Assembly: GCF_000685315.1 (NCBI RefSeq)
Contig: NZ_ARYM01000009.1
Span: 62,001 to 126,000 of the forward strand
Direction of reading: 5' to 3'
Length of the DNA: 64,000 bases
Source: Hyphomonas polymorpha PS728
GTDB lineage: Bacteria > Pseudomonadota > Alphaproteobacteria > Caulobacterales > Hyphomonadaceae
Shown here: positions 1 through 64,000 of the stretch, piece after piece
Numbering within the stretch: the first letter of the stretch is position 1
Layout of the letters: the number at the start of each line of letters is the position of its first letter
Translations under genes and position numbers: made by a program
Notes under the pieces: model-generated
Database searches by the model: none
Told to the model about the DNA's origin: nothing
What the model saw: the letters and a program-made list of their open reading frames with translations, nothing else

Positions 1-12
1 CTCAAGCAGCGC

Positions 13-27
13 TTAAGGGTTGGTTAA
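13..27. promoter_or_regulatory. Perfect CtrA-type box at the mnmG start
   Basis: TTAA at 13-16 and TTAA at 24-27 are separated by exactly seven bases, which is the full CtrA consensus of Caulobacter-type bacteria. The second half overlaps the first base of the mnmG ATG (27-29). Binding here would be expected to compete with transcription or translation initiation. That CtrA binds it is inference. Confidence 0.45.
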
Positions 28-1892
28 TGCCGGACTTCCCGGATTTCGACGTGATTGTGATTGGCGGCGGCCATGCCGGCTGCGAAGCGGCGGCGGCCTC
101 TGCCCGCTTTGGCGCGCGCACGGCGCTCATCACCCACAAGCTCTCCACCATTGGCGAGATGAGCTGCAACCCGGCGATCGGTGGTCTCGGCAAGGGTCAC
201 CTCGTTCGAGAGATCGATGCGCTCGACGGCGTCATGGGACGTATGGCTGACAAGGCCGGCATCCAGTTCCGGATGCTCAACCGGTCCAAAGGCCCCGCCG
301 TCTGGGGCCCCCGCTCGCAGATCGACCGGAAGCTTTACCGCGAGGCGATGCAGGCCGAGCTCGCTGACTATCCCAACCTCACCCTCATCGAAGACGGCGC
401 TGAAGATCTGATCGTCGAGGACGGCAAGGTCTGCGGCGTGATTGGCCTCACCGGCAAACGCTATCCGGCGGCCAGGGTCGTCATCACCACTGGTACCTTC
501 CTCAAGGGCGTCATTCATATCGGTGCCAAACGCATTCCCGCGGGCCGGATTGGCGAAGCGCCTGCCCTTGGCTTGTCCGACCGGCTCTATGCCATTGGCC
601 TTCCGATGGGCCGCCTCAAGACCGGAACCCCGGCACGCCTTGACGGCCGCACCATTCATTGGGACCGGCTCGAAATGCAGCCGGCCGATGAGCAGCCGAT
701 CCCGTTCTCCTTCCTCAATTCGGAAATCACCGTCCCGCAGGTTCAATGCGGCATCACCTGGACGACACCGGAAACCCATTCGATCATCGAAGCGCATATG
801 GAAGAGTCGGCGGTCTATTCCGGCGCCATTTCCGGACGTGGTCCGCGCTATTGCCCCTCGATCGAAGACAAGGTGAACCGGTTCGGCGACCGCGACCGGC
901 ATCAGGTGTTTCTCGAGCCCGAAGGCCTCGATGATCACACCGTCTATCCGAACGGCATCTCCACCTCGCTTCCCGAAGAGGTCCAGGAGAAGTTCATCCG
1001 TACGATTCCGGGTCTCGAGGATGTTGCCATCCTCCAGCACGCCTATGCCATCGAATATGATTATGTCGATCCACGCGCGCTCAGCCCCGCGCTGGAAGTC
1101 AAACAGATGCCCGGCCTTTATCTCGCCGGACAGATCAATGGGACGACGGGATATGAAGAAGCCGGCGCCCAGGGCCTAATGGCCGGCCTCAACGCCGCGC
1201 GCGCCGCTGTCGGGAAAGACCCCATCATCTTCGACCGCGCGGAAGCCTATATCGGCGTTCTGATCGACGACCTGGTGACCCGCGGTGTGACCGAGCCCTA
1301 TCGGATGTTCACCTCGCGGGCCGAATACCGCCTGGCGCTCCGGGCGGATAATGCCGATCAGCGTCTCACCGGAAAAGGCATCGAAGCGGGTGTCGTGGGC
1401 GAGAAACGCGCCGCAATGTTTCACGTGAAACATCGGGCGCTGGAATCGGCCCGGAATCTTCTGAAAAGTCTCAATCTCAGTCCGGCGGCTGCCGCTCGAA
1501 ATGGGTGGACGGTCAATCAGGATGGCCGCGTCCGCTCTGCCTGGGAATATCTCTCCTATAAGGACATCAGCTTCTCGCATCTGATTGCCGTCTGGCCCGA
1601 GCTTTCCGAAGTGCCCGCCGAAATTGTTGCGCAGATCGAGATTGAAGCGCTTTATTCTGCCTATCTCGATCGCCAGGCCGAAGACGTGGCCGCGCTCCGC
1701 CGGGATGAGGCGCTGAGCCTTCCGGGTGATCTCGACTATGATCAGATTGGCGGCCTCTCGAACGAAGTGCGCCAGAAACTGAAAGCGGTCCGCCCGGGCA
1801 CACTTGGTCAGGCCGCCAGGATCGAAGGCGTCACACCGGGGGCGCTGACGGCGCTACTCGGACACGTCCGCCGCATCCGCAAAGCGGGGTGA
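27..1892 (+). CDS. mnmG: tRNA uridine-5-carboxymethylaminomethyl modification enzyme MnmG (GidA)
   Basis: MnmG works with MnmE to place the (carboxymethyl)aminomethyl group on uridine 34 of several tRNAs, using FAD and methylene-tetrahydrofolate. The 621-residue length is normal for the family. An N-terminal FAD-binding [10 protein letters not shown] motif starts near residue 12, and the family signature [13 protein letters not shown] lies near residue 375. The ATG at 27 gives the canonical N-terminus. It opens a tightly packed block with rsmG, parA and parB; mnmE, often upstream, would lie outside the window. A parS palindrome is embedded at codons 464-469, read as MFHVKH. Identification is secure. 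Confidence 0.97.
1416..1433. other. parS: parS centromere site 1 (inside mnmG)
   Basis: The 16-base sequence TGTTTCACGTGAAACA at 1417-1432 is a perfect palindrome, extended by one matched base on each side. It is identical to the bacterial chromosomal parS consensus bound by ParB. It lies in the coding sequence of mnmG, about 1.9 kb upstream of parB. Confidence 0.93.
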
Positions 1893-1894
1893 AA

Positions 1895-2518
1895 ATGAGC
1901 GCGCAGGATGACCGCGCGGCCTTTCTGGCCGCCAACGATGTTTCACGTGAAACATTGAATCGGCTCGACCGGATCATTTCGGAACTCGATGTCTGGCGGC
2001 AGAAGTCAAATCTGATCGGTCCGAAGGAGTGGCCTCAGATCTGGACGCGCCATGTCGGCGACTCCTGGCAGCTTCTGGATCACATTCCGGAAACGGCCCG
2101 CATTGTGGATCTCGGATCGGGCGCTGGCTTTCCCGGGCTCGTCATCGCGGCAGCGCGCCCGAAAGCTCATGTCACAATGATGGAATCGGTCGGCAAGAAA
2201 TGCGCCTTCCTCCGCGCGGCCATCGAGGCGGCGGGTCTGAACGCGTCTGTCTATCAGAGCCGGATCGAGGCAGCGCCGCCGAGCAAGGCGGAGATCGTCA
2301 CCGCGCGGGCCTTTGCGCCAATGCCACAACTTCTGGAATACGCGTCTCCCTGGCTCCGAAAAGGCGCAACGGGGGTTTTCCCGAAGGGCGAACGCTGGAA
2401 AGAAGAATTGACTGAAGCCCGCCAAAGGTGGAATTTCGCTTATGAAGCGATTCCAAGTCGCAGTGGTGGGTCAGGCGTCATTTTGATTGTCAGGGAGGTC
2501 TTACGTCGTCATGACTAG
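1895..2518 (+). CDS. rsmG: 16S rRNA (guanine-527 N7)-methyltransferase RsmG (GidB)
   Basis: RsmG methylates G527 of 16S rRNA with S-adenosylmethionine. The SAM-binding DLGSGAGFPG motif lies near residue 71, followed by the usual Rossmann fold; about 207 residues is normal. The ATG at 1895 sits just after the mnmG stop. An in-frame GTG at 1889 would overlap that stop (GTGA) and is a possible alternative start. The early codons contain the second parS site, read as DVSRET. The 3' end overlaps parA by 8 bases, implying coupled translation. Confidence 0.95.
   Translation: MSAQDDRAAFLAANDVSRETLNRLDRIISELDVWRQKSNLIGPKEWPQIWTRHVGDSWQLLDHIPETARIVDLGSGAGFPGLVIAAARPKAHVTMMESVGKKCAFLRAAIEAAGLNASVYQSRIEAAPPSKAEIVTARAFAPMPQLLEYASPWLRKGATGVFPKGERWKEELTEARQRWNFAYEAIPSRSGGSGVILIVREVLRRHD
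1938..1955. other. parS: parS centromere site 2 (inside rsmG)
   Basis: TGTTTCACGTGAAACA at 1939-1954 is identical to site 1, including the matched flanking A and T. It is 522 bases from site 1 and is read in a different codon frame (GAT GTT TCA CGT GAA ACA), so the match is of DNA and not of protein sequence. Confidence 0.93.
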
Positions 2519-3317
2519 GCCGAGAATCTTCGCTGTGGTGAATCAGAAAGGGGGTGTCGGCAAGACGACGACCTCCATCAATCTCGGGACCGCGCTCGCC
2601 GCCGTCGGCCGCCGCGTCCTGATCGTCGATTTCGATGCTCAGGGTAATGCGTCCACCGGCCTTGGCATTTCACGTGCCGAGCGCCTGATGACCTCCTATG
2701 ATCTGGTGGTCGACCGTGTGCCGCTCGAGGAGGCTGTCCTCTCAACCATCGTTCCGCGCCTCGACATCGTTCCGGGCGACGAGAACCTTTCCGGGGTCGA
2801 AACCGAGCTCGCTGGGGATGCCCACCGGTCATACCGGCTGAAGGAGTCGCTGCACTCCTATATCGACCGGGTCGAACAGGGCGGACTGGTTAAGTATGAC
2901 TATGTGCTGATCGATTGCCCGCCTTCGCTTTCGGCGCTCACGGTCAATGCCATGACGGCTTCGGACGCGCTGCTGGTGCCGCTCCAGTGCGAGTTCCTCG
3001 CGCTGGAAGGTCTGACCCAGCTTCTGCGCACCGTCGAGGTTGTCCGCTCCGGCCTCAATCCGACGCTCGAAATCCAGGGCGTGGTGCTCACCATGTATGA
3101 CCGCCGCAACAGCCTGTCGGACCAGGTGGCCAATGAGGTTCGCGCTTTCTTCGGCTCGAAGGTCTACAACACCGTCATTCCGCGTAACGTCCGCCTGTCG
3201 GAGGCGCCATCCTTCGGCAAGCCTGCGCTGCTCTATGATTATCGTTGCCCCGGCAGCGAGGCCTATATCCGTCTCGCTTCTGAAGTGCTGCAGCGTGAAA
3301 AGGCGAGGGCGGCATGA
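2511..3317 (+). CDS. parA: Chromosome partitioning ATPase ParA
   Basis: ParA is the deviant Walker-type ATPase that binds DNA non-specifically and pulls ParB-parS complexes apart during origin segregation. The protein begins MTRPRIFAVVNQKGGVGKTT, with the P-loop KGGVGKTT near residues 12-19, and has the DCPPSLSALT Walker B region near residue 126. The ATG at 2511 follows an AGGGAGG ribosome binding site at about 2492-2498; a TTG at 2487 is a less likely start. It overlaps rsmG upstream and parB downstream (ATGA), so the three are probably translated as one operon. At about 268 residues it is of chromosomal type. Confidence 0.97.
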   Translation: MTRPRIFAVVNQKGGVGKTTTSINLGTALAAVGRRVLIVDFDAQGNASTGLGISRAERLMTSYDLVVDRVPLEEAVLSTIVPRLDIVPGDENLSGVETELAGDAHRSYRLKESLHSYIDRVEQGGLVKYDYVLIDCPPSLSALTVNAMTASDALLVPLQCEFLALEGLTQLLRTVEVVRSGLNPTLEIQGVVLTMYDRRNSLSDQVANEVRAFFGSKVYNTVIPRNVRLSEAPSFGKPALLYDYRCPGSEAYIRLASEVLQREKARAA

Positions 3318-4297
3318 GCGACCCGGCAGAAGACAATCGCGGTCGACCCAGCCGGCTTGGCCGGGGTCTCTCGGCCCTGATCGGCGAAGTGGAGGCGATG
3401 AATGTCCGGCCCACCGCCCAACCCTCTGCGCCTGCTGCTTCGGGCGAAACAGCCTCGTCAGCAACCGGCGCTCCAGCCGGCAGCCAGGGCGGCGCAACCG
3501 AAATTGCCATCGACCATATCCGGCGCAATCCGGCTCAGCCGCGCCGGACGTTCACCGAGGAGAACCTCCGGGAACTCGCCGACTCGCTGAAAGCCAAAGG
3601 TGTGCTTCAGGCGATCTTGGTCCGCCCGGATCCGAAGGAAGAGGGCAAGTATCAGATCATCGCCGGCGAACGCCGCTGGCGCGCGGCGCGGATGGCGGGG
3701 CTTACTTCCATTCCCGCGGTCGTCCGCAATGTCGATGAACTCGAACTGCTCGAGATCGGCATCATCGAAAACGTCCAGCGGTCCGACCTCAATCCGATTG
3801 AAGAGGCCGAAGCCTATGAGGCGCTGATGAAGCGCTTTGGCCGGACACAGGAGAGCCTTGCCTCCAGCGTCGGCAAAAGCCGCGCCCATATCACCAACAC
3901 GCTTCGGCTGCTTCAGCTTCCCGATGGCGCGCGCACCCATGTCCGTGAAGGCCGCATCAGTGCCGGCCATGCTCGCGCCGCGCTCGGTTCGCCGGATCCT
4001 GAAGCGCTGATCGAGATCGCGGTGGAGAAGGGCCTTAGCGTTCGTGAGGTTGAGGCGCGCGCGAGAGAAGCCCGCAGCAACGCCCCGATCGAAACCAAGT
4101 CGATGGACAGCCTCACCCCGCAGGTGAAGGACATAAACACCGAAGCCCTCGAAGCGGACATCAGCCGCACGCTGGGCCTGGATGTCGATATTCGCCATGG
4201 CAAGAATGGCGGCGAGATCCGCATCAAGTATCGCGATCTGGAACAGCTCGATGAAGTGTGCCGCCGGCTGACGGCCAAGCGCCGCGCGCCGGAGTAA
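3314..4297 (+). CDS. parB: Chromosome partitioning protein ParB
   Basis: ParB is a CTPase clamp that loads at parS and spreads along DNA; ParA acts on the resulting complex. It is 327 residues. A disordered Ala/Thr/Gly-rich N-terminal segment is followed by the ParB/Spo0J nuclease-like domain, with NPAQPRRTF near residue 71 and the CTP-binding GERRWRAARMAG near residue 118. A helix-turn-helix region and a C-terminal dimerisation domain follow. ParB's targets are present in the same block at 1416-1433 and 1938-1955. It overlaps parA by 4 bases and ends convergently 20 bases from holA. Confidence 0.97.
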   Translation: MSDPAEDNRGRPSRLGRGLSALIGEVEAMNVRPTAQPSAPAASGETASSATGAPAGSQGGATEIAIDHIRRNPAQPRRTFTEENLRELADSLKAKGVLQAILVRPDPKEEGKYQIIAGERRWRAARMAGLTSIPAVVRNVDELELLEIGIIENVQRSDLNPIEEAEAYEALMKRFGRTQESLASSVGKSRAHITNTLRLLQLPDGARTHVREGRISAGHARAALGSPDPEALIEIAVEKGLSVREVEARAREARSNAPIETKSMDSLTPQVKDINTEALEADISRTLGLDVDIRHGKNGGEIRIKYRDLEQLDEVCRRLTAKRRAPE

Positions 4298-4317
4298 TCG
4301 CCCGGCTGAATAATCCG

Positions 4318-5349
4318 TTAACGAACGTTTTCGGCAGCCCTTGCCAGATCGTTAATCAGCAGACGGATCACGGGGTCCCCCGTCGGCCCGGCCAGCTTGG
4401 TCTGCCGCTCGGCATCATGGATGCGTTCCATCACCCGCATCAGGCGGCGCGCCGGCCATTTGCCAAGGCGCGCGCGAAAGGCCGGCCATTCATTTGGCCA
4501 GACCGGCGGGCGCAGATACTTTCCGGGGTTTCCATCCCCCCCGGCAATCTTTTCATGAGCGCTCAGCATCCGGAGCACTTCCATCTGAAGGGAGCGGAGG
4601 ATGGAGATGCCGCTCGTTCCGTTCTCGGAAAGCTTGTCGAAAGCGGTCTGCGCTTCGCCCGGCCGGCCGTCGAGCGCCGCGGCCACGATGCCGGAAATCG
4701 CCTGTTTCACATCCGTCGCCGAAAGCGCGCGCACATCTTCAAGGGTCAACGGACGGCCGAGCCCGCGCGCGTAGAGGGCGAGCTTTTCGATTTCTGAATT
4801 CGCAAGCCCCCGGTTTCCTGGCAAATCACCGACGAAAGCGTCGAGGGCAGGGGGGTCTATCACTGCTCCTTCGGCCAGCAGGGCGGTCTTCACCCGGCTC
4901 GCCACATCGGCTTCCTCTTCGGCGAAGAGCTGCAGGCAGGCGGCGCGTTTGGCGCTTTCGGCCGCTGCGCGGAGTTTTGACCGCGCCGGAAGGCTGCCCG
5001 CTTCGATGACGAGCTTGGCGGCAAAGCGCCCCGGATCCTTGTCGCCCGCTTCGATGGCTTCGGCCAGCAAAGCGGCGATCTTGTCGCCACTTGTGCGAAC
5101 CCGAACGGCGCGGGCGTCGCCCAGAAGCGAGACCGCTTCCAGCGCATCGAACAGAAGGGCGGGTTCTTTCTTGATGGCGTCATCATCCAGCACGGTCACA
5201 TCCATGCCCTGCTTGCCGCCCCAGCTGGCGATGAGTGCCTGGCCGGCATCAAAGGACAACCCTTCATCCTCGCTGAAAGCGAGCACGGCCCAGACTTCCG
5301 GATCAGGCCGCCGGGCGAAACCTTCCGCCGCGCGTCCCTTGTGCAACAT
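4318..5349 (-). CDS. holA: DNA polymerase III subunit delta
   Basis: The delta subunit of the clamp loader opens the beta sliding clamp. The 343-residue protein fits the HolA family in length and layout, with an N-terminal AAA-like domain and helical C-terminal domains containing the conserved-type segment LPGNRGLANSEIEKL near residue 172. It is the last gene of leuS-lptE-holA. The lptE stop and the holA start share one base (TGATG), as in many alphaproteobacteria. The family is divergent, so the call rests on both sequence and context. Confidence 0.9.
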   Translation of the reverse strand: MLHKGRAAEGFARRPDPEVWAVLAFSEDEGLSFDAGQALIASWGGKQGMDVTVLDDDAIKKEPALLFDALEAVSLLGDARAVRVRTSGDKIAALLAEAIEAGDKDPGRFAAKLVIEAGSLPARSKLRAAAESAKRAACLQLFAEEEADVASRVKTALLAEGAVIDPPALDAFVGDLPGNRGLANSEIEKLALYARGLGRPLTLEDVRALSATDVKQAISGIVAAALDGRPGEAQTAFDKLSENGTSGISILRSLQMEVLRMLSAHEKIAGGDGNPGKYLRPPVWPNEWPAFRARLGKWPARRLMRVMERIHDAERQTKLAGPTGDPVIRLLINDLARAAENVR

Positions 5350-5818
5350 CAGGGGCTCGCAAACTTCAAACGGATGTCATCGGCGATCTGTTTGGCCAGA
5401 ACCCGCATTGCGCGATCGCCCGCGTCGGTCTGCGCGGCAATATCACCATAGGGAGAGTCCGGCACAAGGAACCCGGTTTCGACTTCGGACCGTCCCGTAA
5501 CCCGTACATTCTCGCCTTCAAGGCGGTAGCTGCCGCTCGCCATGATGCTTGAACGGGACGCCGCGCCATCCGGCAGCAAGGCCAACCGCGTGAGATCGCT
5601 CTGCAGATTGACTGTCAGCGTAACCGGTTCTGTGAGCCCCGGCATGCCGACGGCGAGCTCCTCCTGCAGAGCCCGGCGCAGCATGTGCCCCTCGCGGCCC
5701 TCAATGGGCGAAACAGAGATGAGGCCAGATTCGGCATACTGCCCGTTGACCGGCGCATAGACCGGCTGAAAGCCACACGCACCAGTGGCCAGGAGCAGAA
5801 GAGGGGCAAGAAGACGCT

Positions 5819-5822
<4 letters not shown>
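5349..5822 (-). CDS. lptE: LPS-assembly lipoprotein LptE
   Basis: LptE is the outer-membrane lipoprotein that plugs the LptD barrel and helps insert lipopolysaccharide. The 157-residue precursor has a short lipoprotein signal ([16 protein letters not shown], lipidated Cys at 16) followed by GFQPVYAP, typical of alphaproteobacterial LptE/RlpB. It sits between leuS (4-base overlap) and holA, which is the conserved LptE position. Primary sequence is weakly conserved, so context carries much of the weight. Confidence 0.9.
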
Positions 5823-8386
<2,564 letters not shown>

Positions 8387-8436
8387 CCTGGGCTCCCTTG
8401 AATGGAATCGAAGTGTTACAGGCTTGTATCGGCGCT

Positions 8437-8874
8437 TTAGCCGATCTGCGAGGTCCGAAGAAGCCGCGCCCGTTCAAGAATCTTGTTTTCGAGCTGGATC
8501 GCCGTTTCCGGGTCGGCGGCGGCATCGGCCCACTGACCTTCGGTATTCACCTGGCGGTGAACGGTTACCTTCACGCCATCGGCGCGCAGGCGCGAATCCA
8601 GAATGAACACGGTCGCCTTCACGCGCTCATTCGGGGAATCGGGAAAGCTCTTCCAGTCATAGGAAATGATCCCGCCGATCGGGTCGGTGGACTGAAGCGG
8701 CAGCGTGGACAGCGTATCCAGCGTCGCGCGCCACAGATACGGGTTGGATGCGCCGACCGACTGGACCACAAGCGGGCCATCATTGGCTTTACCGCGCGAT
8801 TGGCAGCCCGAGACGAGCAGCAGGCCGGCAAAGGCGGCGGTGAGGATCGGCTTGATCATGTTCATTTTCCGCAT
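8437..8874 (-). CDS. DUF3576 family lipoprotein
   Basis: This is a 145-residue predicted lipoprotein: the hydrophobic leader [19 protein letters not shown] has a lipobox LVSGC, with Cys near residue 24. The mature part ([16 protein letters not shown], then [24 protein letters not shown]) matches the alphaproteobacterial DUF3576 family, whose role is unknown. The ATG at 8874 follows an AAGGA about 5 bases upstream. It lies 50 bases upstream of leuS on the same strand, a common arrangement, and is probably co-transcribed with leuS. Confidence 0.85.
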
Positions 8875-8981
8875 GCAATTCCTTGTTGACCCGGCGTGTA
8901 TAACAAGCGGGTTCTGGCCTCGCCAGTATTGTTATGCGCTTGGCTGAGTCAGCCGCAGCGCCTGTGATGGAGCCGCACGTG

Positions 8982-10175
8982 ATGATTAATGCCCGCCTGT
9001 TTGCCTTCGCCCTTGCCGCGCCGGTGATGGCGCTCGCCCCTGCGGCTTCGGCTCAGGATGTGTGGGACGATCCGGGCGGGGTTGAAAGCGAGGCGAGCGT
9101 CGAGATTGCGCTGGTTGCCGCGCCTGACGCCGATGAAGCAGTGCTCGGCCTCGCAAAGGCGCGGATGGCGATCAACTATGTGCTGATGAACGGGGCCGAG
9201 ATCGGCGCGGTTGGCGGCGTGGAGCTTCAGCGGGATCATCCCGCCCGCGCCGGCTTCAGCGGCGTCTTTCCGCCTGCGGCCGGGGCAGGGGCCTCTTCGG
9301 GCGGCGCCTTCAGCGGCCTCGCGCGCGGTGATACTCCGGCAGACCGGGATCTGCGGATCAGCCTCGAGACAGCTTACATCTATATAGACGGGGGCTATGG
9401 CGAAGCCCGTCTGGGCGCGGATGAGGGGATCGCCACCCGCTTCTTTGAGGGCGGCCCCGCGCTCTTTGCCCATTCCGGCCTTGTCAATCCGGCGCTCGAT
9501 CCCACAGGCCAGATCATCGCCCGCACTGATCATGATCTCACCGGCCCCGCAGCAAAGATCAGCTACGCCACTCCGCGTATCCTGGGTCTGAGGGGCGGCG
9601 TCTCCTACACCCCCACCGCAGACCGCCGGGGCGTGGACCGGGACACCGAAAGCGCTTTCCCGGGGGCGTCGCGCCCGGAGATCGAAGACGCGTTCGAAGT
9701 GGCACTCAATCTCTCCCGCCGCCTGCCGCAAAGCGGGGTGCGCCTGCGCGCGGCGGCGGCCTACAGCCAGGCCGAAGCGCGCTTTGCGCCCGATCCCAGC
9801 CTCTATGGCACCGTTGAAACCTGGTCGGCGGGGGCCTCGGCAGAGTTTTCCCGCCTGCGCCTTGGCGGCAGCTATCTGGAATCAAACAATGGCATCGCCG
9901 CCGGGCCGGGCGATTATTCGGCCTGGGCCGTTTCGGCGGCTCTGCCTTTCGGCAAGTTCGAGGCGGTGGCGGAAGTCTCCGGCGCGGAAGATGAATTTGC
10001 CGGACTCAGTAGTGACAGCTGGCAGATCGGCCTCGTCTGGAAGCCAAGTGCAGACTGGCGGCTTGCCTCAGGCTGGCGGGATGTGGATACTGCATACTTG
10101 AATTCCGGCGCGCAGGTTCCCGCCACAGGGGGGAGTCGCAACGGCATTGTGATCGAAATCACACGTTCCTTCTAA
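8982..10175 (+). CDS. Outer-membrane porin-like beta-barrel protein
   Basis: The product has a cleavable signal peptide (MINARLFAFALAAPVMALAPAASAQ) and about 370 mature residues rich in alternating aromatic/Gly strands. It ends in Phe (EITRSF), the usual C-terminal signature for outer-membrane barrel insertion. Segments such as GGVSYTPTADRRGVDRD and WQIGLVWKPSADWRLASGW resemble general diffusion porins of alphaproteobacteria. The ATG at 8982 follows GGAG with a 9-base spacer; earlier in-frame ATGs at 8934 and 8967 would only extend the leader. It is transcribed divergently from the DUF3576 gene. Substrate is unknown. Confidence 0.8.
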   Translation: MINARLFAFALAAPVMALAPAASAQDVWDDPGGVESEASVEIALVAAPDADEAVLGLAKARMAINYVLMNGAEIGAVGGVELQRDHPARAGFSGVFPPAAGAGASSGGAFSGLARGDTPADRDLRISLETAYIYIDGGYGEARLGADEGIATRFFEGGPALFAHSGLVNPALDPTGQIIARTDHDLTGPAAKISYATPRILGLRGGVSYTPTADRRGVDRDTESAFPGASRPEIEDAFEVALNLSRRLPQSGVRLRAAAAYSQAEARFAPDPSLYGTVETWSAGASAEFSRLRLGGSYLESNNGIAAGPGDYSAWAVSAALPFGKFEAVAEVSGAEDEFAGLSSDSWQIGLVWKPSADWRLASGWRDVDTAYLNSGAQVPATGGSRNGIVIEITRSF

Positions 10176-10195
10176 ATCCTCGCTTTATCAGAAAC

Positions 10196-10210
10196 TTAAT
10201 CTTTCATTAA
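10196..10210. promoter_or_regulatory. Perfect CtrA-type box upstream of the NtrZ-like gene
   Basis: TTAA-N7-TTAA occupies 10196-10210 as part of the near-palindrome CTTAAT-N5-ATTAAG. It is centred about 46 bases upstream of the ATG at 10249, in a 73-base intergenic gap, so it overlaps any promoter of the downstream gene. The match is direct; CtrA control is inferred. Confidence 0.5.
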
Positions 10211-10248
10211 GCCGGTCCCCTCACTATCATTAGTGGCTGGGAGTTAAC

Positions 10249-10701
10249 ATGCGCGCAGACCTTATTCTTTCTTTTGCCCTTGCGGCCGCAGCCTTCACGC
10301 TGCCGGCTGTGGCACAGGAACGTGTGGCAGGCGATGCGATCCGTGTTGAGGCGCCCACCTTGTCGGAAACCAATTCGGCCCGCTCCGAATGGTATCGCCA
10401 GTTCTCCGAAGGCAAGCCTGCCGAATCCCGTCTGCAATGGCAGGCTGAACCCAATCAGGACTTCTCGGTCCAGATCGGCAAGGATTCCCGCTGGCAGCTG
10501 AACTTCGACAAGGTCACCCGTCCGGGTGAAACCTATCTTCCGCGCGAAGAAGTTCAGGCCGGCGCCACCTTCCGCGTCACCCCCCGCTTCTCTGTCGGCG
10601 GCGAAGTGCGCATCGGCGCAGATGAATTTGATTCGTCCAAGCGCTGGGAAAACCAGGATGTCGAAGCCGGCATCCGTCTGAAGTCTGCCTTCAAGTTCTG
10701 A
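10249..10701 (+). CDS. Small secreted protein, NtrZ-like (tentative)
   Basis: The 150-residue precursor has a clear signal peptide ending VAQ-E near residue 24. The mature protein has a C-terminal half of alternating strands (EVQAGATFRVTPRFSVGGEV ... GIRLKSAFKF). The phrase 'AGATF-x-TPRF-x-VGG' followed by a terminal SAFKF is what I recall of NtrZ-type periplasmic proteins, which restrain the NtrY sensor kinase in Caulobacter. No ntrY is in this window, so the assignment is tentative; a small outer-membrane strand protein is the alternative. A CtrA-type box lies directly upstream. Confidence 0.55.
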   Translation: MRADLILSFALAAAAFTLPAVAQERVAGDAIRVEAPTLSETNSARSEWYRQFSEGKPAESRLQWQAEPNQDFSVQIGKDSRWQLNFDKVTRPGETYLPREEVQAGATFRVTPRFSVGGEVRIGADEFDSSKRWENQDVEAGIRLKSAFKF

Positions 10702-10769
10702 TAATCTGAAAATAATGAAAGACCGTGCGGCGCCTTTGCAGGCGTTGCCTGCGTTTCTGCGTCTTGGGG

Positions 10770-11393
10770 TCAGACTTTGAAACAGTTCCAGCCGCCGATG
10801 GCCGCCAGCCCGGCTGAATCCGCAATGCAGAGTCCATTATCAGGAGTTATTCCGCCCAAAGCATAGACAGGGAAGGGGAGGGACGTGGCCAGCCGCCGGA
10901 ACCGCTGCGCGCCGATAGCCTTTCCGGCGCTGGCGCTACGGGACGCAAAAACGGTCGAAAACAGCACCGCCTTGACCGGCAGTGTCCGGAAATGTCCGAA
11001 ATTGTCCCCTTGGTGTCCGCTCATTGTCTGCAATTTGAACCGCCCGCGCCACTTGCGGGAGGCGCCGGCCATCCGGCCCGGCCAGTGAACCCCGTCCGCC
11101 CCGATCTTTGCCGCCAGTTCGGCATCGGCGCCGATCAGCAGACGAAGTTTCCGCGCCCGGCAGAGTTTCAGCAACCGGCGCGCAACGATTTCCCGGTCAG
11201 GGGCCCCGAAATGACGATAGATCACCCCCCAGCCCGCCGGAAGCCCCGCCACAATGGCTTCCGGGTCAGGCGTTCGCGCTGGATCGGTGAGGAAAAAAAC
11301 GGGCGGCAACCCCTCCGGCAGGTGGCGTGCCGCCACGCGCGCGGCCATCCGCGCCTTGCGCCTCGAACTGGATTGGGGTTTCTCGCTCATCAT
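10770..11393 (-). CDS. ThiE/TenI-like TIM-barrel protein (thiamine phosphate synthase family)
   Basis: About 207 residues with the order of motifs seen in thiamine phosphate synthase/TenI: GADGVHWPG near residue 101, STVFASRSASAGKAIG near residue 146, PVYALGGITPDN near residue 174, and a final GLAAIGGW. The N-terminal substrate-binding positions of true ThiE are not recognisable. It may therefore be a TenI-type or scavenging enzyme rather than the main synthase, and I give no gene symbol. The likely start (ATG 11393 or 11390) overlaps the yggS start on the other strand. Further in-frame ATGs at 11426 and 11420 would overlap yggS more. Confidence 0.7.
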   Translation of the reverse strand: MMSEKPQSSSRRKARMAARVAARHLPEGLPPVFFLTDPARTPDPEAIVAGLPAGWGVIYRHFGAPDREIVARRLLKLCRARKLRLLIGADAELAAKIGADGVHWPGRMAGASRKWRGRFKLQTMSGHQGDNFGHFRTLPVKAVLFSTVFASRSASAGKAIGAQRFRRLATSLPFPVYALGGITPDNGLCIADSAGLAAIGGWNCFKV

Positions 11394-12063
11394 GAGCACT
11401 GATAGCCTGAACCAGGACATTGCCAACCGCCGCGCCGAGATCCTCGCTGCGCTGGCTGCCGCGAGTGCGCCCGCGCCGGAGCTGATTGCTGTCTCAAAAT
11501 CTCAGCCGGACGCCGCCATCGAGGCGATTCTCGCCGCTGGTCAGCGGGTTTTCGGGGAGAACCGCGTTCAGGAAGCGCAGGCGCATTGGGAAAGCCGCCG
11601 CGAAGCCTATCCGGATCTTGTGCTGCATCTGATTGGCCCCCTGCAGACGAATAAGGCCGCCGATGCCGTACGCCTGTTCGATGTCATCCAGACGCTCGAC
11701 CGGGAAAAGCTCGCCGACGCGCTGGCCAATGCGATGGAAAAGGAAGGCCACCGCCCGCAGATCCTCATTCAGGTGAATACGGGCGAAGAACCCCAGAAGG
11801 CGGGCGTTATCCCCTCAAAAGTGGGCGATTTGCTGCGATATGCGCGCCAGCAGGCAGGGCTGGAAGTTGCCGGCCTGATGTGCATCCCGCCCGCGGACGA
11901 GCCTGCCGGTCCGCATTTTGCTCTGTTGAAGAAGATCGCCCGCGATTACGGGCTCGGCATTATCTCCATGGGCATGAGCAGCGATTACGAACTCGCCGCC
12001 CGTTACGGCGCCACGCATGTACGCGTCGGAACAGCCCTGTTTGGCGATCGCAGCGTCCTCTAA
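11392..12063 (+). CDS. YggS-type pyridoxal phosphate homeostasis protein
   Basis: This belongs to the PLPBP/YggS family of single-domain, fold-type III PLP-binding proteins that buffer vitamin B6 and amino acid pools. At 223 residues it is normal. The PLP lysine lies in LIAVSKSQPD near residue 37, and the family motifs GENRVQEAQ, HLIGPLQTNKA and MGMSSDYELA are present. The ATG at 11392 gives the canonical start; the frame extends upstream without other family sequence. Its stop shares bases with the stop of the convergent L,D-transpeptidase gene. Confidence 0.93.
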   Translation: MSTDSLNQDIANRRAEILAALAAASAPAPELIAVSKSQPDAAIEAILAAGQRVFGENRVQEAQAHWESRREAYPDLVLHLIGPLQTNKAADAVRLFDVIQTLDREKLADALANAMEKEGHRPQILIQVNTGEEPQKAGVIPSKVGDLLRYARQQAGLEVAGLMCIPPADEPAGPHFALLKKIARDYGLGIISMGMSSDYELAARYGATHVRVGTALFGDRSVL

Positions 12064-12566
12064 GCTCGGATTTCGAGGGTTGAGGCGCCCTGAAGCCGCT
12101 TCAACACTTCACGCAGGTCAGCCTCCGCCAACGCTACGCACCCTTCCGTTGGCGCGTATCCTGGCCGTGCCACATGCAGGAAGATCGCGCTGCCTCTGCC
12201 CGGCATGGCAGGATCGTCATTATATCCCAGCTCCACAATCAGATCGTAGAGCCCGTCCTCCCGCCACAGCCGCTCGTGACGCGCGGGGTAGGGCAGGGGC
12301 ACCCATTGATTGTAGCGGACGTCTCCCGGCGCATCGCACCAGCCGTCTGAAGGGCGCAGGGCAATCGCCGGAATGCCTGTTTCCGGCGCCGGCCCTTTGT
12401 CTGGCCTGTACCAGACCCGGCGCACCGGCCATACCCCGGCAGGCGAAGCGCCATCGCCTTCGCGTTTCTCCGGCGCCCGGATAACGCCGCCTTTTCCCAG
12501 CGCGCAGCGCAGGGAAAGCCCGCCGCCTTCCAGCCGCCCCTCTGAAAACGCAATGAAATGCGTCAC
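12060..12566 (-). CDS. L,D-transpeptidase-family (YkuD) protein
   Basis: The 168 residues match a compact YkuD catalytic domain with the signature IFLHVARPGYAPTEGCVAL near residue 126, including the His and the catalytic Cys of TEGC. Such enzymes form 3-3 crosslinks in peptidoglycan or attach proteins to it. No signal peptide is visible from the ATG at 12566, which is unusual for a periplasmic enzyme but common for this short subfamily. It overlaps yggS by 4 bases at the convergent stops. Confidence 0.82.
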   Translation of the reverse strand: MTHFIAFSEGRLEGGGLSLRCALGKGGVIRAPEKREGDGASPAGVWPVRRVWYRPDKGPAPETGIPAIALRPSDGWCDAPGDVRYNQWVPLPYPARHERLWREDGLYDLIVELGYNDDPAMPGRGSAIFLHVARPGYAPTEGCVALAEADLREVLKRLQGASTLEIRA

Positions 12567-12658
12567 CTGGCTGCGCCTCCCGTTCTTGTTATTGGATAAA
12601 CAGGCGCCACCTTTCTATGCAAGCGGCAGGCGCGAATGGCGCGCGGGTGAAGCGAGAC

Positions 12659-13351
12659 ATGCAGATGACGGCCAAGAAGTTCATTCTGATCGTTGATGAC
12701 GAGGAAGACCTGCGGGAAACCCTCGCCGAGCAGTTCGCCCTGAGCGACGGTTTTACCGCGCTGACTGCCGCTACCGGTGAAGAGGCCCTCTCCCGGCTGG
12801 CCGAAGAGCGCGTCGATCTTGTGATCCTGGATGTCGACATGCCCGGCATGAGCGGCCGGGACGTTTCCCGCAAGCTGCGTGAGGCCGGAAACCGCGTCCC
12901 CATCATTATGCTCACCGGGCGTTCCGGGGAGAGCGATACGGTGGCGGGCCTGGAGGCCGGCGCGAATGATTACGTCGCCAAACCGTTCAGCTTTGCCGTG
13001 TTGCTGGCCCGTGTCCGGGCCCAGCTGCGCAGTTTCGAGCAGACCGAAGACGCCACCTTCGACATTGGCCCCTATGAATTCCGCCCCTCGATGAAAGTGC
13101 TTCGCACCAAGGAAGGCCGCCGCATCCGCCTGACAGAGAAGGAAACCGAGATCCTGAAGTTTCTCTACAGGGCAGGGGGCAAGCCGGTCGCCCGCGAGAC
13201 GCTCCTCTCGGAAGTCTGGGGCTATAACGCCGCCGTCACCACTCACACGCTCGAAACCCACATCTACCGCCTGCGTCAGAAGGTCGAGCCAGATCCTTCC
13301 AACGCCCAGCTCTTGCTCACGGATACGGGTGGCTACCGCCTCAGGCCCTGA
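12659..13351 (+). CDS. OmpR/PhoB-type response regulator (orphan)
   Basis: A two-domain DNA-binding response regulator of about 230 residues. The receiver domain has the acidic pair DDEEDL near residue 11, the phosphoacceptor Asp in LVILDVDMPG near residue 57, and Lys in AKPFS near residue 108. The C-terminal winged helix contains RLTEKETEILKFLYRAGG and THTLETHIYRLRQKVEPDP. Start codons at 12659 and 12665 are both possible. No histidine kinase is adjacent, so it is an orphan here. It overlaps the 3' end of xthA by 11 bases. Confidence 0.9.
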   Translation: MQMTAKKFILIVDDEEDLRETLAEQFALSDGFTALTAATGEEALSRLAEERVDLVILDVDMPGMSGRDVSRKLREAGNRVPIIMLTGRSGESDTVAGLEAGANDYVAKPFSFAVLLARVRAQLRSFEQTEDATFDIGPYEFRPSMKVLRTKEGRRIRLTEKETEILKFLYRAGGKPVARETLLSEVWGYNAAVTTHTLETHIYRLRQKVEPDPSNAQLLLTDTGGYRLRP

Positions 13352-14150
13352 TCTTCAGCGTCACCGGTGCATGGTCTGACGGTTTCCAGCCGCTGCGCCA
13401 GGCCGGATGGATACGGAAAGAGCTGACATCCACATCCTCCATCGCCGCCTTGTTGGCCCAGATATGGTCCAGCCGGCGGCCCCGGTTGGAAGCGGCCCAG
13501 TCTGCGGCGCGGTAGCTCCACCAGGTATAGAGCTTCTGCTCCTCCGGCACGGCCAGGCGGGCAATATCCTCAAAACCGGCGGATTTGCGCGACTCCTCCA
13601 GCCGCTCGGTCTCTTGCGGTGTGTGCGAGACGATCCCCAGGAGCTGCTTGTGGGACCAGACGTCATTTTCATGCGGCGCGACATTGAGATCGCCGACGAG
13701 AATGCGTTTCGCGCCCTTTTTCAGTTTCTTGTAGCCAGGCCCGAGCCGCTCCAGGAAATCCAGCTTGTGATCAAACTTGGCGTTCACATGCGGGTCGGGA
13801 ACGTCTCCGCCCGCAGGCAGGTAGATATTGTGGATCTCCAGGCCGGAGGGGAGGCGGGCGGCAATCACGCGCGCATGATTTTCCCGGCAGAGGTCGGGCA
13901 CGTCCACCTGTTCCAGCGGCAGGCGTGAGGCAATCGCCACGCCGGCATGGCCGCCGCGCTGGCCGCGGATCACCAGATGCGGCAGGCCCATCTCCTTGAA
14001 GGCTTTTAGCGGAAACTCACCGTCCTGGCATTTGGTCTCCTGCAGACACACGACGTCGGGCTTTTCAGCGGCCACGAAGGCTTCGACATTCGGCGCACGC
14101 AGGCGGACGGAGTTGATATTCCAGGTGGTAATCTTGATGGGGCGGGTCAT
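13341..14150 (-). CDS. xthA: Exodeoxyribonuclease III
   Basis: XthA is an AP endonuclease and 3'-5' exonuclease in base-excision repair. The 269 residues carry the EEP-family motifs: ITTWNINSVRLR near residue 7, LQETKCQDGEFP near residue 35, an active-site GDLNVAPHENDVW near residue 147 and the terminal catalytic SDHAPVTLKI. Start and length are normal. Convergent with the response regulator gene. Confidence 0.95.
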   Translation of the reverse strand: MTRPIKITTWNINSVRLRAPNVEAFVAAEKPDVVCLQETKCQDGEFPLKAFKEMGLPHLVIRGQRGGHAGVAIASRLPLEQVDVPDLCRENHARVIAARLPSGLEIHNIYLPAGGDVPDPHVNAKFDHKLDFLERLGPGYKKLKKGAKRILVGDLNVAPHENDVWSHKQLLGIVSHTPQETERLEESRKSAGFEDIARLAVPEEQKLYTWWSYRAADWAASNRGRRLDHIWANKAAMEDVDVSSFRIHPAWRSGWKPSDHAPVTLKIRA

Positions 14151-14185
14151 GCGCCTCTGGCTAACACCTCGCCCTTAAACGTCAA

Positions 14186-14214
14186 CGCGCCCGAACGCGG
14201 GGAGTTCGGGCGCG
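14186..14214. other. Intergenic hairpin between lolA and xthA
   Basis: CGCGCCCGAAC at 14186-14196 and its exact complement at 14204-14214 form an 11-base-pair stem with a 7-base loop. No convincing T-run follows on either strand, so it is not a textbook intrinsic terminator. It lies 36 bases upstream of the xthA start. A separate 14-base palindrome (GATGTCC/GGACATC) occupies 14236-14249. The rest of the 243-base gap shows no gene. Confidence 0.6.
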
Positions 14215-14393
14215 CCGGACGCTGTTCAGCGTCGTGATGTCCGGACATCGTGTATCCGGTGTCGAGCGGGCGGAAGGTATCGCAGCGGGGGGTCGGTGCT
14301 ACGCGGCTTCCTGTCCGTCGATGTGTCATTTATGTCACGCCGAGTTGGAAATCTCAAATTAACTCGACGTAACGGCAATCACGCTTTTGTGTG

Positions 14394-15056
14394 TCAGTTG
14401 TTGTCGAAGTCCCGCAGGATGAACAGGCGCGGGTTGAGGCGCGCGCCGGTCTCTACATCGCTCAGCAGAACCGACGTATTGCCGCCATTGGCATCGGTGG
14501 TGCGCCAGCCGACCAGCGAATTATCTGCCGAGGCGAGCACCAGTGTCAGCGTGCCTTCCATATCCCCGCTCTTGTCCTGAACGGTGATGTTGGTCCGGCC
14601 ATCGGCGCGGCGCACATCGATCACGCTCGCCTGGCTCTCGAAATCCAGCCGGTCGCTCAGCAGCAGCGAGAGAGGGGTCGATTTCAGCGGCACGCGGTCA
14701 GTGGTTTCGAGATCGCTGTCCTGAAGGGCGACGGTTGTGCCATCACTCACCATCAACAGCGGCACAGGGTCATCATAGTCAAACCGCACCTTGCCAGGCC
14801 GCTGCATGGCGAACTGGCCGGTGGAGAAAGACCCGTCCGGCGAATACTGCTCGAACCGGCCCCGCGCGGTTTTCACCGTGGCGAGCGCTTTGGACGCTTC
14901 CTTCAGCAAGGCGGCGCGCTCGGCGCCGGTCAGCTGGGCTGCGGTGGCCGGGGCGGCAATCGAGGGGCTCACAGGGGCCTGCTTCAGGGCGGGCAGCAGG
15001 GGAGAGGCCCCGGCAATCATCGCGGCAGCAGCAAGCGGAGCAAAGAAATTCATCAT
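14394..15056 (-). CDS. lolA: Outer-membrane lipoprotein carrier protein LolA
   Basis: LolA ferries lipoproteins across the periplasm from LolCDE to the outer membrane. About 220 residues: a signal peptide (MMNFFAPLAAAAMIAGASPL), then the beta-sheet fold with ARGRFEQYSPDGSFSTGQF near residue 72 and PGKVRFDYDDP near residue 94, typical of LolA. The ATG at 15056 has an AGGAGG ribosome binding site 8 bases upstream, so the longer frame starting at 15092 is not used. Monocistronic, divergent from cnoX. Confidence 0.92.
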   Translation of the reverse strand: MMNFFAPLAAAAMIAGASPLLPALKQAPVSPSIAAPATAAQLTGAERAALLKEASKALATVKTARGRFEQYSPDGSFSTGQFAMQRPGKVRFDYDDPVPLLMVSDGTTVALQDSDLETTDRVPLKSTPLSLLLSDRLDFESQASVIDVRRADGRTNITVQDKSGDMEGTLTLVLASADNSLVGWRTTDANGGNTSVLLSDVETGARLNPRLFILRDFDNN

Positions 15057-15234
15057 CGTTCTGGCCTCCTTTATATGACCATACGGGATCACGCCTACAC
15101 TTAGGGGGCTGAACCGGGCCTAAACAGGGCGCATGGCAGATTTTCATCAACCGGCTGCGGCGCGCATGGCGTGCCCGCTTGCGCTCGTCTTTCCGCAGTC
15201 CCATCTTTGCGCCCGAAACAAAGGGATTCTTGCA

Positions 15235-16122
15235 ATGAGCAACGCTGAACTCCAGCACGTAAAGGAAGGCACCGACCAGGGCTTCATGGCCGATGTCGTG
15301 GAAGCCTCCATGACCCAGCCGGTGATCGTCGATTTCTGGGCCCCTTGGTGCGGTCCCTGCCGTACGCTCGGTCCGATCATCGAGAAGGTGGTCGAAAGCA
15401 AGAAGGGCGCGGTGAAGCTGGTGAAGATCAACACCGAGGAGCACCAGGCCTATGCCGGTCAGCTCGGGGTGCGCTCCATTCCCGCCGTCTATGCCTTTGA
15501 CAAGGGCCGCCCGGTCGATGGCTTCCTCGGCGCGCTGCCGGAAAGCCAGGTCCGCGCCTTCGTCGAAAAGCTGCTCTCGGGCACCGATGACGCGCAGATG
15601 ATTGCCGAAGCGCTCAGCCAGGCAGAAGCGGCCATTCAGCAGGGCGATATTGCGCTCGCCGCTGAAATCTATGCCGCTGTCCTTCAGCAGGAGCCGGAGA
15701 ACATTGCCGCGATTGCCGGTCTTGCCCGGTGTCACCTTGCCAATGGCGACAAGGAGGCGGCTGAGGCGACGCTCGCCATGGTGCCGGAAACAAAGAAGAA
15801 TGACAGCGCCATCAAGGGCGTCCGCATGGCGATCGAGATGATGGCCGACGCGCCCCCGCCCAGCGAGCTGGATGCGGCGCTCTCGGCCGTCATGGCTGCG
15901 CCCGGCGATCATGAGAAGCGCTTCGAACTCGCCGAGCAGTATGCTGCGCTCGGCAAGTACCAGGATGCGGCTGATCATCTTCTGATCATCCTCTCCGCCA
16001 AGCTCGATTGGGAAGGCGGCAAGGCAAAAGACAAGCTGCTGAAGATTTTCGAAGCGGCTGGTCCGACCGAGCCGGTCACCATCGAAGGCCGCCGCCGCCT
16101 CTCATCCCTGATGTTTGCCTGA
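15235..16122 (+). CDS. cnoX: CnoX-type thioredoxin/TPR co-chaperone
   Basis: CnoX (YbbN) combines a thioredoxin domain with tetratricopeptide repeats and protects unfolded proteins during oxidative stress. The thioredoxin domain spans roughly residues 15-115 with the active site WCGPC near residue 38. TPR-like helices fill residues 125-290. At 295 residues the length is normal. The CxxC of this protein is intact. The chosen ATG follows AAGGGA about 9 bases upstream. It leads a same-strand run with the Lon-N, Trm112 and DUF971 genes. Confidence 0.93.
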   Translation: MSNAELQHVKEGTDQGFMADVVEASMTQPVIVDFWAPWCGPCRTLGPIIEKVVESKKGAVKLVKINTEEHQAYAGQLGVRSIPAVYAFDKGRPVDGFLGALPESQVRAFVEKLLSGTDDAQMIAEALSQAEAAIQQGDIALAAEIYAAVLQQEPENIAAIAGLARCHLANGDKEAAEATLAMVPETKKNDSAIKGVRMAIEMMADAPPPSELDAALSAVMAAPGDHEKRFELAEQYAALGKYQDAADHLLIILSAKLDWEGGKAKDKLLKIFEAAGPTEPVTIEGRRRLSSLMFA

Positions 16123-16164
16123 CCTTCTGATGGCCTGCCCGCGCCGGGCGAAAGGAAAAAGATC

Positions 16165-16809
16165 ATGGCGCCGTATCGCAAGACAGCTGATCTGCCTGCG
16201 ACGCTCGCCGTGTTTCCGCTCCCCGGCGCGTTGGTCTTCCCCCGCTGGCAGCTGCCGCTCAACATTTTCGAGCCGCGCTATCTCAACATGATTGATGACG
16301 CGATGAGCGGTTCGCGCCTTATCGGCATGGTGCAGACCATTGGCGGCCCGCGCCATCAGCCGCTGATTGCGGAGGTTGGCTGCGCGGGCCGCATCACCAG
16401 CTATACCGAAACTCCCGATGGCCGGTATCTGATCTCGCTGACCGGCGTGTGCCGCTTCGGCGTCGTGCGCGAACTTGATGTCACCACGCCTTACCGGCAG
16501 GTGCAGCCGGATTGGGAACGCTTCGCTGGCGATCTTGTCCCCCCGCCGGAAGGGGAGGGGAGGGAGCGAGAAGCGCTGATCGCTGCCTTCCGGCATTATG
16601 CGACCGCCAATGGCCTAGAGACGGACTGGTCTGCCCTGGAGGAGGCCTCGCTCGAAACGCTGGTCCATGCGCTGTCGTCCGGCTGCCCGTTCGGACCGAT
16701 GGAAAAGCAGGCCCTGCTTGAAGCGCCGACCCTCGCCGAACGTGCCAGCGCCTTGACGGCGCTTCTCGAGTTCGGCAGTGCCCCCGGCGGGGCAGGCCCT
16801 GTCCAATAG
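16165..16809 (+). CDS. Lon N-terminal-domain (LON substrate-binding) protein
   Basis: The 214 residues consist almost wholly of the PUA-like Lon N domain ([20 protein letters not shown] near residue 10, then [16 protein letters not shown]). The ATPase and protease domains of Lon are absent, and this stand-alone form is widespread next to cnoX and Trm112 genes. Its substrate is unknown. The ATG is preceded by a purine-rich GAAAGGAAAAAG. Confidence 0.9.
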
Positions 16810-16817
16810 GAGTAGAC

Positions 16818-17066
16818 ATGAGCGAGTTGCCCGGCGGCGCGCCAAAAGATGAGATCGTCCCCTTCGAGCATAATGGCGTCGACCCCCGCCTGCTCGAAAC
16901 CCTGATCTGCCCGCTGACGCGCCAGCCGCTCGCCTATGACCGCGCCCGGAATGAGCTGGTCTCGAAGAATGCGCGCCTCGCTTATCCCATTCGCGGCGGC
17001 ATCCCGATTATGCTGCCGGAAGAGGCCCGCGATCTGGATGAGGCCGAAGAGGCAGCCGAGCCATGA
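16818..17066 (+). CDS. Trm112-family small protein
   Basis: An 82-residue member of the Trm112/YcaR family, with the signature [20 protein letters not shown] near residue 22 and [17 protein letters not shown] near residue 55. Eukaryotic Trm112 activates methyltransferases, and bacterial homologues have been proposed to do likewise. Only one Cys of the zinc-ribbon set remains (ICPLT), so metal binding is doubtful. It overlaps the DUF971 gene by 4 bases. Confidence 0.9.
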
Positions 17067-17368
17067 GCGCCCAGCCTTGGCCGGTCAAACTCACCTTTCG
17101 CGCCGGCGCCCAGGAACTGGTTGCCGAGTTCGAGGATGGCCGCGCTGGCCGGGTGGATTATCGCACCCTGCGGCTGGAAAGTCCGTCGGCGGAAGTGCAA
17201 GGCCATGGCCGGGGCCCGAAACCGCCGCCGCCCGTCGTGCCGGAAGATATCCGTGTCCTGAAGGCAGAGCCGGTGGGGCGCTATGCCGTGCGCCTCTTCT
17301 TTTCCGATGGCCACTCCAGCGGGCTCTACACCTGGAATATTCTCCGGTCCCTGACGGTCGGAGATTAA
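17063..17368 (+). CDS. DUF971-domain protein
   Basis: A 101-residue protein made of the domain found at the N-terminus of gamma-butyrobetaine hydroxylases. Visible are [19 protein letters not shown] near residue 29, an ALRLFF-like strand ([18 protein letters not shown]) near residue 75, and a final NILRSL. Stand-alone copies are associated with iron-sulphur cluster assembly or apbC genes in other bacteria. Here it closes the cnoX-lonN-trm112 run. Function unproven. Confidence 0.88.
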
Positions 17369-17379
17369 AAATTGCGCGA

Positions 17380-18615
17380 TTAGCGCATCAAGCTGGGCAG
17401 GCTTTCCTGATCGGAGCTCGCCTGCCGGGCAAGGGCTTGCCGGATGGGCGCCACCTTGTTGGCCGCCGTCAGCGCGAGGGTGCGCAGCGGCTTCAGCAGC
17501 AGATTGTCGTTTGAGAAGGTCCGGTCCACAGCGTCCATGAACAGGGCCGTCGCCGCGGAATCAAAGCGCCGCCATTCGCGGTAGCGCGCCAGCACGGTTT
17601 CGCTGCCCGGATCAAGGCCCACTTCGCGCGCCTCGAGGATTACGTCATAGAGCGCGGCGGCATCCTTGAAGCCAAGATTGAGGCCTTGTCCTGCCAGCGG
17701 GTTGATCCGCCGGGCGGCGTCCCCCAAGAGCGCGGCGCGCGGGCCGGTCATGTCGCGCGCAATCTGCATCACTAGCGGATAGGCCAGCGGTGGCCCGTCC
17801 AGCGTCATCGGCCCGGCAAACTCGGCAAAGCGCGCATTGAGTTCGGCCTCGATCGCTTCCTTCGGCATCTTCGCCAGCGTCTCGGCCGCGCCGCTTTTCA
17901 TATACCAGGCGAGGTTTGCCCGGTTATCAGGCAGGGGCAGGGTGGCAAACGGGCCTTCCGGCGTGAAAAGCTGGCGGGCAATGCCGCCATGCGGGCGGGA
18001 GAGTTTGACGTCCGCCGCAAAGACAGACTTGCCATAGCTGCGCCCCTCCGTGCCGATCCCCGCTGCCTGGCGCACGGCCGAATGAATGCCGTCGCAGGCG
18101 GCAATCACCGCGCAGCGGAAGCTCTCTCCGCTTTCCAGATGCACCCGCGCGCCCGAAGGGCCCGCTTCATAGCCTGAAAAACGGGCGCCCCGCTTCCAGA
18201 CAAGACCTTCGGTCTCGCCCGCTTTCCGGTCGAGCGCGGCCTGCAGCGCCCCGGCTGGCACCAATTCGCCCAGCGCTTCGCGGTCGCCTTCGGGCAGATC
18301 GTCATTGGAAAACGCCGCCCACGGCGCACCAAACCAGTGAGTGCCGCCGTCGACAGCCTCAAGCCCGTTGAGGGGTTCGGTCAGGCCCTTGAGATCGCCG
18401 TGAACCCCCGCCGCGCCGAGCAATCGCCAGCTGCCGAGCACGATCGCGAAACTCCGCGTATCTGCTGCAGGGGCTGCACTTTCGGAGCGCACGTCCACCA
18501 GTACGGTGCGCAGGCCGGCCTTGGCGGCCAGCACGGCGAGCGCGGTGCCGACAGGGCCGGCGCCGATCACCGCAAGGTCTGCGTCCAAGGGAGCGGAAAA
18601 CACGGTTTCAACCAT
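17380..18615 (-). CDS. UbiH/UbiF/Coq6-type ubiquinone biosynthesis FAD hydroxylase
   Basis: A 411-residue flavin monooxygenase: an N-terminal GxGxxG (VIGAGPVGTALAVLAAKAG) near residue 15, and the FAD ribityl motif GDAARRINPLAGQGLNLGFKD near residue 290. This family hydroxylates the aromatic ring during ubiquinone synthesis. Alphaproteobacterial members vary in which ring position they act on (UbiL, UbiM or UbiH types), so I give no symbol. The frame runs upstream to 18762, but homology begins just after the ATG at 18615. Confidence 0.88.
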   Translation of the reverse strand: MVETVFSAPLDADLAVIGAGPVGTALAVLAAKAGLRTVLVDVRSESAAPAADTRSFAIVLGSWRLLGAAGVHGDLKGLTEPLNGLEAVDGGTHWFGAPWAAFSNDDLPEGDREALGELVPAGALQAALDRKAGETEGLVWKRGARFSGYEAGPSGARVHLESGESFRCAVIAACDGIHSAVRQAAGIGTEGRSYGKSVFAADVKLSRPHGGIARQLFTPEGPFATLPLPDNRANLAWYMKSGAAETLAKMPKEAIEAELNARFAEFAGPMTLDGPPLAYPLVMQIARDMTGPRAALLGDAARRINPLAGQGLNLGFKDAAALYDVILEAREVGLDPGSETVLARYREWRRFDSAATALFMDAVDRTFSNDNLLLKPLRTLALTAANKVAPIRQALARQASSDQESLPSLMR

Positions 18616-18834
18616 GTGACTGAGGTAGCCCTGAGAGGCCGTCTGGTCCAGCGATGGCGCCCGTTTGGGCGATTGGCCGCATCTCTGCACAAGTTCTGAC
18701 CACGCCAGGGCAGAATCGAAGCCCGCCTTTGCGTCATGTGCGACTTTTCCGGGCAGGCACAATCATATCGCGGTGGGAGAGCGCTGGGGGTCACCGGGCT
18801 CTGCGTGATGAAGATGGCAAGTAAGGAGGGGCCA

Positions 18835-20193
18835 ATGGGCCAACTGATTGGACGATGGATCCGCGGGGCGACACTCGCGCCGCTGGCACTGCTCACGGCA
18901 GGCATTGCATATGCGCAGGAAGACGATGTGGCGGCACGTCTGGCCGCGCTTGAAGAAGCGGTGAGCGGCAGCGCCAGCGCTTATGTGGACAACAGCTACC
19001 TGTTCCTCATCGGGGGCCTGATCGTCATGTTCATGGCGGCCGGTTTCTGCATGCTGGAAGCGGGTCTCGTGCGGTCCAAGAACGCCGCCATGCAGGCCAC
19101 CAAGAACGTTACCCTGTTTGCCGTTGCCGGTCTTATGTTCTGGGTCGTCGGCTACAACATGGCTTATCCTGCCGAAACCACCCTGATGGGCCTTCTGGGC
19201 AAAACTCCTGGCCCCTGGAGCGGCGGCGATCTCTCCGTTGAATCCGATGGCGGCTACGCCCCGGCATCTGACTGGTTCTTCCAGATGGTGTTTGTTGCCA
19301 CCGCAGCCTCGATCGTCTCGGGCACCGTGGCCGAACGTATCAAGATCTGGCCGTTCCTGATCTTCACCGCCGTTCTGACCGCGTTCATCTACCCGATCGT
19401 GGCCAGCTGGGAGTGGGGCGGCGGCTATCTCGACAGCGAGTGGGGCTTCTCCGACTTTGCCGGCTCGACACTGGTTCACTCCACCGGCGGCTGGGCAGCT
19501 CTCACCGGCGCGATCATCATCGGCGCCCGTAAAGGCAAATACTCCGGCGGACATGTGAACCCGATGCCGGGCTCCAACATTCCGCTCGCCGCCCTGGGTA
19601 CGTTCATCCTGTGGTTCGGCTGGTTCGGCTTCAACGGCGCCTCGCAGCTTGCTGCCGGCACCGCCGCCGACATCAATTCGGTCGCCCAGATCTTCGCCAA
19701 CACCAACATGGCTGCCGTCGGTGGCGTGCTGGCGGCGATGGTGACGACGGCTATCCTTTATAAGGGCAAGCTCGATGCCACGATGATCTTCAACGGCGCC
19801 ATCGGTGGCCTCGTCTCGATCACCGCTGAGCCGCTCGCGCCGTCGATGGGCCTCTCGGTTCTGATCGGCGCCGTCGGGGGTGTCCTGGTCGTGGTCTCTG
19901 TCCCGCTGCTCGACAAGTTCAAGATCGATGACGTGGTCGGCGCCATCCCGGCTCACCTTGTCTGCGGCATCTGGGGCACGATGATCGTTCCGCTCTCCAA
20001 CGGCGATGCCAGCTATCTCGGCCAGCTCGTCGGCGTGGCGCTTACCGGTGTGTTCGTGGTTGTTGCCTCGTCCGTCATCTGGCTGGCCCTCAAATTCACG
20101 CTCGGTGTACGTCCGAGCGAGGAAGACGAGGAAATGGGTCTCGACCGGGCAGAAATCGGCCTCGAAGCCTACCCGGAATTCTCGAACCGGTAA
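18835..20193 (+). CDS. amtB: Ammonium transporter AmtB
   Basis: A 452-residue Amt/Mep/Rh channel with a signal peptide (GATLAPLALLTAGIAYAQ) and then about eleven transmembrane helices. Recognisable segments are FMAAGFCMLEAGLVRSKNA near residue 63, DFAGSTLVHSTGGWAAL (first pore His) near residue 206, and GWFGFNGASQ near residue 262. The ATG at 18835 follows AAGGAGG with a short spacer, so the longer frame is not used. A glnK gene usually pairs with amtB but is not adjacent here. An intrinsic terminator follows. Confidence 0.96.
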   Translation: MGQLIGRWIRGATLAPLALLTAGIAYAQEDDVAARLAALEEAVSGSASAYVDNSYLFLIGGLIVMFMAAGFCMLEAGLVRSKNAAMQATKNVTLFAVAGLMFWVVGYNMAYPAETTLMGLLGKTPGPWSGGDLSVESDGGYAPASDWFFQMVFVATAASIVSGTVAERIKIWPFLIFTAVLTAFIYPIVASWEWGGGYLDSEWGFSDFAGSTLVHSTGGWAALTGAIIIGARKGKYSGGHVNPMPGSNIPLAALGTFILWFGWFGFNGASQLAAGTAADINSVAQIFANTNMAAVGGVLAAMVTTAILYKGKLDATMIFNGAIGGLVSITAEPLAPSMGLSVLIGAVGGVLVVVSVPLLDKFKIDDVVGAIPAHLVCGIWGTMIVPLSNGDASYLGQLVGVALTGVFVVVASSVIWLALKFTLGVRPSEEDEEMGLDRAEIGLEAYPEFSNR

Positions 20194-20231
20194 TCGGTCG
20201 CTAATCAGGATAGAATTCCACAGACCTTGGG

Positions 20232-20261
20232 CCCCGGCGGAGTGATCCGCCGGGGTCTTTC
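20232..20261 (+). terminator. Intrinsic terminator after amtB
   Basis: CCCCGGCGGA and TCCGCCGGGG form a perfect 10-base-pair stem with a GTGA tetraloop (20232-20255), followed by TCTTTC. It is 38 bases after the amtB stop. Confidence 0.85.
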
Positions 20262-20398
20262 ACATTCCACCCCCCGGAGAAACCCCTGCTTGAATTGCAG
20301 ATTCTTTGAAATTTCAGGCGATCCGTTTGCAGGGCGTTAAGCCTAACGGAGGCATGGTGAAGGCCCGCACCAGAGTCCAATACGGAGCGTCCTCCCCG

Positions 20399-22906
20399 AT
20401 GACAGATTACGCCAGCCGCGATTCAGAACTCCGCACGGTAAGTGACCCCGTCTGGAGGATTCTGACAGGCGCTGCCGCCTTTGGGGCAGGGGTCTTCGTG
20501 TGCGGCGCTGTGGGTTCCTACACGCCTACTGATCCCAGCTGGAACGCCGCTACGGGCGCCGCTGTACAAAACCTCTTCGGCTCTGCCGGCGCTGTCTTCG
20601 CAGACCTGGCGCGCCAGACGCTGGGCTGGTCAGGCTGGATCGCCGGTCTTGCCCTGATGATCGGCGGCGCGATGCGCGCCGTGCTGGTCGGGAAGCCGCG
20701 TGTGCGCCGCTGGATAATGGGAGCCATCTCCGTTCCGCTGTCGGCAGCCTGCTTTGCGTCCTGGCCTGTCCCGGAATCCTGGCCGCTCAGCGCCGGGCTC
20801 GGTGGCATGATGGGCGATGGTCTGTTTAATCTCACTGTACTGCCCTTCCGCGTGCTGATGCTGCCCTCGCCGCAAGTCTGGGCGGGCTTCCTGATGGGCG
20901 GGCTTGCCCTCTGGACCGCACTTTCCGCGCTCGGCTTCGGCCGCCGGGATGCCCAGCTGCTTCAGGAAACCGCCACCCGCAGTGGCCGGCATGCTGCCAT
21001 CCAGGCGCGGGGGGCAGGGGGCATGCTGCTGCGCATCGGCCAGAAGCTCGTCACCCGCGAACCCGGCCTGCCGCACGAAACGGCCGCGCCTGCCGCCACA
21101 CGCGAAGAGCGCACCCTCATCATCAAGTCGGACGAGGATTACGTCCCCACCTCGCGCTATCTGCGCGACCTTGATGACGAGGATGAAGACTACGCCCGCA
21201 ACGAGGACGACGACCGTTGGGAAGATGAAGACGAAGACGACGGCTATGAAGCCGCCAATGACGAGGATGAAGATGCCTCCCGTCCGCCGCGCTTCACCTT
21301 CTCAAAGCCGGCCCAGGCGCCGCGCTCGGCCTCTGTGCCGAAAGTCTCCCAGCCTGAGCGCCGCCGCGCCGCCGCCACCCGCCTGCCGTCGATCGATCTG
21401 CTGCAGGAGCCGGAAGCCCGCCGCGAGACCATTGATGAGGACGCCCTCATCGCCAAGGCCGCGCGCCTGTCCGAAGTTCTCAAGGAATTCGGCATCCGCG
21501 GCCGCATCAAGGAAGTGCGCCCCGGCCCGGTGATCACCCTGTTCGAAATGGAACCGGCCCCCGGCGTGAAATCCTCCCGCGTCATCTCGCTGGCAGACGA
21601 CATTGCCCGCTCGATGAGCGCTGTCTCTGCCCGCGTGGCCGTTGTGCCCGGCAAGAACGCCATCGGTATCGAGCTGCCCAATGAAGAGCGCGACACCGTC
21701 TGGCTGCGCTCGCTGCTGGAGTCCGAAGCCTACACCGCCAACCGCGCCAGCCTGCCCATGGCGCTCGGCGAAGACATTGGCGGCGTGCCCACCGTGGTCG
21801 ACCTTGCCAAGATGCCTCACCTGCTGATCGCCGGTACCACCGGCTCGGGCAAGTCGGTCGGCGTCAACGCCATGATCCTGTCGCTGCTCTACCGTCATAC
21901 GCCGGAACAGTGCCGCTTCATCATGATCGATCCGAAGAAGCTTGAACTCTCCGTATACGAAGGGATCCCGCACCTCCTCGCGCCGGTCGTCACCGAGGCG
22001 GACAAAGCCGTCAACGCGCTGAAATGGACCGTGCGCGAAATGGAAAGCCGCTACGAGCTGATGTCGAAGGCCGGCGTCCGCAACCTGGCCGGCTATAACG
22101 AGAAGGCCGCGAAGTATCGCACCGCCGGTGAAGAAATGACCCGTAAGGTGCAGACCGCTTTCGATGATCGCGGCAAGCCGGTCTATGAAACTGAAGTTCT
22201 GCCCGTGGACCATATCCCCAACATCGTCGTCGTGATCGACGAGATGGCGGACCTGATGCTGGTTGCCGGCAAGGAAGTGGAAAGCTGCGTCCAGCGTCTC
22301 GCCCAGATGGCGCGTGCTGCCGGCATCCACCTGATCACCGCCACGCAGCGTCCGTCCGTGGACGTCATCACCGGCACGATCAAGGCAAACTTCCCGACCC
22401 GTATTTCCTATATGGTCACCAACAAGGTCGACAGCCGCACGATCCTCAACGAGCAGGGCGCCGAACAGCTCCTCGGCATGGGCGACCTCCTGTACCAGGC
22501 CCCCGGCAAGAAATCCCAGCGTCTGCACGGCCCCTTTGTGGCGGACGAGGATGTGGGCGCCGTGGCAGACTGGCTGCGCGAGCAGGGCGAGCCTGACTAT
22601 GTGATGGACATTCTGGAATCGCCTGATGACGGCTCCACCGGCTCGGCCGTCATGGATGCAATCCTTGGCACCGGCGGTGGCGGCGATGATGATGAAGGCC
22701 TCTTCTCTCAGGCTGTCCAGATCGTGGTGCGCGATCAGCGGGCTTCCACATCCTATCTCCAGCGCCGTCTGAAGGTTGGCTATAACAAAGCCGCCGGTCT
22801 GATCGACCGACTGGAAGAGGAAGGCGTCATCTCGGCCCCCAACCATGCCGGCAAGCGCGAAGTCCTCGCCGGTGGCGGGGGCGGTGGCAAGGCCAGCGCC
22901 GCCTGA
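20399..22906 (+). CDS. ftsK: DNA translocase FtsK
   Basis: FtsK is the septal motor that pumps DNA through the closing division site and activates XerCD at dif. About 835 residues: four N-terminal transmembrane segments (roughly 20-200), then a strikingly acidic linker encoded at about 21170-21280 (runs of Asp/Glu). The RecA-like motor has Walker A GTTGSGKSVGVN near residue 480 and Walker B VVVIDEMADLM near residue 613, followed by the C-terminal gamma winged helix. ATG 20399 has GGAG 11 bases upstream; ATG 20354 and TTG 20306 are alternatives. A terminator follows. Confidence 0.95.
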   Translation: MTDYASRDSELRTVSDPVWRILTGAAAFGAGVFVCGAVGSYTPTDPSWNAATGAAVQNLFGSAGAVFADLARQTLGWSGWIAGLALMIGGAMRAVLVGKPRVRRWIMGAISVPLSAACFASWPVPESWPLSAGLGGMMGDGLFNLTVLPFRVLMLPSPQVWAGFLMGGLALWTALSALGFGRRDAQLLQETATRSGRHAAIQARGAGGMLLRIGQKLVTREPGLPHETAAPAATREERTLIIKSDEDYVPTSRYLRDLDDEDEDYARNEDDDRWEDEDEDDGYEAANDEDEDASRPPRFTFSKPAQAPRSASVPKVSQPERRRAAATRLPSIDLLQEPEARRETIDEDALIAKAARLSEVLKEFGIRGRIKEVRPGPVITLFEMEPAPGVKSSRVISLADDIARSMSAVSARVAVVPGKNAIGIELPNEERDTVWLRSLLESEAYTANRASLPMALGEDIGGVPTVVDLAKMPHLLIAGTTGSGKSVGVNAMILSLLYRHTPEQCRFIMIDPKKLELSVYEGIPHLLAPVVTEADKAVNALKWTVREMESRYELMSKAGVRNLAGYNEKAAKYRTAGEEMTRKVQTAFDDRGKPVYETEVLPVDHIPNIVVVIDEMADLMLVAGKEVESCVQRLAQMARAAGIHLITATQRPSVDVITGTIKANFPTRISYMVTNKVDSRTILNEQGAEQLLGMGDLLYQAPGKKSQRLHGPFVADEDVGAVADWLREQGEPDYVMDILESPDDGSTGSAVMDAILGTGGGGDDDEGLFSQAVQIVVRDQRASTSYLQRRLKVGYNKAAGLIDRLEEEGVISAPNHAGKREVLAGGGGGGKASAA

Positions 22907-22939
22907 CAGTATTCCCAGCCATGGTGGGCCCCCAAGGGC

Positions 22940-22985
22940 GGCCCCCGGCCTTCCATAGAAGGAGGCGGGGGCCATTTTGGTTTTA
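22940..22985 (+). terminator. Intrinsic terminator after ftsK
   Basis: GGCCCCCG (22940-22947) pairs with CGGGGGCC (22966-22973) around an imperfect inner stem (CCTTC/GAAGG). TTTTGGTTTT follows. It sits 33 bases past the ftsK stop. Confidence 0.75.
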
Positions 22986-23040
22986 AGGCTTGTCGATCAA
23001 CTCGTCTCTCTCAGGGAGAGGCCCGGCCAGCGGGAAGGCC

Positions 23041-24057
23041 TCATCCCATCGGATAGAGGATTTCCCGGGAAACCTTGTCGCACGCTTTCATGACGTCGTC
23101 GGGCAACACAAGGTCCGCCGCTGCCAGAATATCTGACAGCTGATCAAAGCGCGACGCGCCGACAATCGTGGAAGCCACAAAGCTGTGCTGCTTCGACCAG
23201 GCCGTCGCCAGCGTCACCGGGCTCATGCCGGCCTGTTTGGCAATTTCCATATAGCGGGCTGTAGCTGCCAGGCTCTTCTCATTGACGAAACGCTGCGTCA
23301 TGGCCGTGTGGCGCCCGCCCCTGTTGGCATAGGCGGAGAAGCGCGCGCCCTCGGGGAAGGCGCCGTCCTGATACTTGCCAGACAGCACGCCGCCCCCCAG
23401 CGGGGAATAGGGAATAAGGCTTACCCCTTCGCGCTCACAAATCTTTGAAAGCGCATCCTCGAAGCGGCGATTGTTCAGCGAGAAATTGTTCTGGATCGTC
23501 TGATAGCGGACTGTTCCGAGACGGCTGGATGTCTCAATCGACTTCATCAGCCCCCAGGCGTCTTCGTTGGAGCAGCCCACGATGCGGACATAACCTTCGC
23601 GCACCAGCTCATCGAGCGTTTCCATCGTCTCGTCGAAACCGGTGCCATGGTCGGGCCAGTGGGTCTGGTAAAGGTCGATATAGTCGGTCTGCAGGCGGGT
23701 CAGGCTCGCCTCCACCGCGCGGCGGATATTGTGCCGGTCCAGCGCCGTCATGCCGGCCCGCTGCGATCCCTTGATCCAGCCATGCGAAGGCCCACACACT
23801 TTTGTGGCGAGGATGATCGCGTCCCGGTCCTTGGTTTTCATCCAGCGCCCGAAGATTTCCTCGGTCAGCCCGCCATATTTGAGATCCGGCGGCACCGGAT
23901 AGTTCTCGGCCGTGTCGAAGAAGTTGATCCCCGCATCAAGGCTCGCGTCCAGAATACGGAAGGCTTCCTTCTCGTCGGTCTGGGTGCCGAAAGTCATCGT
24001 GCCCATGCAGATGTCGGAAACATAGATGGCGCTTTTGCCAAGACGGCGGTGTTGCAT
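23041..24057 (-). CDS. Aldo/keto reductase
   Basis: A 338-residue NADPH-dependent oxidoreductase of the Tas/YghZ-like group. It contains DAGINFFDTAENY near residue 42 with catalytic Asp and Tyr, the catalytic Lys in ATKV near residue 82, and the His in YQTHWPDHGT near residue 129. The NADP-binding tail VGASRFDQL is present. Physiological substrate unknown. It is convergent with ftsK and 60 bases downstream of the sulfotransferase gene on the same strand, but has its own start context. Confidence 0.92.
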   Translation of the reverse strand: MQHRRLGKSAIYVSDICMGTMTFGTQTDEKEAFRILDASLDAGINFFDTAENYPVPPDLKYGGLTEEIFGRWMKTKDRDAIILATKVCGPSHGWIKGSQRAGMTALDRHNIRRAVEASLTRLQTDYIDLYQTHWPDHGTGFDETMETLDELVREGYVRIVGCSNEDAWGLMKSIETSSRLGTVRYQTIQNNFSLNNRRFEDALSKICEREGVSLIPYSPLGGGVLSGKYQDGAFPEGARFSAYANRGGRHTAMTQRFVNEKSLAATARYMEIAKQAGMSPVTLATAWSKQHSFVASTIVGASRFDQLSDILAAADLVLPDDVMKACDKVSREILYPMG

Positions 24058-24116
24058 GGCGTTTCTCCATAAGGCTTGTCGCCGGACACCCTAACGCCGC
24101 CCGCGCCAAGCGCCAG

Positions 24117-25775
24117 TCACCCCCGCCTGCGCTCTCCCGGCGTAAGGCAGCCTTCAGCTTCCAATATGTCCAGCGCGGGCTGGAGGCCCGCCTCATACCG
24201 GCGCCAGCGGCCAAGCGCGGAGGTGTAAAGGGGCTCACGCACCTGCGCCGAGGAAGCCGTCGCCACGGGCGCAGCATTCTGGTGGAAGGCCAGGCATCCC
24301 TCTTCGAAGGGCAGGCCACAGAACGCCAGAACCCGCCGCGTCTCCGCTTCCTGATCGGTCACTATCTTCTCGTAATGCACAACCGTGAAACGATCTGCGG
24401 GCAACACCTCTTCATAACGCCGTACCAGCCGGTCAAACCCGGCATAGTAACGGGCCGTGTCTTCCAGAGTGTAGGCATAGTTGTAATAGGAAAAGCTGGT
24501 GGCAAACATCTGCCGGTAGTTCGACAGCACCGTATCTGCCGGATGCCGCCGCAGGCATATGATCCGCGCGCCCGGCAGCGCCGCCAGGATGACCGGTGCC
24601 AAAAGGATGTTGAGTGGCATCTTGTCGGTAAACAGCTCGGCGAGGCCAAGAGACGTGCGCACGCTATGCAGATAGGCTGTTCCGAGGGCGGAGAGATCCA
24701 TGCCGCGCGCGGCCCCCAGGGTCTCCGGGTCCAGCACCAGATTGGAGGGCGTTTTTGCAAGCCGCTTCAGGCAAAGCGCAAAGTCTGACAGCTCGCCAGC
24801 CGGGGTAACGGCGCTGTGGCTTGTCAGGATACGGTCCACCAGCGTTGTTCCCGTCCGGGGCATCCCGCAAATGAATACCGGGCCTTCGCCCGATGGGGCA
24901 GGGGCCACCGGCAAGGTCTCTGCCAGCGCGCCGGCGGCGGCGAAGAGAGCGCTGTCCACATCAGGGGTATGCCGGATCAGGCGGCGCTTCCCGGCCTTGG
25001 CGCGGGCGAGCCAGGCGAGGGCGTCTCCGGGTTGCTTCAAGTCCTCATGGGTCTTCGCCAGGGCATGGCCGATACGCAGGGCCGCGTCGGCATCCTCCTG
25101 ATGCCGGATAAACATCGCCTCCAGCGCAGGAATGTAATTTTCCTCCGGCGTCTGACGGGTGATCTGCACCAAGGATGGCAAGCCGCGGGTGTCATCGGGG
25201 TCGGCGGCGGCGCAGCGCAGATAGGCGTCCCGCGCCCGGTCCATATCTCCGGCAAACTGCAGAGCCGCGGCAAAGTTATACTGATAGTTGGCGTTCCCCG
25301 GCTCTGCTTCGGTCGCCCGGGCATAATAGGGCAGGGCGTCTTCATGAAGGCCAGCCCGGCTCATCACCACCCCAATTGTATCACATGTAAAGGCGTCTTC
25401 CGGCGCCGATGCGGCAGCTGCGCGGACGGTAGCCACCGCGTCGCTGCGGCGGCTGAGCGCCAAAAGGCAGCGCGCCTGTTGGGCAAGGGCGCCGGCATGG
25501 CGCGGATCAAGTTGAACGGTCACTGCGAAGAGCTCCTCCGCCTTGCCGATGTTGCCGTGGTCAAGCGCCAGCTGGCCCAGCAGATAATAGGCCTGCGCCG
25601 TCCGGGGCGCTTCTTTCAGCACGGCCAGGCACAAGCCATGGGCTTGCTCATAGGCGCCCGCTCGCAAAAGGCGAGTGGCCTCAGCCAGCCTCTCGCCGGC
25701 CAAACCTGTCTCTGAAAGGGTCTTTTGCAGGGCGCTATTCTCCGGCTGCTTCAGAATTGAGCAGATCAGGCGCAC
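24117..25775 (-). CDS. TPR-repeat sulfotransferase
   Basis: Two parts are visible: N-terminal tetratricopeptide helices (ending about residue 260 of this model), then a sulfotransferase domain opening with FICGMPRTGTTLVDRIL, the PAPS 5'-phosphosulphate-binding loop. Further on come ICLRRHPADTVLSNY and PFEEGCLAFHQ. Such proteins transfer sulphate from PAPS to a protein or glycan acceptor. The start is uncertain: the only in-frame ATGs are at 25925 and 25856, both without a ribosome binding site. GTG 25775 is chosen because it clears the promoter of the divergent TonB receptor. Acceptor unknown. Confidence 0.85.
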   Translation of the reverse strand: MRLICSILKQPENSALQKTLSETGLAGERLAEATRLLRAGAYEQAHGLCLAVLKEAPRTAQAYYLLGQLALDHGNIGKAEELFAVTVQLDPRHAGALAQQARCLLALSRRSDAVATVRAAAASAPEDAFTCDTIGVVMSRAGLHEDALPYYARATEAEPGNANYQYNFAAALQFAGDMDRARDAYLRCAAADPDDTRGLPSLVQITRQTPEENYIPALEAMFIRHQEDADAALRIGHALAKTHEDLKQPGDALAWLARAKAGKRRLIRHTPDVDSALFAAAGALAETLPVAPAPSGEGPVFICGMPRTGTTLVDRILTSHSAVTPAGELSDFALCLKRLAKTPSNLVLDPETLGAARGMDLSALGTAYLHSVRTSLGLAELFTDKMPLNILLAPVILAALPGARIICLRRHPADTVLSNYRQMFATSFSYYNYAYTLEDTARYYAGFDRLVRRYEEVLPADRFTVVHYEKIVTDQEAETRRVLAFCGLPFEEGCLAFHQNAAPVATASSAQVREPLYTSALGRWRRYEAGLQPALDILEAEGCLTPGERRRG

Positions 25776-25894
25776 TTTGCTGCACGCATGCGGAAAATCC
25801 AACCGGCCATTGTTGCTTCTCTTGCTGCAGGTTGGTTCTGCACAGCTTCTGAGCATGTCGAGGGGACTTTTAACGACATAGCAGAGGTACACAT

Positions 25895-28390
25895 ATGATC
25901 CGGAAATACCTGCTCCTGTCCGCAAGTGCGGCGGTGATGACCAGTGCCTTAACCCTGTCAGCTCAGGCTCAGGAGACCGCAGATGGCGAACTCCGTGTCG
26001 AAGCGGTAACGGTGACCGCCACCCGCCGGGCAGAAAGTGTGCAGGACATCCCGATCAACATTTCCGCCATTGGCGATCAACAGATCACGGAGCAGGGGTT
26101 TGACGAACTCGCAGACATGCTCGCCTATGTGCCCGGTATCAATGTGGTGGACCGGGGCGGGCGCCAGGGAAACCCCCTGATCGTACGCGGCCTTAACGCG
26201 GATGGTCTTGGCTCGGGCGATGGTAATAACAACGGCGGCGGCACCGTTGCCACCTATATCGGCGAAATTCCCGTCTATCTGGATCTGAAGCTCAACGATC
26301 TGGAGCGGGTGGAGGTCCTGCTTGGCCCTCAGGGCACGCTCTATGGAGCCGGCACGTTGGGCGGAGCGATCCGCTATATTCCGAAGAAACCGGACTTCGC
26401 AGGCGATACGCTCGATGTGCGTACGGAGATTTATCAGTATTCGGAAGCTGATGATCTTTCCTATGATGCCGGCCTCACCATCAACAAGGCGCTCGCGCCG
26501 AACTTCGCCATCCGCGCCTCGGTGGATTACGAGAATGATTCCGGCTTCATCGACTATCCCTATGTTGTTCGTGAAATTGGCGTTTCCAATCCGGATCCGG
26601 ACTTCACGGACCCTGCCGACGTTGCGGCCAATCTGCGCCGCATCACCGATGCCGACAGCGAGGAAACCATCTCCGCCCGCATTGCGGCCCGTTGGGAACC
26701 GTTGCCATGGCTCGACACCACGCTCACCTATTATCTTCAAAAGTCGGACATTGGAGGCCGCCGCGGTTCCAGCGCCCGCTCCACGGTTCCGGCTGGAGAC
26801 TATGAGCTCGCCAAGCGGGTCGAGGAGCCCAACGAAATCACCAACCAGCTCCTGGCGCTGGAAATGGTTGCAGATCTCGGTTTTGCAGAGCTGACCTCGG
26901 CCACCGGCTATTCCCGGTTTAACGACAATGGCCAGCGCGACCAGACAGACCTTCTGATAACGCTGGAGTACAGCTACGAGGCGTTCCCCACCTTCACCTC
27001 CTTTACCCATGAAAAGGGCAAGGAAAGCCGGATCAATCAGGAACTCCGCCTTGTGTCGACCACGGACGGTCCGCTGAACTGGATCGTCGGGGCCTTCTAC
27101 AACCAGTATGAAGGGGCCAGCTATTCGGCAGAGTATACGCCTGGCTACGCAGACTTCGCTGGTTTCAACCGGCCGGACGATCTTGAGTATTTCTCCCAGG
27201 GTTTTTCAAAGCTGGAAGAGTCCGCCTTCTTCGGAGAGATCGGCTACGATATCACGGACAAGTGGACCGTAACGGTCGGTGGGCGGTACTATCAGTATGA
27301 TCTTGAATCGTTCAGCGATGTCGACTTCCCGCTGTTTGATCCGGGTTTTGCCCGGGTCGGGGTCAGCGCGCTGGAATCCAGTCTGCGGTCAGACTTTGCC
27401 GCTGGCAGCCCGAACGGCACGGAGCGCACCAGCCAGTCGGATGAAGGCACTCTGTTCAAGATCAACACGTCCTATCAGGTGACGGACGATATTCTCGGCT
27501 ATTTCACAATTTCCGAAGGCTACCGGATCGGGAACCAGAACGGCATTGCGGTCTGTCCGGACTATGATCCCACCAATACTCAGCAGGGCGCCTGCGCGCT
27601 GCTTCCCGGCCAGCAATACGGGCCCGGCGCGGGGGATATTTCCACACGGGATGAGAGCCAGTACCTGCCGGACAAGACGATCAATTATGAGCTGGGTTTC
27701 AAGTCCACACTGGCCAATGGGCGGCTCATCCTCAACGGCGCGGTCTATTATATCGAGTGGAAAGATCCGCAGCTGACCTCGGCCACCATCAACGCGTCAA
27801 TTCCAATCACCGTCAACGCCGAGGGCGCTGAAACCAAAGGCTTTGAAGTTTCCGGCAACTGGCTGGTCACAGATGCGTTCTCCGTACGCGGAAGCTACAG
27901 CCACACCGAAGCGTCATTGACCGCGGTTGCGCCTGGGCTTGTGGGCACGATCTCTCCGCCAGGCTTCAGCACGATCCTACTCGATGGCCAGGACGGAGAC
28001 CGGCTGCCAGGGTCTCCGGAAGACCAGTTCTCGGTCTTCGGCTCATATGTTCACCAGCTTGCCTCTGGCCGGACGCTCACCTTCAATGGCAGCTATTCCT
28101 GGCAGGGCGACGTGCTCAGCCGGACCGGCGGCCGGGGCGGCGGGCTGACATTGGACAGCTACGGGGTGGCCAATGCGTCGGCGGTTTATGACGCGGGCAA
28201 GTGGCAGGCGACCCTGTTCGTCAACAATCTGTTCGACGAGTATTACGAGACCGGCGTGGTCTCCTCACCACTGTCCAACCAGATCGTGGCGGATGCCAAC
28301 GGAGACCCGGTCTATATCCGCTCCTTCTACACCTATGTCGGCGCCCCGCGGGCCATTGGCATCCGGGCCAGTTACAAGTTCGGCCAGTAA
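25895..28390 (+). CDS. TonB-dependent outer-membrane receptor
   Basis: An 831-residue receptor with a signal peptide (residues 1-26, ending AQAQ) and a TonB-box-like VEAVTVTATRR near residue 36. The plug domain (about 50-160) includes NPLIVRGLNADG and VEVLLGPQGTLYGAGTLGG. The 22-strand barrel ends with IGIRASYKFGQ. The ATG at 25895 follows AGAGG. It is divergent from the TPR-sulfotransferase, an association that recurs in related bacteria as far as I recall. The ligand is unknown; there is no siderophore or sugar operon nearby. A terminator follows. Confidence 0.94.
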   Translation: MIRKYLLLSASAAVMTSALTLSAQAQETADGELRVEAVTVTATRRAESVQDIPINISAIGDQQITEQGFDELADMLAYVPGINVVDRGGRQGNPLIVRGLNADGLGSGDGNNNGGGTVATYIGEIPVYLDLKLNDLERVEVLLGPQGTLYGAGTLGGAIRYIPKKPDFAGDTLDVRTEIYQYSEADDLSYDAGLTINKALAPNFAIRASVDYENDSGFIDYPYVVREIGVSNPDPDFTDPADVAANLRRITDADSEETISARIAARWEPLPWLDTTLTYYLQKSDIGGRRGSSARSTVPAGDYELAKRVEEPNEITNQLLALEMVADLGFAELTSATGYSRFNDNGQRDQTDLLITLEYSYEAFPTFTSFTHEKGKESRINQELRLVSTTDGPLNWIVGAFYNQYEGASYSAEYTPGYADFAGFNRPDDLEYFSQGFSKLEESAFFGEIGYDITDKWTVTVGGRYYQYDLESFSDVDFPLFDPGFARVGVSALESSLRSDFAAGSPNGTERTSQSDEGTLFKINTSYQVTDDILGYFTISEGYRIGNQNGIAVCPDYDPTNTQQGACALLPGQQYGPGAGDISTRDESQYLPDKTINYELGFKSTLANGRLILNGAVYYIEWKDPQLTSATINASIPITVNAEGAETKGFEVSGNWLVTDAFSVRGSYSHTEASLTAVAPGLVGTISPPGFSTILLDGQDGDRLPGSPEDQFSVFGSYVHQLASGRTLTFNGSYSWQGDVLSRTGGRGGGLTLDSYGVANASAVYDAGKWQATLFVNNLFDEYYETGVVSSPLSNQIVADANGDPVYIRSFYTYVGAPRAIGIRASYKFGQ

Positions 28391-28411
28391 GGGCAGGGCA
28401 CTCTTGATCGG

Positions 28412-28443
28412 AAGGGCCGCGCTTCAAGGGCGCGGCCTTTCTT
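28412..28443 (+). terminator. Intrinsic terminator after the TonB receptor gene
   Basis: GGCCGCGC (28415-28422) and GCGCGGCC (28430-28437) form a perfect stem with a 7-base loop, and A/T pairs extend its base. TTTCTT follows. The stem starts 22 bases past the stop codon. Confidence 0.8.
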
Positions 28444-28518
28444 GTTGAGCTTTGCTCCGGGGCGGCTGAGCAAAATCCGGGTGGCGAAAGGCAGCGGCCA
28501 GGCCTATAGCACGCCGCC

Positions 28519-29430
28519 ATGAGCCCCGCCCTCCGTCTTGGTTTTCCCGCTGCGCTTCTCTCCTACCTGATCTGGGGGAGCCTGCCGCTCTATATCCGCG
28601 CCATGCAGCATACCGGCGCGCTGGAACTGCTCGCGCACCGGGTGCTCTGGTCGGTGCCCACCGCCATCCTGTTCATTGCGGTGGCCGCCAACTGGCGGGA
28701 TGTTCGCGCCGCCTTCACCGGCAGCAATCTCAAATGGCTCACCGTGTCCGGCCTGCTGATCGGGGCGAACTGGGCCATCTATATCTGGGCCGTCAATGCC
28801 GGGCGCACGATGGAAGCGTCTCTGGGCTATTACATCAACCCGCTGGTCAATGTGCTGTTCGGTATGCTGATCTTCTCGGAGAAGCTGCGTCCGGCCCAAT
28901 GGGTTGCCGTTGCCATCGCCGCCATCGGCGTGGGCGTGATGACCTTCGCCTTCGGCCGTGTGCCCTGGGTCGCGCTGATCCTCTGCATCACCTTTGCCTG
29001 CTATTCGGTGATCCGGAAGAAGGTCGCCATCGACAGCCGCGCCGGCTTCCTGGTGGAAGTCGCGCTGCTCGCGCCCGTCGCCCTGGCCTGGCTCACCTGG
29101 TTTGCCACCACCCAGCCGGGTGGCCGCTGGCTCGGGGAAGGGGGGTGGGATATTCCGCTGCTGATGGCGGCCGGGCCGATCACGGCCATTCCGCTGATCC
29201 TCTATGCTCTTGCTGCCAAGCGGCTGCGTTTCTCCACCATCGGCATGATGCAGTATATCGGGCCCACGATTCAGTTCCTGATCGCCGTGCTGGTCTTCAA
29301 GGAGGGCTTCGGGATGACCCACGCCGTCGCCTTCGGTTTCATCTGGACGGCTCTGGTCGTGTTTACCGCCGACAGCCTGATGGGGGATGCCAAGGCCCGG
29401 CGCCTCGCGCGCACCGCCCGGCCGGCCTGA
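28519..29430 (+). CDS. rarD: RarD-type EamA/DMT permease
   Basis: A 303-residue, ten-helix inner-membrane transporter of the drug/metabolite superfamily. The RarD pattern is clear: LSYLIWGSLPLYIRAM near the start, LGYYINPLVNVLFGMLIF near residue 102, and a C-terminal MMQYIGPTIQFLIAVLVFKE. RarD has been linked to chloramphenicol sensitivity, but its natural substrate is unknown. The start is the first ATG, at 28519. Confidence 0.9.
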   Translation: MSPALRLGFPAALLSYLIWGSLPLYIRAMQHTGALELLAHRVLWSVPTAILFIAVAANWRDVRAAFTGSNLKWLTVSGLLIGANWAIYIWAVNAGRTMEASLGYYINPLVNVLFGMLIFSEKLRPAQWVAVAIAAIGVGVMTFAFGRVPWVALILCITFACYSVIRKKVAIDSRAGFLVEVALLAPVALAWLTWFATTQPGGRWLGEGGWDIPLLMAAGPITAIPLILYALAAKRLRFSTIGMMQYIGPTIQFLIAVLVFKEGFGMTHAVAFGFIWTALVVFTADSLMGDAKARRLARTARPA

Positions 29431-29439
29431 TACCCGCAC

Positions 29440-29471
29440 AAGAAAACAGCGGCCTCCGTCGGGAGACCGCT
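29440..29471 (-). terminator. Intrinsic terminator for the serine hydrolase gene
   Basis: AGCGG-C-CTCC (29448-29457) pairs with GGAG-A-CCGCT (29462-29471) apart from one mismatch, with a GTCG loop. Read on the minus strand it is followed by GTTTTCTT, and it lies 77 bases past the 29548 stop. On the plus strand no T-run follows, though it could still slow transcription from rarD. Confidence 0.65.
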
Positions 29472-29547
29472 GCAAGGTCAAGTGCATGACGGAAATGGAG
29501 CCTTCCAGTTCCAAACCTGGCGTTGCAACTGCCGTGCCAGTCTTCGC

Positions 29548-30675
29548 TCAGAGGCAGCCGTAAGCCGCTTCCACCAGCGCTACCGCGCGCGGATCGCCCA
29601 CCAGCGAGGCCGATTGACGGTTCATCACATAGGCCGCAGACAGCTCCCGCGCCGGATCGGCAATCGCCATCGACCCGCCCCAGCCCGAATGGCCCAGCGT
29701 TTCCGGGTTGGGCCCGAATTTGCCATGGCAATTGATCATGATGCCGGCGCCAAACATGGTATGCATCGGCAACACCAGGTCGGGCCCGTCCACGCGCGGC
29801 CGCGTCAGCGCCTCCAGCGTTTCCCGCCGCATCAGCGTCTTGCCCCCGGCGATCTGTCCGCCCCGCGCATAGGCTTCGTAAAGGCTCGCGACTGCCAGGG
29901 CCGCCCCATGCCCGTTGGCGGAGGGGATTTCGATCTCCCGCCACGCCCGGCCCGCCCGGTCCGGCGAAGCCCATTTGTAGACAAAGGCCGCTTTGCGCTC
30001 CGGCGTCAGGTTGCCCAGCGGCGCCAGCGCCTTGGGCCGCAGCATGTCGCCCACGCGCGGCTCGTCGGCTTGCGGAAGGCCGATCTGGAAATCGATGCCC
30101 GCCGGCCCGCAGATGTCTTCCTTCAGGATCGTGCCCACGCTGCGCCCGGTGATGCGTTTGACCACCTCGCCCAGCATGTAGCCCCAGGTCAGCGGGTGAT
30201 AGCCATGCGCGCTGCCCGGCGGCCACATCGGGGGCAGGGCGGCAATCGCGGCGGCGCAGGCGGGCGGGTCCAGCCACAGCGCGGGGTCGATTTCCTTCTC
30301 AAAGCCCGGCAGGCCTGCCTGATGGCTCACCATCTGGCCAATCGTGACCTCGCCTTTACCTTCAGCCGCAAATTCCGGCCACACATCGGCAACGGGCGTC
30401 TCATAGCCTGCGGGCAGGTCTTCCACCGCCATCGCCAGCACCAGCGCGGAGATGCCCTTGGAGGCCGAATAGATCGGCACAATCGTTGTCTCGTCCCAGA
30501 TGCGTTCCTTGCCCCGGTCAGCCCAGCCCCCGCGCAGGTCCACCAGCGTCTCCCCGCCCATGCGCAGGGCAAAGCTCGCCCCATGCTCCTCGCCGCCGGC
30601 AAAATTCGCCTCGAATGCCTCGCGCACCGGCTCAAAGCCGGGGGCAACATGGCCGGAAATGGGCGTATCAGTCAT
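29548..30675 (-). CDS. Serine hydrolase, beta-lactamase/class C esterase family (EstB-like)
   Basis: A 375-residue protein with the SxxK nucleophile in IYSASKGISALVLAMA near residue 68, the Tyr motif YHPLTWGYMLGEVVKR near residue 158, and a C-terminal GHSGWGGSMAIAD in place of KTG. Together these indicate an esterase or peptidase of the beta-lactamase fold rather than a true beta-lactamase. There is no signal peptide, so it should be cytoplasmic. The downstream terminator lies at 29440-29471. Confidence 0.88.
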   Translation of the reverse strand: MTDTPISGHVAPGFEPVREAFEANFAGGEEHGASFALRMGGETLVDLRGGWADRGKERIWDETTIVPIYSASKGISALVLAMAVEDLPAGYETPVADVWPEFAAEGKGEVTIGQMVSHQAGLPGFEKEIDPALWLDPPACAAAIAALPPMWPPGSAHGYHPLTWGYMLGEVVKRITGRSVGTILKEDICGPAGIDFQIGLPQADEPRVGDMLRPKALAPLGNLTPERKAAFVYKWASPDRAGRAWREIEIPSANGHGAALAVASLYEAYARGGQIAGGKTLMRRETLEALTRPRVDGPDLVLPMHTMFGAGIMINCHGKFGPNPETLGHSGWGGSMAIADPARELSAAYVMNRQSASLVGDPRAVALVEAAYGCL

Positions 30676-30767
30676 GCGTCGGGCTCCCTGTCACATTGAT
30701 TTCGGCCCGGAAACAGGCCACCCCTTCGACCGCAAGAGACCCCATACCGTCAAGGAGGCAACGCCCC

Positions 30768-31646
30768 ATGTCCACCCCCCACCGCCCGCGCCGTTCCTGC
30801 CTCTATATGCCCGGCGCCAACACCCGCGCGCTGGAAAAGGCCCGCGAGATTCCGGCCGATACGCTGATCCTGGACCTGGAAGACGCCGTTGCCCCGGAAG
30901 CCAAGGAAGAGGCCCGCGCCGCCATCCTCGCGGCCGTCACCCAGGGCGGCTATGGCAAGCGCGAGATCGTCATCCGCATGAACGGCCTCGACACGCCCTG
31001 GGGCCATGAGGATCTCAAGGCCATCGCCACATCCGGCGCCCATGCCGTCCTCGCCCCGAAGGTCACCGGCCACCGCGACATTGAGCGTCTCAGCCAGCTC
31101 CTGAAGGATGCCGGCGCGCCCGAGGCAATGGCCCTCTGGGTGATGATCGAAACCCCGCTCGCCATCCTCAACATCAAGGACATCGCCGCCGCCGCCATCG
31201 GCACCCACCTCTCCACCTTTGTCATGGGCACGAATGATCTGGCCAAGGAATACCGTGCCCGGATGACCGCTGACCGGCTCGCCTTCCAGACGGCGCTGCA
31301 ACTCTCCATCGCGGCGGCCCGCGCCTATGGCCTCACCGCGATTGATGGCGTCTATAACGACATCAAGAACGAATCCGGTTTCCGCGACGAGTGCGAGCAA
31401 GGCCGCGACCTTGGCTTCGATGGCAAGACCCTGATCCATCCCAGCCAGGTGGACGAAGCCAACCGCATCTTCGCCCCCAGCCCGCATGATGTCGAACAGG
31501 CCAAAGCCGTCATCGAAGCCTTTGCCGACCCCGCCAATGCCGGCAAGGGCGTCCTGAAAGTGAACGGCAAGATGACCGAGCTGCTCCACCTGGAAGAGGC
31601 CCGCCGCGTGGTGGAGATGGACGAGGCGATCCGCGCCCTCGCCTGA
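30768..31646 (+). CDS. CitE-like malyl-CoA lyase/thioesterase (HpcH/HpaI aldolase family)
   Basis: A 292-residue TIM-barrel lyase: RSCLYMPGANTRALEKA near residue 8, LILDLEDAVAPEAKEEAR with Mg-binding acids near residue 31, IETPLAILNI near residue 126, and GFDGKTLIHPSQV near residue 221. Its length and sequence fit the short type exemplified by Rhodobacter (3S)-malyl-CoA thioesterase (Mcl2) better than the longer Mcl1 lyase. A mesaconyl-CoA hydratase gene 1.7 kb downstream suggests a role in the ethylmalonyl-CoA pathway. The ATG at 30768 has AAGGAGG upstream. Exact reaction not certain. Confidence 0.85.
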   Translation: MSTPHRPRRSCLYMPGANTRALEKAREIPADTLILDLEDAVAPEAKEEARAAILAAVTQGGYGKREIVIRMNGLDTPWGHEDLKAIATSGAHAVLAPKVTGHRDIERLSQLLKDAGAPEAMALWVMIETPLAILNIKDIAAAAIGTHLSTFVMGTNDLAKEYRARMTADRLAFQTALQLSIAAARAYGLTAIDGVYNDIKNESGFRDECEQGRDLGFDGKTLIHPSQVDEANRIFAPSPHDVEQAKAVIEAFADPANAGKGVLKVNGKMTELLHLEEARRVVEMDEAIRALA

Positions 31647-31657
31647 GAGCGCCGGGT

Positions 31658-31698
31658 GGGGGAGGGGCGTCCGTAAGGCCGCCTTGTCCCCCGTTTTT
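31658..31698 (+). terminator. Possible intrinsic terminator after the CitE-like gene
   Basis: GGGGGA (31658-31663) pairs with TCCCCC (31687-31692), followed by GTTTTT. The 23-base loop is GC-rich and probably folds further. The short outer stem lowers confidence. Confidence 0.5.
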
Positions 31699-31788
31699 CC
31701 GCAGTAAAAACGCCGCTTCACCAGAGGGTTATCAGAAAAACAGGGCCATCTTATCCACCCCCTGTGCGCCCATGGTATTTTCTGCGCC

Positions 31789-32490
31789 ATGGACACCGAA
31801 GATCAGATCCCGGCAGAAGATGCCTTGAGCTACCTGCTCGGCCGGGCGCGGTGGTTCATCCTTAATCTGATCGATTTCATGGATACCGCGCTTGCCCGGC
31901 AGCCGGCCTCTCCTTCGCGCCAGGTCATCGCCTATCTCACCCGCCGCGCGCTGCTTCCGGCTGAGACTGCCCTGCGCCGCGCCATCCTGCTGATCGCCAG
32001 TGAGATGGAGTTGCCGGTCCCCCGCGCCCCGCAGGCAAAATCGACGCGCCCGGCTGCGCCGCCGCTCCGCAAGGAAGCCCCCGGCGGCCGCGCGCCCGTT
32101 TTCCGGATGAACGAACCCCCGCCGCGCGCGGCAAAGACAGAAGGTGCCCCTCCGAAGGCGGAATATCTGCCTGAACATCTTTTCCCCCGTATCCGTACGC
32201 TGACCGATGACGTGCTGAGCGCTCCGCCGCCGCCGCTGCCCGCGCCTGCTGCCCGCGATCCGGGCGCGCGTTTTTTCCGGCGGCTTGCCGCGCTGCGCCA
32301 GGCTTATGACGATCCCCGGCGCGAAGCCCGCCGCTGGCTGCGCCGCAACGCAGCCCCCGCTCAGCGCCCTGCGCCGATCATCTCGGGGAAAATCCCCGGC
32401 ACGCGCCGCGCCCTCGGGCCGGACGCGCAGGCGCTCCTCCGGGAGCTGACAGAAGCCGCCCTGCGCACCCTCACCCCCAACACCTCCTGA
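31789..32490 (+). CDS. Uncharacterised Pro/Arg-rich protein
   Basis: I do not recognise this 233-residue protein. Residues 10-70 look helical (SYLLGRARWFILNLIDFMDT ... RRAILLIASEME). Residues 75-160 are Pro/Ala-rich and probably disordered. A basic helical C-terminus follows (FFRRLAALRQAYDDPRREARRWLRR near residue 162). There is no signal peptide, strong membrane segment or metal motif. The codon pattern is like that of its neighbours, supporting a real gene. It may be lineage-specific. Confidence 0.6.
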   Translation: MDTEDQIPAEDALSYLLGRARWFILNLIDFMDTALARQPASPSRQVIAYLTRRALLPAETALRRAILLIASEMELPVPRAPQAKSTRPAAPPLRKEAPGGRAPVFRMNEPPPRAAKTEGAPPKAEYLPEHLFPRIRTLTDDVLSAPPPPLPAPAARDPGARFFRRLAALRQAYDDPRREARRWLRRNAAPAQRPAPIISGKIPGTRRALGPDAQALLRELTEAALRTLTPNTS

Positions 32491-32647
32491 CCCGCCGGAA
32501 ACTGCCCGCCAGGCTGGAAACCGCCTCCCCCGCACAGAGCAGGGGAGGATAAGGGCGTTTCGCCGCCGTCAACCGCAAGTGCGCCCCCCCCTCGACACGC
32601 CGCCAAAGCCCCCTAAGTCAAACCCCAGACAAGCTCAGGAGGCCCCC

Positions 32648-32995
32648 ATGACCTACATCCTCATCCACAATCCCGGCTGCGGCTCCTCGAAGAAGGGGCT
32701 CGAACTGCTTCAGGCGAACGGCATCGAGCCGAAGGTGCGCAAGTATATGAATGCGGCAGAGCGGCTGTCGGCGGAGGAGTTGAAGGACGTCGCCAAAAAG
32801 ATGGGCGTCAAATCCCCCCGCGCCTTCCTGCGCGAGAAGGACGCGGCCGCCGCCGGTCTGCCTGAAACCGCCTCCGATGAAGAGGTCTATGCCGCCATGG
32901 CGGAAAACCCGAAGCTCATCCAGCGGCCCATCGGCATCAATGGCAAGAAGGCTGTCCTCGGCCGCCCGAATGAGAAACTGCTCGAGATTGTGTGA
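32648..32995 (+). CDS. ArsC/Spx-family thioredoxin-fold protein
   Basis: 115 residues of the ArsC/YffB/Spx fold. The N-terminal YILIHNPGCGSSKKGLELL places a Cys near residue 10 in the position of the arsenate reductase nucleophile. NPKLIQRPIGINGKKAVLGRP near residue 82 is the ArsC-type signature for the cis-Pro and Arg region. It may be an arsenate reductase or the uncharacterised YffB type; no ars genes are nearby. The ATG at 32648 has AGGAGG upstream, so the longer frame is rejected. Confidence 0.85.
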   Translation: MTYILIHNPGCGSSKKGLELLQANGIEPKVRKYMNAAERLSAEELKDVAKKMGVKSPRAFLREKDAAAAGLPETASDEEVYAAMAENPKLIQRPIGINGKKAVLGRPNEKLLEIV

Positions 32996-33028
32996 TTTGG
33001 CTGCCGTTCGGCCCGGATTCGTTAAAAT

Positions 33029-33349
33029 TTGATCGATTGGCTTCGCGGTTTCTCAGCCCTGATGGGCGATAACGGCCCCATGTTGTTTATCGCCCTCTCA
33101 ACTGCCGGTCTCCTCCTTGCCTTTTCGGCCTTCGCTGCCTTCGGGCTGCCCTGGCTTGTCATGGGGAACCGGGCTTTTGAGGAGTTCCCCGAGCGGCGCG
33201 ATCAACAAGTGATGGCCGGAATGCTGGCCACCACGGCCATCTGCCTCGCGTGCATGCCGCTCCTCGGCTCGGCCCTTGCCGCCGCCAGCCCGCAGCTGCA
33301 ACTCTTTGCCGAGACGGTGCTGGCTGTGCCGGAACGCTTCTGGAGTTAA
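33029..33349 (+). CDS. Small membrane protein of unknown function
   Basis: 106 residues with two hydrophobic stretches (about 17-45, LFIALSTAGLLLAFSAFAAFG, and 63-88), joined by a charged segment FEEFPERRDQQ. It is not a family I recognise. The frame starts with a TTG; in-frame ATGs at 33062 and 33080 are alternatives, and none has a good ribosome binding site. It lies between the ArsC-like gene and the hydratase gene with short gaps on both sides. Confidence 0.5.
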   Translation: MIDWLRGFSALMGDNGPMLFIALSTAGLLLAFSAFAAFGLPWLVMGNRAFEEFPERRDQQVMAGMLATTAICLACMPLLGSALAAASPQLQLFAETVLAVPERFWS

Positions 33350-33397
33350 CCGCCGGAAGCGGCTAAAGCCTCGCCCATCAGAAGATGAGGGCAAGCC

Positions 33398-34450
33398 ATG
33401 GCGACCAGCACGAAATCCAATCCGGGCAACTTCTTTGAAGATTTCAAACCCGGCGAAACGCTGATCCACGCCACCCCGCAAACCGTCACCGAAGGCGACA
33501 TCGCCCTCTACCGCGCGCTGACGGGCAATCGCTATGCCCAGTATTCCTCCGCCGAATTTGCCAAGGCGGCTGGCCTGCCGGGCCTTTGCGTAGACCCGCT
33601 GCACGCCTTCCACATCGTCTTCGGCAAGACCGTGCCGGATATTTCCCTCAATGCCGTCGCCAATCTCGGCTATGCTGATGGCCGCATCCTGCGCCCGGTT
33701 GAACCTGGCGATACCCTCCGCGCCAGTTCCGAGGTGATCGGGGTGAAGGAAAATTCCAACGGCAAGACGGGCGTGGTCTGGGTGCGCACCAAGGGCGTCA
33801 ACCAGCGGGCCGAGGAAGTCATCACCTATGTCCGCTGGGTGATGATCAACAAGCGCGATGCGGCCTCGCCTGCGCCTGAAGAAATCGTCCCCAGCCTGCC
33901 ATCGGCGGTCGCTCCGGCAGACCTCACCGGCTTCCCGGAAATGAAATCCTGGCCCTTTGCCCAATCGGGCAGCCGCCATGTCTTTGAGGATTATGAAGTC
34001 GGCGAGAAGATCAACCATGTTGACGGCATGACGGTTGAAGAAGCCGAACACCAGATCGCCACCCGCCTTTATCAGAACACCGCCAAGGTGCATTTCGATG
34101 CCCATGGCCAGAAGGCCAGCCGTTTTGGCAAACGGCTCATCTATGGCGGCGTGGTCATCTCGATTGCCCGCTCGCTCGCCTTCAACGGCCTTGAGAATGC
34201 CGGTCAGATCCTCGCCATCAACGCGGGAACGCATGTGAACCCGCTCTTTGCCGGCGATACGATCTATGCCTGGAGCGAAGTGCTGGCCAAAACAGAGCTG
34301 TCAGACACCTGCGGCGCCCTGCGCCTGCGCCTGGTGGCCGTGAAGGATGCAGACCCCGGCGCCTTTATCTACAAGGACGAAGCCGGCAAGCACGACCCGC
34401 GCGTCCTCCTCGATTTCGACTATTGGGCCGCCATTCCCCGCGCCCGCTAG
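33398..34450 (+). CDS. mch: Mesaconyl-CoA hydratase, ethylmalonyl-CoA pathway
   Basis: A 350-residue double hot-dog (tandem MaoC-like) hydratase. The N-terminal GNFFEDFKPGETLIHATP and FGKTVPDISLNAVANLGYA, and the C-terminal ATRLYQNTAKVHFDAHG and NPLFAGDTIYAWSEVLAK, match Rhodobacter mesaconyl-CoA hydratase as I remember it. It interconverts mesaconyl-C1-CoA and beta-methylmalyl-CoA, so the cell probably assimilates acetyl-CoA through the ethylmalonyl-CoA route. The partner lyase-like gene is at 30768; crotonyl-CoA carboxylase/reductase is not in the window. Confidence 0.9.
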   Translation: MATSTKSNPGNFFEDFKPGETLIHATPQTVTEGDIALYRALTGNRYAQYSSAEFAKAAGLPGLCVDPLHAFHIVFGKTVPDISLNAVANLGYADGRILRPVEPGDTLRASSEVIGVKENSNGKTGVVWVRTKGVNQRAEEVITYVRWVMINKRDAASPAPEEIVPSLPSAVAPADLTGFPEMKSWPFAQSGSRHVFEDYEVGEKINHVDGMTVEEAEHQIATRLYQNTAKVHFDAHGQKASRFGKRLIYGGVVISIARSLAFNGLENAGQILAINAGTHVNPLFAGDTIYAWSEVLAKTELSDTCGALRLRLVAVKDADPGAFIYKDEAGKHDPRVLLDFDYWAAIPRAR

Positions 34451-34481
34451 CGGATAGGTTCTGCCACCCTATATCCATGCG

Positions 34482-34898
34482 ATGGGCGGCTATCCTCCAT
34501 ATGCGGGCTTCACCGAATTTGCGATTGCGCTCGGCGTGATCCTCTCGGCCATTGTCAGCCTGCTCGGCACCTCCAGCCGCAAGCGCATGATTGCGCAAGG
34601 GGAGGCGCGCCTGCAGGATCTCTCCGAAATGACGGGGATTCTCGACCCCAAGCAGCTCTTTGCCGTGTTTGGGCCGCCGGATATGGGCCGGGTCTGGCGC
34701 AGTGTCACCCTGCTGGACATTCGCCGCGCCCGGACCCCTGCCGGCTGGCTGATGTCGAGCGACCTTGTGGATTATGCCTGCATTCTGGCGGCGTTCATCG
34801 GCATCGCCATAAACTACTGGCTCGTTCCACTGCTTTTGCTCGGGGCATTGGGGGTACAGGCGGCTGGCTGGATTGTGTCGGCCCGCGTTCCGAAATAA
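34482..34898 (+). CDS. Uncharacterised membrane protein
   Basis: 138 residues: one hydrophobic helix near residues 10-29, a central soluble part (about 33-90, RKRMIAQGEARLQDLSEMTG), then one or two helices in 96-132. I do not recognise the family. The ATG at 34482 has no strong ribosome binding site. It sits between mch and dapF, 53 bases from dapF, and codon use resembles the flanking genes. Confidence 0.6.
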   Translation: MGGYPPYAGFTEFAIALGVILSAIVSLLGTSSRKRMIAQGEARLQDLSEMTGILDPKQLFAVFGPPDMGRVWRSVTLLDIRRARTPAGWLMSSDLVDYACILAAFIGIAINYWLVPLLLLGALGVQAAGWIVSARVPK

Positions 34899-34951
34899 GG
34901 GGCAGGGGGGAGCGCGGTTTCGCGCATGTGGGGAAATCTAGGAAGCGGTCC

Positions 34952-35761
34952 ATGAAGCTCTGGAAGATGAACGGTGCGGGCAATGCCTTTGCCATTTTCG
35001 ATGCCCGCTCGACGGCATTTACGCCAACTGTGGAGCAGATCCGCAAAATCGCGGCGGATCTGAAGGCCGATCAGGTGATCGCGATGGAGCGCGATGCCAC
35101 CAAGGACGTCTTCATGCGCATCTGGAACTCCGACGGTTCGGAAGTCTCCGCCTGCGGCAACGCCACCCGCTGTGTAGGCCTTTTGATGCTGGACGAGACG
35201 GGGAAAGACCGCGTGACCATCCAGACCGAGGCCGACATGCTGCGCGCCTCCCGTGCCGAAGGCGGCCTGATCACGGTCGATATGGGCTCCCCCCAGATGG
35301 GCTGGGAAGACATTCCGCTGTCCGAGAAGATGGATGTGCGCGGCGTGGACCTGAAGATCGGTCCAATCGACGCGCCGATCCTGTCGCGCCCGGCCGTTGT
35401 CTCGATGGGCAATCCTCACGCTGTCTTCTTCGTGAAGGATGTGGACGCGTATGATATCCCGGCCATCGGCCCGCTGGTCGAATGGCATCCTCTGTTTCCC
35501 GAAGGCACGAATGTCGGCTTTGCACAGGTGATTGACCGGGAAACCATCCGCCTGCGCGTCTGGGAGCGGGCCGCCGGCCTGACGAAAGCCTGCGGCACCG
35601 GCGCCTGCGCCGCTTTGGTTTGCGCCGCCCGCGCCGGGCTGACGGGCCGCAAGGCAAGGATGATCCTTGATGGCGGGGATCTCTTCATCGACTGGCGCGA
35701 AACCGATGACCATGTCTACATGACCGGTCCGGTCGAGCTGGAATTTGAAGCCGAAATCTGA
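34952..35761 (+). CDS. dapF: Diaminopimelate epimerase
   Basis: DapF converts LL- to meso-diaminopimelate for lysine and peptidoglycan synthesis without a cofactor. 269 residues with both catalytic Cys motifs: SACGNATRCVG near residue 67 and KACGTGACAAL near residue 213, plus the N-terminal KMNGAGNAFAIFDAR. The ATG at 34952 with AGGAAG upstream is chosen over the frame start at 34928. Length is normal. Confidence 0.97.
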   Translation: MKLWKMNGAGNAFAIFDARSTAFTPTVEQIRKIAADLKADQVIAMERDATKDVFMRIWNSDGSEVSACGNATRCVGLLMLDETGKDRVTIQTEADMLRASRAEGGLITVDMGSPQMGWEDIPLSEKMDVRGVDLKIGPIDAPILSRPAVVSMGNPHAVFFVKDVDAYDIPAIGPLVEWHPLFPEGTNVGFAQVIDRETIRLRVWERAAGLTKACGTGACAALVCAARAGLTGRKARMILDGGDLFIDWRETDDHVYMTGPVELEFEAEI

Positions 35762-35836
35762 ACCCCCGGCTCAGGGTATTGCGCGGGATCGTTATCGCGC
35801 TCAATCTGGACGACACTTATCAGAGGAACTACCCCC

Positions 35837-36295
35837 ATGCGGCCCGCCTTGACCCTTGCGACCCTCCTTCTCGCGGCAGCGGCCGCTCAGGCCCAATCCA
35901 TCTCGGTGAACAAGGGACAATGGTCCGTCACCCAGGATATGTATTACGAAGTCAGCGCCGGGGGTGAAGTGATTGATATCCCGGCCGAGCATACCGCCAT
36001 CGAGGAATGCTGGTCGCTGGACGAGGAAGTCCTGATCGATGAAAGCATGGTCGAAATGTTCGAAGGCTGCGTCTCCACCGGGGTAAACGCAAAGCAGTTC
36101 GGGCTCGATATCGGTCTTTCGTGCAATTTTGACGGCATCAATGTCGACGGCGCCGCGCTGTTCTCAGTCTCCCATGGACGGGACAGCTTCGCCGCCCAGA
36201 TTTACCTCGCAAGCCCCAGCGGCGATGAAATCGATTTCCAGAGCCATATCCTGATGATCGGCCACCGCACCGGCACCTGCCAGGCCCCCGGCTGA
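35837..36295 (+). CDS. Secreted protein, probably DUF3617-like
   Basis: A 152-residue precursor with a signal peptide (ending AAAQAQ near residue 20). The mature part starts GQWSVTQDMYYEV and has Cys at IEECW, EGC, LSC and TGTC, which could form two disulphides. The layout (GxW...  .C......GC....  SC.F ... HT-C) resembles the DUF3617 family of proteobacterial exported proteins. Function unknown. Confidence 0.65.
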   Translation: MRPALTLATLLLAAAAAQAQSISVNKGQWSVTQDMYYEVSAGGEVIDIPAEHTAIEECWSLDEEVLIDESMVEMFEGCVSTGVNAKQFGLDIGLSCNFDGINVDGAALFSVSHGRDSFAAQIYLASPSGDEIDFQSHILMIGHRTGTCQAPG

Positions 36296-36352
36296 GGTCC
36301 AGCAGGCCTATCTGCTTGCAATTTGGCCCCATCGGCGCGATCTGACGGGCTC

Positions 36353-37642
36353 ATGGCTGACACCGCCCCACCTTCCGGCCCGACCGTCATCACGCTCGGA
36401 TGCCGCCTCAACACCTACGAGTCCGAGGTGATGCGCCGCCATGCGCAGGAGGCGGGTCTCGGTGATGCGGTGATCGTCAACACCTGCGCGGTCACCTCCG
36501 AAGCCGTGCGCGGCGCCCGCCAGGCCATCCGCCGGGCCGCCCGCGAGAACCCCGGCGCGCCGATCCTGGTCACCGGCTGCGCCGCCCAGACAGACCCCGG
36601 CGCCTTCGCCGCCATGCCGGAAGTCACCCGCGTCATCGGCAATCATGACAAGATGAAAGCCGAAACCTGGAAACCGGCAGACCTGCTCGGCGGGGAAGAG
36701 AAGGTCCGGGTGAACGACATCATGAGCGTGCGCGAAACCGCCGCCCATCTGATCGACGGCATGGAAGGCCGCGCGCGCGCCTATGTGCAGGTCCAGAATG
36801 GCTGCGACCATCGCTGCACCTTCTGCATCATCCCCTATGGCCGCGGAAACTCCCGCTCGGTTCCGGCAGGGGAGGTGGTGGCCCAGGTGCGCGCCCTCGT
36901 CGCCAGCGGGCATCATGAAGTGGTGCTGACCGGCGTGGACCTCACCAGCTGGGGCGCAGACCTTCCGGGCACGCCGCAGCTCGGCAATCTGGTTCAGCGC
37001 CTCCTGAAGCTCGTGCCAGACCTCCGCCAGCTGCGCATATCCTCCATCGACGCCATCGAGATGGACGAAGCCCTGCTTGAGGCGATGACAGATCCGCGCC
37101 TTGCGCCCTATTTTCACCTTTCGCTCCAGCATGGCGACAATCTCATCCTGAAGCGGATGAAGCGCCGCCATAGCCGCGAAGACGCCATTCAGCTTACAGA
37201 ACGTCTGCGGACCTTACGGCCAGATATTGCTCTGGGAGCGGACATCATCGCCGGATTCCCGACGGAAACCGAAGCGCATTTTGAAAACTCCCTCCGTCTT
37301 GTCGAAGAATGCGGCCTCTCGTTCCTGCATGCCTTCCCCTACAGCCCGCGCCCCGGAACGCCGGCGGCAAGGATGCCCCAACTCGCCAAGCCGCTGGTCA
37401 AGGAGCGCGCCGCCCGCCTGCGTGAGGCCGGAGAGGCAGCGCTGCGGCGCCACTTCGCCCGCCATGCAGACCAGGTGCGCGAAGCCCTTGTCGAGCGCGG
37501 CAGCATGGCCCGCCTTTCAGACTTCACCCAGGTAAAACTCATCTGGCCGGATGGGGCAGGGAGCGACACGGCAGGGCGCGTTCTCCGTGTACAGATAACC
37601 GGCCATGACGATAAACAGCTATTTGGAACACCCCTCTCATGA
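36353..37642 (+). CDS. mtaB: tRNA t6A37 methylthiotransferase MtaB
   Basis: MtaB is a radical SAM enzyme that adds a methylthio group to t6A37, making ms2t6A. 429 residues: an N-terminal MTTase domain (TLGCRLNTYESEVM near residue 15, NTCAVTSEA near residue 43), the radical SAM cluster CDHRCTFCIIPYGRG near residue 152, and a C-terminal TRAM-like region. The N-terminal Cys set for the second cluster (GCRLN, NTCAV, GCAAQ) is intact. The ATG at 36353 is chosen over an upstream TTG. It overlaps ftsY by 4 bases. Confidence 0.95.
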   Translation: MADTAPPSGPTVITLGCRLNTYESEVMRRHAQEAGLGDAVIVNTCAVTSEAVRGARQAIRRAARENPGAPILVTGCAAQTDPGAFAAMPEVTRVIGNHDKMKAETWKPADLLGGEEKVRVNDIMSVRETAAHLIDGMEGRARAYVQVQNGCDHRCTFCIIPYGRGNSRSVPAGEVVAQVRALVASGHHEVVLTGVDLTSWGADLPGTPQLGNLVQRLLKLVPDLRQLRISSIDAIEMDEALLEAMTDPRLAPYFHLSLQHGDNLILKRMKRRHSREDAIQLTERLRTLRPDIALGADIIAGFPTETEAHFENSLRLVEECGLSFLHAFPYSPRPGTPAARMPQLAKPLVKERAARLREAGEAALRRHFARHADQVREALVERGSMARLSDFTQVKLIWPDGAGSDTAGRVLRVQITGHDDKQLFGTPLS

Positions 37643-38883
37643 TCCTCTGGTTCGGCAAGAAAAAGAAACTCGAAGAGGCCAAGGCTGCCGGCGAAGCGAT
37701 GAAGGCGCCGGAGCTGACGGCGGAGGAAATCGCCGCGCAGGAAGCGGCCGCGCGCGAGAAGGAAGAGATCGAGCGCAAGGTCGCCGAGGCCAACCGCGCC
37801 TGGGAAGAACGCCAGCGCCGGGAAGCTCAGGAGGCGGAGGATGAAGCCGTCCGCGCCAAGGCGGCGGCGGAACTCAAACTTCTCGAAGAGCGCCGCGAGC
37901 ATGAACGCCTGCGCGCGGAAGCTGCCGAGGCTGCGCGCCTTGCTGCGGAGGCGGAAGCCAATGATCCGGGCCTCTTCGGGCGTCTGGGCGAAGGCCTGGC
38001 CCGCTCCACAGCCAAGCTCAGCGAGGGCATTGCCGCCCTCGGCCGCCGCAAGCTGGATGAGGATACGCTGGAGGAGCTGCAGGACCTTCTCATCACTTCC
38101 GATATGGGCACCAGGGTCGCCGCCCGCGTCACCAAAGGGCTCGCCAAGGGCAGGTTCGACAAGGAAATCTCCGGCGACGAGATCCGGCTCGCCCTGGCTG
38201 AAGAGATCGAAGAGATTCTGAAACCGCGCGAAAAAGTGGTCGACTTTTCAGATGGCCCCCGCCCGCGCATCGTGCTCTTCGTCGGCGTCAATGGCTCAGG
38301 CAAGACGACCACCATCGGCAAGATTGCGTCAAAGCTGAAGGATCAGGGCGCCAAGGCGCTGCTGGTGGCAGGCGACACCTTCCGCGCGGCCGCCGTGGAA
38401 CAACTAAAAGTTTGGGGCGCGCGCGCCGATATTCCGGTGCTTGCCAAAGATACCGGCGCGGATGCCGCCGGCCTCGTTTATGAAGCCGTGGAGCGGGCCA
38501 AAGCGCAGGATCTCGATCTTGTGCTGGTGGATACGGCAGGCCGCCTCCAGAACAAGGCGGAGCTGATGTCGGAGCTTGCCAAGGTCGTCCGTGTCGTGAG
38601 GAAAATTGATCCCGATGCCCCGCATGACGTGATCCTGGTACTTGATGCCACGGTCGGCCAGAACGCGCTCTCCCAGGTCGAGGCGTTCCGGCATACGGCC
38701 GGCGTCACCGGTCTCGTGATGACCAAGCTCGACGGCACCGCAAAGGGCGGCGTGCTGGTCGCCATCGCCGAAGCGTATGATCTGCCGATCCATTTCATCG
38801 GCATCGGCGAAAAAGCAGAAGACCTCCGCCCGTTCAGCGCGGAGGCCTTTGCAAAGGCGCTGGTGGGCATCAAGGCGCCCTAG
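37639..38883 (+). CDS. ftsY: Signal recognition particle receptor FtsY
   Basis: FtsY docks SRP-ribosome complexes at the membrane. 414 residues: a charged Glu/Ala/Lys-rich A domain (about 10-110, likely helical, membrane-associating), an N domain, and the GTPase G domain with GVNGSGKTTTIGKIA near residue 216, DTFRAAAVEQL, DTAGRLQNKAELM and TKLDGTAKGG. Start codon overlaps the mtaB stop (ATGA), implying coupled translation. Confidence 0.97.
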   Translation: MILWFGKKKKLEEAKAAGEAMKAPELTAEEIAAQEAAAREKEEIERKVAEANRAWEERQRREAQEAEDEAVRAKAAAELKLLEERREHERLRAEAAEAARLAAEAEANDPGLFGRLGEGLARSTAKLSEGIAALGRRKLDEDTLEELQDLLITSDMGTRVAARVTKGLAKGRFDKEISGDEIRLALAEEIEEILKPREKVVDFSDGPRPRIVLFVGVNGSGKTTTIGKIASKLKDQGAKALLVAGDTFRAAAVEQLKVWGARADIPVLAKDTGADAAGLVYEAVERAKAQDLDLVLVDTAGRLQNKAELMSELAKVVRVVRKIDPDAPHDVILVLDATVGQNALSQVEAFRHTAGVTGLVMTKLDGTAKGGVLVAIAEAYDLPIHFIGIGEKAEDLRPFSAEAFAKALVGIKAP

Positions 38884-38885
38884 GT

Positions 38886-39101
38886 TTACTCGGCGGCCTT
38901 TGCCACGCTCCGGCCATCGTCAAATATCTCTTCGATATGCCGCTCGAACAAGCGGGCAATGGCGAAGGCCAGTGGCAGGGAAGGGTCATACTTGCCGGTC
39001 TCGATGGCGTTGACCGATTGGCGGGATACGTCCAGCAGGTCAGCCAGTTGCTGCTGGCTCCAGCCGCGTTCAGCCCTCAGGGCACGGATATTGTTTTCCA
39101 T
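38886..39101 (-). CDS. XRE-family helix-turn-helix regulator
   Basis: A 71-residue single-domain repressor-like protein: MENNIRALRAERGWSQQQLA, then the recognition helix region VSRQSVNAIETGKYDPSLPLA. This class usually sits beside a small membrane protein gene, as here (11 bases upstream on the same strand). It probably binds the long inverted repeat over the operon promoter (39536-39568) and represses its own operon; that is inference. Convergent with ftsY, with 2 bases between stops. Confidence 0.92.
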   Translation of the reverse strand: MENNIRALRAERGWSQQQLADLLDVSRQSVNAIETGKYDPSLPLAFAIARLFERHIEEIFDDGRSVAKAAE

Positions 39102-39112
39102 GGCCCGGCCCC

Positions 39113-39520
39113 TCAGACCGTCTTGCCAAGAGATTGGCGAAGATGCGCAAGGCCATAGAAGAAGAAAAAGCCCGGTCCAAACAGGAAGAGGGGAATGTCG
39201 GGGATCACGTTGAACCGCTCAAGGAAGCCCAGAATGAAGATGGCCCCGGTCAGCATTACGCCGCCTTCCGACAGGGCCTGCAATTGCCGCATCCGTGTGT
39301 ACTCGTCCGTCTCCCGGACCAGCCGCAGGATGGCCATCAGAATGGCGATCAGCGGAAGGGCGATCGCCACCGCTGCGCCCATGCGCACGCCGGTGGAGGC
39401 TGTGTCGAGGTCGATGAAGGTGAGGGCAACGGAGATGGCCACACAATAGAGCGCCATCATCGGGACGAAGATCCGCATGTAGCGCTTATTGGCGGTACGA
39501 AAGCCTTTGGGTTGGGTCAC
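39113..39520 (-). CDS. Small membrane protein paired with the XRE regulator
   Basis: 135 residues with about four hydrophobic segments (FVPMMALYCVAISVALTF, MGAAVAIALPLIAILMAIL, VMLTGAIFILGFL, IPLFLFGPGFFFFYGLAHL). The loop RLVRETDEYTRMRQLQAL is charged. The family is unknown to me, but such proteins commonly pair with YozG-like regulators. The start is taken as GTG 39520, with GGAG 7 bases upstream. The open frame continues to a TTG at 39559, but that would put the start inside the promoter repeat. Confidence 0.75.
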   Translation of the reverse strand: MTQPKGFRTANKRYMRIFVPMMALYCVAISVALTFIDLDTASTGVRMGAAVAIALPLIAILMAILRLVRETDEYTRMRQLQALSEGGVMLTGAIFILGFLERFNVIPDIPLFLFGPGFFFFYGLAHLRQSLGKTV

Positions 39521-39535
39521 GGGAAAGCTCCATGT

Positions 39536-39588
39536 CAAGTTTCCTTGTCTATATGACAAGGAAACTTGTCTTGTAAAGGACCCTTTAC
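39536..39588 (-). promoter_or_regulatory. Promoter with two nested inverted repeats (probable XRE operator)
   Basis: On the minus strand a -35 TTTACA (39577-39572) and a -10 TATAGA (39553-39548) are 18 bases apart, 28 bases from the GTG start. CAAGTTTCCTTGTC (39536-39549) and its exact complement at 39555-39568 flank a 5-base spacer centred on the -10. A second repeat, GTAAAGG / CCTTTAC (39573-39588, 2-base spacer), covers the -35. The arrangement fits an autoregulatory operator for the XRE protein encoded second in the operon. Confidence 0.75.
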
Positions 39589-39612
39589 AGACATTTTTTG
39601 AGCTCCGCGCAT

Positions 39613-39644
39613 AACAAATCCCGGCGCGGCGAGGCCGGCCGGGA
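39613..39644 (-). terminator. Possible terminator after the amidohydrolase gene
   Basis: TCCCGGC (39619-39625) pairs with GCCGGGA (39638-39644) around a 12-base GC-rich loop. Read on the minus strand the stem is followed by TTTGTT. It lies 30 bases past the 39674 stop. Confidence 0.5.
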
Positions 39645-39673
39645 CATGCAGAATGCTGAAAGGACGAGGAGGC

Positions 39674-41413
39674 CTATTCTGCCGCCATGGCGCTCGCCGG
39701 CGCGGCCCGCGCGCCGCGCATGAGGCGGCCGGGCAGCTTGCCGGTCGGGTCGCCGTCGCGGTGGGTGATCTCGCCCTGAAGGATGGTCGCGGTATAGCCC
39801 GAGGCGCGCTGCATCAGGCGGCGCCCGCCCGCCGGCAGGTCGCGTACCACGTTGGGCAGGTGCAGCTTCATATTGGCTAGATCAATCACATTGAGGTCCG
39901 CGCGGTATCCCGGCGCAATCAGGCCCCGGTCCCAGAGGCCGATCCATTCGGCGGTCTTTCGCGCCTGGCGATGTACGATGCTCTCGACACTGAGTTTCTG
40001 ACCCTTCGTCCGGTCACGCACCCAATGGGTCAGCATGGTGGAGGTGAACGAGCCGTCACAAATCATGCCGACATGCGCGCCGCCATCGGAGAGGCCGGGC
40101 AGGGTGGCCGGGCTCTGCATCATCTCCAGGATCGGATCGAGGCTGCCTTGGGCGTAGTTGAGGAAAGGCAGGTAGAGCACGCCGCTGCCCTCCCGCTCCA
40201 GCATCAGGTCCAGCGCCACGGCTTCAGGTGAAACCCCGCGCGCCTCGGCCATCGCGGCCAGCGTGCTTTCCGGGCCCGGCTCATAGTTTACCGGATCGGT
40301 GAGCTGGAAGATCTTGCCGAAATTGCGGACCATGGATTTCAGGAACGGATTGTCCGTCTGCGGCGCATCGGCCAGAAGGCGTGCGCGGAATTCCGGGTCG
40401 CGCAGACGGGCCACACGCGCTGCCAGCGGAAGATCGGCAATCTCCCGATAGGTCGGGTGAGCGCTGAACGGGTTCAGCGTCAGCTCCAGCCCCAGCAGCA
40501 CGCCCACCGGGCGCGGCGCCACCTGCGCGCGAATCGGCACGCCGTCTGCGGCCGCCGCCTCAATCGCGCCGAGCAGGTGTCGCCAGCCATTGGGTGCCAC
40601 ATCCGATTGGGCCAGGGACACAGACAATGGCCGCCCGGTCTTCTCGACGATCCGGCGCAGCATCGCCGCTTCCTTCTGCGGGTCGTCAAAGTCTGAGACG
40701 AACTGCAGCACGCCGCGGCCTGCCTCGGCCAGGCCCATGCCGATGCCGGTGAGTTCGGCTTCAGAGGCTGTCAGCGTCGGGGTCGGCTGGCCGTCGGAGG
40801 TGCGGTGGTTCAGCGTGCGCGAGGTGGAAAAGCCCATCGCGCCGGCCATCACGGCCTCCTTGGCGAGCTTTGCCATGGCGGCAATATCGTCCGGGGTCGC
40901 ATCTTCCCGGTTTGCGCCCCGGTCGCCCATCACGAATACGCGCAGCGCAGCATGGGGCAGCTGCGCGCACACGTCTGTGTCGAAGCGGCGGGCGGAGAGG
41001 AATTCTAGATAGTCCGGAAAGCTTTCCCAGGTCCAGGGAAGGCCCTGTGCCAGAACGGGGAAGGGGATGTCTTCCACGCCTTCCATCAGGCGGATCAGCC
41101 GGTCATGATCCTCGCTCTTGCAGGGCGCAAAGCCCACGCCGCAATTGCCCATCACAACGGTGGTAACCCCGTGCAGGGAAGACGGGCTGATCGCCTCGCC
41201 CCAAGTCACCTGGCCATCATAATGGGTGTGCAGGTCCACAAAGCCCGGGGTGACGATCTGGCCTTTCGCATCAATCTCTTCGATGCCCTTGCCGCTGACC
41301 TTGCCCACCTGCGTGATAACACCGCCGGAAACGGCCACATCGCCCTCGAAGGCTGCCCCGCCACTGCCATCAATGATGGTGCCGCCGCGAATGATCAGAT
41401 CGTGGGTTGCCAT
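39674..41413 (-). CDS. N-acyl-D-amino-acid deacylase-type amidohydrolase
   Basis: A 579-residue metal-dependent hydrolase. It begins with the composite-domain strand IIRGGTIIDGSGG, then the metal-binding DLHTHYDGQVTW near residue 59, and NCGVGFAPCK near residue 94 typical of D-aminoacylase/dihydroorotase-like enzymes. Metal ligands recur at SLAQSD and GDGGAHVGM-type positions (LSDGGAHVGMICD near residue 446). There is no signal peptide. These enzymes often remove acyl groups from D-amino acids; the true substrate is unknown. Confidence 0.88.
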   Translation of the reverse strand: MATHDLIIRGGTIIDGSGGAAFEGDVAVSGGVITQVGKVSGKGIEEIDAKGQIVTPGFVDLHTHYDGQVTWGEAISPSSLHGVTTVVMGNCGVGFAPCKSEDHDRLIRLMEGVEDIPFPVLAQGLPWTWESFPDYLEFLSARRFDTDVCAQLPHAALRVFVMGDRGANREDATPDDIAAMAKLAKEAVMAGAMGFSTSRTLNHRTSDGQPTPTLTASEAELTGIGMGLAEAGRGVLQFVSDFDDPQKEAAMLRRIVEKTGRPLSVSLAQSDVAPNGWRHLLGAIEAAAADGVPIRAQVAPRPVGVLLGLELTLNPFSAHPTYREIADLPLAARVARLRDPEFRARLLADAPQTDNPFLKSMVRNFGKIFQLTDPVNYEPGPESTLAAMAEARGVSPEAVALDLMLEREGSGVLYLPFLNYAQGSLDPILEMMQSPATLPGLSDGGAHVGMICDGSFTSTMLTHWVRDRTKGQKLSVESIVHRQARKTAEWIGLWDRGLIAPGYRADLNVIDLANMKLHLPNVVRDLPAGGRRLMQRASGYTATILQGEITHRDGDPTGKLPGRLMRGARAAPASAMAAE

Positions 41414-41515
41414 GTGCGTAGTCCTCCGGTGGCCTTTATCTTCATTCAGGATGCCTCAAGGACAGGGGGTGTCAAACCCTGACGCCGCGACCCCCTCTGT
41501 CAAAACAGGCGCGGG

Positions 41516-41554
41516 AAAAAGAAAGAGCGGAGCGGCTTTGACGCCGCTCCGCTC
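41516..41554 (-). terminator. Intrinsic terminator after the membrane protein gene at 41580
   Basis: GAGCGGAGCGGC (41525-41536) and GCCGCTCCGCTC (41543-41554) make a perfect 12-base-pair stem with a 6-base loop. The minus strand continues TTTCTTTTTCCC. It lies 26 bases past the stop of the gene at 41580 and would end the stress-promoter operon. Confidence 0.88.
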
Positions 41555-41579
41555 GGTATGTGCCTCATTTTGCGCGGTC

Positions 41580-42440
41580 TCAGGGCGCGCTGATCAGCCG
41601 GTCTTCCAGACCGTCCCGCTCGCGGCCACCGAACACGGCTGCGCCCGCGGCCACAAAGGCGCCGATCATCATCGCCAGCGCGGTGGCAATGGCCAATGTT
41701 GCACTCGCCGCGCGGGCCGCGTCGGCCTCGTCCTTGGCGGCTTCACGGGCTTCGGCGATTTCGGTGAAAGCCAGCTGCACGCGGGCTTCAGCCTCGCTGT
41801 CGCTCATGCCGGTCCACTCGATCACGTCGGCAGTAAGCCAGGCGCGGTCTTCAGCGGTCACGGCTTCTTCGTCTGCAATCGCGCGGATCACCAGACGGCC
41901 AGCCTGCTCGCGGGCCCCGTCCAGCGTGATCGGATTGCCACCAGGGATGCGGTAAAGCCGGTCGGTGATGACATTCGGGGGCGCGAGGGCGTCCTCCTCG
42001 GAGGCAACGGCCGCTGTAGTCACGGCAGCGGCTGCCGCCGATCCACCTGCAGCGGCAACGCCTGCAATGGCAAACATGAACGCGCTTGCCACGGCCCAGG
42101 TGAGAAAGCCGTGTACACTGTCCCGAAAGAAAACCTCATCCCGGTGGATGGCCCAGCGGCGGCGCACGCGGCCGGCGAGATAACCCCCGGCAATCGAAGC
42201 GAAGATCTGGATGAAGATCAGCCAGATGATGGTGACCACGCCGATTGTCGTCAGCGATAGCCCATCATCGGCAAAGGGCGACATGGCGCCAAAGCCAAAG
42301 GCAGAGCCGAGGACAACGAGAACAATCGTCAGCCCAAGCGCGGCAAAGGCGCCGGCAAAGACGGCGGACCAGCTAATCGCCGGGCCTTCCCAGCGCGAAG
42401 GGGACGCGCCCGCAGGCGCGTGAATAGGTGCATCAGTCAT
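41580..42440 (-). CDS. Membrane protein of unknown function (stress-promoter operon)
   Basis: 286 residues: hydrophobic segments near 22-50 (ISWSAVFAGAFAALGLTIVLVVLG), 65-92, 108-140 and 245-270. A soluble insert of about 100 residues (150-245) lies between the third and fourth, rich in Ala and acidic residues. Proteins like this are sometimes labelled PhnA-like in alphaproteobacteria, but nothing ties it to phosphonate use. It follows a 24-residue peptide gene by 13 bases and shares its EcfG-type promoter, suggesting envelope stress or general stress work. Confidence 0.75.
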   Translation of the reverse strand: MTDAPIHAPAGASPSRWEGPAISWSAVFAGAFAALGLTIVLVVLGSAFGFGAMSPFADDGLSLTTIGVVTIIWLIFIQIFASIAGGYLAGRVRRRWAIHRDEVFFRDSVHGFLTWAVASAFMFAIAGVAAAGGSAAAAAVTTAAVASEEDALAPPNVITDRLYRIPGGNPITLDGAREQAGRLVIRAIADEEAVTAEDRAWLTADVIEWTGMSDSEAEARVQLAFTEIAEAREAAKDEADAARAASATLAIATALAMMIGAFVAAGAAVFGGRERDGLEDRLISAP

Positions 42441-42453
42441 GATGAGCGCCTCC

Positions 42454-42528
42454 TTAGAAGATGAGAAGAATGAGAAGGATCAGCGGGATCGGAACCCCGA
42501 GAAACCAGAGTAAAATGCCCTTGCCCAT
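42454..42528 (-). CDS. 24-residue hydrophobic membrane peptide
   Basis: A complete short gene: ATG at 42528, stop at 42454. The product begins MGKGILLWFLGVPIPLI and ends in Leu/Ile/Phe, which would form one transmembrane helix. AGGAGG lies 11 bases upstream. I recall near-identical 'ILLWLLGIPIPI' peptides beside similar membrane genes in other alphaproteobacteria, which argues that it is translated. It is 13 bases from the downstream membrane gene and behind an EcfG-type promoter. Confidence 0.75.
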   Translation of the reverse strand: MGKGILLWFLGVPIPLILLILLIF

Positions 42529-42582
42529 GATGGGTGTTTCCTCCTGTGAATGACCCACGCCCGCCACGTATCGTCGAAGGGT

Positions 42583-42607
42583 AACGCTCCGCTCTCCGTT
42601 AGGTTCC
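42583..42607 (-). promoter_or_regulatory. EcfG-type general stress promoter
   Basis: On the minus strand GGAAC (42607-42603), a 16-base spacer, and CGTT (42586-42583) match the alphaproteobacterial sigma-EcfG consensus GGAAC-N16/17-CGTT exactly. The -10 is 54 bases upstream of the 24-residue peptide ATG at 42528. No EcfG, PhyR or NepR gene is in the window. Confidence 0.75.
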
Positions 42608-42645
42608 CGCTCTGCTTGTTTGGGAGCGCTTGCTGCACAATCGAA

Positions 42646-42675
42646 CGGGTTCCTCCGCCAAAGGAGGAAAGCCCG
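42646..42675. other. Bulged hairpin in the divergent intergenic region
   Basis: CGGG-TTCCTCC (42646-42656, one base unpaired) pairs with GGAGGAA-AG-CCCG (42663-42675) around the loop GCCAAA. It lies about 80 bases upstream of the EamA transporter ATG at 42757 and about 40 bases upstream of the EcfG promoter on the other strand. No T-run follows. It may be a leader structure of the transporter gene. Confidence 0.45.
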
Positions 42676-42756
42676 GGGCGGCCCGCAAAAGAACGCCTCG
42701 CGCGTCCCTGCGGCACGGCTTCCCTCGGTCCGCAAACCCGCCTAATCGGGGCGCGC

Positions 42757-43617
42757 ATGTCTGCTTCGCTCCTCCCGGTTGTTCTCTGTCTTCTCTCTGC
42801 GCTGACGGTCGCGATCACCAATGTCATGGTGAAGCGCGGCGGCGACGTACTGACCGCGCGGGCCATCGTTGCCATCGTCATGGGGCTCAGCGTCCTGCCG
42901 CTCCTGCCATTTGCGCCGCTGCCGCCGCCGGAAACCTGGCCGCTGATCGCCGTGTCAGTCGTCGTGCACTGGTTCTATCAGTTCTCCGCCATCCGGGCGC
43001 TGCACCGGGGCGCGCTCTCGCTCGTCTTTCCGGTGATGCGCGGGCTCGGGCCCCTGGCCACCGCCGTGCTTGCCGCCATCTGGCTGCGCGAAAGCCTCTC
43101 GCCCATCCAGATTGCGGGCCTGATGGTGGCTTCGCTCTCGATCCTTGTCTTTGCCCTGCCGACGGGCCTGACCGAAGCGGCGCGCCGTCTTGACCGGGCC
43201 GCGCTCTTCTGGGCGCTGATGACCGCGATCGGGGTAGGTCTTTATGCGGTGGCCGATACGCGCGCCGCCCGCGCCATGGAAACGCCGCTGACTTTTGTTG
43301 TCTGGCTGTTCCTGCTCGACTGGATCGGCGTCACGCTGGTCCTCCTCTGGCAGCGGAAGGGCAGGGTGGTCGCCTGCTTGCGCAAGGAGGCGCGCGCGGG
43401 CGCCATCGGCGGCATAGCGGGCTCGCTCTCCTATGGCATGGCGATCTATGCCTACACGCTGACAGACGCCGCCATGGTGACGGCGCTGCGCGAAACATCC
43501 GTGGTCTTCGCCGCCGCGTTTGGCGCCTGGCTGCTGAAGGAGGGTTTTGGCAAACGGCGCATCTTCGCTGCGGCAACGCTCGCTGCCGGGCTTGTGCTGA
43601 TGCAGGCGGCAGGCTGA
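42757..43617 (+). CDS. EamA/DMT-family transporter
   Basis: 286 residues with ten predicted helices in two repeats of five. VKRGGDVLTARAIVAIVMG near residue 20 and GLGPLATAVLAAIWLRESLSPIQIAGL near residue 92 are EamA-type, and the second repeat ends TSVVFAAAFGAWLLKEGFGKRRI. The ATG at 42757 begins directly at the first helix, so the long upstream frame is not coding. Substrate unknown. Confidence 0.85.
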   Translation: MSASLLPVVLCLLSALTVAITNVMVKRGGDVLTARAIVAIVMGLSVLPLLPFAPLPPPETWPLIAVSVVVHWFYQFSAIRALHRGALSLVFPVMRGLGPLATAVLAAIWLRESLSPIQIAGLMVASLSILVFALPTGLTEAARRLDRAALFWALMTAIGVGLYAVADTRAARAMETPLTFVVWLFLLDWIGVTLVLLWQRKGRVVACLRKEARAGAIGGIAGSLSYGMAIYAYTLTDAAMVTALRETSVVFAAAFGAWLLKEGFGKRRIFAAATLAAGLVLMQAAG

Positions 43618-43687
43618 CGGAACCTTTCATTCATGAGAAGACGGTAGCGAGCTGAACCGGAAGCTGCTCCCGCGCGTAAGGAATGCC

Positions 43688-44434
43688 ATGACCGAGATGA
43701 CCCCGCCCCCTTCGCCCGCCAATGGCATCGGCACCGCTGCCGGCAAGGCAAATCAGATCTGGGGCGATTTCATCCCCGTGATCGGCTTCATCCTCACATA
43801 CAATGTGTTTCGCCGCGTGGAGCTGCTCGGCGGGCTGATCAACAAGGATACAGCCATCTACTGGGCCACCGGTGTGTTGATCGTCCTGATGCTTGGTTTC
43901 CTCGGCAAGCAGATCATCGAGCGCAAACCCGTTTCGCAGATGATGGTGTTTTCCTCCGCCATTGTCGGCGGCTTTGGTCTCATCGGCATCCTGCTTCAGG
44001 AGAAGGCCTTCATCTATGTGAAGCCGACAATCCAGCAGATCTTCATGGCCGGCATGATCTTCATTCCGCTGCTGTTCGGGAAGAACCTCTGGAAGACGCT
44101 CTTTTCAAAAGTATTCGATCTTCCGGATTTCGCCTGGCGCACGCTGGCCATTCGCTGGGGCCTCTTCTTCATCGCCATGGCCTTCTGGAATGAATATCTC
44201 TGGCGCACCTATGCGCCCGGTTTTGAAAGTCCGCTTGTGCTCGCCGGCATTCCGGTGGCGCCTGCTGGGACCTATGAATTCCTTGGCCTGACATTCGGCG
44301 CGAAGAATGCCGAAGATGTCTGGGCAAACTGGAAGCTCGGCAACATGGTGATCGTCTTCCTCTTCGGCGCACTGAATACGCCTTACACGCTGAAGCACCT
44401 GCGCACCGACGAAGCGCCCCCCGAAACGGCCTGA
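43688..44434 (+). CDS. yciB: Inner-membrane-spanning protein YciB (septation protein A family)
   Basis: 248 residues with about six transmembrane helices. The family pattern is visible in FIPVIGFILTYNVFRR near residue 29, PTIQQIFMAGMIFIPLLFGKNLWKTLF near residue 117, and AWRTLAIRWGLFFIAMAFWNEYLWR near residue 149. YciB/IspZ is linked to cell envelope integrity and septation. The first ATG is used. Convergent with the Nudix gene. Confidence 0.9.
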   Translation: MTEMTPPPSPANGIGTAAGKANQIWGDFIPVIGFILTYNVFRRVELLGGLINKDTAIYWATGVLIVLMLGFLGKQIIERKPVSQMMVFSSAIVGGFGLIGILLQEKAFIYVKPTIQQIFMAGMIFIPLLFGKNLWKTLFSKVFDLPDFAWRTLAIRWGLFFIAMAFWNEYLWRTYAPGFESPLVLAGIPVAPAGTYEFLGLTFGAKNAEDVWANWKLGNMVIVFLFGALNTPYTLKHLRTDEAPPETA

Positions 44435-44476
44435 CGCTTTGCAGCAGTGAACCCGCCTGAGACAGGCTGCCGCAGT

Positions 44477-45028
44477 CTACCGCGTCACCTTATCCGTACC
44501 CGGCGGGTTACCAAATGGCGGGAATATCTTCATATGCCGGGTCTGGGCAAAATGCGTCAGAGCCCATACAGCGGTCGGAAAGGCCATCTGCGACCAGGGG
44601 ATCTCGGACCATCGGACGAGTTTCACCTCTTCGCTTTCCGGTCCTGGCGCGATGTCTGACAATAGTTTCGCGCGGAACATGATCTGAACCTGCGAAATGC
44701 GGGGCACGGAATAGACGCCGAGAATGCCTTCAAGCTCGATTTCGGCCATCGCCTCCTCGCGGGCTTCGCGCCGCGCGGCGTCTTCCACGCTCTCTCCTTC
44801 TTCCATGAATCCGGCCGGAAGGGTCCAGAAGCCCTTGCGGGGTTCGATTGCACGCCTACAGATGAGGATAAGGTCGTCCTTGATTACGACCGATCCGGCT
44901 ACAATCTTAGGATTCACGTAATCAATAAAATTACAGCGATTGCAGATTCTCCGCTCTCGATCGTCCCCATCTGGCACATCAAGGCGAAAATCTGTGTTCT
45001 GGAAAGGAGTTGGCAATTGATCAGTCAT
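44477..45028 (-). CDS. Nudix hydrolase with N-terminal zinc-ribbon remnant
   Basis: 183 residues. A Nudix box G-x5-E-x7-REAREE (residues 73-95: GFMEEGESVEDAARREAREE) gives the metal and diphosphate site. The N-terminal CNRC (29-32) followed by NFIDYVNPKIV resembles the ribbon of ADP-ribose/NADH pyrophosphatases, but only one CxxC pair is present. Substrate probably a nucleoside diphosphate derivative. Confidence 0.9.
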   Translation of the reverse strand: MTDQLPTPFQNTDFRLDVPDGDDRERRICNRCNFIDYVNPKIVAGSVVIKDDLILICRRAIEPRKGFWTLPAGFMEEGESVEDAARREAREEAMAEIELEGILGVYSVPRISQVQIMFRAKLLSDIAPGPESEEVKLVRWSEIPWSQMAFPTAVWALTHFAQTRHMKIFPPFGNPPGTDKVTR

Positions 45029-45176
45029 CCAATCTTTATCCTGTCGCCTATATGGAGAATGTGTTTGATCCGCCTACGGGGCTCTTGTTAACGCCCCGGA
45101 ACACGGATCGGCCCCTTTCCCAGTCCCGTCCTCCCCGGACACCTAACAATACACTAACCAATCAAGGAACCCAGTC

Positions 45177-45800
45177 ATGAGCTTCAATCTCAACGCTTCG
45201 CCCAGCCACCTCCTGCACCGTGCCCAGCAGATCGCCGCCAACCATTCGGCAGCTGCTCTGAAATCGGCAGGCGTCACGCTGCGTCAGTTTTCTGTCCTCG
45301 CTGCCCTGTCGGGCAATGAAGGTGTCAGCCAGTCTGATCTTGTCAATGCCACCGGCATCGACCGCTCCACCCTCGCCGACATGGTTGCCCGTATGGAAAC
45401 CGCTGGCCTCATCAAGCGCGCCGATTCCAAAACCGACGCCCGCGCCAAATCCGTCAGCCTGACGGCAAAAGGCAAGAAGGCCTATGACAAGGCTCTCCCG
45501 GCTGTCACCAAAGCTGACGACGCACTCTTCTCCACCCTGGCCAAAGCCAAGCAGGACGCCCTGCTGCAAGGTCTGACCGGCCTCGTCGACGACGCCGAGA
45601 AGAAAGAAGCTGCTCCGGTCGCGCCGAAGGCACCGAAAGCTCCGAAGGCTGCCAAAGCCCCGAAAGCTGTCAAAGCCGCTGCGCCGAAAGCCAAGAAAGC
45701 GCCTGCCAAGAAAAAGGCTGCCAAGGCTGAAGTGAAAAAAGCTCCGGTCGCCGTGAAGAAGGCCCCGGTTGCCAAGAAAGCTGCTGCGAAGAAGAAGTAA
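45177..45800 (+). CDS. MarR-type regulator with histone H1-like Lys/Ala/Pro tail
   Basis: Residues 1-140 form a winged-helix MarR domain: LRQFSVLAALSGNEGVSQSDLVNATGIDRSTLADMVARME, then the wing KRADSKTDARAKSVSLTAKGK. Residues 141-207 are almost only Lys, Ala, Pro and Val in APK/AKK repeats, like bacterial histone H1 homologues and other nucleoid proteins. The tail would bind DNA non-specifically or compact it. The 148-base upstream gap holds a weak hairpin (45077-45098) but no clear promoter. A strong terminator follows. Confidence 0.88.
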   Translation: MSFNLNASPSHLLHRAQQIAANHSAAALKSAGVTLRQFSVLAALSGNEGVSQSDLVNATGIDRSTLADMVARMETAGLIKRADSKTDARAKSVSLTAKGKKAYDKALPAVTKADDALFSTLAKAKQDALLQGLTGLVDDAEKKEAAPVAPKAPKAPKAAKAPKAVKAAAPKAKKAPAKKKAAKAEVKKAPVAVKKAPVAKKAAAKKK

Positions 45801-45822
45801 GCCTTCTTCCTTCGTCAGAAGG

Positions 45823-46347
45823 TCATGAGCGGGGCGCCCCAAGCGCCCCGCTTACTTTTTGGGTCAGCGCTTCGTCCAGCGGCCCGCCGATATGCAGGAT
45901 GATCTCGCCCTCGGCAGAGATCACGAACGTCTCCGGAACGCCCGTCAGGCCGAAATCCAGCCCGCCGCGTCCCTCCGGGTCCAGCGCCACCTGGGTGTAG
46001 GGATTGCCCAGCCGCTCCAGGAATTTCGCCCCGTCAGCCACCTTGTCCTTGTAGAGAACGCCGTAAACTTGGCCGGGATGCTTCTCGCCCAGCGCCACAA
46101 GGTACTTGTGCTCGGCCTCGCAGGGGGCGCACCAGCTGGCAAACAGGTTCACCACCACCGGCTGCCCGCCGGGGGGAGGGGCAAAGGAAATCTCGCCGCT
46201 TTCATTCATCAGCGGAAAGACATGTTCAGGCGCGGCCCGTGAAATCCGCTCGAACTCACCCTTGGAGGGCCGCATCATCTGCCAGCCGCCAAACCCGGCC
46301 ACCACCACCAGAGCCGCCACCGGCAGGGCGTAGAGCCAGCGGTTCAT
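45823..46347 (-). CDS. ccmG: Thiol:disulphide interchange protein CcmG/DsbE
   Basis: CcmG keeps the apocytochrome c CXXCH cysteines reduced in the periplasm. 174 residues: one N-terminal membrane anchor (WLYALPVAALVVVAGFGGWQMM), then a thioredoxin fold with NLFASWCAPCEAEH near residue 66 and the cis-Pro region TGVPETFVIS near residue 133. It is last in the ccmABCDG operon; its start overlaps ccmD (ATGA). The final codons carry the terminator of the convergent MarR-tail gene. Confidence 0.95.
   Translation of the reverse strand: MNRWLYALPVAALVVVAGFGGWQMMRPSKGEFERISRAAPEHVFPLMNESGEISFAPPPGGQPVVVNLFASWCAPCEAEHKYLVALGEKHPGQVYGVLYKDKVADGAKFLERLGNPYTQVALDPEGRGGLDFGLTGVPETFVISAEGEIILHIGGPLDEALTQKVSGALGAPRS
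45828..45860 (+). terminator. Intrinsic terminator after the MarR-tail gene
   Basis: AGCGGGGCGC (45828-45837) and GCGCCCCGCT (45843-45852) form a perfect stem with a CCCAA loop, followed by TACTTTTT. It lies inside the 3' coding end of ccmG, which stops at 45823 on the other strand. Confidence 0.85.
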
Positions 46348-46502
46348 GCCCGCAGATCCTCGTCATTGGCCACCAGGGCGTCGAGGCGTTTCCTGGCCGC
46401 CCGCGCCGCCAGCCAGGCCTGAAGGCAGGCTGCGCCAATCATCAGCGCGCCGATCAGATAGCAGGCCCAGATATAAGCGGCGTTCTTGTCAAATTCCGGC
46501 AT
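46344..46502 (-). CDS. ccmD: Haem exporter subunit CcmD
   Basis: A 52-residue single-span protein starting MPEFDKNAAYIWACYLIGALMI, the usual CcmD form, with a basic/acidic cytoplasmic tail (RAARKRLDALVANDEDLRA). It helps release holo-CcmE from CcmABC. The ATG at 46502 is chosen over the frame start at 46541; it is 4 bases after the ccmC stop. Confidence 0.9.
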   Translation of the reverse strand: MPEFDKNAAYIWACYLIGALMIGAACLQAWLAARAARKRLDALVANDEDLRA

Positions 46503-46506
46503 CTGT

Positions 46507-47235
46507 TCAGCCCTCCAATGCGCTGGCGGTGAGCCGCGCAATCCGCCGCTGACGGATCTCCGTCCGCATATGCGTCATCACCAGCCCGCCAAACAGCAGG
46601 GCATGGCCAAGGCCGGATACCAGAAGCGGGGTAAGGTAAACCGCTGCCATCTTCGGCCCGTCGGCCGTGATCACGCTGGCAGGCTGGTGCAGCGAGGTGA
46701 AGAGGTCCACGGAGAATTTGATCAACGGCACATTGATGGCGCCCACCATGGCCAGGATTGCCCCGGCGCGGGCTGCCTTCTGGCGCGAATCCATCGAGGC
46801 GCGCAGGGCCATGTATCCCAGAAACAGGAACAGCAGGAACAGGACGGACATCATCCGTGCGTCGTCCCATTGCCACCAGGTTCCCCAAGTTGGTTTGCCC
46901 CAGACAGAGCCGGTGGCCAGGCACAGCGCCGTCCACACCGCGCCGAGCGGGGCCATCGCCTTGGCGGCAATGTCGGCCAGCTCATGGCGCCAGATGAACC
47001 AGATGAAGCTGGCCACCGCGAGGCCCGAATAGCTCGCCATCGACAGCCAGGCGGCGGGCACATGGATGAACATCACGCGCATGATGTCGCCGCCCTGATA
47101 TTCGTCTTTCGGCACGATCCACAGGCCCTGCCACAGGCCCCACAGGATGCAGAGCGCGCCCGCGCCATAGAAGAGGGGCGCCGCCACGGCGGAGAATTTC
47201 AGAAACTTGTGCGGGTTGGCGAAGGCAGACCACAT
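46507..47235 (-). CDS. ccmC: Haem exporter/transfer protein CcmC
   Basis: CcmC presents haem to CcmE. 242 residues, six transmembrane helices, with the tryptophan-rich WWD motif (GKPTWGTWWQWDDARMM near residue 117) and flanking haem-ligand histidines (VMFIHVPAAW near residue 50, SLHQPASV near residue 182). Belongs to the ccmABCDG operon; 23 bases downstream of ccmB. Confidence 0.95.
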   Translation of the reverse strand: MWSAFANPHKFLKFSAVAAPLFYGAGALCILWGLWQGLWIVPKDEYQGGDIMRVMFIHVPAAWLSMASYSGLAVASFIWFIWRHELADIAAKAMAPLGAVWTALCLATGSVWGKPTWGTWWQWDDARMMSVLFLLFLFLGYMALRASMDSRQKAARAGAILAMVGAINVPLIKFSVDLFTSLHQPASVITADGPKMAAVYLTPLLVSGLGHALLFGGLVMTHMRTEIRQRRIARLTASALEG

Positions 47236-47258
47236 GGGACTAACGCAATAACCTCCCC

Positions 47259-47924
47259 TCAGTCCGCCGCCAAGCGCAGGGCGGCTGCCATGGCATAGGG
47301 CGCAATGGCGCAGGCAAAGAGGGTGGAGGCGGCCAGCAGCATCGGCGCGCCGTCCGATCCGATGCCCCCGGTCATGGCGAGCGCCCCGAAGATGGCGGTC
47401 GGCACATAGAGGGGCAGGGCGATGATCGAGATCAGCAGCCCGCCCCGGCGCACCGTGGCTGAAAGCGCCGCGCCCACCCCGCCCCAGAAGAAAAAGGCAA
47501 GTCCGCCAAGGGTGTAAAAGCCAAGGTGGACCAACAGATCCATGCTCGCCTGGGCCTGAAACATCAGCGCCAGCAGGGGAGAGGCCAGCGCCAGCGGCAA
47601 GCCCGCCGCCAGCCAGTGGGCCAGCGTCTTGGCCGCCGCAATCGCCGCCATCGGCGCCCCGGTCTGCAGCCAGAGGTCCAGCGTGCCGTCCTCGGCATCG
47701 GCCTGGAAGATCCGCTCCAGCGTCACCAGGCTCGCCAGGGCAAGGGCTACCCAGATAATGCCGGGGCCAACCGCCTTGAGGGTCTGCGTATCACTTCCGA
47801 TACCCAGGGGCACCAGCACAGCTGCGCCCCCGAGAAAGGCAAGGGGCAGCAGCGCGCCCGCGCCCCCGGCCCAGGCTTCGGCGAATGCCTGCCGGAAAGC
47901 GGCAAGGATGGGGGCGGCGCTCAA
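47259..47924 (-). CDS. ccmB: Haem exporter permease CcmB
   Basis: 221 residues with six hydrophobic helices. LERIFQADAEDGTLDLWLQTGAP near residue 69 and LVHLGFYTLGGLAFFFWGGVGAAL near residue 131 are characteristic of CcmB. It is the membrane partner of CcmA and overlaps it by 4 bases. Confidence 0.93.
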   Translation of the reverse strand: MSAAPILAAFRQAFAEAWAGGAGALLPLAFLGGAAVLVPLGIGSDTQTLKAVGPGIIWVALALASLVTLERIFQADAEDGTLDLWLQTGAPMAAIAAAKTLAHWLAAGLPLALASPLLALMFQAQASMDLLVHLGFYTLGGLAFFFWGGVGAALSATVRRGGLLISIIALPLYVPTAIFGALAMTGGIGSDGAPMLLAASTLFACAIAPYAMAAALRLAAD

Positions 47925-48502
47925 AGCGTTACCTCGGCTGTCACCGGAAAGCCGGCGGTGTCGTGCATGGATGCAATGAGGGCACCTTTTGTCCGTAAAT
48001 GTCCGGAAATGACCGCGTCGAGCATCGCTCTGCCGGCCGCGTCGAGCGCGGTGTAAGGCTCATCCAGCAGCCAGATGGGCCGGTCCTCCAGCAGCAGGCG
48101 GCCAAATGCCGTGCGCCGCCGCTGCCCGGCGGAGAGATAGCGTCCCGGCACATCAGCGGCCCGTGTCAGCGCCATTTTCTCAAGGATTTCAGGGATGTCG
48201 GCTTTCGATCCCCAGGCCTGCGCCCAGAGGGCAAGGTGGCCGCGCGGGGTTTCCTGCGGCTTGATGCCTTCCTTGTGGCCGATCCAGTGATGGGGCGCTG
48301 CCCGCGCAATATCCCCCGCTTCGGGCCGGGTCAGCCCCGCGAGCATCCGCAGCAGTGTAGTTTTGCCCGCCCCGTTGGCGCCGCGCAGCACGATGGCCTC
48401 GCCGGGGGATAGGGTCAGGCCAACGCCGCGGAACAGCGCCCGCTCCCCCCGCAGGATAGCGAGGCCGCTGGCTTGAATCAGGGGCGCGGTCGAGCTTGTC
48501 AC
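47921..48502 (-). CDS. ccmA: Haem exporter ATP-binding protein CcmA
   Basis: 193 residues: Walker A LRGANGAGKTTLLRML near residue 37, signature YLSAGQRRRTAFGRLLL near residue 125 and Walker B WLLDEPYTALD near residue 145. First gene of the minus-strand ccmABCD-ccmG operon; ccmE, ccmF and ccmH are not in the window. Divergent from acnA. Confidence 0.95.
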   Translation of the reverse strand: MTSSTAPLIQASGLAILRGERALFRGVGLTLSPGEAIVLRGANGAGKTTLLRMLAGLTRPEAGDIARAAPHHWIGHKEGIKPQETPRGHLALWAQAWGSKADIPEILEKMALTRAADVPGRYLSAGQRRRTAFGRLLLEDRPIWLLDEPYTALDAAGRAMLDAVISGHLRTKGALIASMHDTAGFPVTAEVTL

Positions 48503-48673
48503 CGGCGCAGGCTTAGCCTGTTCGCCTCCGCCTGAAAACGGGGCCTTGCGCCGCTATTAACGCATTGACCCTTTGTCCCAATTGCGCCGGAAGGGCAGGG
48601 CCTATATGAGGGCCGCAGCGACGAAAGCGGGCCTCCAGCCGTGAGGCCCTTTACCAGGAGGCAAGGGTCGGAC

Positions 48674-51439
48674 ATGCCGTCAAAGGACAGCTTTAAATCG
48701 AAAAGCACGCTCACAGCAGCTGGCAAGACGTACACTTACTACTCACTGGAAGCGGCGGCGAAGAATGCAGGCCTGGGCGATGTTTCGCGCCTGCCCGCCT
48801 CGCTGAAGGTTCTCTTGGAGAACATGCTGCGGTTTGAAGACGGCCTGACGGTTGTTGAAGACGACATCCGCGCCTTCGGCGAATGGGCCGACAAGGGCGG
48901 CCAGAACCCCCGCGAGATCGCCTATCGCCCGGCCCGCGTGCTGATGCAGGACTTCACCGGCGTTCCCGCCGTGGTCGACCTGGCGGCGATGCGCGACGGC
49001 ATCATGGGCCTCGGCGGCAGCGCCAAGAAGATCAACCCGCTGGTCCCGGTGGATCTCGTGATCGACCACTCGGTGATGATCGACGAGTTCGGCACCCCGC
49101 GCGCCTTCCAGGCCAACGTCGATCTGGAATATGAGCGCAACATGGAGCGCTACACCTTCCTCAAATGGGGTCAGAAGGCGTTCAACAATTTCCGCGTTGT
49201 TCCGCCCGGCACCGGCATCTGCCACCAGGTGAACCTCGAATACCTCGCCCAGACAGTGTGGACCGATACCGACACCGACGGCTCCATCCTCGCCTATCCC
49301 GATACGCTGGTGGGCACCGACAGCCACACCACGATGGTCAACGGCCTCGCCGTTCTCGGCTGGGGCGTCGGCGGGATCGAAGCTGAGGCGGCCATGCTCG
49401 GCCAGCCGGTTTCGATGCTGATCCCGGAAGTCGTCGGTTTCAAGATCACCGGCGCGCTGAAAGAAGGCGTCACGGCGACCGACCTCGTGCTGAAAGTGGT
49501 GCAGATGCTCCGCAAGCACGGCGTTGTGAACAAGTTCGTCGAATTCTACGGCGCCGGCCTCGACAACATGCCGCTCGCTGACCGCGCCACCATCGCCAAC
49601 ATGGCCCCGGAATATGGCGCCACCTGCGGCTTCTTCCCGATTGATGACGAAACGATCCGCTATCTCCGCCAGACCGGCCGCGAGGAAGACCGTATCGCCC
49701 TCGTGGAAGCTTACGCCAAACAGAACGGCTTCTGGCGCGGCGCCGATTATGCGCCGGTCTACACCTCGACGCTGCACCTCGATCTCGGCGATGTCGTGCC
49801 GGCCATTTCCGGCCCGAAACGCCCGCAGGATCACGTCGCGCTCGACGCGGCTGCCAAGGTCTTCGGCGAATATATCGAAGGCATCCGCAAGCCTGCCGTC
49901 GCCCCGCAGCAGCAGAAGTCGGACATGACGGAAGAAGGCGGCGCGCCTGCCCCGAAAACCATCCCCGGCGACGCGCCCGGCGCCAATGAAGGCGCCGTCG
50001 AAGGGCAGGACTACAAGCTGCGCGACGGCTCTGTGGTCATCGCCTCGATCACCTCCTGCACCAACACGTCGAACCCCTATGTGCTGATCGGCGCTGGCCT
50101 CGTCGCCCGGAAGGCCCGCGCGCTGGGTCTTACCCGCAAGCCCTGGGTGAAAACCTCGCTGGCGCCCGGATCGCAGGTCGTTTCCGAATACCTCAACGCC
50201 GCTGGCCTGCAGGAAGATCTCGACGCCATCGGGTTCAACCTGGTCGGCTATGGCTGCACCACCTGTATCGGCAACTCCGGCCCGCTGGCCCCGGAAATCT
50301 CCAAATCGATCAACGAGAATGATCTCGTGGCGGTTTCGGTGCTGTCGGGTAACCGCAACTTCGAGGGCCGTATCAGCCCCGACGTGCGCGCCAACTATCT
50401 CGCCTCGCCGCCGCTGGTCGTCGCCTATGCCATCGCCGGTGACATGAACATCGACATCACCAGGGATCCGATCGGTACGTCGAAAGACGGCCAGCCGGTC
50501 TATCTCAAGGACATCTGGCCGACGACCAAAGAGATCGCCGACATGGTCCATGCTGTCGTCACCCGCGAGATGTTCATCTCCAAATATGCTGACGTGTTCA
50601 AAGGCGACACGAAATGGCAGGGCGTCAAAACCACCGACGCGGAAACCTATGACTGGCCGGTCAGCTCGACCTATATCCAGAACCCGCCTTACTTCCGCGG
50701 CATGTCGCCAGAGAAGGGCGACATCAACCCGATCAAGGGTGCCCGCGTGCTGGCGCTTCTGGGCGACATGATCACCACCGACCACATCTCTCCGGCCGGT
50801 TCGTTCAAGGCCAACAGCCCGGCAGGCAAATACCTCACCGAGCGTCAGGTTCCGGTGAAGGATTTCAACTCCTACGGCTCGCGCCGCGGCAACCATGAAA
50901 TCATGATGCGCGGCACCTTTGCCAACATCCGTATCAAGAACGAGATGCTCGACGGCGTTGAGGGTGGCTACACTCTCGGCCCGGATGGCGAGCAGACTTC
51001 AATCTATGACGCGGCCATGGCCTGGATCGACCGGGGCGTTCCGCTGGTCGTCATCGGCGGCATCGAATACGGCGCCGGCTCCAGCCGTGACTGGGCGGCC
51101 AAGGGCACAAACCTGCTTGGCGTCAAAGCCGTGATCGCCGAGAGCTTCGAGCGGATCCACCGCTCCAACCTCGTCGGCATGGGCGTCATCCCGTTCGAGT
51201 TCACCGGCGGCGACAACCGCAAGTCGCTCGGCCTCAAGGGCACCGAAGTCTTCGACATCGAAGGCCTCGGCAACGACATCCGCCCGCTTTCCATGGTGCC
51301 CTGCCAGATCACCTATGCCGACGGCACGGTGAAGACGATCCAGATCAAATGCCGGATCGATACCGAGATCGAGGTCGATTACGTCAAGCATGGCGGCGTG
51401 CTGCACTATGTGCTGCGCAACCTTGCCCGCGCCTCGTAA
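48674..51439 (+). CDS. acnA: Aconitate hydratase A
   Basis: Aconitase interconverts citrate and isocitrate in the TCA cycle. 921 residues, slightly long. Ligands for the 4Fe-4S cluster are [10 protein letters not shown] near residue 462 and [12 protein letters not shown] near residue 527. The C-terminal swivel domain has [14 protein letters not shown]. An extra low-complexity segment (about 415-450, [12 protein letters not shown] and following) explains the length. The ATG at 48674 follows AGGAGG at 12 bases; a GTG start at 48641 is less likely. A terminator follows. Confidence 0.96.
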
Positions 51440-51451
51440 GACTTTGAAAAT

Positions 51452-51482
51452 CCCGCCACAGATCGCCTGTGGCGGGGTTTTT
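51452..51482 (+). terminator. Intrinsic terminator after acnA
   Basis: CCCGCCACAG (51452-51461) and CTGTGGCGGG (51467-51476) form a perfect stem with a 5-base loop, followed by GTTTTT. The stem starts 12 bases past the acnA stop. Confidence 0.9.
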
Positions 51483-51543
51483 GCAGCCTCTCACGCGGCT
51501 GTGACTGTCGGCATTTTGCCCCAGAGCATATAAGCGAGTTGTG

Positions 51544-52194
51544 ATGAAGCGACTGGCTATCCTGTTTTCCTCCCTTGCCGCTGCCTTTGCAGCGCCGCTG
51601 GCTTATGCTGAGGGCCCGGTTCTGGTGGAGCTTTTTGCCTCCAAGAACTGCCGCTCCTGCCCGGCGGCCTACAAGGCGATGGACGAGCTGGAAGCTCAGC
51701 GCGACGATGTTGGCGTGCTGACCTGGCCGGTCGACTACTGGGATTATCTCGGCAGCAAGGAAAAGATGGCGCTGCCGGAATCGAAAGACCGTCAGCGCGG
51801 CTATGTCGAACGCTTTTCGCTGCGCGGGCCCTATACGCCTCAGGCGGTGTTCAACGGCGTGAAACAGGCGCCGGGCAACAAGTCCAGCAAGGTCGACGCG
51901 GCTCTGGAAGAGGCGCTCGCCCAGCCCGAATCCGGCATCCGTATCGTTCGCAAGACCGGTAAGGTGTCCCTGAAGGGTGAAACCACCAGCCTCACTGATC
52001 TCTGGTGGGTCGCCTACCTCAAGGATGAGGACAACGAGACCAAGATGCCCAACCCGGTCACATCCGTCCGGCAGATCGGGCCCTGGCTCGGCGGGCGCGC
52101 GGATATCGAGCTGCCAGCCTGCGAATCCGGCTGTATGCTGATCGTTCAGGAGGCCGGTTTCGGCCCTGTTCTCGCCGTCATGGACGTGCGCTGA
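51544..52194 (+). CDS. DUF1223-family secreted thioredoxin-fold protein
   Basis: 216 residues with a signal peptide (MKRLAILFSSLAAAFAAPLAYA). The mature start has a VELFASKNCRSCPAA motif, giving a CxxC in the thioredoxin position, and TWPVDYWDYLG near residue 60. These are the hallmarks of DUF1223. A periplasmic redox role is plausible but unproven. The ATG at 51544 directly follows an in-frame GTG. Its stop adjoins that of the convergent DUF4340 gene. Confidence 0.88.
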   Translation: MKRLAILFSSLAAAFAAPLAYAEGPVLVELFASKNCRSCPAAYKAMDELEAQRDDVGVLTWPVDYWDYLGSKEKMALPESKDRQRGYVERFSLRGPYTPQAVFNGVKQAPGNKSSKVDAALEEALAQPESGIRIVRKTGKVSLKGETTSLTDLWWVAYLKDEDNETKMPNPVTSVRQIGPWLGGRADIELPACESGCMLIVQEAGFGPVLAVMDVR

Positions 52195-53250
52195 TCAGTC
52201 TTCTTCAGGCGCCGCTTCGTCCGGCGCTTCTCCGCCGGGCGGCTGCGCGATGGACGCAATGGCGGGCGCAAAATCCATCCAGTCGATCTGAGAAATCTGG
52301 AAAGCCCAGCCTCTGGCGCGTTCATTGATGGCGGCTGCGCGATGGGCTCCTTCGCCCGCTTCTATGGCGCGCAGGGTGATGAAGAAGCCGTCTGCTTCCC
52401 GATAGGGGCGCACTTCCACCTCCAGCCCGTCATGCGTCTGGGTAATATGCGTGCCCACGGGCCGCGTCCGCAGGGCGCTTGCCGGACGCACGCCCACCGG
52501 CTGCAGCCGTGTCAGCGCCAGGGCGGGGCCGGTCGTCACCAGGCGATTGACCAGCTGATAATCCTGATAGGGCGGCGCGGGAACGAACGCCCGGTCGCTC
52601 GATCCGATCGTGCGCTGAAGATAAAGGGAGGCGCCCGTCGCGTCGGTCAGGCGCACGGCGGCGACAGCATCGCCGTTCAGGTCGATGATGTCGAGGTCCA
52701 GCCAGGCCTGCGCGGAATAGAGCGGGGGCAGGGTGCCGGTTACGCGATAGGCCTGCATCTCGCCGGGGCGGCGCACATAGATATGCTCGTCCTTGCGCCC
52801 GGTCAGCAGGGAGGCTTCAACCTCCCCATCCGGGCCGATCACTTCCACCAGCGCGCCATTCCCGCCGTCGCGCGGATCGCCCAGGCCGATGGCGTTCATC
52901 TTGGCCGGATCGCGCGTGCGCGGCGCGTCCCATACCAGCGTTTCCAGCCCGCCTGCCAGCTCGTTCAGCCGGTCGGCGCGGATGGGGTATCCGTCCGTAC
53001 CCGACAGGCGCCAGCCGCCCGGCGTGGCAAACAGGGTGTAGCTTTCATCCGCCAGGGTCACGCGAATCTCTCTTGCGTCTGCGCGCACCTGGGCAAAGCC
53101 GGGCAGAACAGGCTGGCCCTGCAGATCGCTGCGGGGCGCAGGGGCGCTGCCGATAAACTGGCTGGCGATTGCCGCCACAGCCAGCCCGCCCGCCAGAGCG
53201 GCCATGATCCTGACGCGGAAGGTGCGTTGCTGGCTGCGCCCGGCGGTCAT
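52195..53250 (-). CDS. DUF4340-domain protein of a gliding-type ABC exporter
   Basis: 351 residues: one N-terminal transmembrane anchor (RVRIMAALAGGLAVAAIASQFI), then a repetitive beta-rich periplasmic domain (ADRLNELAGGLETLVWDAPRTRDPAKM ... GLGDPRDGGNGALVEV) typical of DUF4340. The C-terminal tail is acidic. It is last in the four-gene run with the GldG-like, permease and ATPase genes. Function unknown. Confidence 0.85.
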   Translation of the reverse strand: MTAGRSQQRTFRVRIMAALAGGLAVAAIASQFIGSAPAPRSDLQGQPVLPGFAQVRADAREIRVTLADESYTLFATPGGWRLSGTDGYPIRADRLNELAGGLETLVWDAPRTRDPAKMNAIGLGDPRDGGNGALVEVIGPDGEVEASLLTGRKDEHIYVRRPGEMQAYRVTGTLPPLYSAQAWLDLDIIDLNGDAVAAVRLTDATGASLYLQRTIGSSDRAFVPAPPYQDYQLVNRLVTTGPALALTRLQPVGVRPASALRTRPVGTHITQTHDGLEVEVRPYREADGFFITLRAIEAGEGAHRAAAINERARGWAFQISQIDWMDFAPAIASIAQPPGGEAPDEAAPEED

Positions 53251-55142
53251 GCCTTGCCCCTCCGCCGCTTGGTCTGCCGCCGCCAGACGAGAATGCCGGC
53301 CAGCGTTACCAGCAGCGGCCCGCCCCAGATATTGATGGCCTTGAGCGTTGATTCCAGCTGGTCGATGTCGCGGCGATAATCCCGTTCAATATCGCGCAGG
53401 CTTGCCCGGATGGAGAGGATATCCTCGCGCAGGGTGGCCAGCTCGCGGCGTTCGTCCTCGGTCAGCTCCGCTTCCGGATCGCCCGCAAAGAAGCCGTCTC
53501 CGGAGGCAGCGGACTGAAGCTCCGCCAGGCGTGCCTGCGCCGTGGAGAGGCGCGATTCCAGGGCAGACTGCTGGCGGAAATATTGCGCTTCGGCAGCGTC
53601 CCGCATCGTATCTATACGGTCCATCGGCCGCAGGCTCGCTGCGCGGGACCGCAGCCGGGAAAGCTCGCCCCGCCCAGCCAGCGCGTCGAGCGCATTGAGC
53701 AGCAGGGCGCCATTGTCCGCCACCACCATGCCACTGCCCGGCACAACATAGAAATCATCTGCCAGGAAATCCGCGTCGGCGATCAGCACCATCTCGGCCG
53801 GCGTCTGGCTGGCGGCGATGTGGGGCGGCAGGTTTGCCGCCTCGGCGCGGGCGGCTTCCGCCTCGGCCGGGTCAGCAGGCTGATCCATCGGCGGCGGGCC
53901 ATCGGGAAAGGCAGTGGAGAGGTTTCCCGAAAGGCGCGCGGCAATCACCAGCGGCGCGGGCTCGGTCATATAGCTCTGCAACACTTCGTTCGGGCCCATA
54001 TCGCGCGCCGCGCGGGCGGGATCGATATAGGAAGGGCTGGGCCCCGTAGTGATCAGCGGCGCGAAGGTCTCGCCTGCCGGCAAGTCATTCACGATCAACG
54101 CGCCGGGGGCGCCGAAATTGATCACGCGCATCAGGTCTGCCGTGATCGGATCTTCCCGGCTCATCGTTTCAGCTGGCACGCCCACGAACAGGGGGTGGGC
54201 CATCTCCTCGATACGCCCGCCGAAGGAGTCCACCGGTACGGTCAGCGCATTGGCCGCATCGGCCACCGCTTGCGGCGCCAGTTCCACGCCCCAGGCCGCC
54301 CCCAGCCGCCCGAGGCCGGAGCGGGCGAGGGAGTCTGTCGCCGAAAACATGGCTCCGGAAAGCGCCGTCTTGGCGGCGGGATCCACCACGAAAATGGCGC
54401 GCCCGTTGCGCAGCACGAACTGGTCGATCAGCCATTCCTGCCGGACCGTCAGCGGCCCCGGATGGGCCACCAGCAGCACGTCCATCTCCGGCAGGGAGTG
54501 GAAATCCTCCGGGATCTGCTCCACCGTGAAGCTGCGCCCGATATCCTGTAACACCACATAGCCGCTTTCAGCGTTCAGCGCGCGCATGCCAGGCAGCGAG
54601 CTGAGGATGCCGACTTTCGGCGGCGTGGGATTGTCCAGCCGGGCAATCATCCGGGTAAGGTCATATTCCAGCGTCGTCTCGCGCTCGGGCGCGAGGAAAG
54701 GGATGAGGCGCAGGTCGTCGATCGTGTTGCGGCCTATGATGCCGAAATAGAGCGGATCGCTCCCCGCGGCAGGAATGGCGCTGATGCCGGCGGCGAGGGC
54801 TTCATCCTCGGCCTCGGAGAAGGGTTTGGGGTCAATCTCCCGCACGCGGACATTGCCGCCCGATTCGGCGGCGTAGGTTGCCAGCAGCTCGCGTACACGG
54901 GCCGCATGGGCCTGGATCGCCGGATAATCCTGCCCCACGCGGCGGGAATAGACGTAAGTAAGCTCCACCGGCTCGGCCAGATCGCGCAGCGTCACCCGCG
55001 TGGCATCCGACAGCGTGTAGAGCTTGCCTTCGGTAAAATCGAGGCGCGCGCCGGCCAGCAGCTTCTGCGCGGCAATGTTCCCCGCCAGCAGGATCACGCC
55101 TGCCAGCAGCGTCATGACCAGAATATAGCGCCGCGCCTGCAT
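53247..55142 (-). CDS. GldG-like ABC transporter auxiliary protein
   Basis: 631 residues. An N-terminal transmembrane helix is followed by the ABC-auxiliary (GldG) domain: LDFTEGKLYTLSDATRVTLR near residue 33, VDPAAKT near residue 250. Near the C-terminus an alpha-helical coiled coil (about 530-595, EAQYFRQQSALESRLSTAQA) precedes a final transmembrane helix and a basic tail. In Bacteroidetes GldG works with GldA and GldF in gliding; here it marks an uncharacterised exporter. The ATG at 55142 is 2 bases after the permease stop. Confidence 0.88.
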   Translation of the reverse strand: MQARRYILVMTLLAGVILLAGNIAAQKLLAGARLDFTEGKLYTLSDATRVTLRDLAEPVELTYVYSRRVGQDYPAIQAHAARVRELLATYAAESGGNVRVREIDPKPFSEAEDEALAAGISAIPAAGSDPLYFGIIGRNTIDDLRLIPFLAPERETTLEYDLTRMIARLDNPTPPKVGILSSLPGMRALNAESGYVVLQDIGRSFTVEQIPEDFHSLPEMDVLLVAHPGPLTVRQEWLIDQFVLRNGRAIFVVDPAAKTALSGAMFSATDSLARSGLGRLGAAWGVELAPQAVADAANALTVPVDSFGGRIEEMAHPLFVGVPAETMSREDPITADLMRVINFGAPGALIVNDLPAGETFAPLITTGPSPSYIDPARAARDMGPNEVLQSYMTEPAPLVIAARLSGNLSTAFPDGPPPMDQPADPAEAEAARAEAANLPPHIAASQTPAEMVLIADADFLADDFYVVPGSGMVVADNGALLLNALDALAGRGELSRLRSRAASLRPMDRIDTMRDAAEAQYFRQQSALESRLSTAQARLAELQSAASGDGFFAGDPEAELTEDERRELATLREDILSIRASLRDIERDYRRDIDQLESTLKAINIWGGPLLVTLAGILVWRRQTKRRRGKA

Positions 55143-55144
55143 AC

Positions 55145-55903
55145 CTAGCCAAGCCTCCGGCGCGACGCCCAGAGGCCGTTAAGGAAGGCAAAGGTGGCAG
55201 TAAAGCCCAGGAAATAGGCCACGACGCGCAGTTCCAGCACGCCGCGCTGGGCGCTTTCAAACTGGGTGATGAAGGAAAAGCGCGCGATGAGATCGGCAAA
55301 GCCGGTGCCGAATAGCGTTTGCACGGTTGAGAGCACCAGCGGCCAGCCCGCCGCCGTAAAGATGAAAGCGACGACCACGGAAATCACGAACGCCGTCACC
55401 TGGCTGCCCGTCAGCGCGGAGACCGCCGCGCCGATGGAAAGATACGCCCCAGCCATCAGGAAGCTGACGAAATAGGTGAGCGCGATGGCGGCATTGTCCG
55501 GATTGCCGAGATAGTTCACGGAGATCCACATCGGCAGGGTGAGCAAAAGGCCCGTGCCCGCCACCGTCCAGGCCGCGCAGAGTTTCCCCAGAACCAGCCC
55601 CGGCAGGCCGAGTGGCAGGGAGAGAAGCAGTTCATCCGTGCCCGCCGCGCGCTCATCGGCCCAGAGGCGCATGGCAAGGGCGGGCAGGAAGATCATGTAG
55701 AGCCAGGGGTGCCAGGCAAAGAAGGGCTGAAGATCGGCCACCCCGGAATCGAAGAAGCGCGCGGCTTCCCAGGTGAAAAGGCCCAGTGCCAGCAGGAACA
55801 CGGCGAGAAACACATAGGCCATGGGCGTTGCGAAATACGCATTCAGCTCACGGCGATATGTTGCGGTAAACCCGCTCATCTGTTGGCGGACGGCGCTGAT
55901 CAC
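55145..55903 (-). CDS. ABC-2-type permease (GldF-like)
   Basis: 252 residues with six transmembrane helices: FTATYRRELNAYFATPMAYVFLAVFLLALG at the start, WLYMIFLPALAMRLWADERAAGTDELLLSLPL near residue 68, and a last helix YFLGFTATFAFLNGLW. This is the GldF pattern. Partner of the ATPase upstream (overlap 4 bases) and the GldG-like protein downstream. Confidence 0.9.
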   Translation of the reverse strand: MISAVRQQMSGFTATYRRELNAYFATPMAYVFLAVFLLALGLFTWEAARFFDSGVADLQPFFAWHPWLYMIFLPALAMRLWADERAAGTDELLLSLPLGLPGLVLGKLCAAWTVAGTGLLLTLPMWISVNYLGNPDNAAIALTYFVSFLMAGAYLSIGAAVSALTGSQVTAFVISVVVAFIFTAAGWPLVLSTVQTLFGTGFADLIARFSFITQFESAQRGVLELRVVAYFLGFTATFAFLNGLWASRRRLG

Positions 55904-56631
55904 AGCGTTTCCTCCTCCACCTGATCGGTCAGGCGGGCAAAGGCGCTTTCCAGCGTGCCGTCATCGCTGCGCTTGGCCAGGCCTGCGGGCGTGTCATCGG
56001 CCACGATCCGCCCCCGGCTGACCAGCACCGCGCGGTGACACATCGCGGGCACTTCGGTCAGTGTGTGGGTGGAGATGATGATCGCCTTGGTGGGCGCCAT
56101 CCGGGCGATCAGCGCGCGCACGGCGCGTTTCTGGTTGGGGTCGAGGCCATCGGTCGGCTCGTCCAGCACCAGCACGGGCGGGTCGTGCAGAATGGCGCCT
56201 GCAAGGCCCACCCGGCGGCGATAGCCTTTGGAGAGCGCGCCGATCCGCTGGCCCAGAACGCCGGAAATCCGCGCATCGGCAATCGTGCGCTCAATGGCGT
56301 CCTTGCGCTGCGCTTTTGGGAGCTGCCGGGCGCTGGCGAGGAAAGCGAGAAACTCCGGCGGCGTCATGTCATTATAGAGCGGCGCGCCCTCGGGCAGGTA
56401 TCCGAGGGCGGCCTGCGCGGCGCGGCGCTCGGAAATGATGGATTTCCCGTCGATCAGCACATCGCCCACATCCGGCTCCAGCACCCCGGCAATCATCCGC
56501 ATCGTGGTGGATTTGCCCGCCCCGTTCGGCCCCAGAAAGCCCAGCACGGTGCCCTTCTCCACGGCAAAGGATATGCCGCGCACGGCCTGCTTGGTCCCAT
56601 AGGCTTTTTCGAGCGATCTGACGTCCAGCAT
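55900..56631 (-). CDS. ABC transporter ATPase (GldA/NatA-like)
   Basis: 243 residues: Walker A GFLGPNGAGKSTTMRMIAG near residue 31, a signature region LSKGYRRRVGLAGAILHDPPVLVLDEPTDGLDP near residue 132 where the ABC signature reads LSKGYRRR, and the switch His in IISTHTLTE near residue 185. First gene of the four-gene minus-strand exporter operon. Confidence 0.93.
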   Translation of the reverse strand: MLDVRSLEKAYGTKQAVRGISFAVEKGTVLGFLGPNGAGKSTTMRMIAGVLEPDVGDVLIDGKSIISERRAAQAALGYLPEGAPLYNDMTPPEFLAFLASARQLPKAQRKDAIERTIADARISGVLGQRIGALSKGYRRRVGLAGAILHDPPVLVLDEPTDGLDPNQKRAVRALIARMAPTKAIIISTHTLTEVPAMCHRAVLVSRGRIVADDTPAGLAKRSDDGTLESAFARLTDQVEEETL

Positions 56632-56728
56632 GAATGTCCCGCGCTTCAGCGTGCCCCCGTGATAGCGGGCGTCGCTCCAAGGTCAAAGCCGAACCCTCAG
56701 AGATTACGGGCGTTTCATGTCAGAAGGG

Positions 56729-57484
56729 TCAGGCAGAAAACCGCGCGACCTCTTCGATCACGCATTTGGCCGCCACCGCGACAATCTTTCCGCCATCTTC
56801 GACGCTCGATTGCGTGGGGTCCGAGCCGATCCGGCCATCGGGGAAGTCGCGGCGATACTGGATGGCGTCGCCAATCGTGCCCGAGGGCGCAATCTTCGGG
56901 CTCATCGCGGTCTTGCTGCGCTCGCGCTCGGGGTATCCCCAATAGGTGACGGAGACCTCAGACGGCGTGGCGTGGCTGCCATGACCCACGGGGTAAAGCT
57001 CGTTGCAGATGCCCATCACTTCCTTGAAGTCCCACCAGTCGCGGCGTTTCAGGCTGAGGCCGGGGCGGTTGGTCTCCCCGCGCGGGTCAAAGCTGCGGCG
57101 GGCATGGATTTCGGAGAAGGCCGCCTCGATGGTGGCAATGTTGCCGCCATGCCCGTTCAGCCAGTAGATCCGCTCAAAGCCATGCCGCATCAGGCTCTCG
57201 GTCCAATCCGTCATCACGGCGATCATGGTTGAAGGGCGCAGGGTGATCGTGCCGGTAAAGCCAAGGTGATGCTGCGCGCAGCCGACATTGAAGGTCGGCC
57301 CCACAAGAATATCGTCCGGCGCCAGGCTCTCGGCATGGTTGGCGATGATTTCCGGGCACAGAGCATCGGTGCCGATAAAGCCGTTGGGCCCATGCTGCTC
57401 GAACGAGCCGATGGGGATGACGATGGTTTTCGATTTCTTCAGCCAGGCTTCGATGTCGGGCCAGGTGGAAACGGGAAGGCGCAT
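56729..57484 (-). CDS. Creatininase-family amidohydrolase
   Basis: 251 residues: IPIGSFEQHGPNGFIGTDAL near residue 24 supplies Glu and His metal ligands, and GHGGN with downstream Glu (LNGHGGNIATIEAAF) lies near residue 113. Family members include creatininase and Fe(II)-dependent formamide hydrolases. It is 4 bases past the purK stop, so it is probably co-transcribed with purEK. The substrate is unknown. The ATG at 57484 is used; the longer frame overlaps purK. Confidence 0.85.
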   Translation of the reverse strand: MRLPVSTWPDIEAWLKKSKTIVIPIGSFEQHGPNGFIGTDALCPEIIANHAESLAPDDILVGPTFNVGCAQHHLGFTGTITLRPSTMIAVMTDWTESLMRHGFERIYWLNGHGGNIATIEAAFSEIHARRSFDPRGETNRPGLSLKRRDWWDFKEVMGICNELYPVGHGSHATPSEVSVTYWGYPERERSKTAMSPKIAPSGTIGDAIQYRRDFPDGRIGSDPTQSSVEDGGKIVAVAAKCVIEEVARFSA

Positions 57485-57488
57485 GAGA

Positions 57489-58568
57489 CTAGTCCTTTCG
57501 CGGGGCAAGCCGGCGGGTGATATGGCCCATCTTGCGTCCGGGCCGGGCCTCACGCTTGCCGTAGAGGGTCAGAATATCATTCTTTCCGAGCGTTTGCGGG
57601 TCCACAAGGCCTGCGTCCCCGATCAGGTTCAGCATTTCCGCATCAAACAGGCGCCTTGTATCGCCCAGCGGCCAGCCGGCCACGGCGCGGATATGCTGCT
57701 CGAACTGGCCAGTCTGGCAGGCTTCCGGCGTCCAGTGGCCGGAATTGTGCACGCGCGGGGCAAATTCGTTGGCCAGCAGCGTGCCATCCGGCAGCACAAA
57801 GAATTCCAGCGCCAGCACGCCCACATGGCCCAGCGCTTCGGCCAGATGCATCGCCTTGGCGCGCGCTTCGTCCTCCACAGACCGCGCGAGGCCAGAAGGT
57901 ACGGTGGAGCGGGAAAGGATGCCGTTCTCATGTTCATTGCGCGGCGGCGCCCAGCTCGTCGTCTCGCCGGTCAGGCTGCGCGCCACCAGCACGGAGATTT
58001 CACACTGGAAGGCAATGGCGCCTTCCAGAATCGCAGGCGCCCCGCCGATCTTCTGCCAGGCGGCGTCCGCTTCGGCAGCGTCATGTACCCACGCCTGCCC
58101 CTTGCCGTCATAGCCTTCGCGGCGCGTCTTCAGCACGCCTTTGCCGCCGAGCTCCGCCAGCGCGGCGGGAATGTCGCCCGCCGCATCAATCTGCCGGAAG
58201 GGCGCGGTCGGGATGCCATGCGCGTTGAGAAAGGTCTTCTCGGTGAGGCGATCCTGCGACACCGACAGCGATTTTGCCCCCGGCAGTACGCGCTTGCCCG
58301 CCCGCTCGATGATCTCGGCGCTCGCCACTGGCACATTCTCGAATTCCAGCGTGACGACATCACAGGCGGCGGCAAATTCGGTGAGCGCGTCGGCGTCATC
58401 CCAGTCTGCCTGCAAGGCGCCGGCCGCCACCCGGCCGGCCGGCGGGTCATCCTCGGGAGAATAGATCAGAACATCGAAACCGAGTTGCGCTGCGGCGCTC
58501 GCCATCATCCGGCCAAGCTGCCCGCCGCCCAATATCCCGATCGTCGCGCCGGGGCGAAGCGGGCTCAT
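57489..58568 (-). CDS. purK: N5-carboxyaminoimidazole ribonucleotide synthase
   Basis: PurK, an ATP-grasp ligase, makes N5-CAIR from AIR, bicarbonate and ATP in purine synthesis. 359 residues: [20 protein letters not shown] at the start, [12 protein letters not shown] near residue 146 and the ATP-grasp [26 protein letters not shown] near residue 245. Overlaps purE by 4 bases. Confidence 0.96.
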
Positions 58569-59059
58569 TCCTCGGGAACCTCTTTCACCGCTGCCGTCTG
58601 CGCCGCGCGGAAAGCGTCGAGCTTTGCCGCCACGCCCGTGTCTTCCAGAGCAATGATCGAGGCTGCGAGAATCCCGGCATTGGCCGCCCCGGCCTCGCCA
58701 ATCGCCAGCGTCCCCACCGGAACGCCCTTGGGCATTTGCACGATGGAAAGCAGGCTATCGAGACCTTTGAGGGCTTTGGATTGAACCGGCACGCCCAGCA
58801 CCGGCAGCGGCGTCATCGAGGCGGCCATGCCGGGCAGGTGGGCCGCCCCGCCTGCGCCGGCGATGATCACCTTCAGGCCGCGCTCTTTCGCCGTGGTGGC
58901 ATACTCGACCAGCCTCTGGGGGGTGCGGTGCGCCGAAACGATCTTCGCCTCGAAGGCGACGCCCATATCCTCGAGAATCTTCGCGGCCTCGCGCATCACT
59001 GGCCAGTCAGACTGGCTGCCCATGATGATGCCCACAACCGGGGAGCGCGCCTTGTCCAT
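58565..59059 (-). CDS. purE: N5-carboxyaminoimidazole ribonucleotide mutase
   Basis: PurE class I converts N5-CAIR to CAIR. 164 residues with [14 protein letters not shown] near residue 8, [10 protein letters not shown] near residue 41 and [15 protein letters not shown] near residue 70. The ATG at 59059 gives the canonical start; the frame extends 18 codons further upstream. First gene of purE-purK-creatininase. Confidence 0.96.
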
Positions 59060-59192
59060 GCCTGCCTCGCCGCTGGAAAGCGCGCACCATAAGTATGCGC
59101 GGCCTCTGGTCAACCGGTCCTGTGAGGGGAAACCAGCGGCGGGGAATACAGATCTCCTCTACAAGCGCTGCGAACAGGGTTAGTGTTAACAG

Positions 59193-59879
59193 ATGCCGAC
59201 AGAGCTGCCCCCGCTGACTGATGCCGAAAAGCGTGCCCTGATCGATGCACTCGGGGTTGATCTGGCGCGGCTGGACCTGCGCGCCCGCGCCGCCATCGAG
59301 GCGCTTGCCGAAGAAGTGATCGCCCTGCGCGAAGAGGCCGATACGCTGCGGGCAAGCCTGGCCGACGCCGCCCTGCTGGCCGACAATGACGCGCTCTGCC
59401 CGGTCTTCAACCGCCGCGCCTTCGAGCGGGAAGTGCGCCGCGAAATCGCGCTTTCCGGCCGGTTCCAGACGCCGCTGACCCTGATTTTCATCGATCTGGA
59501 CAACTTCAAGACGGTTAACGATGTCTATGGCCATGCCGCTGGGGACAGCGTGCTTCTGAAAGTGTCTGACATTCTGCTGGCCCGCACACGGGAGACAGAC
59601 ATTGTCGGCCGCCTCGGCGGAGATGAGTTCGGCATCGTGCTGGCCCATGCCAGCCTTGAGGACAGCCGCCGCAAGGCCGCCCAGCTCGCCGGCGCAATCG
59701 ATGCGCTGGAAGTGCGGGGGGAGGAGGGCTCGTCTCTGCCTCCGGTCCAGATCGGAGCGTCCTGCGGCGCGGTCGAATGGAGCGCGGGCCAAAGCCCGGC
59801 GGCGCTCATTGCGCGAGCAGATCAGGCAATGTTTGCCGAAAAAGCGCGCCGGAAGGGCGAAGGGCGCACATTAAGGTGA
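59193..59879 (+). CDS. Diguanylate cyclase (GGDEF), soluble
   Basis: 228 residues. A helical N-terminus (about 10-60, likely coiled coil, no known sensor domain) leads into a GGDEF domain with an intact active site GGDEF at 142-146. An inhibitory I-site RETD lies at 133-136, exactly five residues before it. It should make cyclic di-GMP with product feedback. No membrane segment. The start of the domain reads DALCPVFNRRAF instead of the commoner DPLTGLPNRR. Confidence 0.92.
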   Translation: MPTELPPLTDAEKRALIDALGVDLARLDLRARAAIEALAEEVIALREEADTLRASLADAALLADNDALCPVFNRRAFEREVRREIALSGRFQTPLTLIFIDLDNFKTVNDVYGHAAGDSVLLKVSDILLARTRETDIVGRLGGDEFGIVLAHASLEDSRRKAAQLAGAIDALEVRGEEGSSLPPVQIGASCGAVEWSAGQSPAALIARADQAMFAEKARRKGEGRTLR

Positions 59880-59981
59880 AAATGCGGCAAGATACGTGGT
59901 TCTACCCATGACTCACCTACACGTGTGTGGCATTCTTGCATCACCGGTCAAACCGGACCGGAGACGTAAAGGAGACTGCCT

Positions 59982-60149
59982 ATGTCGCTCAACGGTCGCA
60001 TCAGTGAACTTGCTGCAAAGCACCGCAATCTGGACGAACAGATTTCCACCGAACAGAAACGCCCCTCTGCCGATGGCCTGGTCCTCAAGGATTTGAAGCG
60101 ACAGAAACTCAGGATTAAGGAGCAGCTGCGACACCTCAAAGTCAGCTAG
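59982..60149 (+). CDS. DUF465 (YdcH-like) small protein
   Basis: A 55-residue all-helical protein. The pattern ISELAAKHRNLDEQI ... LKDLKRQKLRIKEQL matches DUF465, where an antiparallel helical hairpin is expected. AAAGGAG lies 9 bases before the ATG. Function is unknown; homologues are abundant small cytosolic proteins. Followed by the perfect hairpin at 60163-60205. Confidence 0.88.
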   Translation: MSLNGRISELAAKHRNLDEQISTEQKRPSADGLVLKDLKRQKLRIKEQLRHLKVS

Positions 60150-60162
60150 CCCTATCCCGGCA

Positions 60163-60205
60163 GTCCCGTTCCTGGGGGGCCGCAGGGCCTCAAAAGGAAC
60201 GGGAC
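60163..60205. other. 11-base-pair inverted repeat after the DUF465 gene
   Basis: GTCCCGTTCCT (60163-60173) and AGGAACGGGAC (60195-60205) are exact complements with a 21-base GC-rich spacer. It begins 14 bases past the DUF465 stop. There is no T-run after either arm, so a Rho-independent terminator of the usual type is not supported. It could stabilise the small gene's mRNA. Confidence 0.6.
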
Positions 60206-60255
60206 ACATGCCCTCCACCCAATCCAGCCTTTCTATCCCCATGGCCGCCTGAACC

Positions 60256-61014
60256 ATGGCTCAGCCTGTAACCCTTGTTCTTGGCCTTGGCCGTGAAACC
60301 GGAGAGGCAATCGCCCGCCGCTTCGAAGATGAAGGCCACCGGGTTCTGGTCGCAGATCCGTCACTGGAGCGGATCGAGGCCGCCCGCGACACGCTCGATG
60401 AAGCGATCGAGTTCTATCATGGCGATCTGTCGACCAAGCTCGGCCTGCGCAACGCCGTCACCGCCGCAATCGAGGCGTTCGGCCGGATAGATCATGCCGT
60501 CATCGTGCCCCCCTATGAAGACCCCGACACGTTGCTCGATCTTGCCCAGGAGAAGTTCGAAAAAGCGCTCGGCAGGTCCGCCCGTGGCGCGGCGCTGGCC
60601 CTGCGGGTCGTGGCAGAGCGCCTGCTGGAACAGGAAGATCTCCCTGAAACCGGGGTCGAGCGCAAACGCCAGAAGGGCTCGGTCACCTTCGTTCTGCGCT
60701 ATGCCGCGCAGGCCTCCATGCCGGGCCGTTTCACCGATACGGTCGCCCAGGCTGCCGTGCAGGGCGTCATGCGGGCCGGCGCGCTGGAGCTTGCCGAACA
60801 TGCCATCCGCGTGAATGCGATTGTGTCCCTCCGCCCCAGCGAGGAGCGGGCAACGCCCTGGTCGCTCGGGCGTGTGCCGCTTGGCCGCGCGGTGCTCGCC
60901 GATGAGATCGCCGGCGCGGCCTTTTTCCTCGCCTCGCGGGACGCGGCCTTCATGACCGGGCAAAGCCTGATCATGGATGGCGGCCGCGCCACGCTTTCGG
61001 GCGTGCTGGACTAG
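60256..61014 (+). CDS. SDR-family protein lacking the catalytic residues
   Basis: 252 residues with a Rossmann/SDR outline: nucleotide-binding LVLGLGRETGEAIARRFEDEGH at the N-terminus, the AFGRIDHAVIV strand near residue 74, and a C-terminal FFLASRDAAFMTGQSLIMDGG. In the position of the catalytic YxxxK it reads DTVAQ (161-165), the conserved Ser strand reads FVLRY, and NNAG is replaced by IVPP. It is therefore likely to bind a nucleotide without acting as a normal dehydrogenase. The end resembles enoyl-ACP reductase-like SDRs. Confidence 0.75.
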   Translation: MAQPVTLVLGLGRETGEAIARRFEDEGHRVLVADPSLERIEAARDTLDEAIEFYHGDLSTKLGLRNAVTAAIEAFGRIDHAVIVPPYEDPDTLLDLAQEKFEKALGRSARGAALALRVVAERLLEQEDLPETGVERKRQKGSVTFVLRYAAQASMPGRFTDTVAQAAVQGVMRAGALELAEHAIRVNAIVSLRPSEERATPWSLGRVPLGRAVLADEIAGAAFFLASRDAAFMTGQSLIMDGGRATLSGVLD

Positions 61015-61016
61015 CG

Positions 61017-62702
61017 CTAGAGAGTTTTCAGCGGCGAGACGCCGCCGGCCTCTGCCACGGCCTCAAAGCTCGCAACCGTCTCTGTGCTGAAGGTCTCGGT
61101 ATAGATGTCCGACACCTTGCGGAACACCGCCCGCGCCGTAGACGGCGTCAGCGTCACCAGCGTGTAGCCATGGCCGAAGGGATCATGCCACACCACTTCC
61201 TGGTTGGCATCGGCAATCTGCTGGCCGAGGTCTGGCACGTTCTTCACATACGCGCCCATGCCGGGGGAGGAGATGGATGTGCAGCCAAACTCTACCCCGC
61301 GCCGCGCGCCGGATGCATCGTAAAGTTCGTTGGCATAGGCCGTATGCGTATCACCTGCCAGCGTCACGAGCCGGGCATTGGCCGCTGCTGCGCTCTGGTA
61401 AAGACGCTCGCGCGCAGCCGGGTAGCCGTCCCACGCATCCAGGTTCCAGGGCAGGCCCAGCGCGGTAAAGGCGAGGAAAGCGCGCACCTCGGGCATGTCC
61501 TGTGCGGCCACCTGTTCGGGTGTCAGCGTTTGGGTGAAATTGGGCAATGCCACGCGCGCCATGATCACCTGATTGGCAAGAACCTGCCAGGCAGCGCCGG
61601 ATGAAACGGATTTGGAAAGCTCCGTATCCAGCCAGCTTTCCTGCTCGGCGCCCAGCATCGTGCGGGCCGGATCGGCGGCGGTCTGCAGCAGTTCGCGTGC
61701 CTTGCCGCCCGCTTCCAGCGGCGAAGCGGCGTTGCCCAGTGCGCTCGCCCAGCTCAGGCTTTCCGAACGCCCCGTCAGGCGCGTTTCCAGGGCGTGCATC
61801 GTTGCCACATCGCCAAAGCGGAAGCTGCGCCAGGCTGCCGATGTGATCTCTCCGGGCTTGATGTCGCGGATAGGCATCCATTCGAAATAGGCCTGCACCG
61901 CGGCCATTTTCCGGTCGCTCCACTCGCCTTCGCCATCCTCCGGGTTATGGTTCTGCGCGCCGGTGCGGTAGGCGTCATTGGCGCTTTCATGGTCGTCCCA
62001 GGTGCAGATCCAGGGCACAGCGGCATGGGCCGCCTGCAGGTTGGGATCGGTCTTGTACTGAGCATGACGCTGGCGATAGTCGGCCAGGGTCACAATCTCC
62101 GTGGACGGTTCATGCATCCGGTCCAGCTTGGCAGCAATATCGCCGCCATATCCGTCGATACCGTATTCGTAGATATAATCGCCCAGATGCACGATCACGT
62201 CGAGGTTGGGTTCGGCGGCCAGTGCCTTGTAGGCGTTGAACAGGCCGAACTGCCAGTTGGAACAGGAAACCACGGCAAGGTTCACCGCGCTTGTTCCGCT
62301 GGCGGCCGGTGTGCGCAGACGCCCGGTGGGGGAAACCACATCGCCATGATCGGTCAGTGCGGTGAAGCGGTAGGTATAGTCCGACCCCGGCTGCAGGCCG
62401 GCGGCGTCCACCTTCACGCAATAGTCGCGCGCTTCGCTTGCTTCGGTGACACCGGCGGCAACCGGGCTTTCCTGGCCCGCACGCAGCACTTCCCAGCGCA
62501 CGGGGATGGCGCCGGCGCCCGAAAGGGGCGTCACGCGCGTCCAGAGGATGATCCTGTCGGGCAGGGGATCGCCAGAGGCAACCCCGTGCTGGAAGGCCAC
62601 CTCGCCCTTATACGTTTGCGGGCCCGTCTGGCCGCAGGCGGCCAAAGCCACCGTACCCAATGCTGCGCCGCCCAGCAGGCCGCGCCGTGTAACCTGTGTC
62701 AT
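61017..62702 (-). CDS. phoD: PhoD-family alkaline phosphatase/phosphodiesterase
   Basis: 561 residues with a Tat-type leader (TQVTRRGLLGGAALGTVALAAC) that also carries a lipobox-like LAAC. The fibronectin-like N-terminal PhoD domain (GVASGDPLPDRIILWTRVTP near residue 38) precedes the metallophosphatase core: VIVHLGDYIYEYG near residue 165, WDDHESANDAYR near residue 230 and LAGDTHTAY near residue 444. It releases phosphate outside the cytoplasm. The ATG at 62702 is chosen for the Tat leader. Its stop is in the same palindrome as the SDR stop. Confidence 0.93.
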   Translation of the reverse strand: MTQVTRRGLLGGAALGTVALAACGQTGPQTYKGEVAFQHGVASGDPLPDRIILWTRVTPLSGAGAIPVRWEVLRAGQESPVAAGVTEASEARDYCVKVDAAGLQPGSDYTYRFTALTDHGDVVSPTGRLRTPAASGTSAVNLAVVSCSNWQFGLFNAYKALAAEPNLDVIVHLGDYIYEYGIDGYGGDIAAKLDRMHEPSTEIVTLADYRQRHAQYKTDPNLQAAHAAVPWICTWDDHESANDAYRTGAQNHNPEDGEGEWSDRKMAAVQAYFEWMPIRDIKPGEITSAAWRSFRFGDVATMHALETRLTGRSESLSWASALGNAASPLEAGGKARELLQTAADPARTMLGAEQESWLDTELSKSVSSGAAWQVLANQVIMARVALPNFTQTLTPEQVAAQDMPEVRAFLAFTALGLPWNLDAWDGYPAARERLYQSAAAANARLVTLAGDTHTAYANELYDASGARRGVEFGCTSISSPGMGAYVKNVPDLGQQIADANQEVVWHDPFGHGYTLVTLTPSTARAVFRKVSDIYTETFSTETVASFEAVAEAGGVSPLKTL

Positions 62703-62796
62703 CTTGTCTGGAACTCCCCAGTTGCGTGGCGCTCTCATGGCGCGAATTTGCGACACCAGCATGACGCGCGCTGAAAGCTTCGTCTATAAGGCGGCG

Positions 62797-63825
62797 ATGA
62801 GCACGATTGTGATTACTTCTGAGGCAGCCGATGCCGGCCAGCGCCTCGATGCGTTCCTGGGCGCCCGCGCCGAGGGCATTTCCCGTTCCCGGGCCAAAGC
62901 CCTGATCGAGGAAGGCGCGGTCTCGGTTGGCGGCGTCGTGGAAACAAATCCCCGCGCGCCGGTAAAGGCGGGCCTGGTCTATGCCGTGGCGCTGCCCCCG
63001 CCGGTGCCCGCGACGCCCCAGCCGGAAAATATCCCGCTGGACATCCTGTTCGAGGACGCTCACCTGCTGATCCTCAACAAGCCGGCGGGCCTCGCCGTTC
63101 ATCCCGCGCCCGGCAGCGAAAGCGGCACGCTGGTCAACGCCCTTCTTTATCATTGCAAAGGTCAGCTTTCCGGCATTGGCGGGGTGGAGCGGCCCGGCAT
63201 TGTCCACCGGCTCGACAAGCTGACCAGCGGCGTCATGGTCGCTGCCAAGACAGAAGCGGCCCATACCGGCCTTGCCGCCCTGTTCGAGCGGCACGACATC
63301 GACCGGCTCTACCGCGCCATCACGCGCGGCGCTCCGCGGCCCCTGTCGGGCACCATCGATGCCCCCATCGCGCGCTCTGAAAATGACCGCAAGAAAATGT
63401 CGGTTCACAAGAACCCCGACAGCCCCGCCGCCCGCCATGCGGTCACCCATTACCGGGCCATCGAAACCTATGGCTATAAAGACCGCGCCACGCGCCTTCC
63501 CGCCGCCGCGATGATTGAGTGCCGCCTCGAAACCGGGCGCACGCATCAGATCCGGGTCCACATGACGCATGTCGGCGCCCCGCTCATCGGTGATCCGGTC
63601 TATGGCCGCCAGTCCGGCATCATGGCGTGGAAATCACCTGCGGCGCCTGAGGCAGACTATGACGCCGCGCTTGCGGCGGCGCGGGCCTTTCCGCGCCAGG
63701 CGCTGCACGCCGCCGTGCTCGGCTTCGTCCACCCGATCACGGGCGAAACCCTCCGCTTTGAGCAGCCCCTTCCGGAAGACATGGCCGGGCTGGTCAGCGC
63801 GCTAAGAAAGCTGCCGGTGGATTAA
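62797..63825 (+). CDS. RluA-family 23S rRNA pseudouridine synthase (RluD-like)
   Basis: 342 residues: an N-terminal S4 domain (AGQRLDAFLGARAEGISRSRAKALIEEGAV near residue 14), then the pseudouridine synthase with active-site Asp in GIVHRLDKLTSGVMVAAKT near residue 134 and the CRLETGRTHQIRVHMTHVGAPLIGDPVYG segment near residue 243. It probably modifies 23S rRNA helix 69 (positions 1911/1915/1917) if it is RluD; RluC-type specificity cannot be excluded. The ATG at 62797 gives the usual start. Confidence 0.93.
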   Translation: MSTIVITSEAADAGQRLDAFLGARAEGISRSRAKALIEEGAVSVGGVVETNPRAPVKAGLVYAVALPPPVPATPQPENIPLDILFEDAHLLILNKPAGLAVHPAPGSESGTLVNALLYHCKGQLSGIGGVERPGIVHRLDKLTSGVMVAAKTEAAHTGLAALFERHDIDRLYRAITRGAPRPLSGTIDAPIARSENDRKKMSVHKNPDSPAARHAVTHYRAIETYGYKDRATRLPAAAMIECRLETGRTHQIRVHMTHVGAPLIGDPVYGRQSGIMAWKSPAAPEADYDAALAAARAFPRQALHAAVLGFVHPITGETLRFEQPLPEDMAGLVSALRKLPVD

Positions 63826-63839
63826 GGCAGGCGGAGAGC

Positions 63840-64000
63840 CTATGGCGCGCCGCCTGCGCCGGCCTGCGCAGAGGCCGTCTGCAGCGGTTCAAACCGCAGC
63901 GTGCGGGCCTGCAGGGTCACCTTGCCGATCCTGTCGGTGTCGGCAACGATCCGCACCGGCACATGGCTGCCGTTTTCCAGCGGCGCCAGATACATGCGCA
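63840..64000 (-). CDS. C-terminal end of a DUF3108-like protein (partial)
   Basis: The minus-strand frame ends at a TAG (63842-63840) and continues past the window edge. The visible 52 codons include MYLAPLENGSHVPVRIVAD and VTLQARTLRFEPL, followed by an Ala/Gly tail. The pattern 'l-x-R-i-x-V-d-t-x-l-G-x-V-x-L' fits the end of DUF3108 proteins. It is too short for certainty. It converges on rluD with a 14-base gap. Confidence 0.55.
   Translation of the reverse strand, partial: RMYLAPLENGSHVPVRIVADTDRIGKVTLQARTLRFEPLQTASAQAGAGGAP

Follow-up and report, generated by a model that had tools for sequence, protein, structure and literature searches.

Tandem candidate operators at the promoter of an XRE/membrane-protein gene pair in Hyphomonas

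Described repressor/membrane-protein pairs and the Hyphomonas locus

In E. faecalis, CylR2 acts as a repressor and the membrane protein CylR1 is required for induction by means which, according to the accessible part of the source, are not understood (PMC3709268). Conserved pairs of an Xre regulator and a membrane protein were described by Makarova et al. in 2009 as PA2784-like, YoaS-like and PA4076-like; the accessible part of that survey indicates that such pairs recur in many genomes and assigns no role to them (PMC2701414). Repressor/membrane-partner regulators of this kind are widespread and little-studied. The locus considered here, from a Hyphomonas genome, is a new instance of this known type and is ordinary in principle. 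For a neglected family it supplies a concrete, predicted operator, a promoter layout that is conserved, and a candidate specificity residue. It was located in a 64-kb window, the whole stretch of DNA that was analysed, whose numbering is used below. The genes were arranged as follows, the names of the two flanking genes being derived from reading their translations:

37639-38883, convergent with the pair: ftsY, downstream
38886..39101, minus strand: predicted XRE/CylR2-like repressor, 71 aa, with recognition helix SRQSVNAIE including Ser29
39113..39520, minus strand: membrane protein, 135 aa, four predicted helices, GTG start; matches no Pfam family at cut-off
39528..39531, minus strand: Shine-Dalgarno sequence GGAG preceding the GTG start of the membrane protein gene
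39674-41413, minus strand: amidohydrolase, upstream of the pair

The XRE gene followed the membrane protein gene after 11 nt on the same strand, and the initial annotation was right in placing a membrane protein gene and then a 71-residue XRE gene downstream of the promoter. The order amidohydrolase-pair-ftsY was maintained in genus relatives.

The XRE protein displayed an HTH_3 domain (PF01381; 62.9 bits versus a Pfam cut-off of 23). Its residues 3-61 (out of 71) aligned with residues 4-62 of CylR2 (1utx; phmmer E 8.3e-12), and it also matched 9k3w (E 1.9e-21). The locus resembled CylR1/CylR2 in that a small XRE protein, clearly similar in sequence and of comparable length, is paired with a small membrane protein, also predicted as such. 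CylR2 binds promoter DNA, as stated in the accessible part of the source (PMC3709268), and promoter sites for the present regulator were predicted from sequence. Two differences were apparent: the target of CylR2 is a divergent toxin operon, while in the present genome clustered sites were found only at the regulator's own operon; and the same part of that source gives three predicted helices for CylR1, in contrast to the four of the membrane partner here. A divergent lanthipeptide/toxin operon was absent from the locus, which was flanked by the amidohydrolase and ftsY genes. Compared by description, the pairs of Makarova et al. likewise couple an Xre repressor gene to a membrane protein gene in a conserved arrangement, but no operator is given for them in the accessible part of the survey (PMC2701414). 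The operator was not found described in a literature search, most subscription papers being outside its reach.

Operator motif and promoter layout

The promoter region contained a perfect 14-bp inverted repeat with arms at 39536-39549 and 39555-39568 and 5 nt in between, the sole perfect inverted repeat with arms of at least 13 (gap of 10 at most) across the window. A second repeat displayed arms of 8 bp at 39572-39579 and 39582-39589 (TGTAAAGG-AC-CCTTTACA). The first repeat had been correctly recognised in the initial annotation; the second had been correctly positioned on the -35 region but given arms of 7 bases. Both proved to be copies of a single 16-bp motif, present three times in total. 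The region of the 14-base repeat splits into two adjacent 16-bp dyads, O2 and O3, 21 bp apart, while the repeat over the -35 region is the third copy, O1, 18 bp upstream of O2. The promoter features were:

39573..39588, minus strand: O1, GTAAAGGGTCCTTTAC, GTAAAG-GGTC-CTTTAC, over the -35 region (formerly the 7-base repeat)
39572..39577, minus strand: -35 element TTTACA, which is O1's right half-site extended by one base; most relatives have TTGACA here
39555..39570, minus strand: O2, GACAAGTTTCCTTGTC, GACAAG-TTTC-CTTGTC, within the -35/-10 spacer
39548..39555, minus strand: -10 region CATATAGA, with CATATA (16 nt from the -35) or TATAGA (18 nt)
39534..39549, minus strand: O3, GACAAGGAAACTTGAC, GACAAG-GAAA-CTTGAC, covering the 3' edge of the -10 as well as the position where transcription is expected to begin

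Lambda/434-type autorepressors are likewise XRE helix-turn-helix dimers acting on tandem pseudo-palindromes that overlap a promoter, and the core of O2 (ACAA-N6-TTGT) is 434-like. They differ from the present locus, where the flanks are of a chromosomal housekeeping type and a single promoter was found, with no divergent lytic promoter shown.

In 131 sites from relatives, the half-sites were kept and the inner four bases were not, the inner pairs being complementary in 44 and 20 cases. The symmetry of the 14-bp repeat can thus be regarded as accidental, since O2 carries TTTC and O3 carries GAAA, and since it is the half-sites and not the 14-bp pairing that are kept. Two exact sites 21 bp apart were present at 15 distinct loci, of which that of the window alone displayed the perfect 14-bp repeat, and the 14-bp dyad was rejected as a functional unit. 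O3 itself was degenerate across much of the genus.

These observations bear on the earlier proposal of two nested operators bound by two dimers or two proteins, which was not supported: the sequence instead contained one motif repeated in tandem as three operators, with spacings of 18 and 21 bp. It seems improbable that the 14-bp dyad at the -10 and a distinct 7-bp dyad at the -35 are read by two proteins, or by a single protein that recognises two types of site. Both dyads are indeed present and perfect in the window, but, besides the single perfect 14-bp dyad among the 15 loci, the -35 dyad has the same class of half-site as O2 and O3, and in most relatives O1 is of the CTTGAC type, as the other sites are. 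One protein, binding as up to three dimers to three tandem operators of one motif, is the simpler reading.

The hexamers and spacer lengths were compatible with a promoter: TATAGA (39553-39548) was separated from TTTACA (39577-39572) by 18 nt, and the alternative CATATA by 16 nt. A strict sigma-70 scan called no promoter at the locus, where the -35 hexamer TTTACA is non-consensus. When 41 O1/O2 pairs, each set drawn from distinct loci, were compared, O1 ended in the hexamer TTGACA in 23 and TTGACT in 11, and that ending O2 was CATATA, CATATT, CATAGT, CATAAT or similar. This indicates that the -35 element is built into the right half-site of O1 and that O2 fills the spacer; a minus-strand promoter under both repeats is supported by the perfect TTGACA at the -35 position of those 23 pairs. 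The layout also concerns the idea of an RNA hairpin formed by the 14-bp repeat and serving as an attenuator or in translation control, which its position directly upstream of the Shine-Dalgarno sequence would favor. Such a role is very improbable: the pairing was not conserved in relatives, and transcription would be expected to start within O3, so that only one 14-bp arm would be transcribed.

The reading that we consider likely is autorepression by the CylR2-like XRE protein, with up to three dimers on the tandem operators and a membrane partner most likely relieving repression. One dimer would occupy each of the three 16-bp operators, which cover the -35, the spacer and the transcription start in turn, and the bound regulator would repress, rather than activate, its own membrane-protein/XRE operon. 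As the -35 hexamer is half of O1, repressor and RNA polymerase would compete for the same bases, and occupancy of any of O1-O3 would be expected to hinder polymerase. The operator and promoter make an in vitro assay of the repressor feasible, and a promoter reporter could reveal the signal of the membrane protein.

Conservation of the sites and classes of regulators

Eighty-three distinct loci had an XRE gene preceded by a homologous membrane gene, identical promoter stretches being counted once. The pattern GWMAAG-N4-CTTKWC was encountered within 300 nt upstream at least once in 68 of them, at least twice in 54 and three times in nine, counts which were not blind since the window and previously inspected loci had served to define the patterns. 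It was found in none of 83 coding stretches and none of 1660 dinucleotide shuffles. Because of this origin of the pattern, hexamer dyads with a 4-nt spacer were also counted without any pattern. CTTGAC (20 of 26 loci), CTTTAC (13) and CTTGTC (10) led for Ser-type regulators, and CTTTAC and CTTGAC (10 of 13 each) for Thr-type regulators. The remaining 15 of the 83 loci had no exact site within 300 nt; in some of these a site was found farther upstream or in degenerate form, and others, for example L152-L156, L117, L120, L133 and L138, displayed none in the stretch examined. At eight loci (L038, L039, L043, L125, L127, L129, L132 and L134) the operators preceded the membrane gene by ~250-290 nt, which suggests an extra small gene leading the operon. 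The distance between the two genes also varied, with ~860 nt from the membrane gene match to the XRE gene at L030, L115 and L151; the genomes of L030 and L115 contained two tandem copies of the membrane gene.

Regulators could be divided according to residue 29 of the recognition helix into a Ser/Thr and an Ala class. With the same non-blind patterns, the 39 Ser/Thr loci comprised 33 with CTTKWC-type sites, none with C(A/C)TKWC-type sites and six with neither, and the 41 Ala loci comprised 23 with C(A/C)TKWC-type sites, none with CTTKWC-type sites and 18 with neither. Sphingomonad loci with Ala regulators (in the range L047-L110) displayed GTCA(T/G)G-N4-C(A/C)TGAC sites, some of them close to the XRE gene itself. 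As the Ala class is sphingomonad, taxonomy is a confounder of this segregation. Two Sphingomonas loci (L064 and L100) nevertheless combined Ser regulators with CTTKWC-type sites, which counts against a purely taxonomic cause; a third Sphingomonas Ser locus (L081) displayed neither type. The regulator tree (70 rows, 60 columns) was poorly resolved: it needed four changes between Ser/Thr and Ala but was compatible with a single one. The switch may thus have occurred once, and the segregation would then not represent many independent events. From these comparisons, a single residue appears to set DNA specificity, and the case for the XRE protein reading these sites is good, not conclusive.

The host genome (4.05 Mb) displayed the operator pattern at four places, three of which were at this promoter, and no further clustered sites were found in it outside the pair's own operon. 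A wider regulon in this genome was accordingly rejected, and in the host species the regulon would be essentially a single promoter. A second XRE regulator of the same genome (G000:C26:32682-32864), 55% identical, also followed a small membrane protein gene, and no site of the operator motif was found in its upstream region. Among 41 genomes of the genus, 27 contained the membrane gene, and 26 of these had at least two sites within 60 bp, the exception (G068) having one exact site. Such clusters were found in none of the 14 genomes without the pair, 13 of which displayed some regulator match at ~50% identity at best. One of the genomes without the pair (G048:C12, L180 ~950-1050) retained O1 intact, together with part of O2, next to the same amidohydrolase gene, an apparent relic of a deleted operon. 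A wider regulon was likewise rejected in relatives, where five extra single sites were inspected and, except for this relic, were in or next to reading frames that had no obvious connection with the pair. Self-repression by the XRE protein, as initially predicted, is well supported at the sequence level by sites which are conserved with the pair, nearly confined to its promoter and variable with the recognition-helix residue.

A class-wide search with the XRE protein at E 1e-18 gave matches in four out of 115 genomes, including that of the host. Among phages, 45 records were matched, one being 60-80% identical and the others lower.

The membrane partner and alternative roles of the pair

The membrane protein had no family at cut-off in Pfam and none through NCBIfam. 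Its AlphaFold2 model consisted of four helices (mean pLDDT 90.2), and a fold search with it against the PDB gave no match at E 0.001 or better. Aligned with 30 partners from alpha-, beta- and gammaproteobacterial records and from Balneolota, it displayed an Asp72 invariant in all 31 proteins, and Tyr14, Glu73 and Gly98 were nearly invariant. The charge distribution, interpreted by the positive-inside rule, is predicted to put the Asp-Glu loop and both termini inside. The partner would most likely sense a signal from the membrane or from outside, and would weaken the hold of the repressor through the conserved Asp-Glu loop on its cytoplasmic side. By analogy with CylR1/CylR2, sensing through the membrane protein is plausible, and the protein probably relieves repression.

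Autorepression could also be correct with a membrane protein that is a regulated effector, for example a transporter or a membrane-stress protein, and that sends no signal to the XRE protein, a possibility which we hold to be real but minor. Contact between the two proteins is hypothetical, the fold search gave no PDB match at E 0.001 or better, and similar partners are called 'likely an exporter' or 'likely permease' in the accessible part of the survey by Makarova et al. (PMC2701414). Against this stand the Asp that is invariant and the Glu that is nearly so across 31 partners, in a loop predicted to be cytoplasmic, although these residues would suit an active site as well as an interaction. 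Extending the preferred reading, in which the partner relieves repression, we tentatively suggest that XRE/membrane pairs may form a large family of minimal, phosphorylation-free transmembrane switches, in which a four-helix protein with a conserved cytoplasmic Asp-Glu loop would titrate or release its own repressor, the operators following a one-residue code (Ser/Thr for CTTKWC half-sites, Ala for C(A/C)TKWC half-sites).

A toxin-antitoxin module, with the membrane protein as toxin and the XRE protein as antitoxin and autorepressor, is unlikely. Two small genes separated by 11 nt, an XRE autorepressor and an operator array as is typical of such modules would agree with it, and the accessible part of the survey by Makarova et al. 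lists Xre/membrane pairs and mentions that some systems encoding membrane proteins could be novel toxin-antitoxin systems (PMC2701414). The same authors left such pairs out, because they knew of no type II system with a membrane component (PMC2701414, accessible part). The regulator gene is downstream of the membrane gene, the pair had a fixed chromosomal place in genus relatives and was missing from 14 of the 41 genus genomes, and a plasmid search with the membrane protein gave no match. The best NCBIfam toxin-antitoxin model reached 45.8 bits versus a cut-off of 71.65, and the membrane protein had no PADLOC match.

In Hyphomonas isolate M30B36 (L006 and L033) the membrane gene was split into two frames, covering residues 1-30 and 29-136, which is a frameshift or an assembly error. 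A record titled Acidobacteria (L035) displayed the Hyphomonas gene order at high identity and was probably misbinned.

Follow-up and report, generated by a model that had tools for sequence, protein, structure and literature searches.

An EcfG-type promoter ahead of a conserved micropeptide-membrane protein gene pair in Hyphomonas polymorpha

Introduction

Most RpoE2-dependent genes of Sinorhizobium meliloti are without a predicted function (PMC3616915). The locus analysed here raises the question of whether two uncharacterised genes, one for a 24-residue peptide and one for a membrane protein, belong to the general stress response of an alphaproteobacterium. It lies in a stretch of 64,000 nt from Hyphomonas polymorpha PS728 (hereafter, the window), where an EcfG-type site precedes both genes. 

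Operon layout

The features of the locus are given in table 1. The promoter site, GGAACCTAACGGAGAGCGGAGCGTT, is the sole exact GGAAC-N16/17-CGTT in the window. Counted back from the ATG of the peptide gene at position 42528, its GGAAC box starts at 79 nt and its CGTT box ends at 55 nt. The 16-nt spacer (16-17 nt for this class) and the distance to the gene (less than about 100 nt) are both those of an EcfG promoter. In Sphingomonas melonis, the EcfG motif is GGAAC-N17-20-GTT and direct targets typically carry it within 100 bp (PMC6599016); the GGAAC-N16-CGTT of Hyphomonas fits this motif, at a distance typical of direct targets. The 286-aa ORF starts 13 nt past the end of the 24-aa ORF and has its own GGAGG. 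Downstream, 10 of the 12 base pairs of the terminator stem are G-C and the stem is followed by TTTCTTTTTC; its folding z-score is -4.55, with an equally good fold in none of 200 shuffles. An earlier note on this DNA had read here an exact consensus match, a suitable distance between promoter and peptide gene, and a strong terminator, and all three readings held. Since dinucleotide shuffles yield a mean of 0.60 matches to GGAAC-N16/17-CGTT per window, the single promoter match is not significant by itself.

Table 1. Features of the peptide-membrane protein operon, in window coordinates.
Feature	Position	Strand	Description
EcfG-type promoter	42583..42607	-	-35 GGAAC 42607-42603, 16-nt spacer, -10 CGTT 42586-42583
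Ribosome-binding site AGGAGG of the peptide gene	42540..42545	-	read from the sequence
Type-A micropeptide gene	42454..42528	-	MGKGILLWFLGVPIPLILLILLIF, 24 aa, one hydrophobic segment; conserved in other Hyphomonas, other Alphaproteobacteria and Beta/Gammaproteobacteria
Polytopic membrane protein gene	41580..42440	-	286 aa, uncharacterised family; some four hydrophobic helices, with residues from about 150 to 240 helical and acidic
Intrinsic terminator	41525..41554	-	12-bp stem and T-rich tail; stem inspection and folding z-score

A 93-aa in-frame reading of the peptide ORF from a TTG (42735-42454) was rejected because its start would fall upstream of the promoter and conservation is confined to its last 24 residues. 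The intergenic region that holds the promoter is shared with a divergent gene (42757-43617, plus strand), an EamA/DMT-type transporter by eye, and no EcfG-type site is oriented towards it.

The peptide and its partner

Judged by its conservation, the 24-aa ORF is a real gene. Close counterparts occur in other genera (e.g. MGRGILLWLLGVPIPVIILLALIWR), codon changes between Hyphomonas species fall mostly at third positions, and the peptide patterns match once in 800 kb of Hyphomonas genome, at this very gene. The peptide has no match over the curated cut-offs of Pfam and NCBIfam. Its letters do not occur in the literature text that we searched, and they are absent from the text of a survey of small membrane proteins (PMC10903887); nor did we find a description of the peptide or the protein gene in the searchable literature. 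Four annotated plasmid records with the peptide beside the protein (Mesorhizobium AR02, Phyllobacterium zundukense, Pantoea At-9b and Bradyrhizobium barranii) list no gene at the position of the peptide, in a gene table that is incomplete. Work on deletions of the larger gene may therefore have overlooked the peptide. With 24 aa and one hydrophobic helix, the latter predicted from composition, it has the format of a small accessory subunit (less than about 50 aa and a single hydrophobic helix).

The 286-aa protein has no relative in Pfam, NCBIfam or the PDB, i.e. no family match over the cut-off and no structure match. A weak match to Pfam COX4 (E 0.01, below the cut-off) and PDB matches with E of 0.4 or worse were rejected. 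The AlphaFold2 model, made with six related sequences, is of low confidence (mean pLDDT 56); it has long helices at residues 24-53, 63-94, 103-151 and 214-271, the helical part at about 150-240 being better predicted. The sequence has GRVRRRW past the second hydrophobic stretch, acidic residues past the third and GGRERD at the end. This charge pattern suggests that both termini are cytoplasmic and that the helical loop is periplasmic.

The operon is also present in five other Hyphomonas genomes, which makes six loci with the source. The membrane protein is 94% identical in Hyphomonas sp. isolate DS1.007. One of the six loci is decaying (L007, G031:C3, ~217700-218400): its membrane protein gene is broken by frameshifts and stops, but the promoter is still there, as is a peptide that has drifted, MGKDSLRWFLGVPIPGIILLLLIF.

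Linkage of peptide and protein across the Proteobacteria

With a profile built on the membrane protein (A1) we searched 385 alphaproteobacterial and 299 phylum-wide genomes, and found relatives in 48 and 55 of them, respectively. In 60 of 66 loci a transmembrane peptide of 22-28 aa is encoded next to the protein (58 found by script, plus L007 and L035, which the regular expression had missed). Such conserved linkage to a polytopic partner is again what a small accessory subunit would present. The gene pair also occurs in Beta- and Gammaproteobacteria, which are bacteria without EcfG, and in this it differs from typical members of the EcfG, sigma-T or RpoE2 regulons.

The order of the two genes bears on the role of the peptide. 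In most Alphaproteobacteria the short ORF is immediately upstream of the protein gene, the place of a leader peptide or of a regulatory uORF that would act on the translation of the membrane protein and not as a functional subunit. However, in 15 of the 17 beta- and gammaproteobacterial loci the peptide gene follows the stop codon of the protein gene by 12-51 nt, a place that rules out a leader function (the remaining two, from gammaproteobacterial MAGs, have it upstream). Moreover, the amino-acid sequence of the peptide is conserved across classes, and in one genome (G152) a type-A peptide with an EcfG-type site of its own stands without the partner next to it. We thus regard a leader as improbable. 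The swap in gene order between classes is unusually clean evidence for a joint function of peptide and protein.

A second 24-aa type (type B), MNGIIYLVGLVVVVMFILSFLGLR and its variants, holds the upstream place in several other alphaproteobacterial families. A search by DNA pattern alone retrieved 14 copies of type B, of which 10 have the protein downstream; an EcfG-type site is found at -49 to -72 in 10 of the 14. Both types are present in G152 (L019, L123), where the site of the lone type-A peptide has the N17 spacing and, elsewhere in the genome, a type-B peptide accompanies the membrane protein with no near site. The exchange of types resembles the interchange of CydX, CydY and CydZ, which substitute for one another beside the same partner family in cytochrome bd oxidase operons (PMC4325964). 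There too, a very short single-helix protein is encoded beside a polytopic partner. We see no sequence relation to those proteins, however, and the partner here is no oxidase; its pairing with the peptide is a linkage of genes.

A small hydrophobic peptide beside a partner gene, with a patchy distribution (7 of 61 relatives) and present on many plasmids, could also belong to a toxin-antitoxin-like module induced in stress, in which the peptide alone would harm the membrane and the partner would restrain it. We find this a little less credible than a leader. Comparison with Rfam matched no antisense-RNA antitoxin in the window, the partner is a large polytopic protein, and the G-x-P-x-P core of the peptide is strongly conserved across classes, unlike in most such toxins. 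Furthermore, in G031 it is the partner that decays while the promoter and the peptide ORF persist.

The promoter in Hyphomonas

All six Hyphomonas loci have GGAAC-N16-CGTT between 78 and 97 nt upstream of the peptide ATG. The nine letters of the boxes are identical across them, amid 40-nt flanks that are 12-50% identical (between non-sister pairs) and spacers that are 25-50% identical. Fixed boxes amid drifted flanks and spacer are, in a comparison of this kind, the pattern of a constrained promoter.

We then turned to 800 kb of the source genome (G000). Genes were called there with a simple finder based on codon usage, which made 85-92% of the sequence coding, and GGAAC-N(k)-CGTT was tallied at every k from 6 to 29. 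Spacing N16 has 20 intergenic sites, 16 of them at most 250 nt upstream of a gene start. Any other spacing has at most three, and at most two within 250 nt of a gene start. This enrichment over all other spacings indicates that a sigma factor with exactly the N16 spacing operates in this genome, and an intergenic GGAAC-N16-CGTT ahead of a gene is very probably a genuine site.

The PhyR-NepR-EcfG module is complete in the Hyphomonas genome, with the PhyR and sigma domains at G000:C8:28088-29880. The locus encodes PhyR (PF22029, PF22233 and Response_reg), NepR, an ECF sigma factor and a HisKA_2 histidine kinase, and two N16 sites precede the NepR-EcfG operon. Other EcfG-type sites are upstream of genes for CsbD, DUF1328, entericidin and DUF883-like proteins, which we take to be typical general-stress genes. 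These are concentrated, together with PhyR, NepR, EcfG and the HisKA_2 kinase, in a dense general-stress island outside the window (L083, G000:C8:24714-33592), which has eight exact motifs in about 9 kb, one of them intragenic.

Some other sites point to further genes of a candidate Hyphomonas stress regulon: an FGE-sulfatase/DinB_2 protein (EgtB-like; G000:C7:111369), a protein of unknown family (C7:115840), an AI-2E family transporter (C7:137646), a CinA protein (C3:177362) and, by eye, a ferric-reductase-like membrane protein (C3:208090). Two exact intergenic sites, G000:C7:115903 (plus strand) and C5:145039 (minus strand), have no called gene close downstream and possibly point to small RNAs or unannotated small ORFs.

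The promoter across the Alphaproteobacteria

GGAAC-N17-GTT is found upstream in 24 of the 49 alphaproteobacterial loci of the membrane-protein family, and any other spacing in 0-4. Allowing for N17/18 raises the count to 28 of 49, against at most five with a permuted first box, and gives 0 of 17 in beta- and gammaproteobacterial loci. One large-genome family (f177, taken to be Rhizobiaceae) has a looser second box, GGAAC-N18-TT. The looser motif, picked after the data had been seen, occurs in 31 of 47 loci, against a mean of 2.6 of 47 for control spacings, the loci being sampled and phylogenetically non-independent.

The association of the motif with NepR across loci is modest. The looser motif is present in 27 of 36 NepR-positive and 4 of 11 NepR-negative loci (Fisher exact test p = 0.03, non-independent loci), and for the strict motif the same test gives p = 0.30 (again, non-independent loci). 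Two of the four NepR-negative exceptions with a motif (G024 and G436) have a PhyR-domain match over the cut-off. Of the type-A loci in Alphaproteobacteria, 11 have no motif nearby, and six of these are in genomes without a NepR match (G361, G365, G288, G230, G135 and G111), none of which has a PhyR match over the cut-off. Nine NepR-positive peptide loci have no near motif (G681, G100, G120, G408, G644, G125, G417, G099 and the type-B locus of G152), so EcfG control of the peptide loci is not universal; in G120 and G100 a motif match lies farther upstream. In G120 (L016/L024, G120:C11), a small ORF that is CsbD-like by eye separates the peptide-protein pair from an EcfG-type motif.

As far as these comparisons of genomes tell, the stress wiring of the module is specific to Alphaproteobacteria. 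A chance match to the motif, with another promoter driving the operon, is highly improbable: the shuffles do give such matches at an appreciable rate, but the boxes are kept in six genomes amid unconserved flanks, the enrichment is specific to one spacing in the Hyphomonas genome and class-wide beyond it, it is absent from beta- and gammaproteobacterial loci, and we looked for a sigma-70-like site near the operon start and found none.

Discussion

The sequences show which class of promoter this is in the genome and that it is conserved; they also show the sigma/anti-sigma module, how the operon is laid out and the phylum-wide linkage of peptide and protein. From these we infer transcription by EcfG, translation, membrane topology and a physical interaction of the pair. 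Under stress, phosphorylated PhyR would bind NepR and release EcfG. RNA polymerase with EcfG would then initiate some 45-50 nt ahead of the micropeptide gene, and the resulting bicistronic mRNA would run to the terminator. The single-helix peptide of 24 aa and the protein of about four helices, whose helical loop is probably periplasmic, would form one inner-membrane complex. We give this joint reading, i.e. EcfG promoter, bicistronic stress mRNA and inner-membrane complex, a probability of about 0.8. The activity of the module may be the protection of the envelope under stress, which is a guess.

Within such a complex the peptide would serve the protein as a small accessory subunit, in the way that CydX, KdpF or AcrZ serve their partners. 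KdpF, which is small and hydrophobic, stabilises or modulates a membrane machine. The same has been described for AcrZ (PMC7267776). Unlike in these two, the partner here belongs to an uncharacterised family and the pairing is known from gene linkage.

The earlier note had proposed that an EcfG-type promoter drives the pair and that this places an uncharacterised peptide and membrane protein in the alphaproteobacterial general stress response. Both proposals gain support from comparative sequence: the first from the boxes kept in six genomes, the PhyR-NepR-EcfG module and the class-wide motif, and the second in that the pair appears to belong to the general stress regulon, as one of its uncharacterised members, and to a broader conserved peptide-protein module. 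We also lean towards the view that this is an undescribed two-part membrane module of Alpha-, Beta- and Gammaproteobacteria, composed of a polytopic protein and a peptide of 22-28 aa that comes in two interchangeable types and on either side of the protein gene, and that was wired into the general stress response in Alphaproteobacteria. A large part of the general stress regulon of Alphaproteobacteria is functionally unexplained, and the pair would offer a small, testable module of it that is present in numerous lineages.
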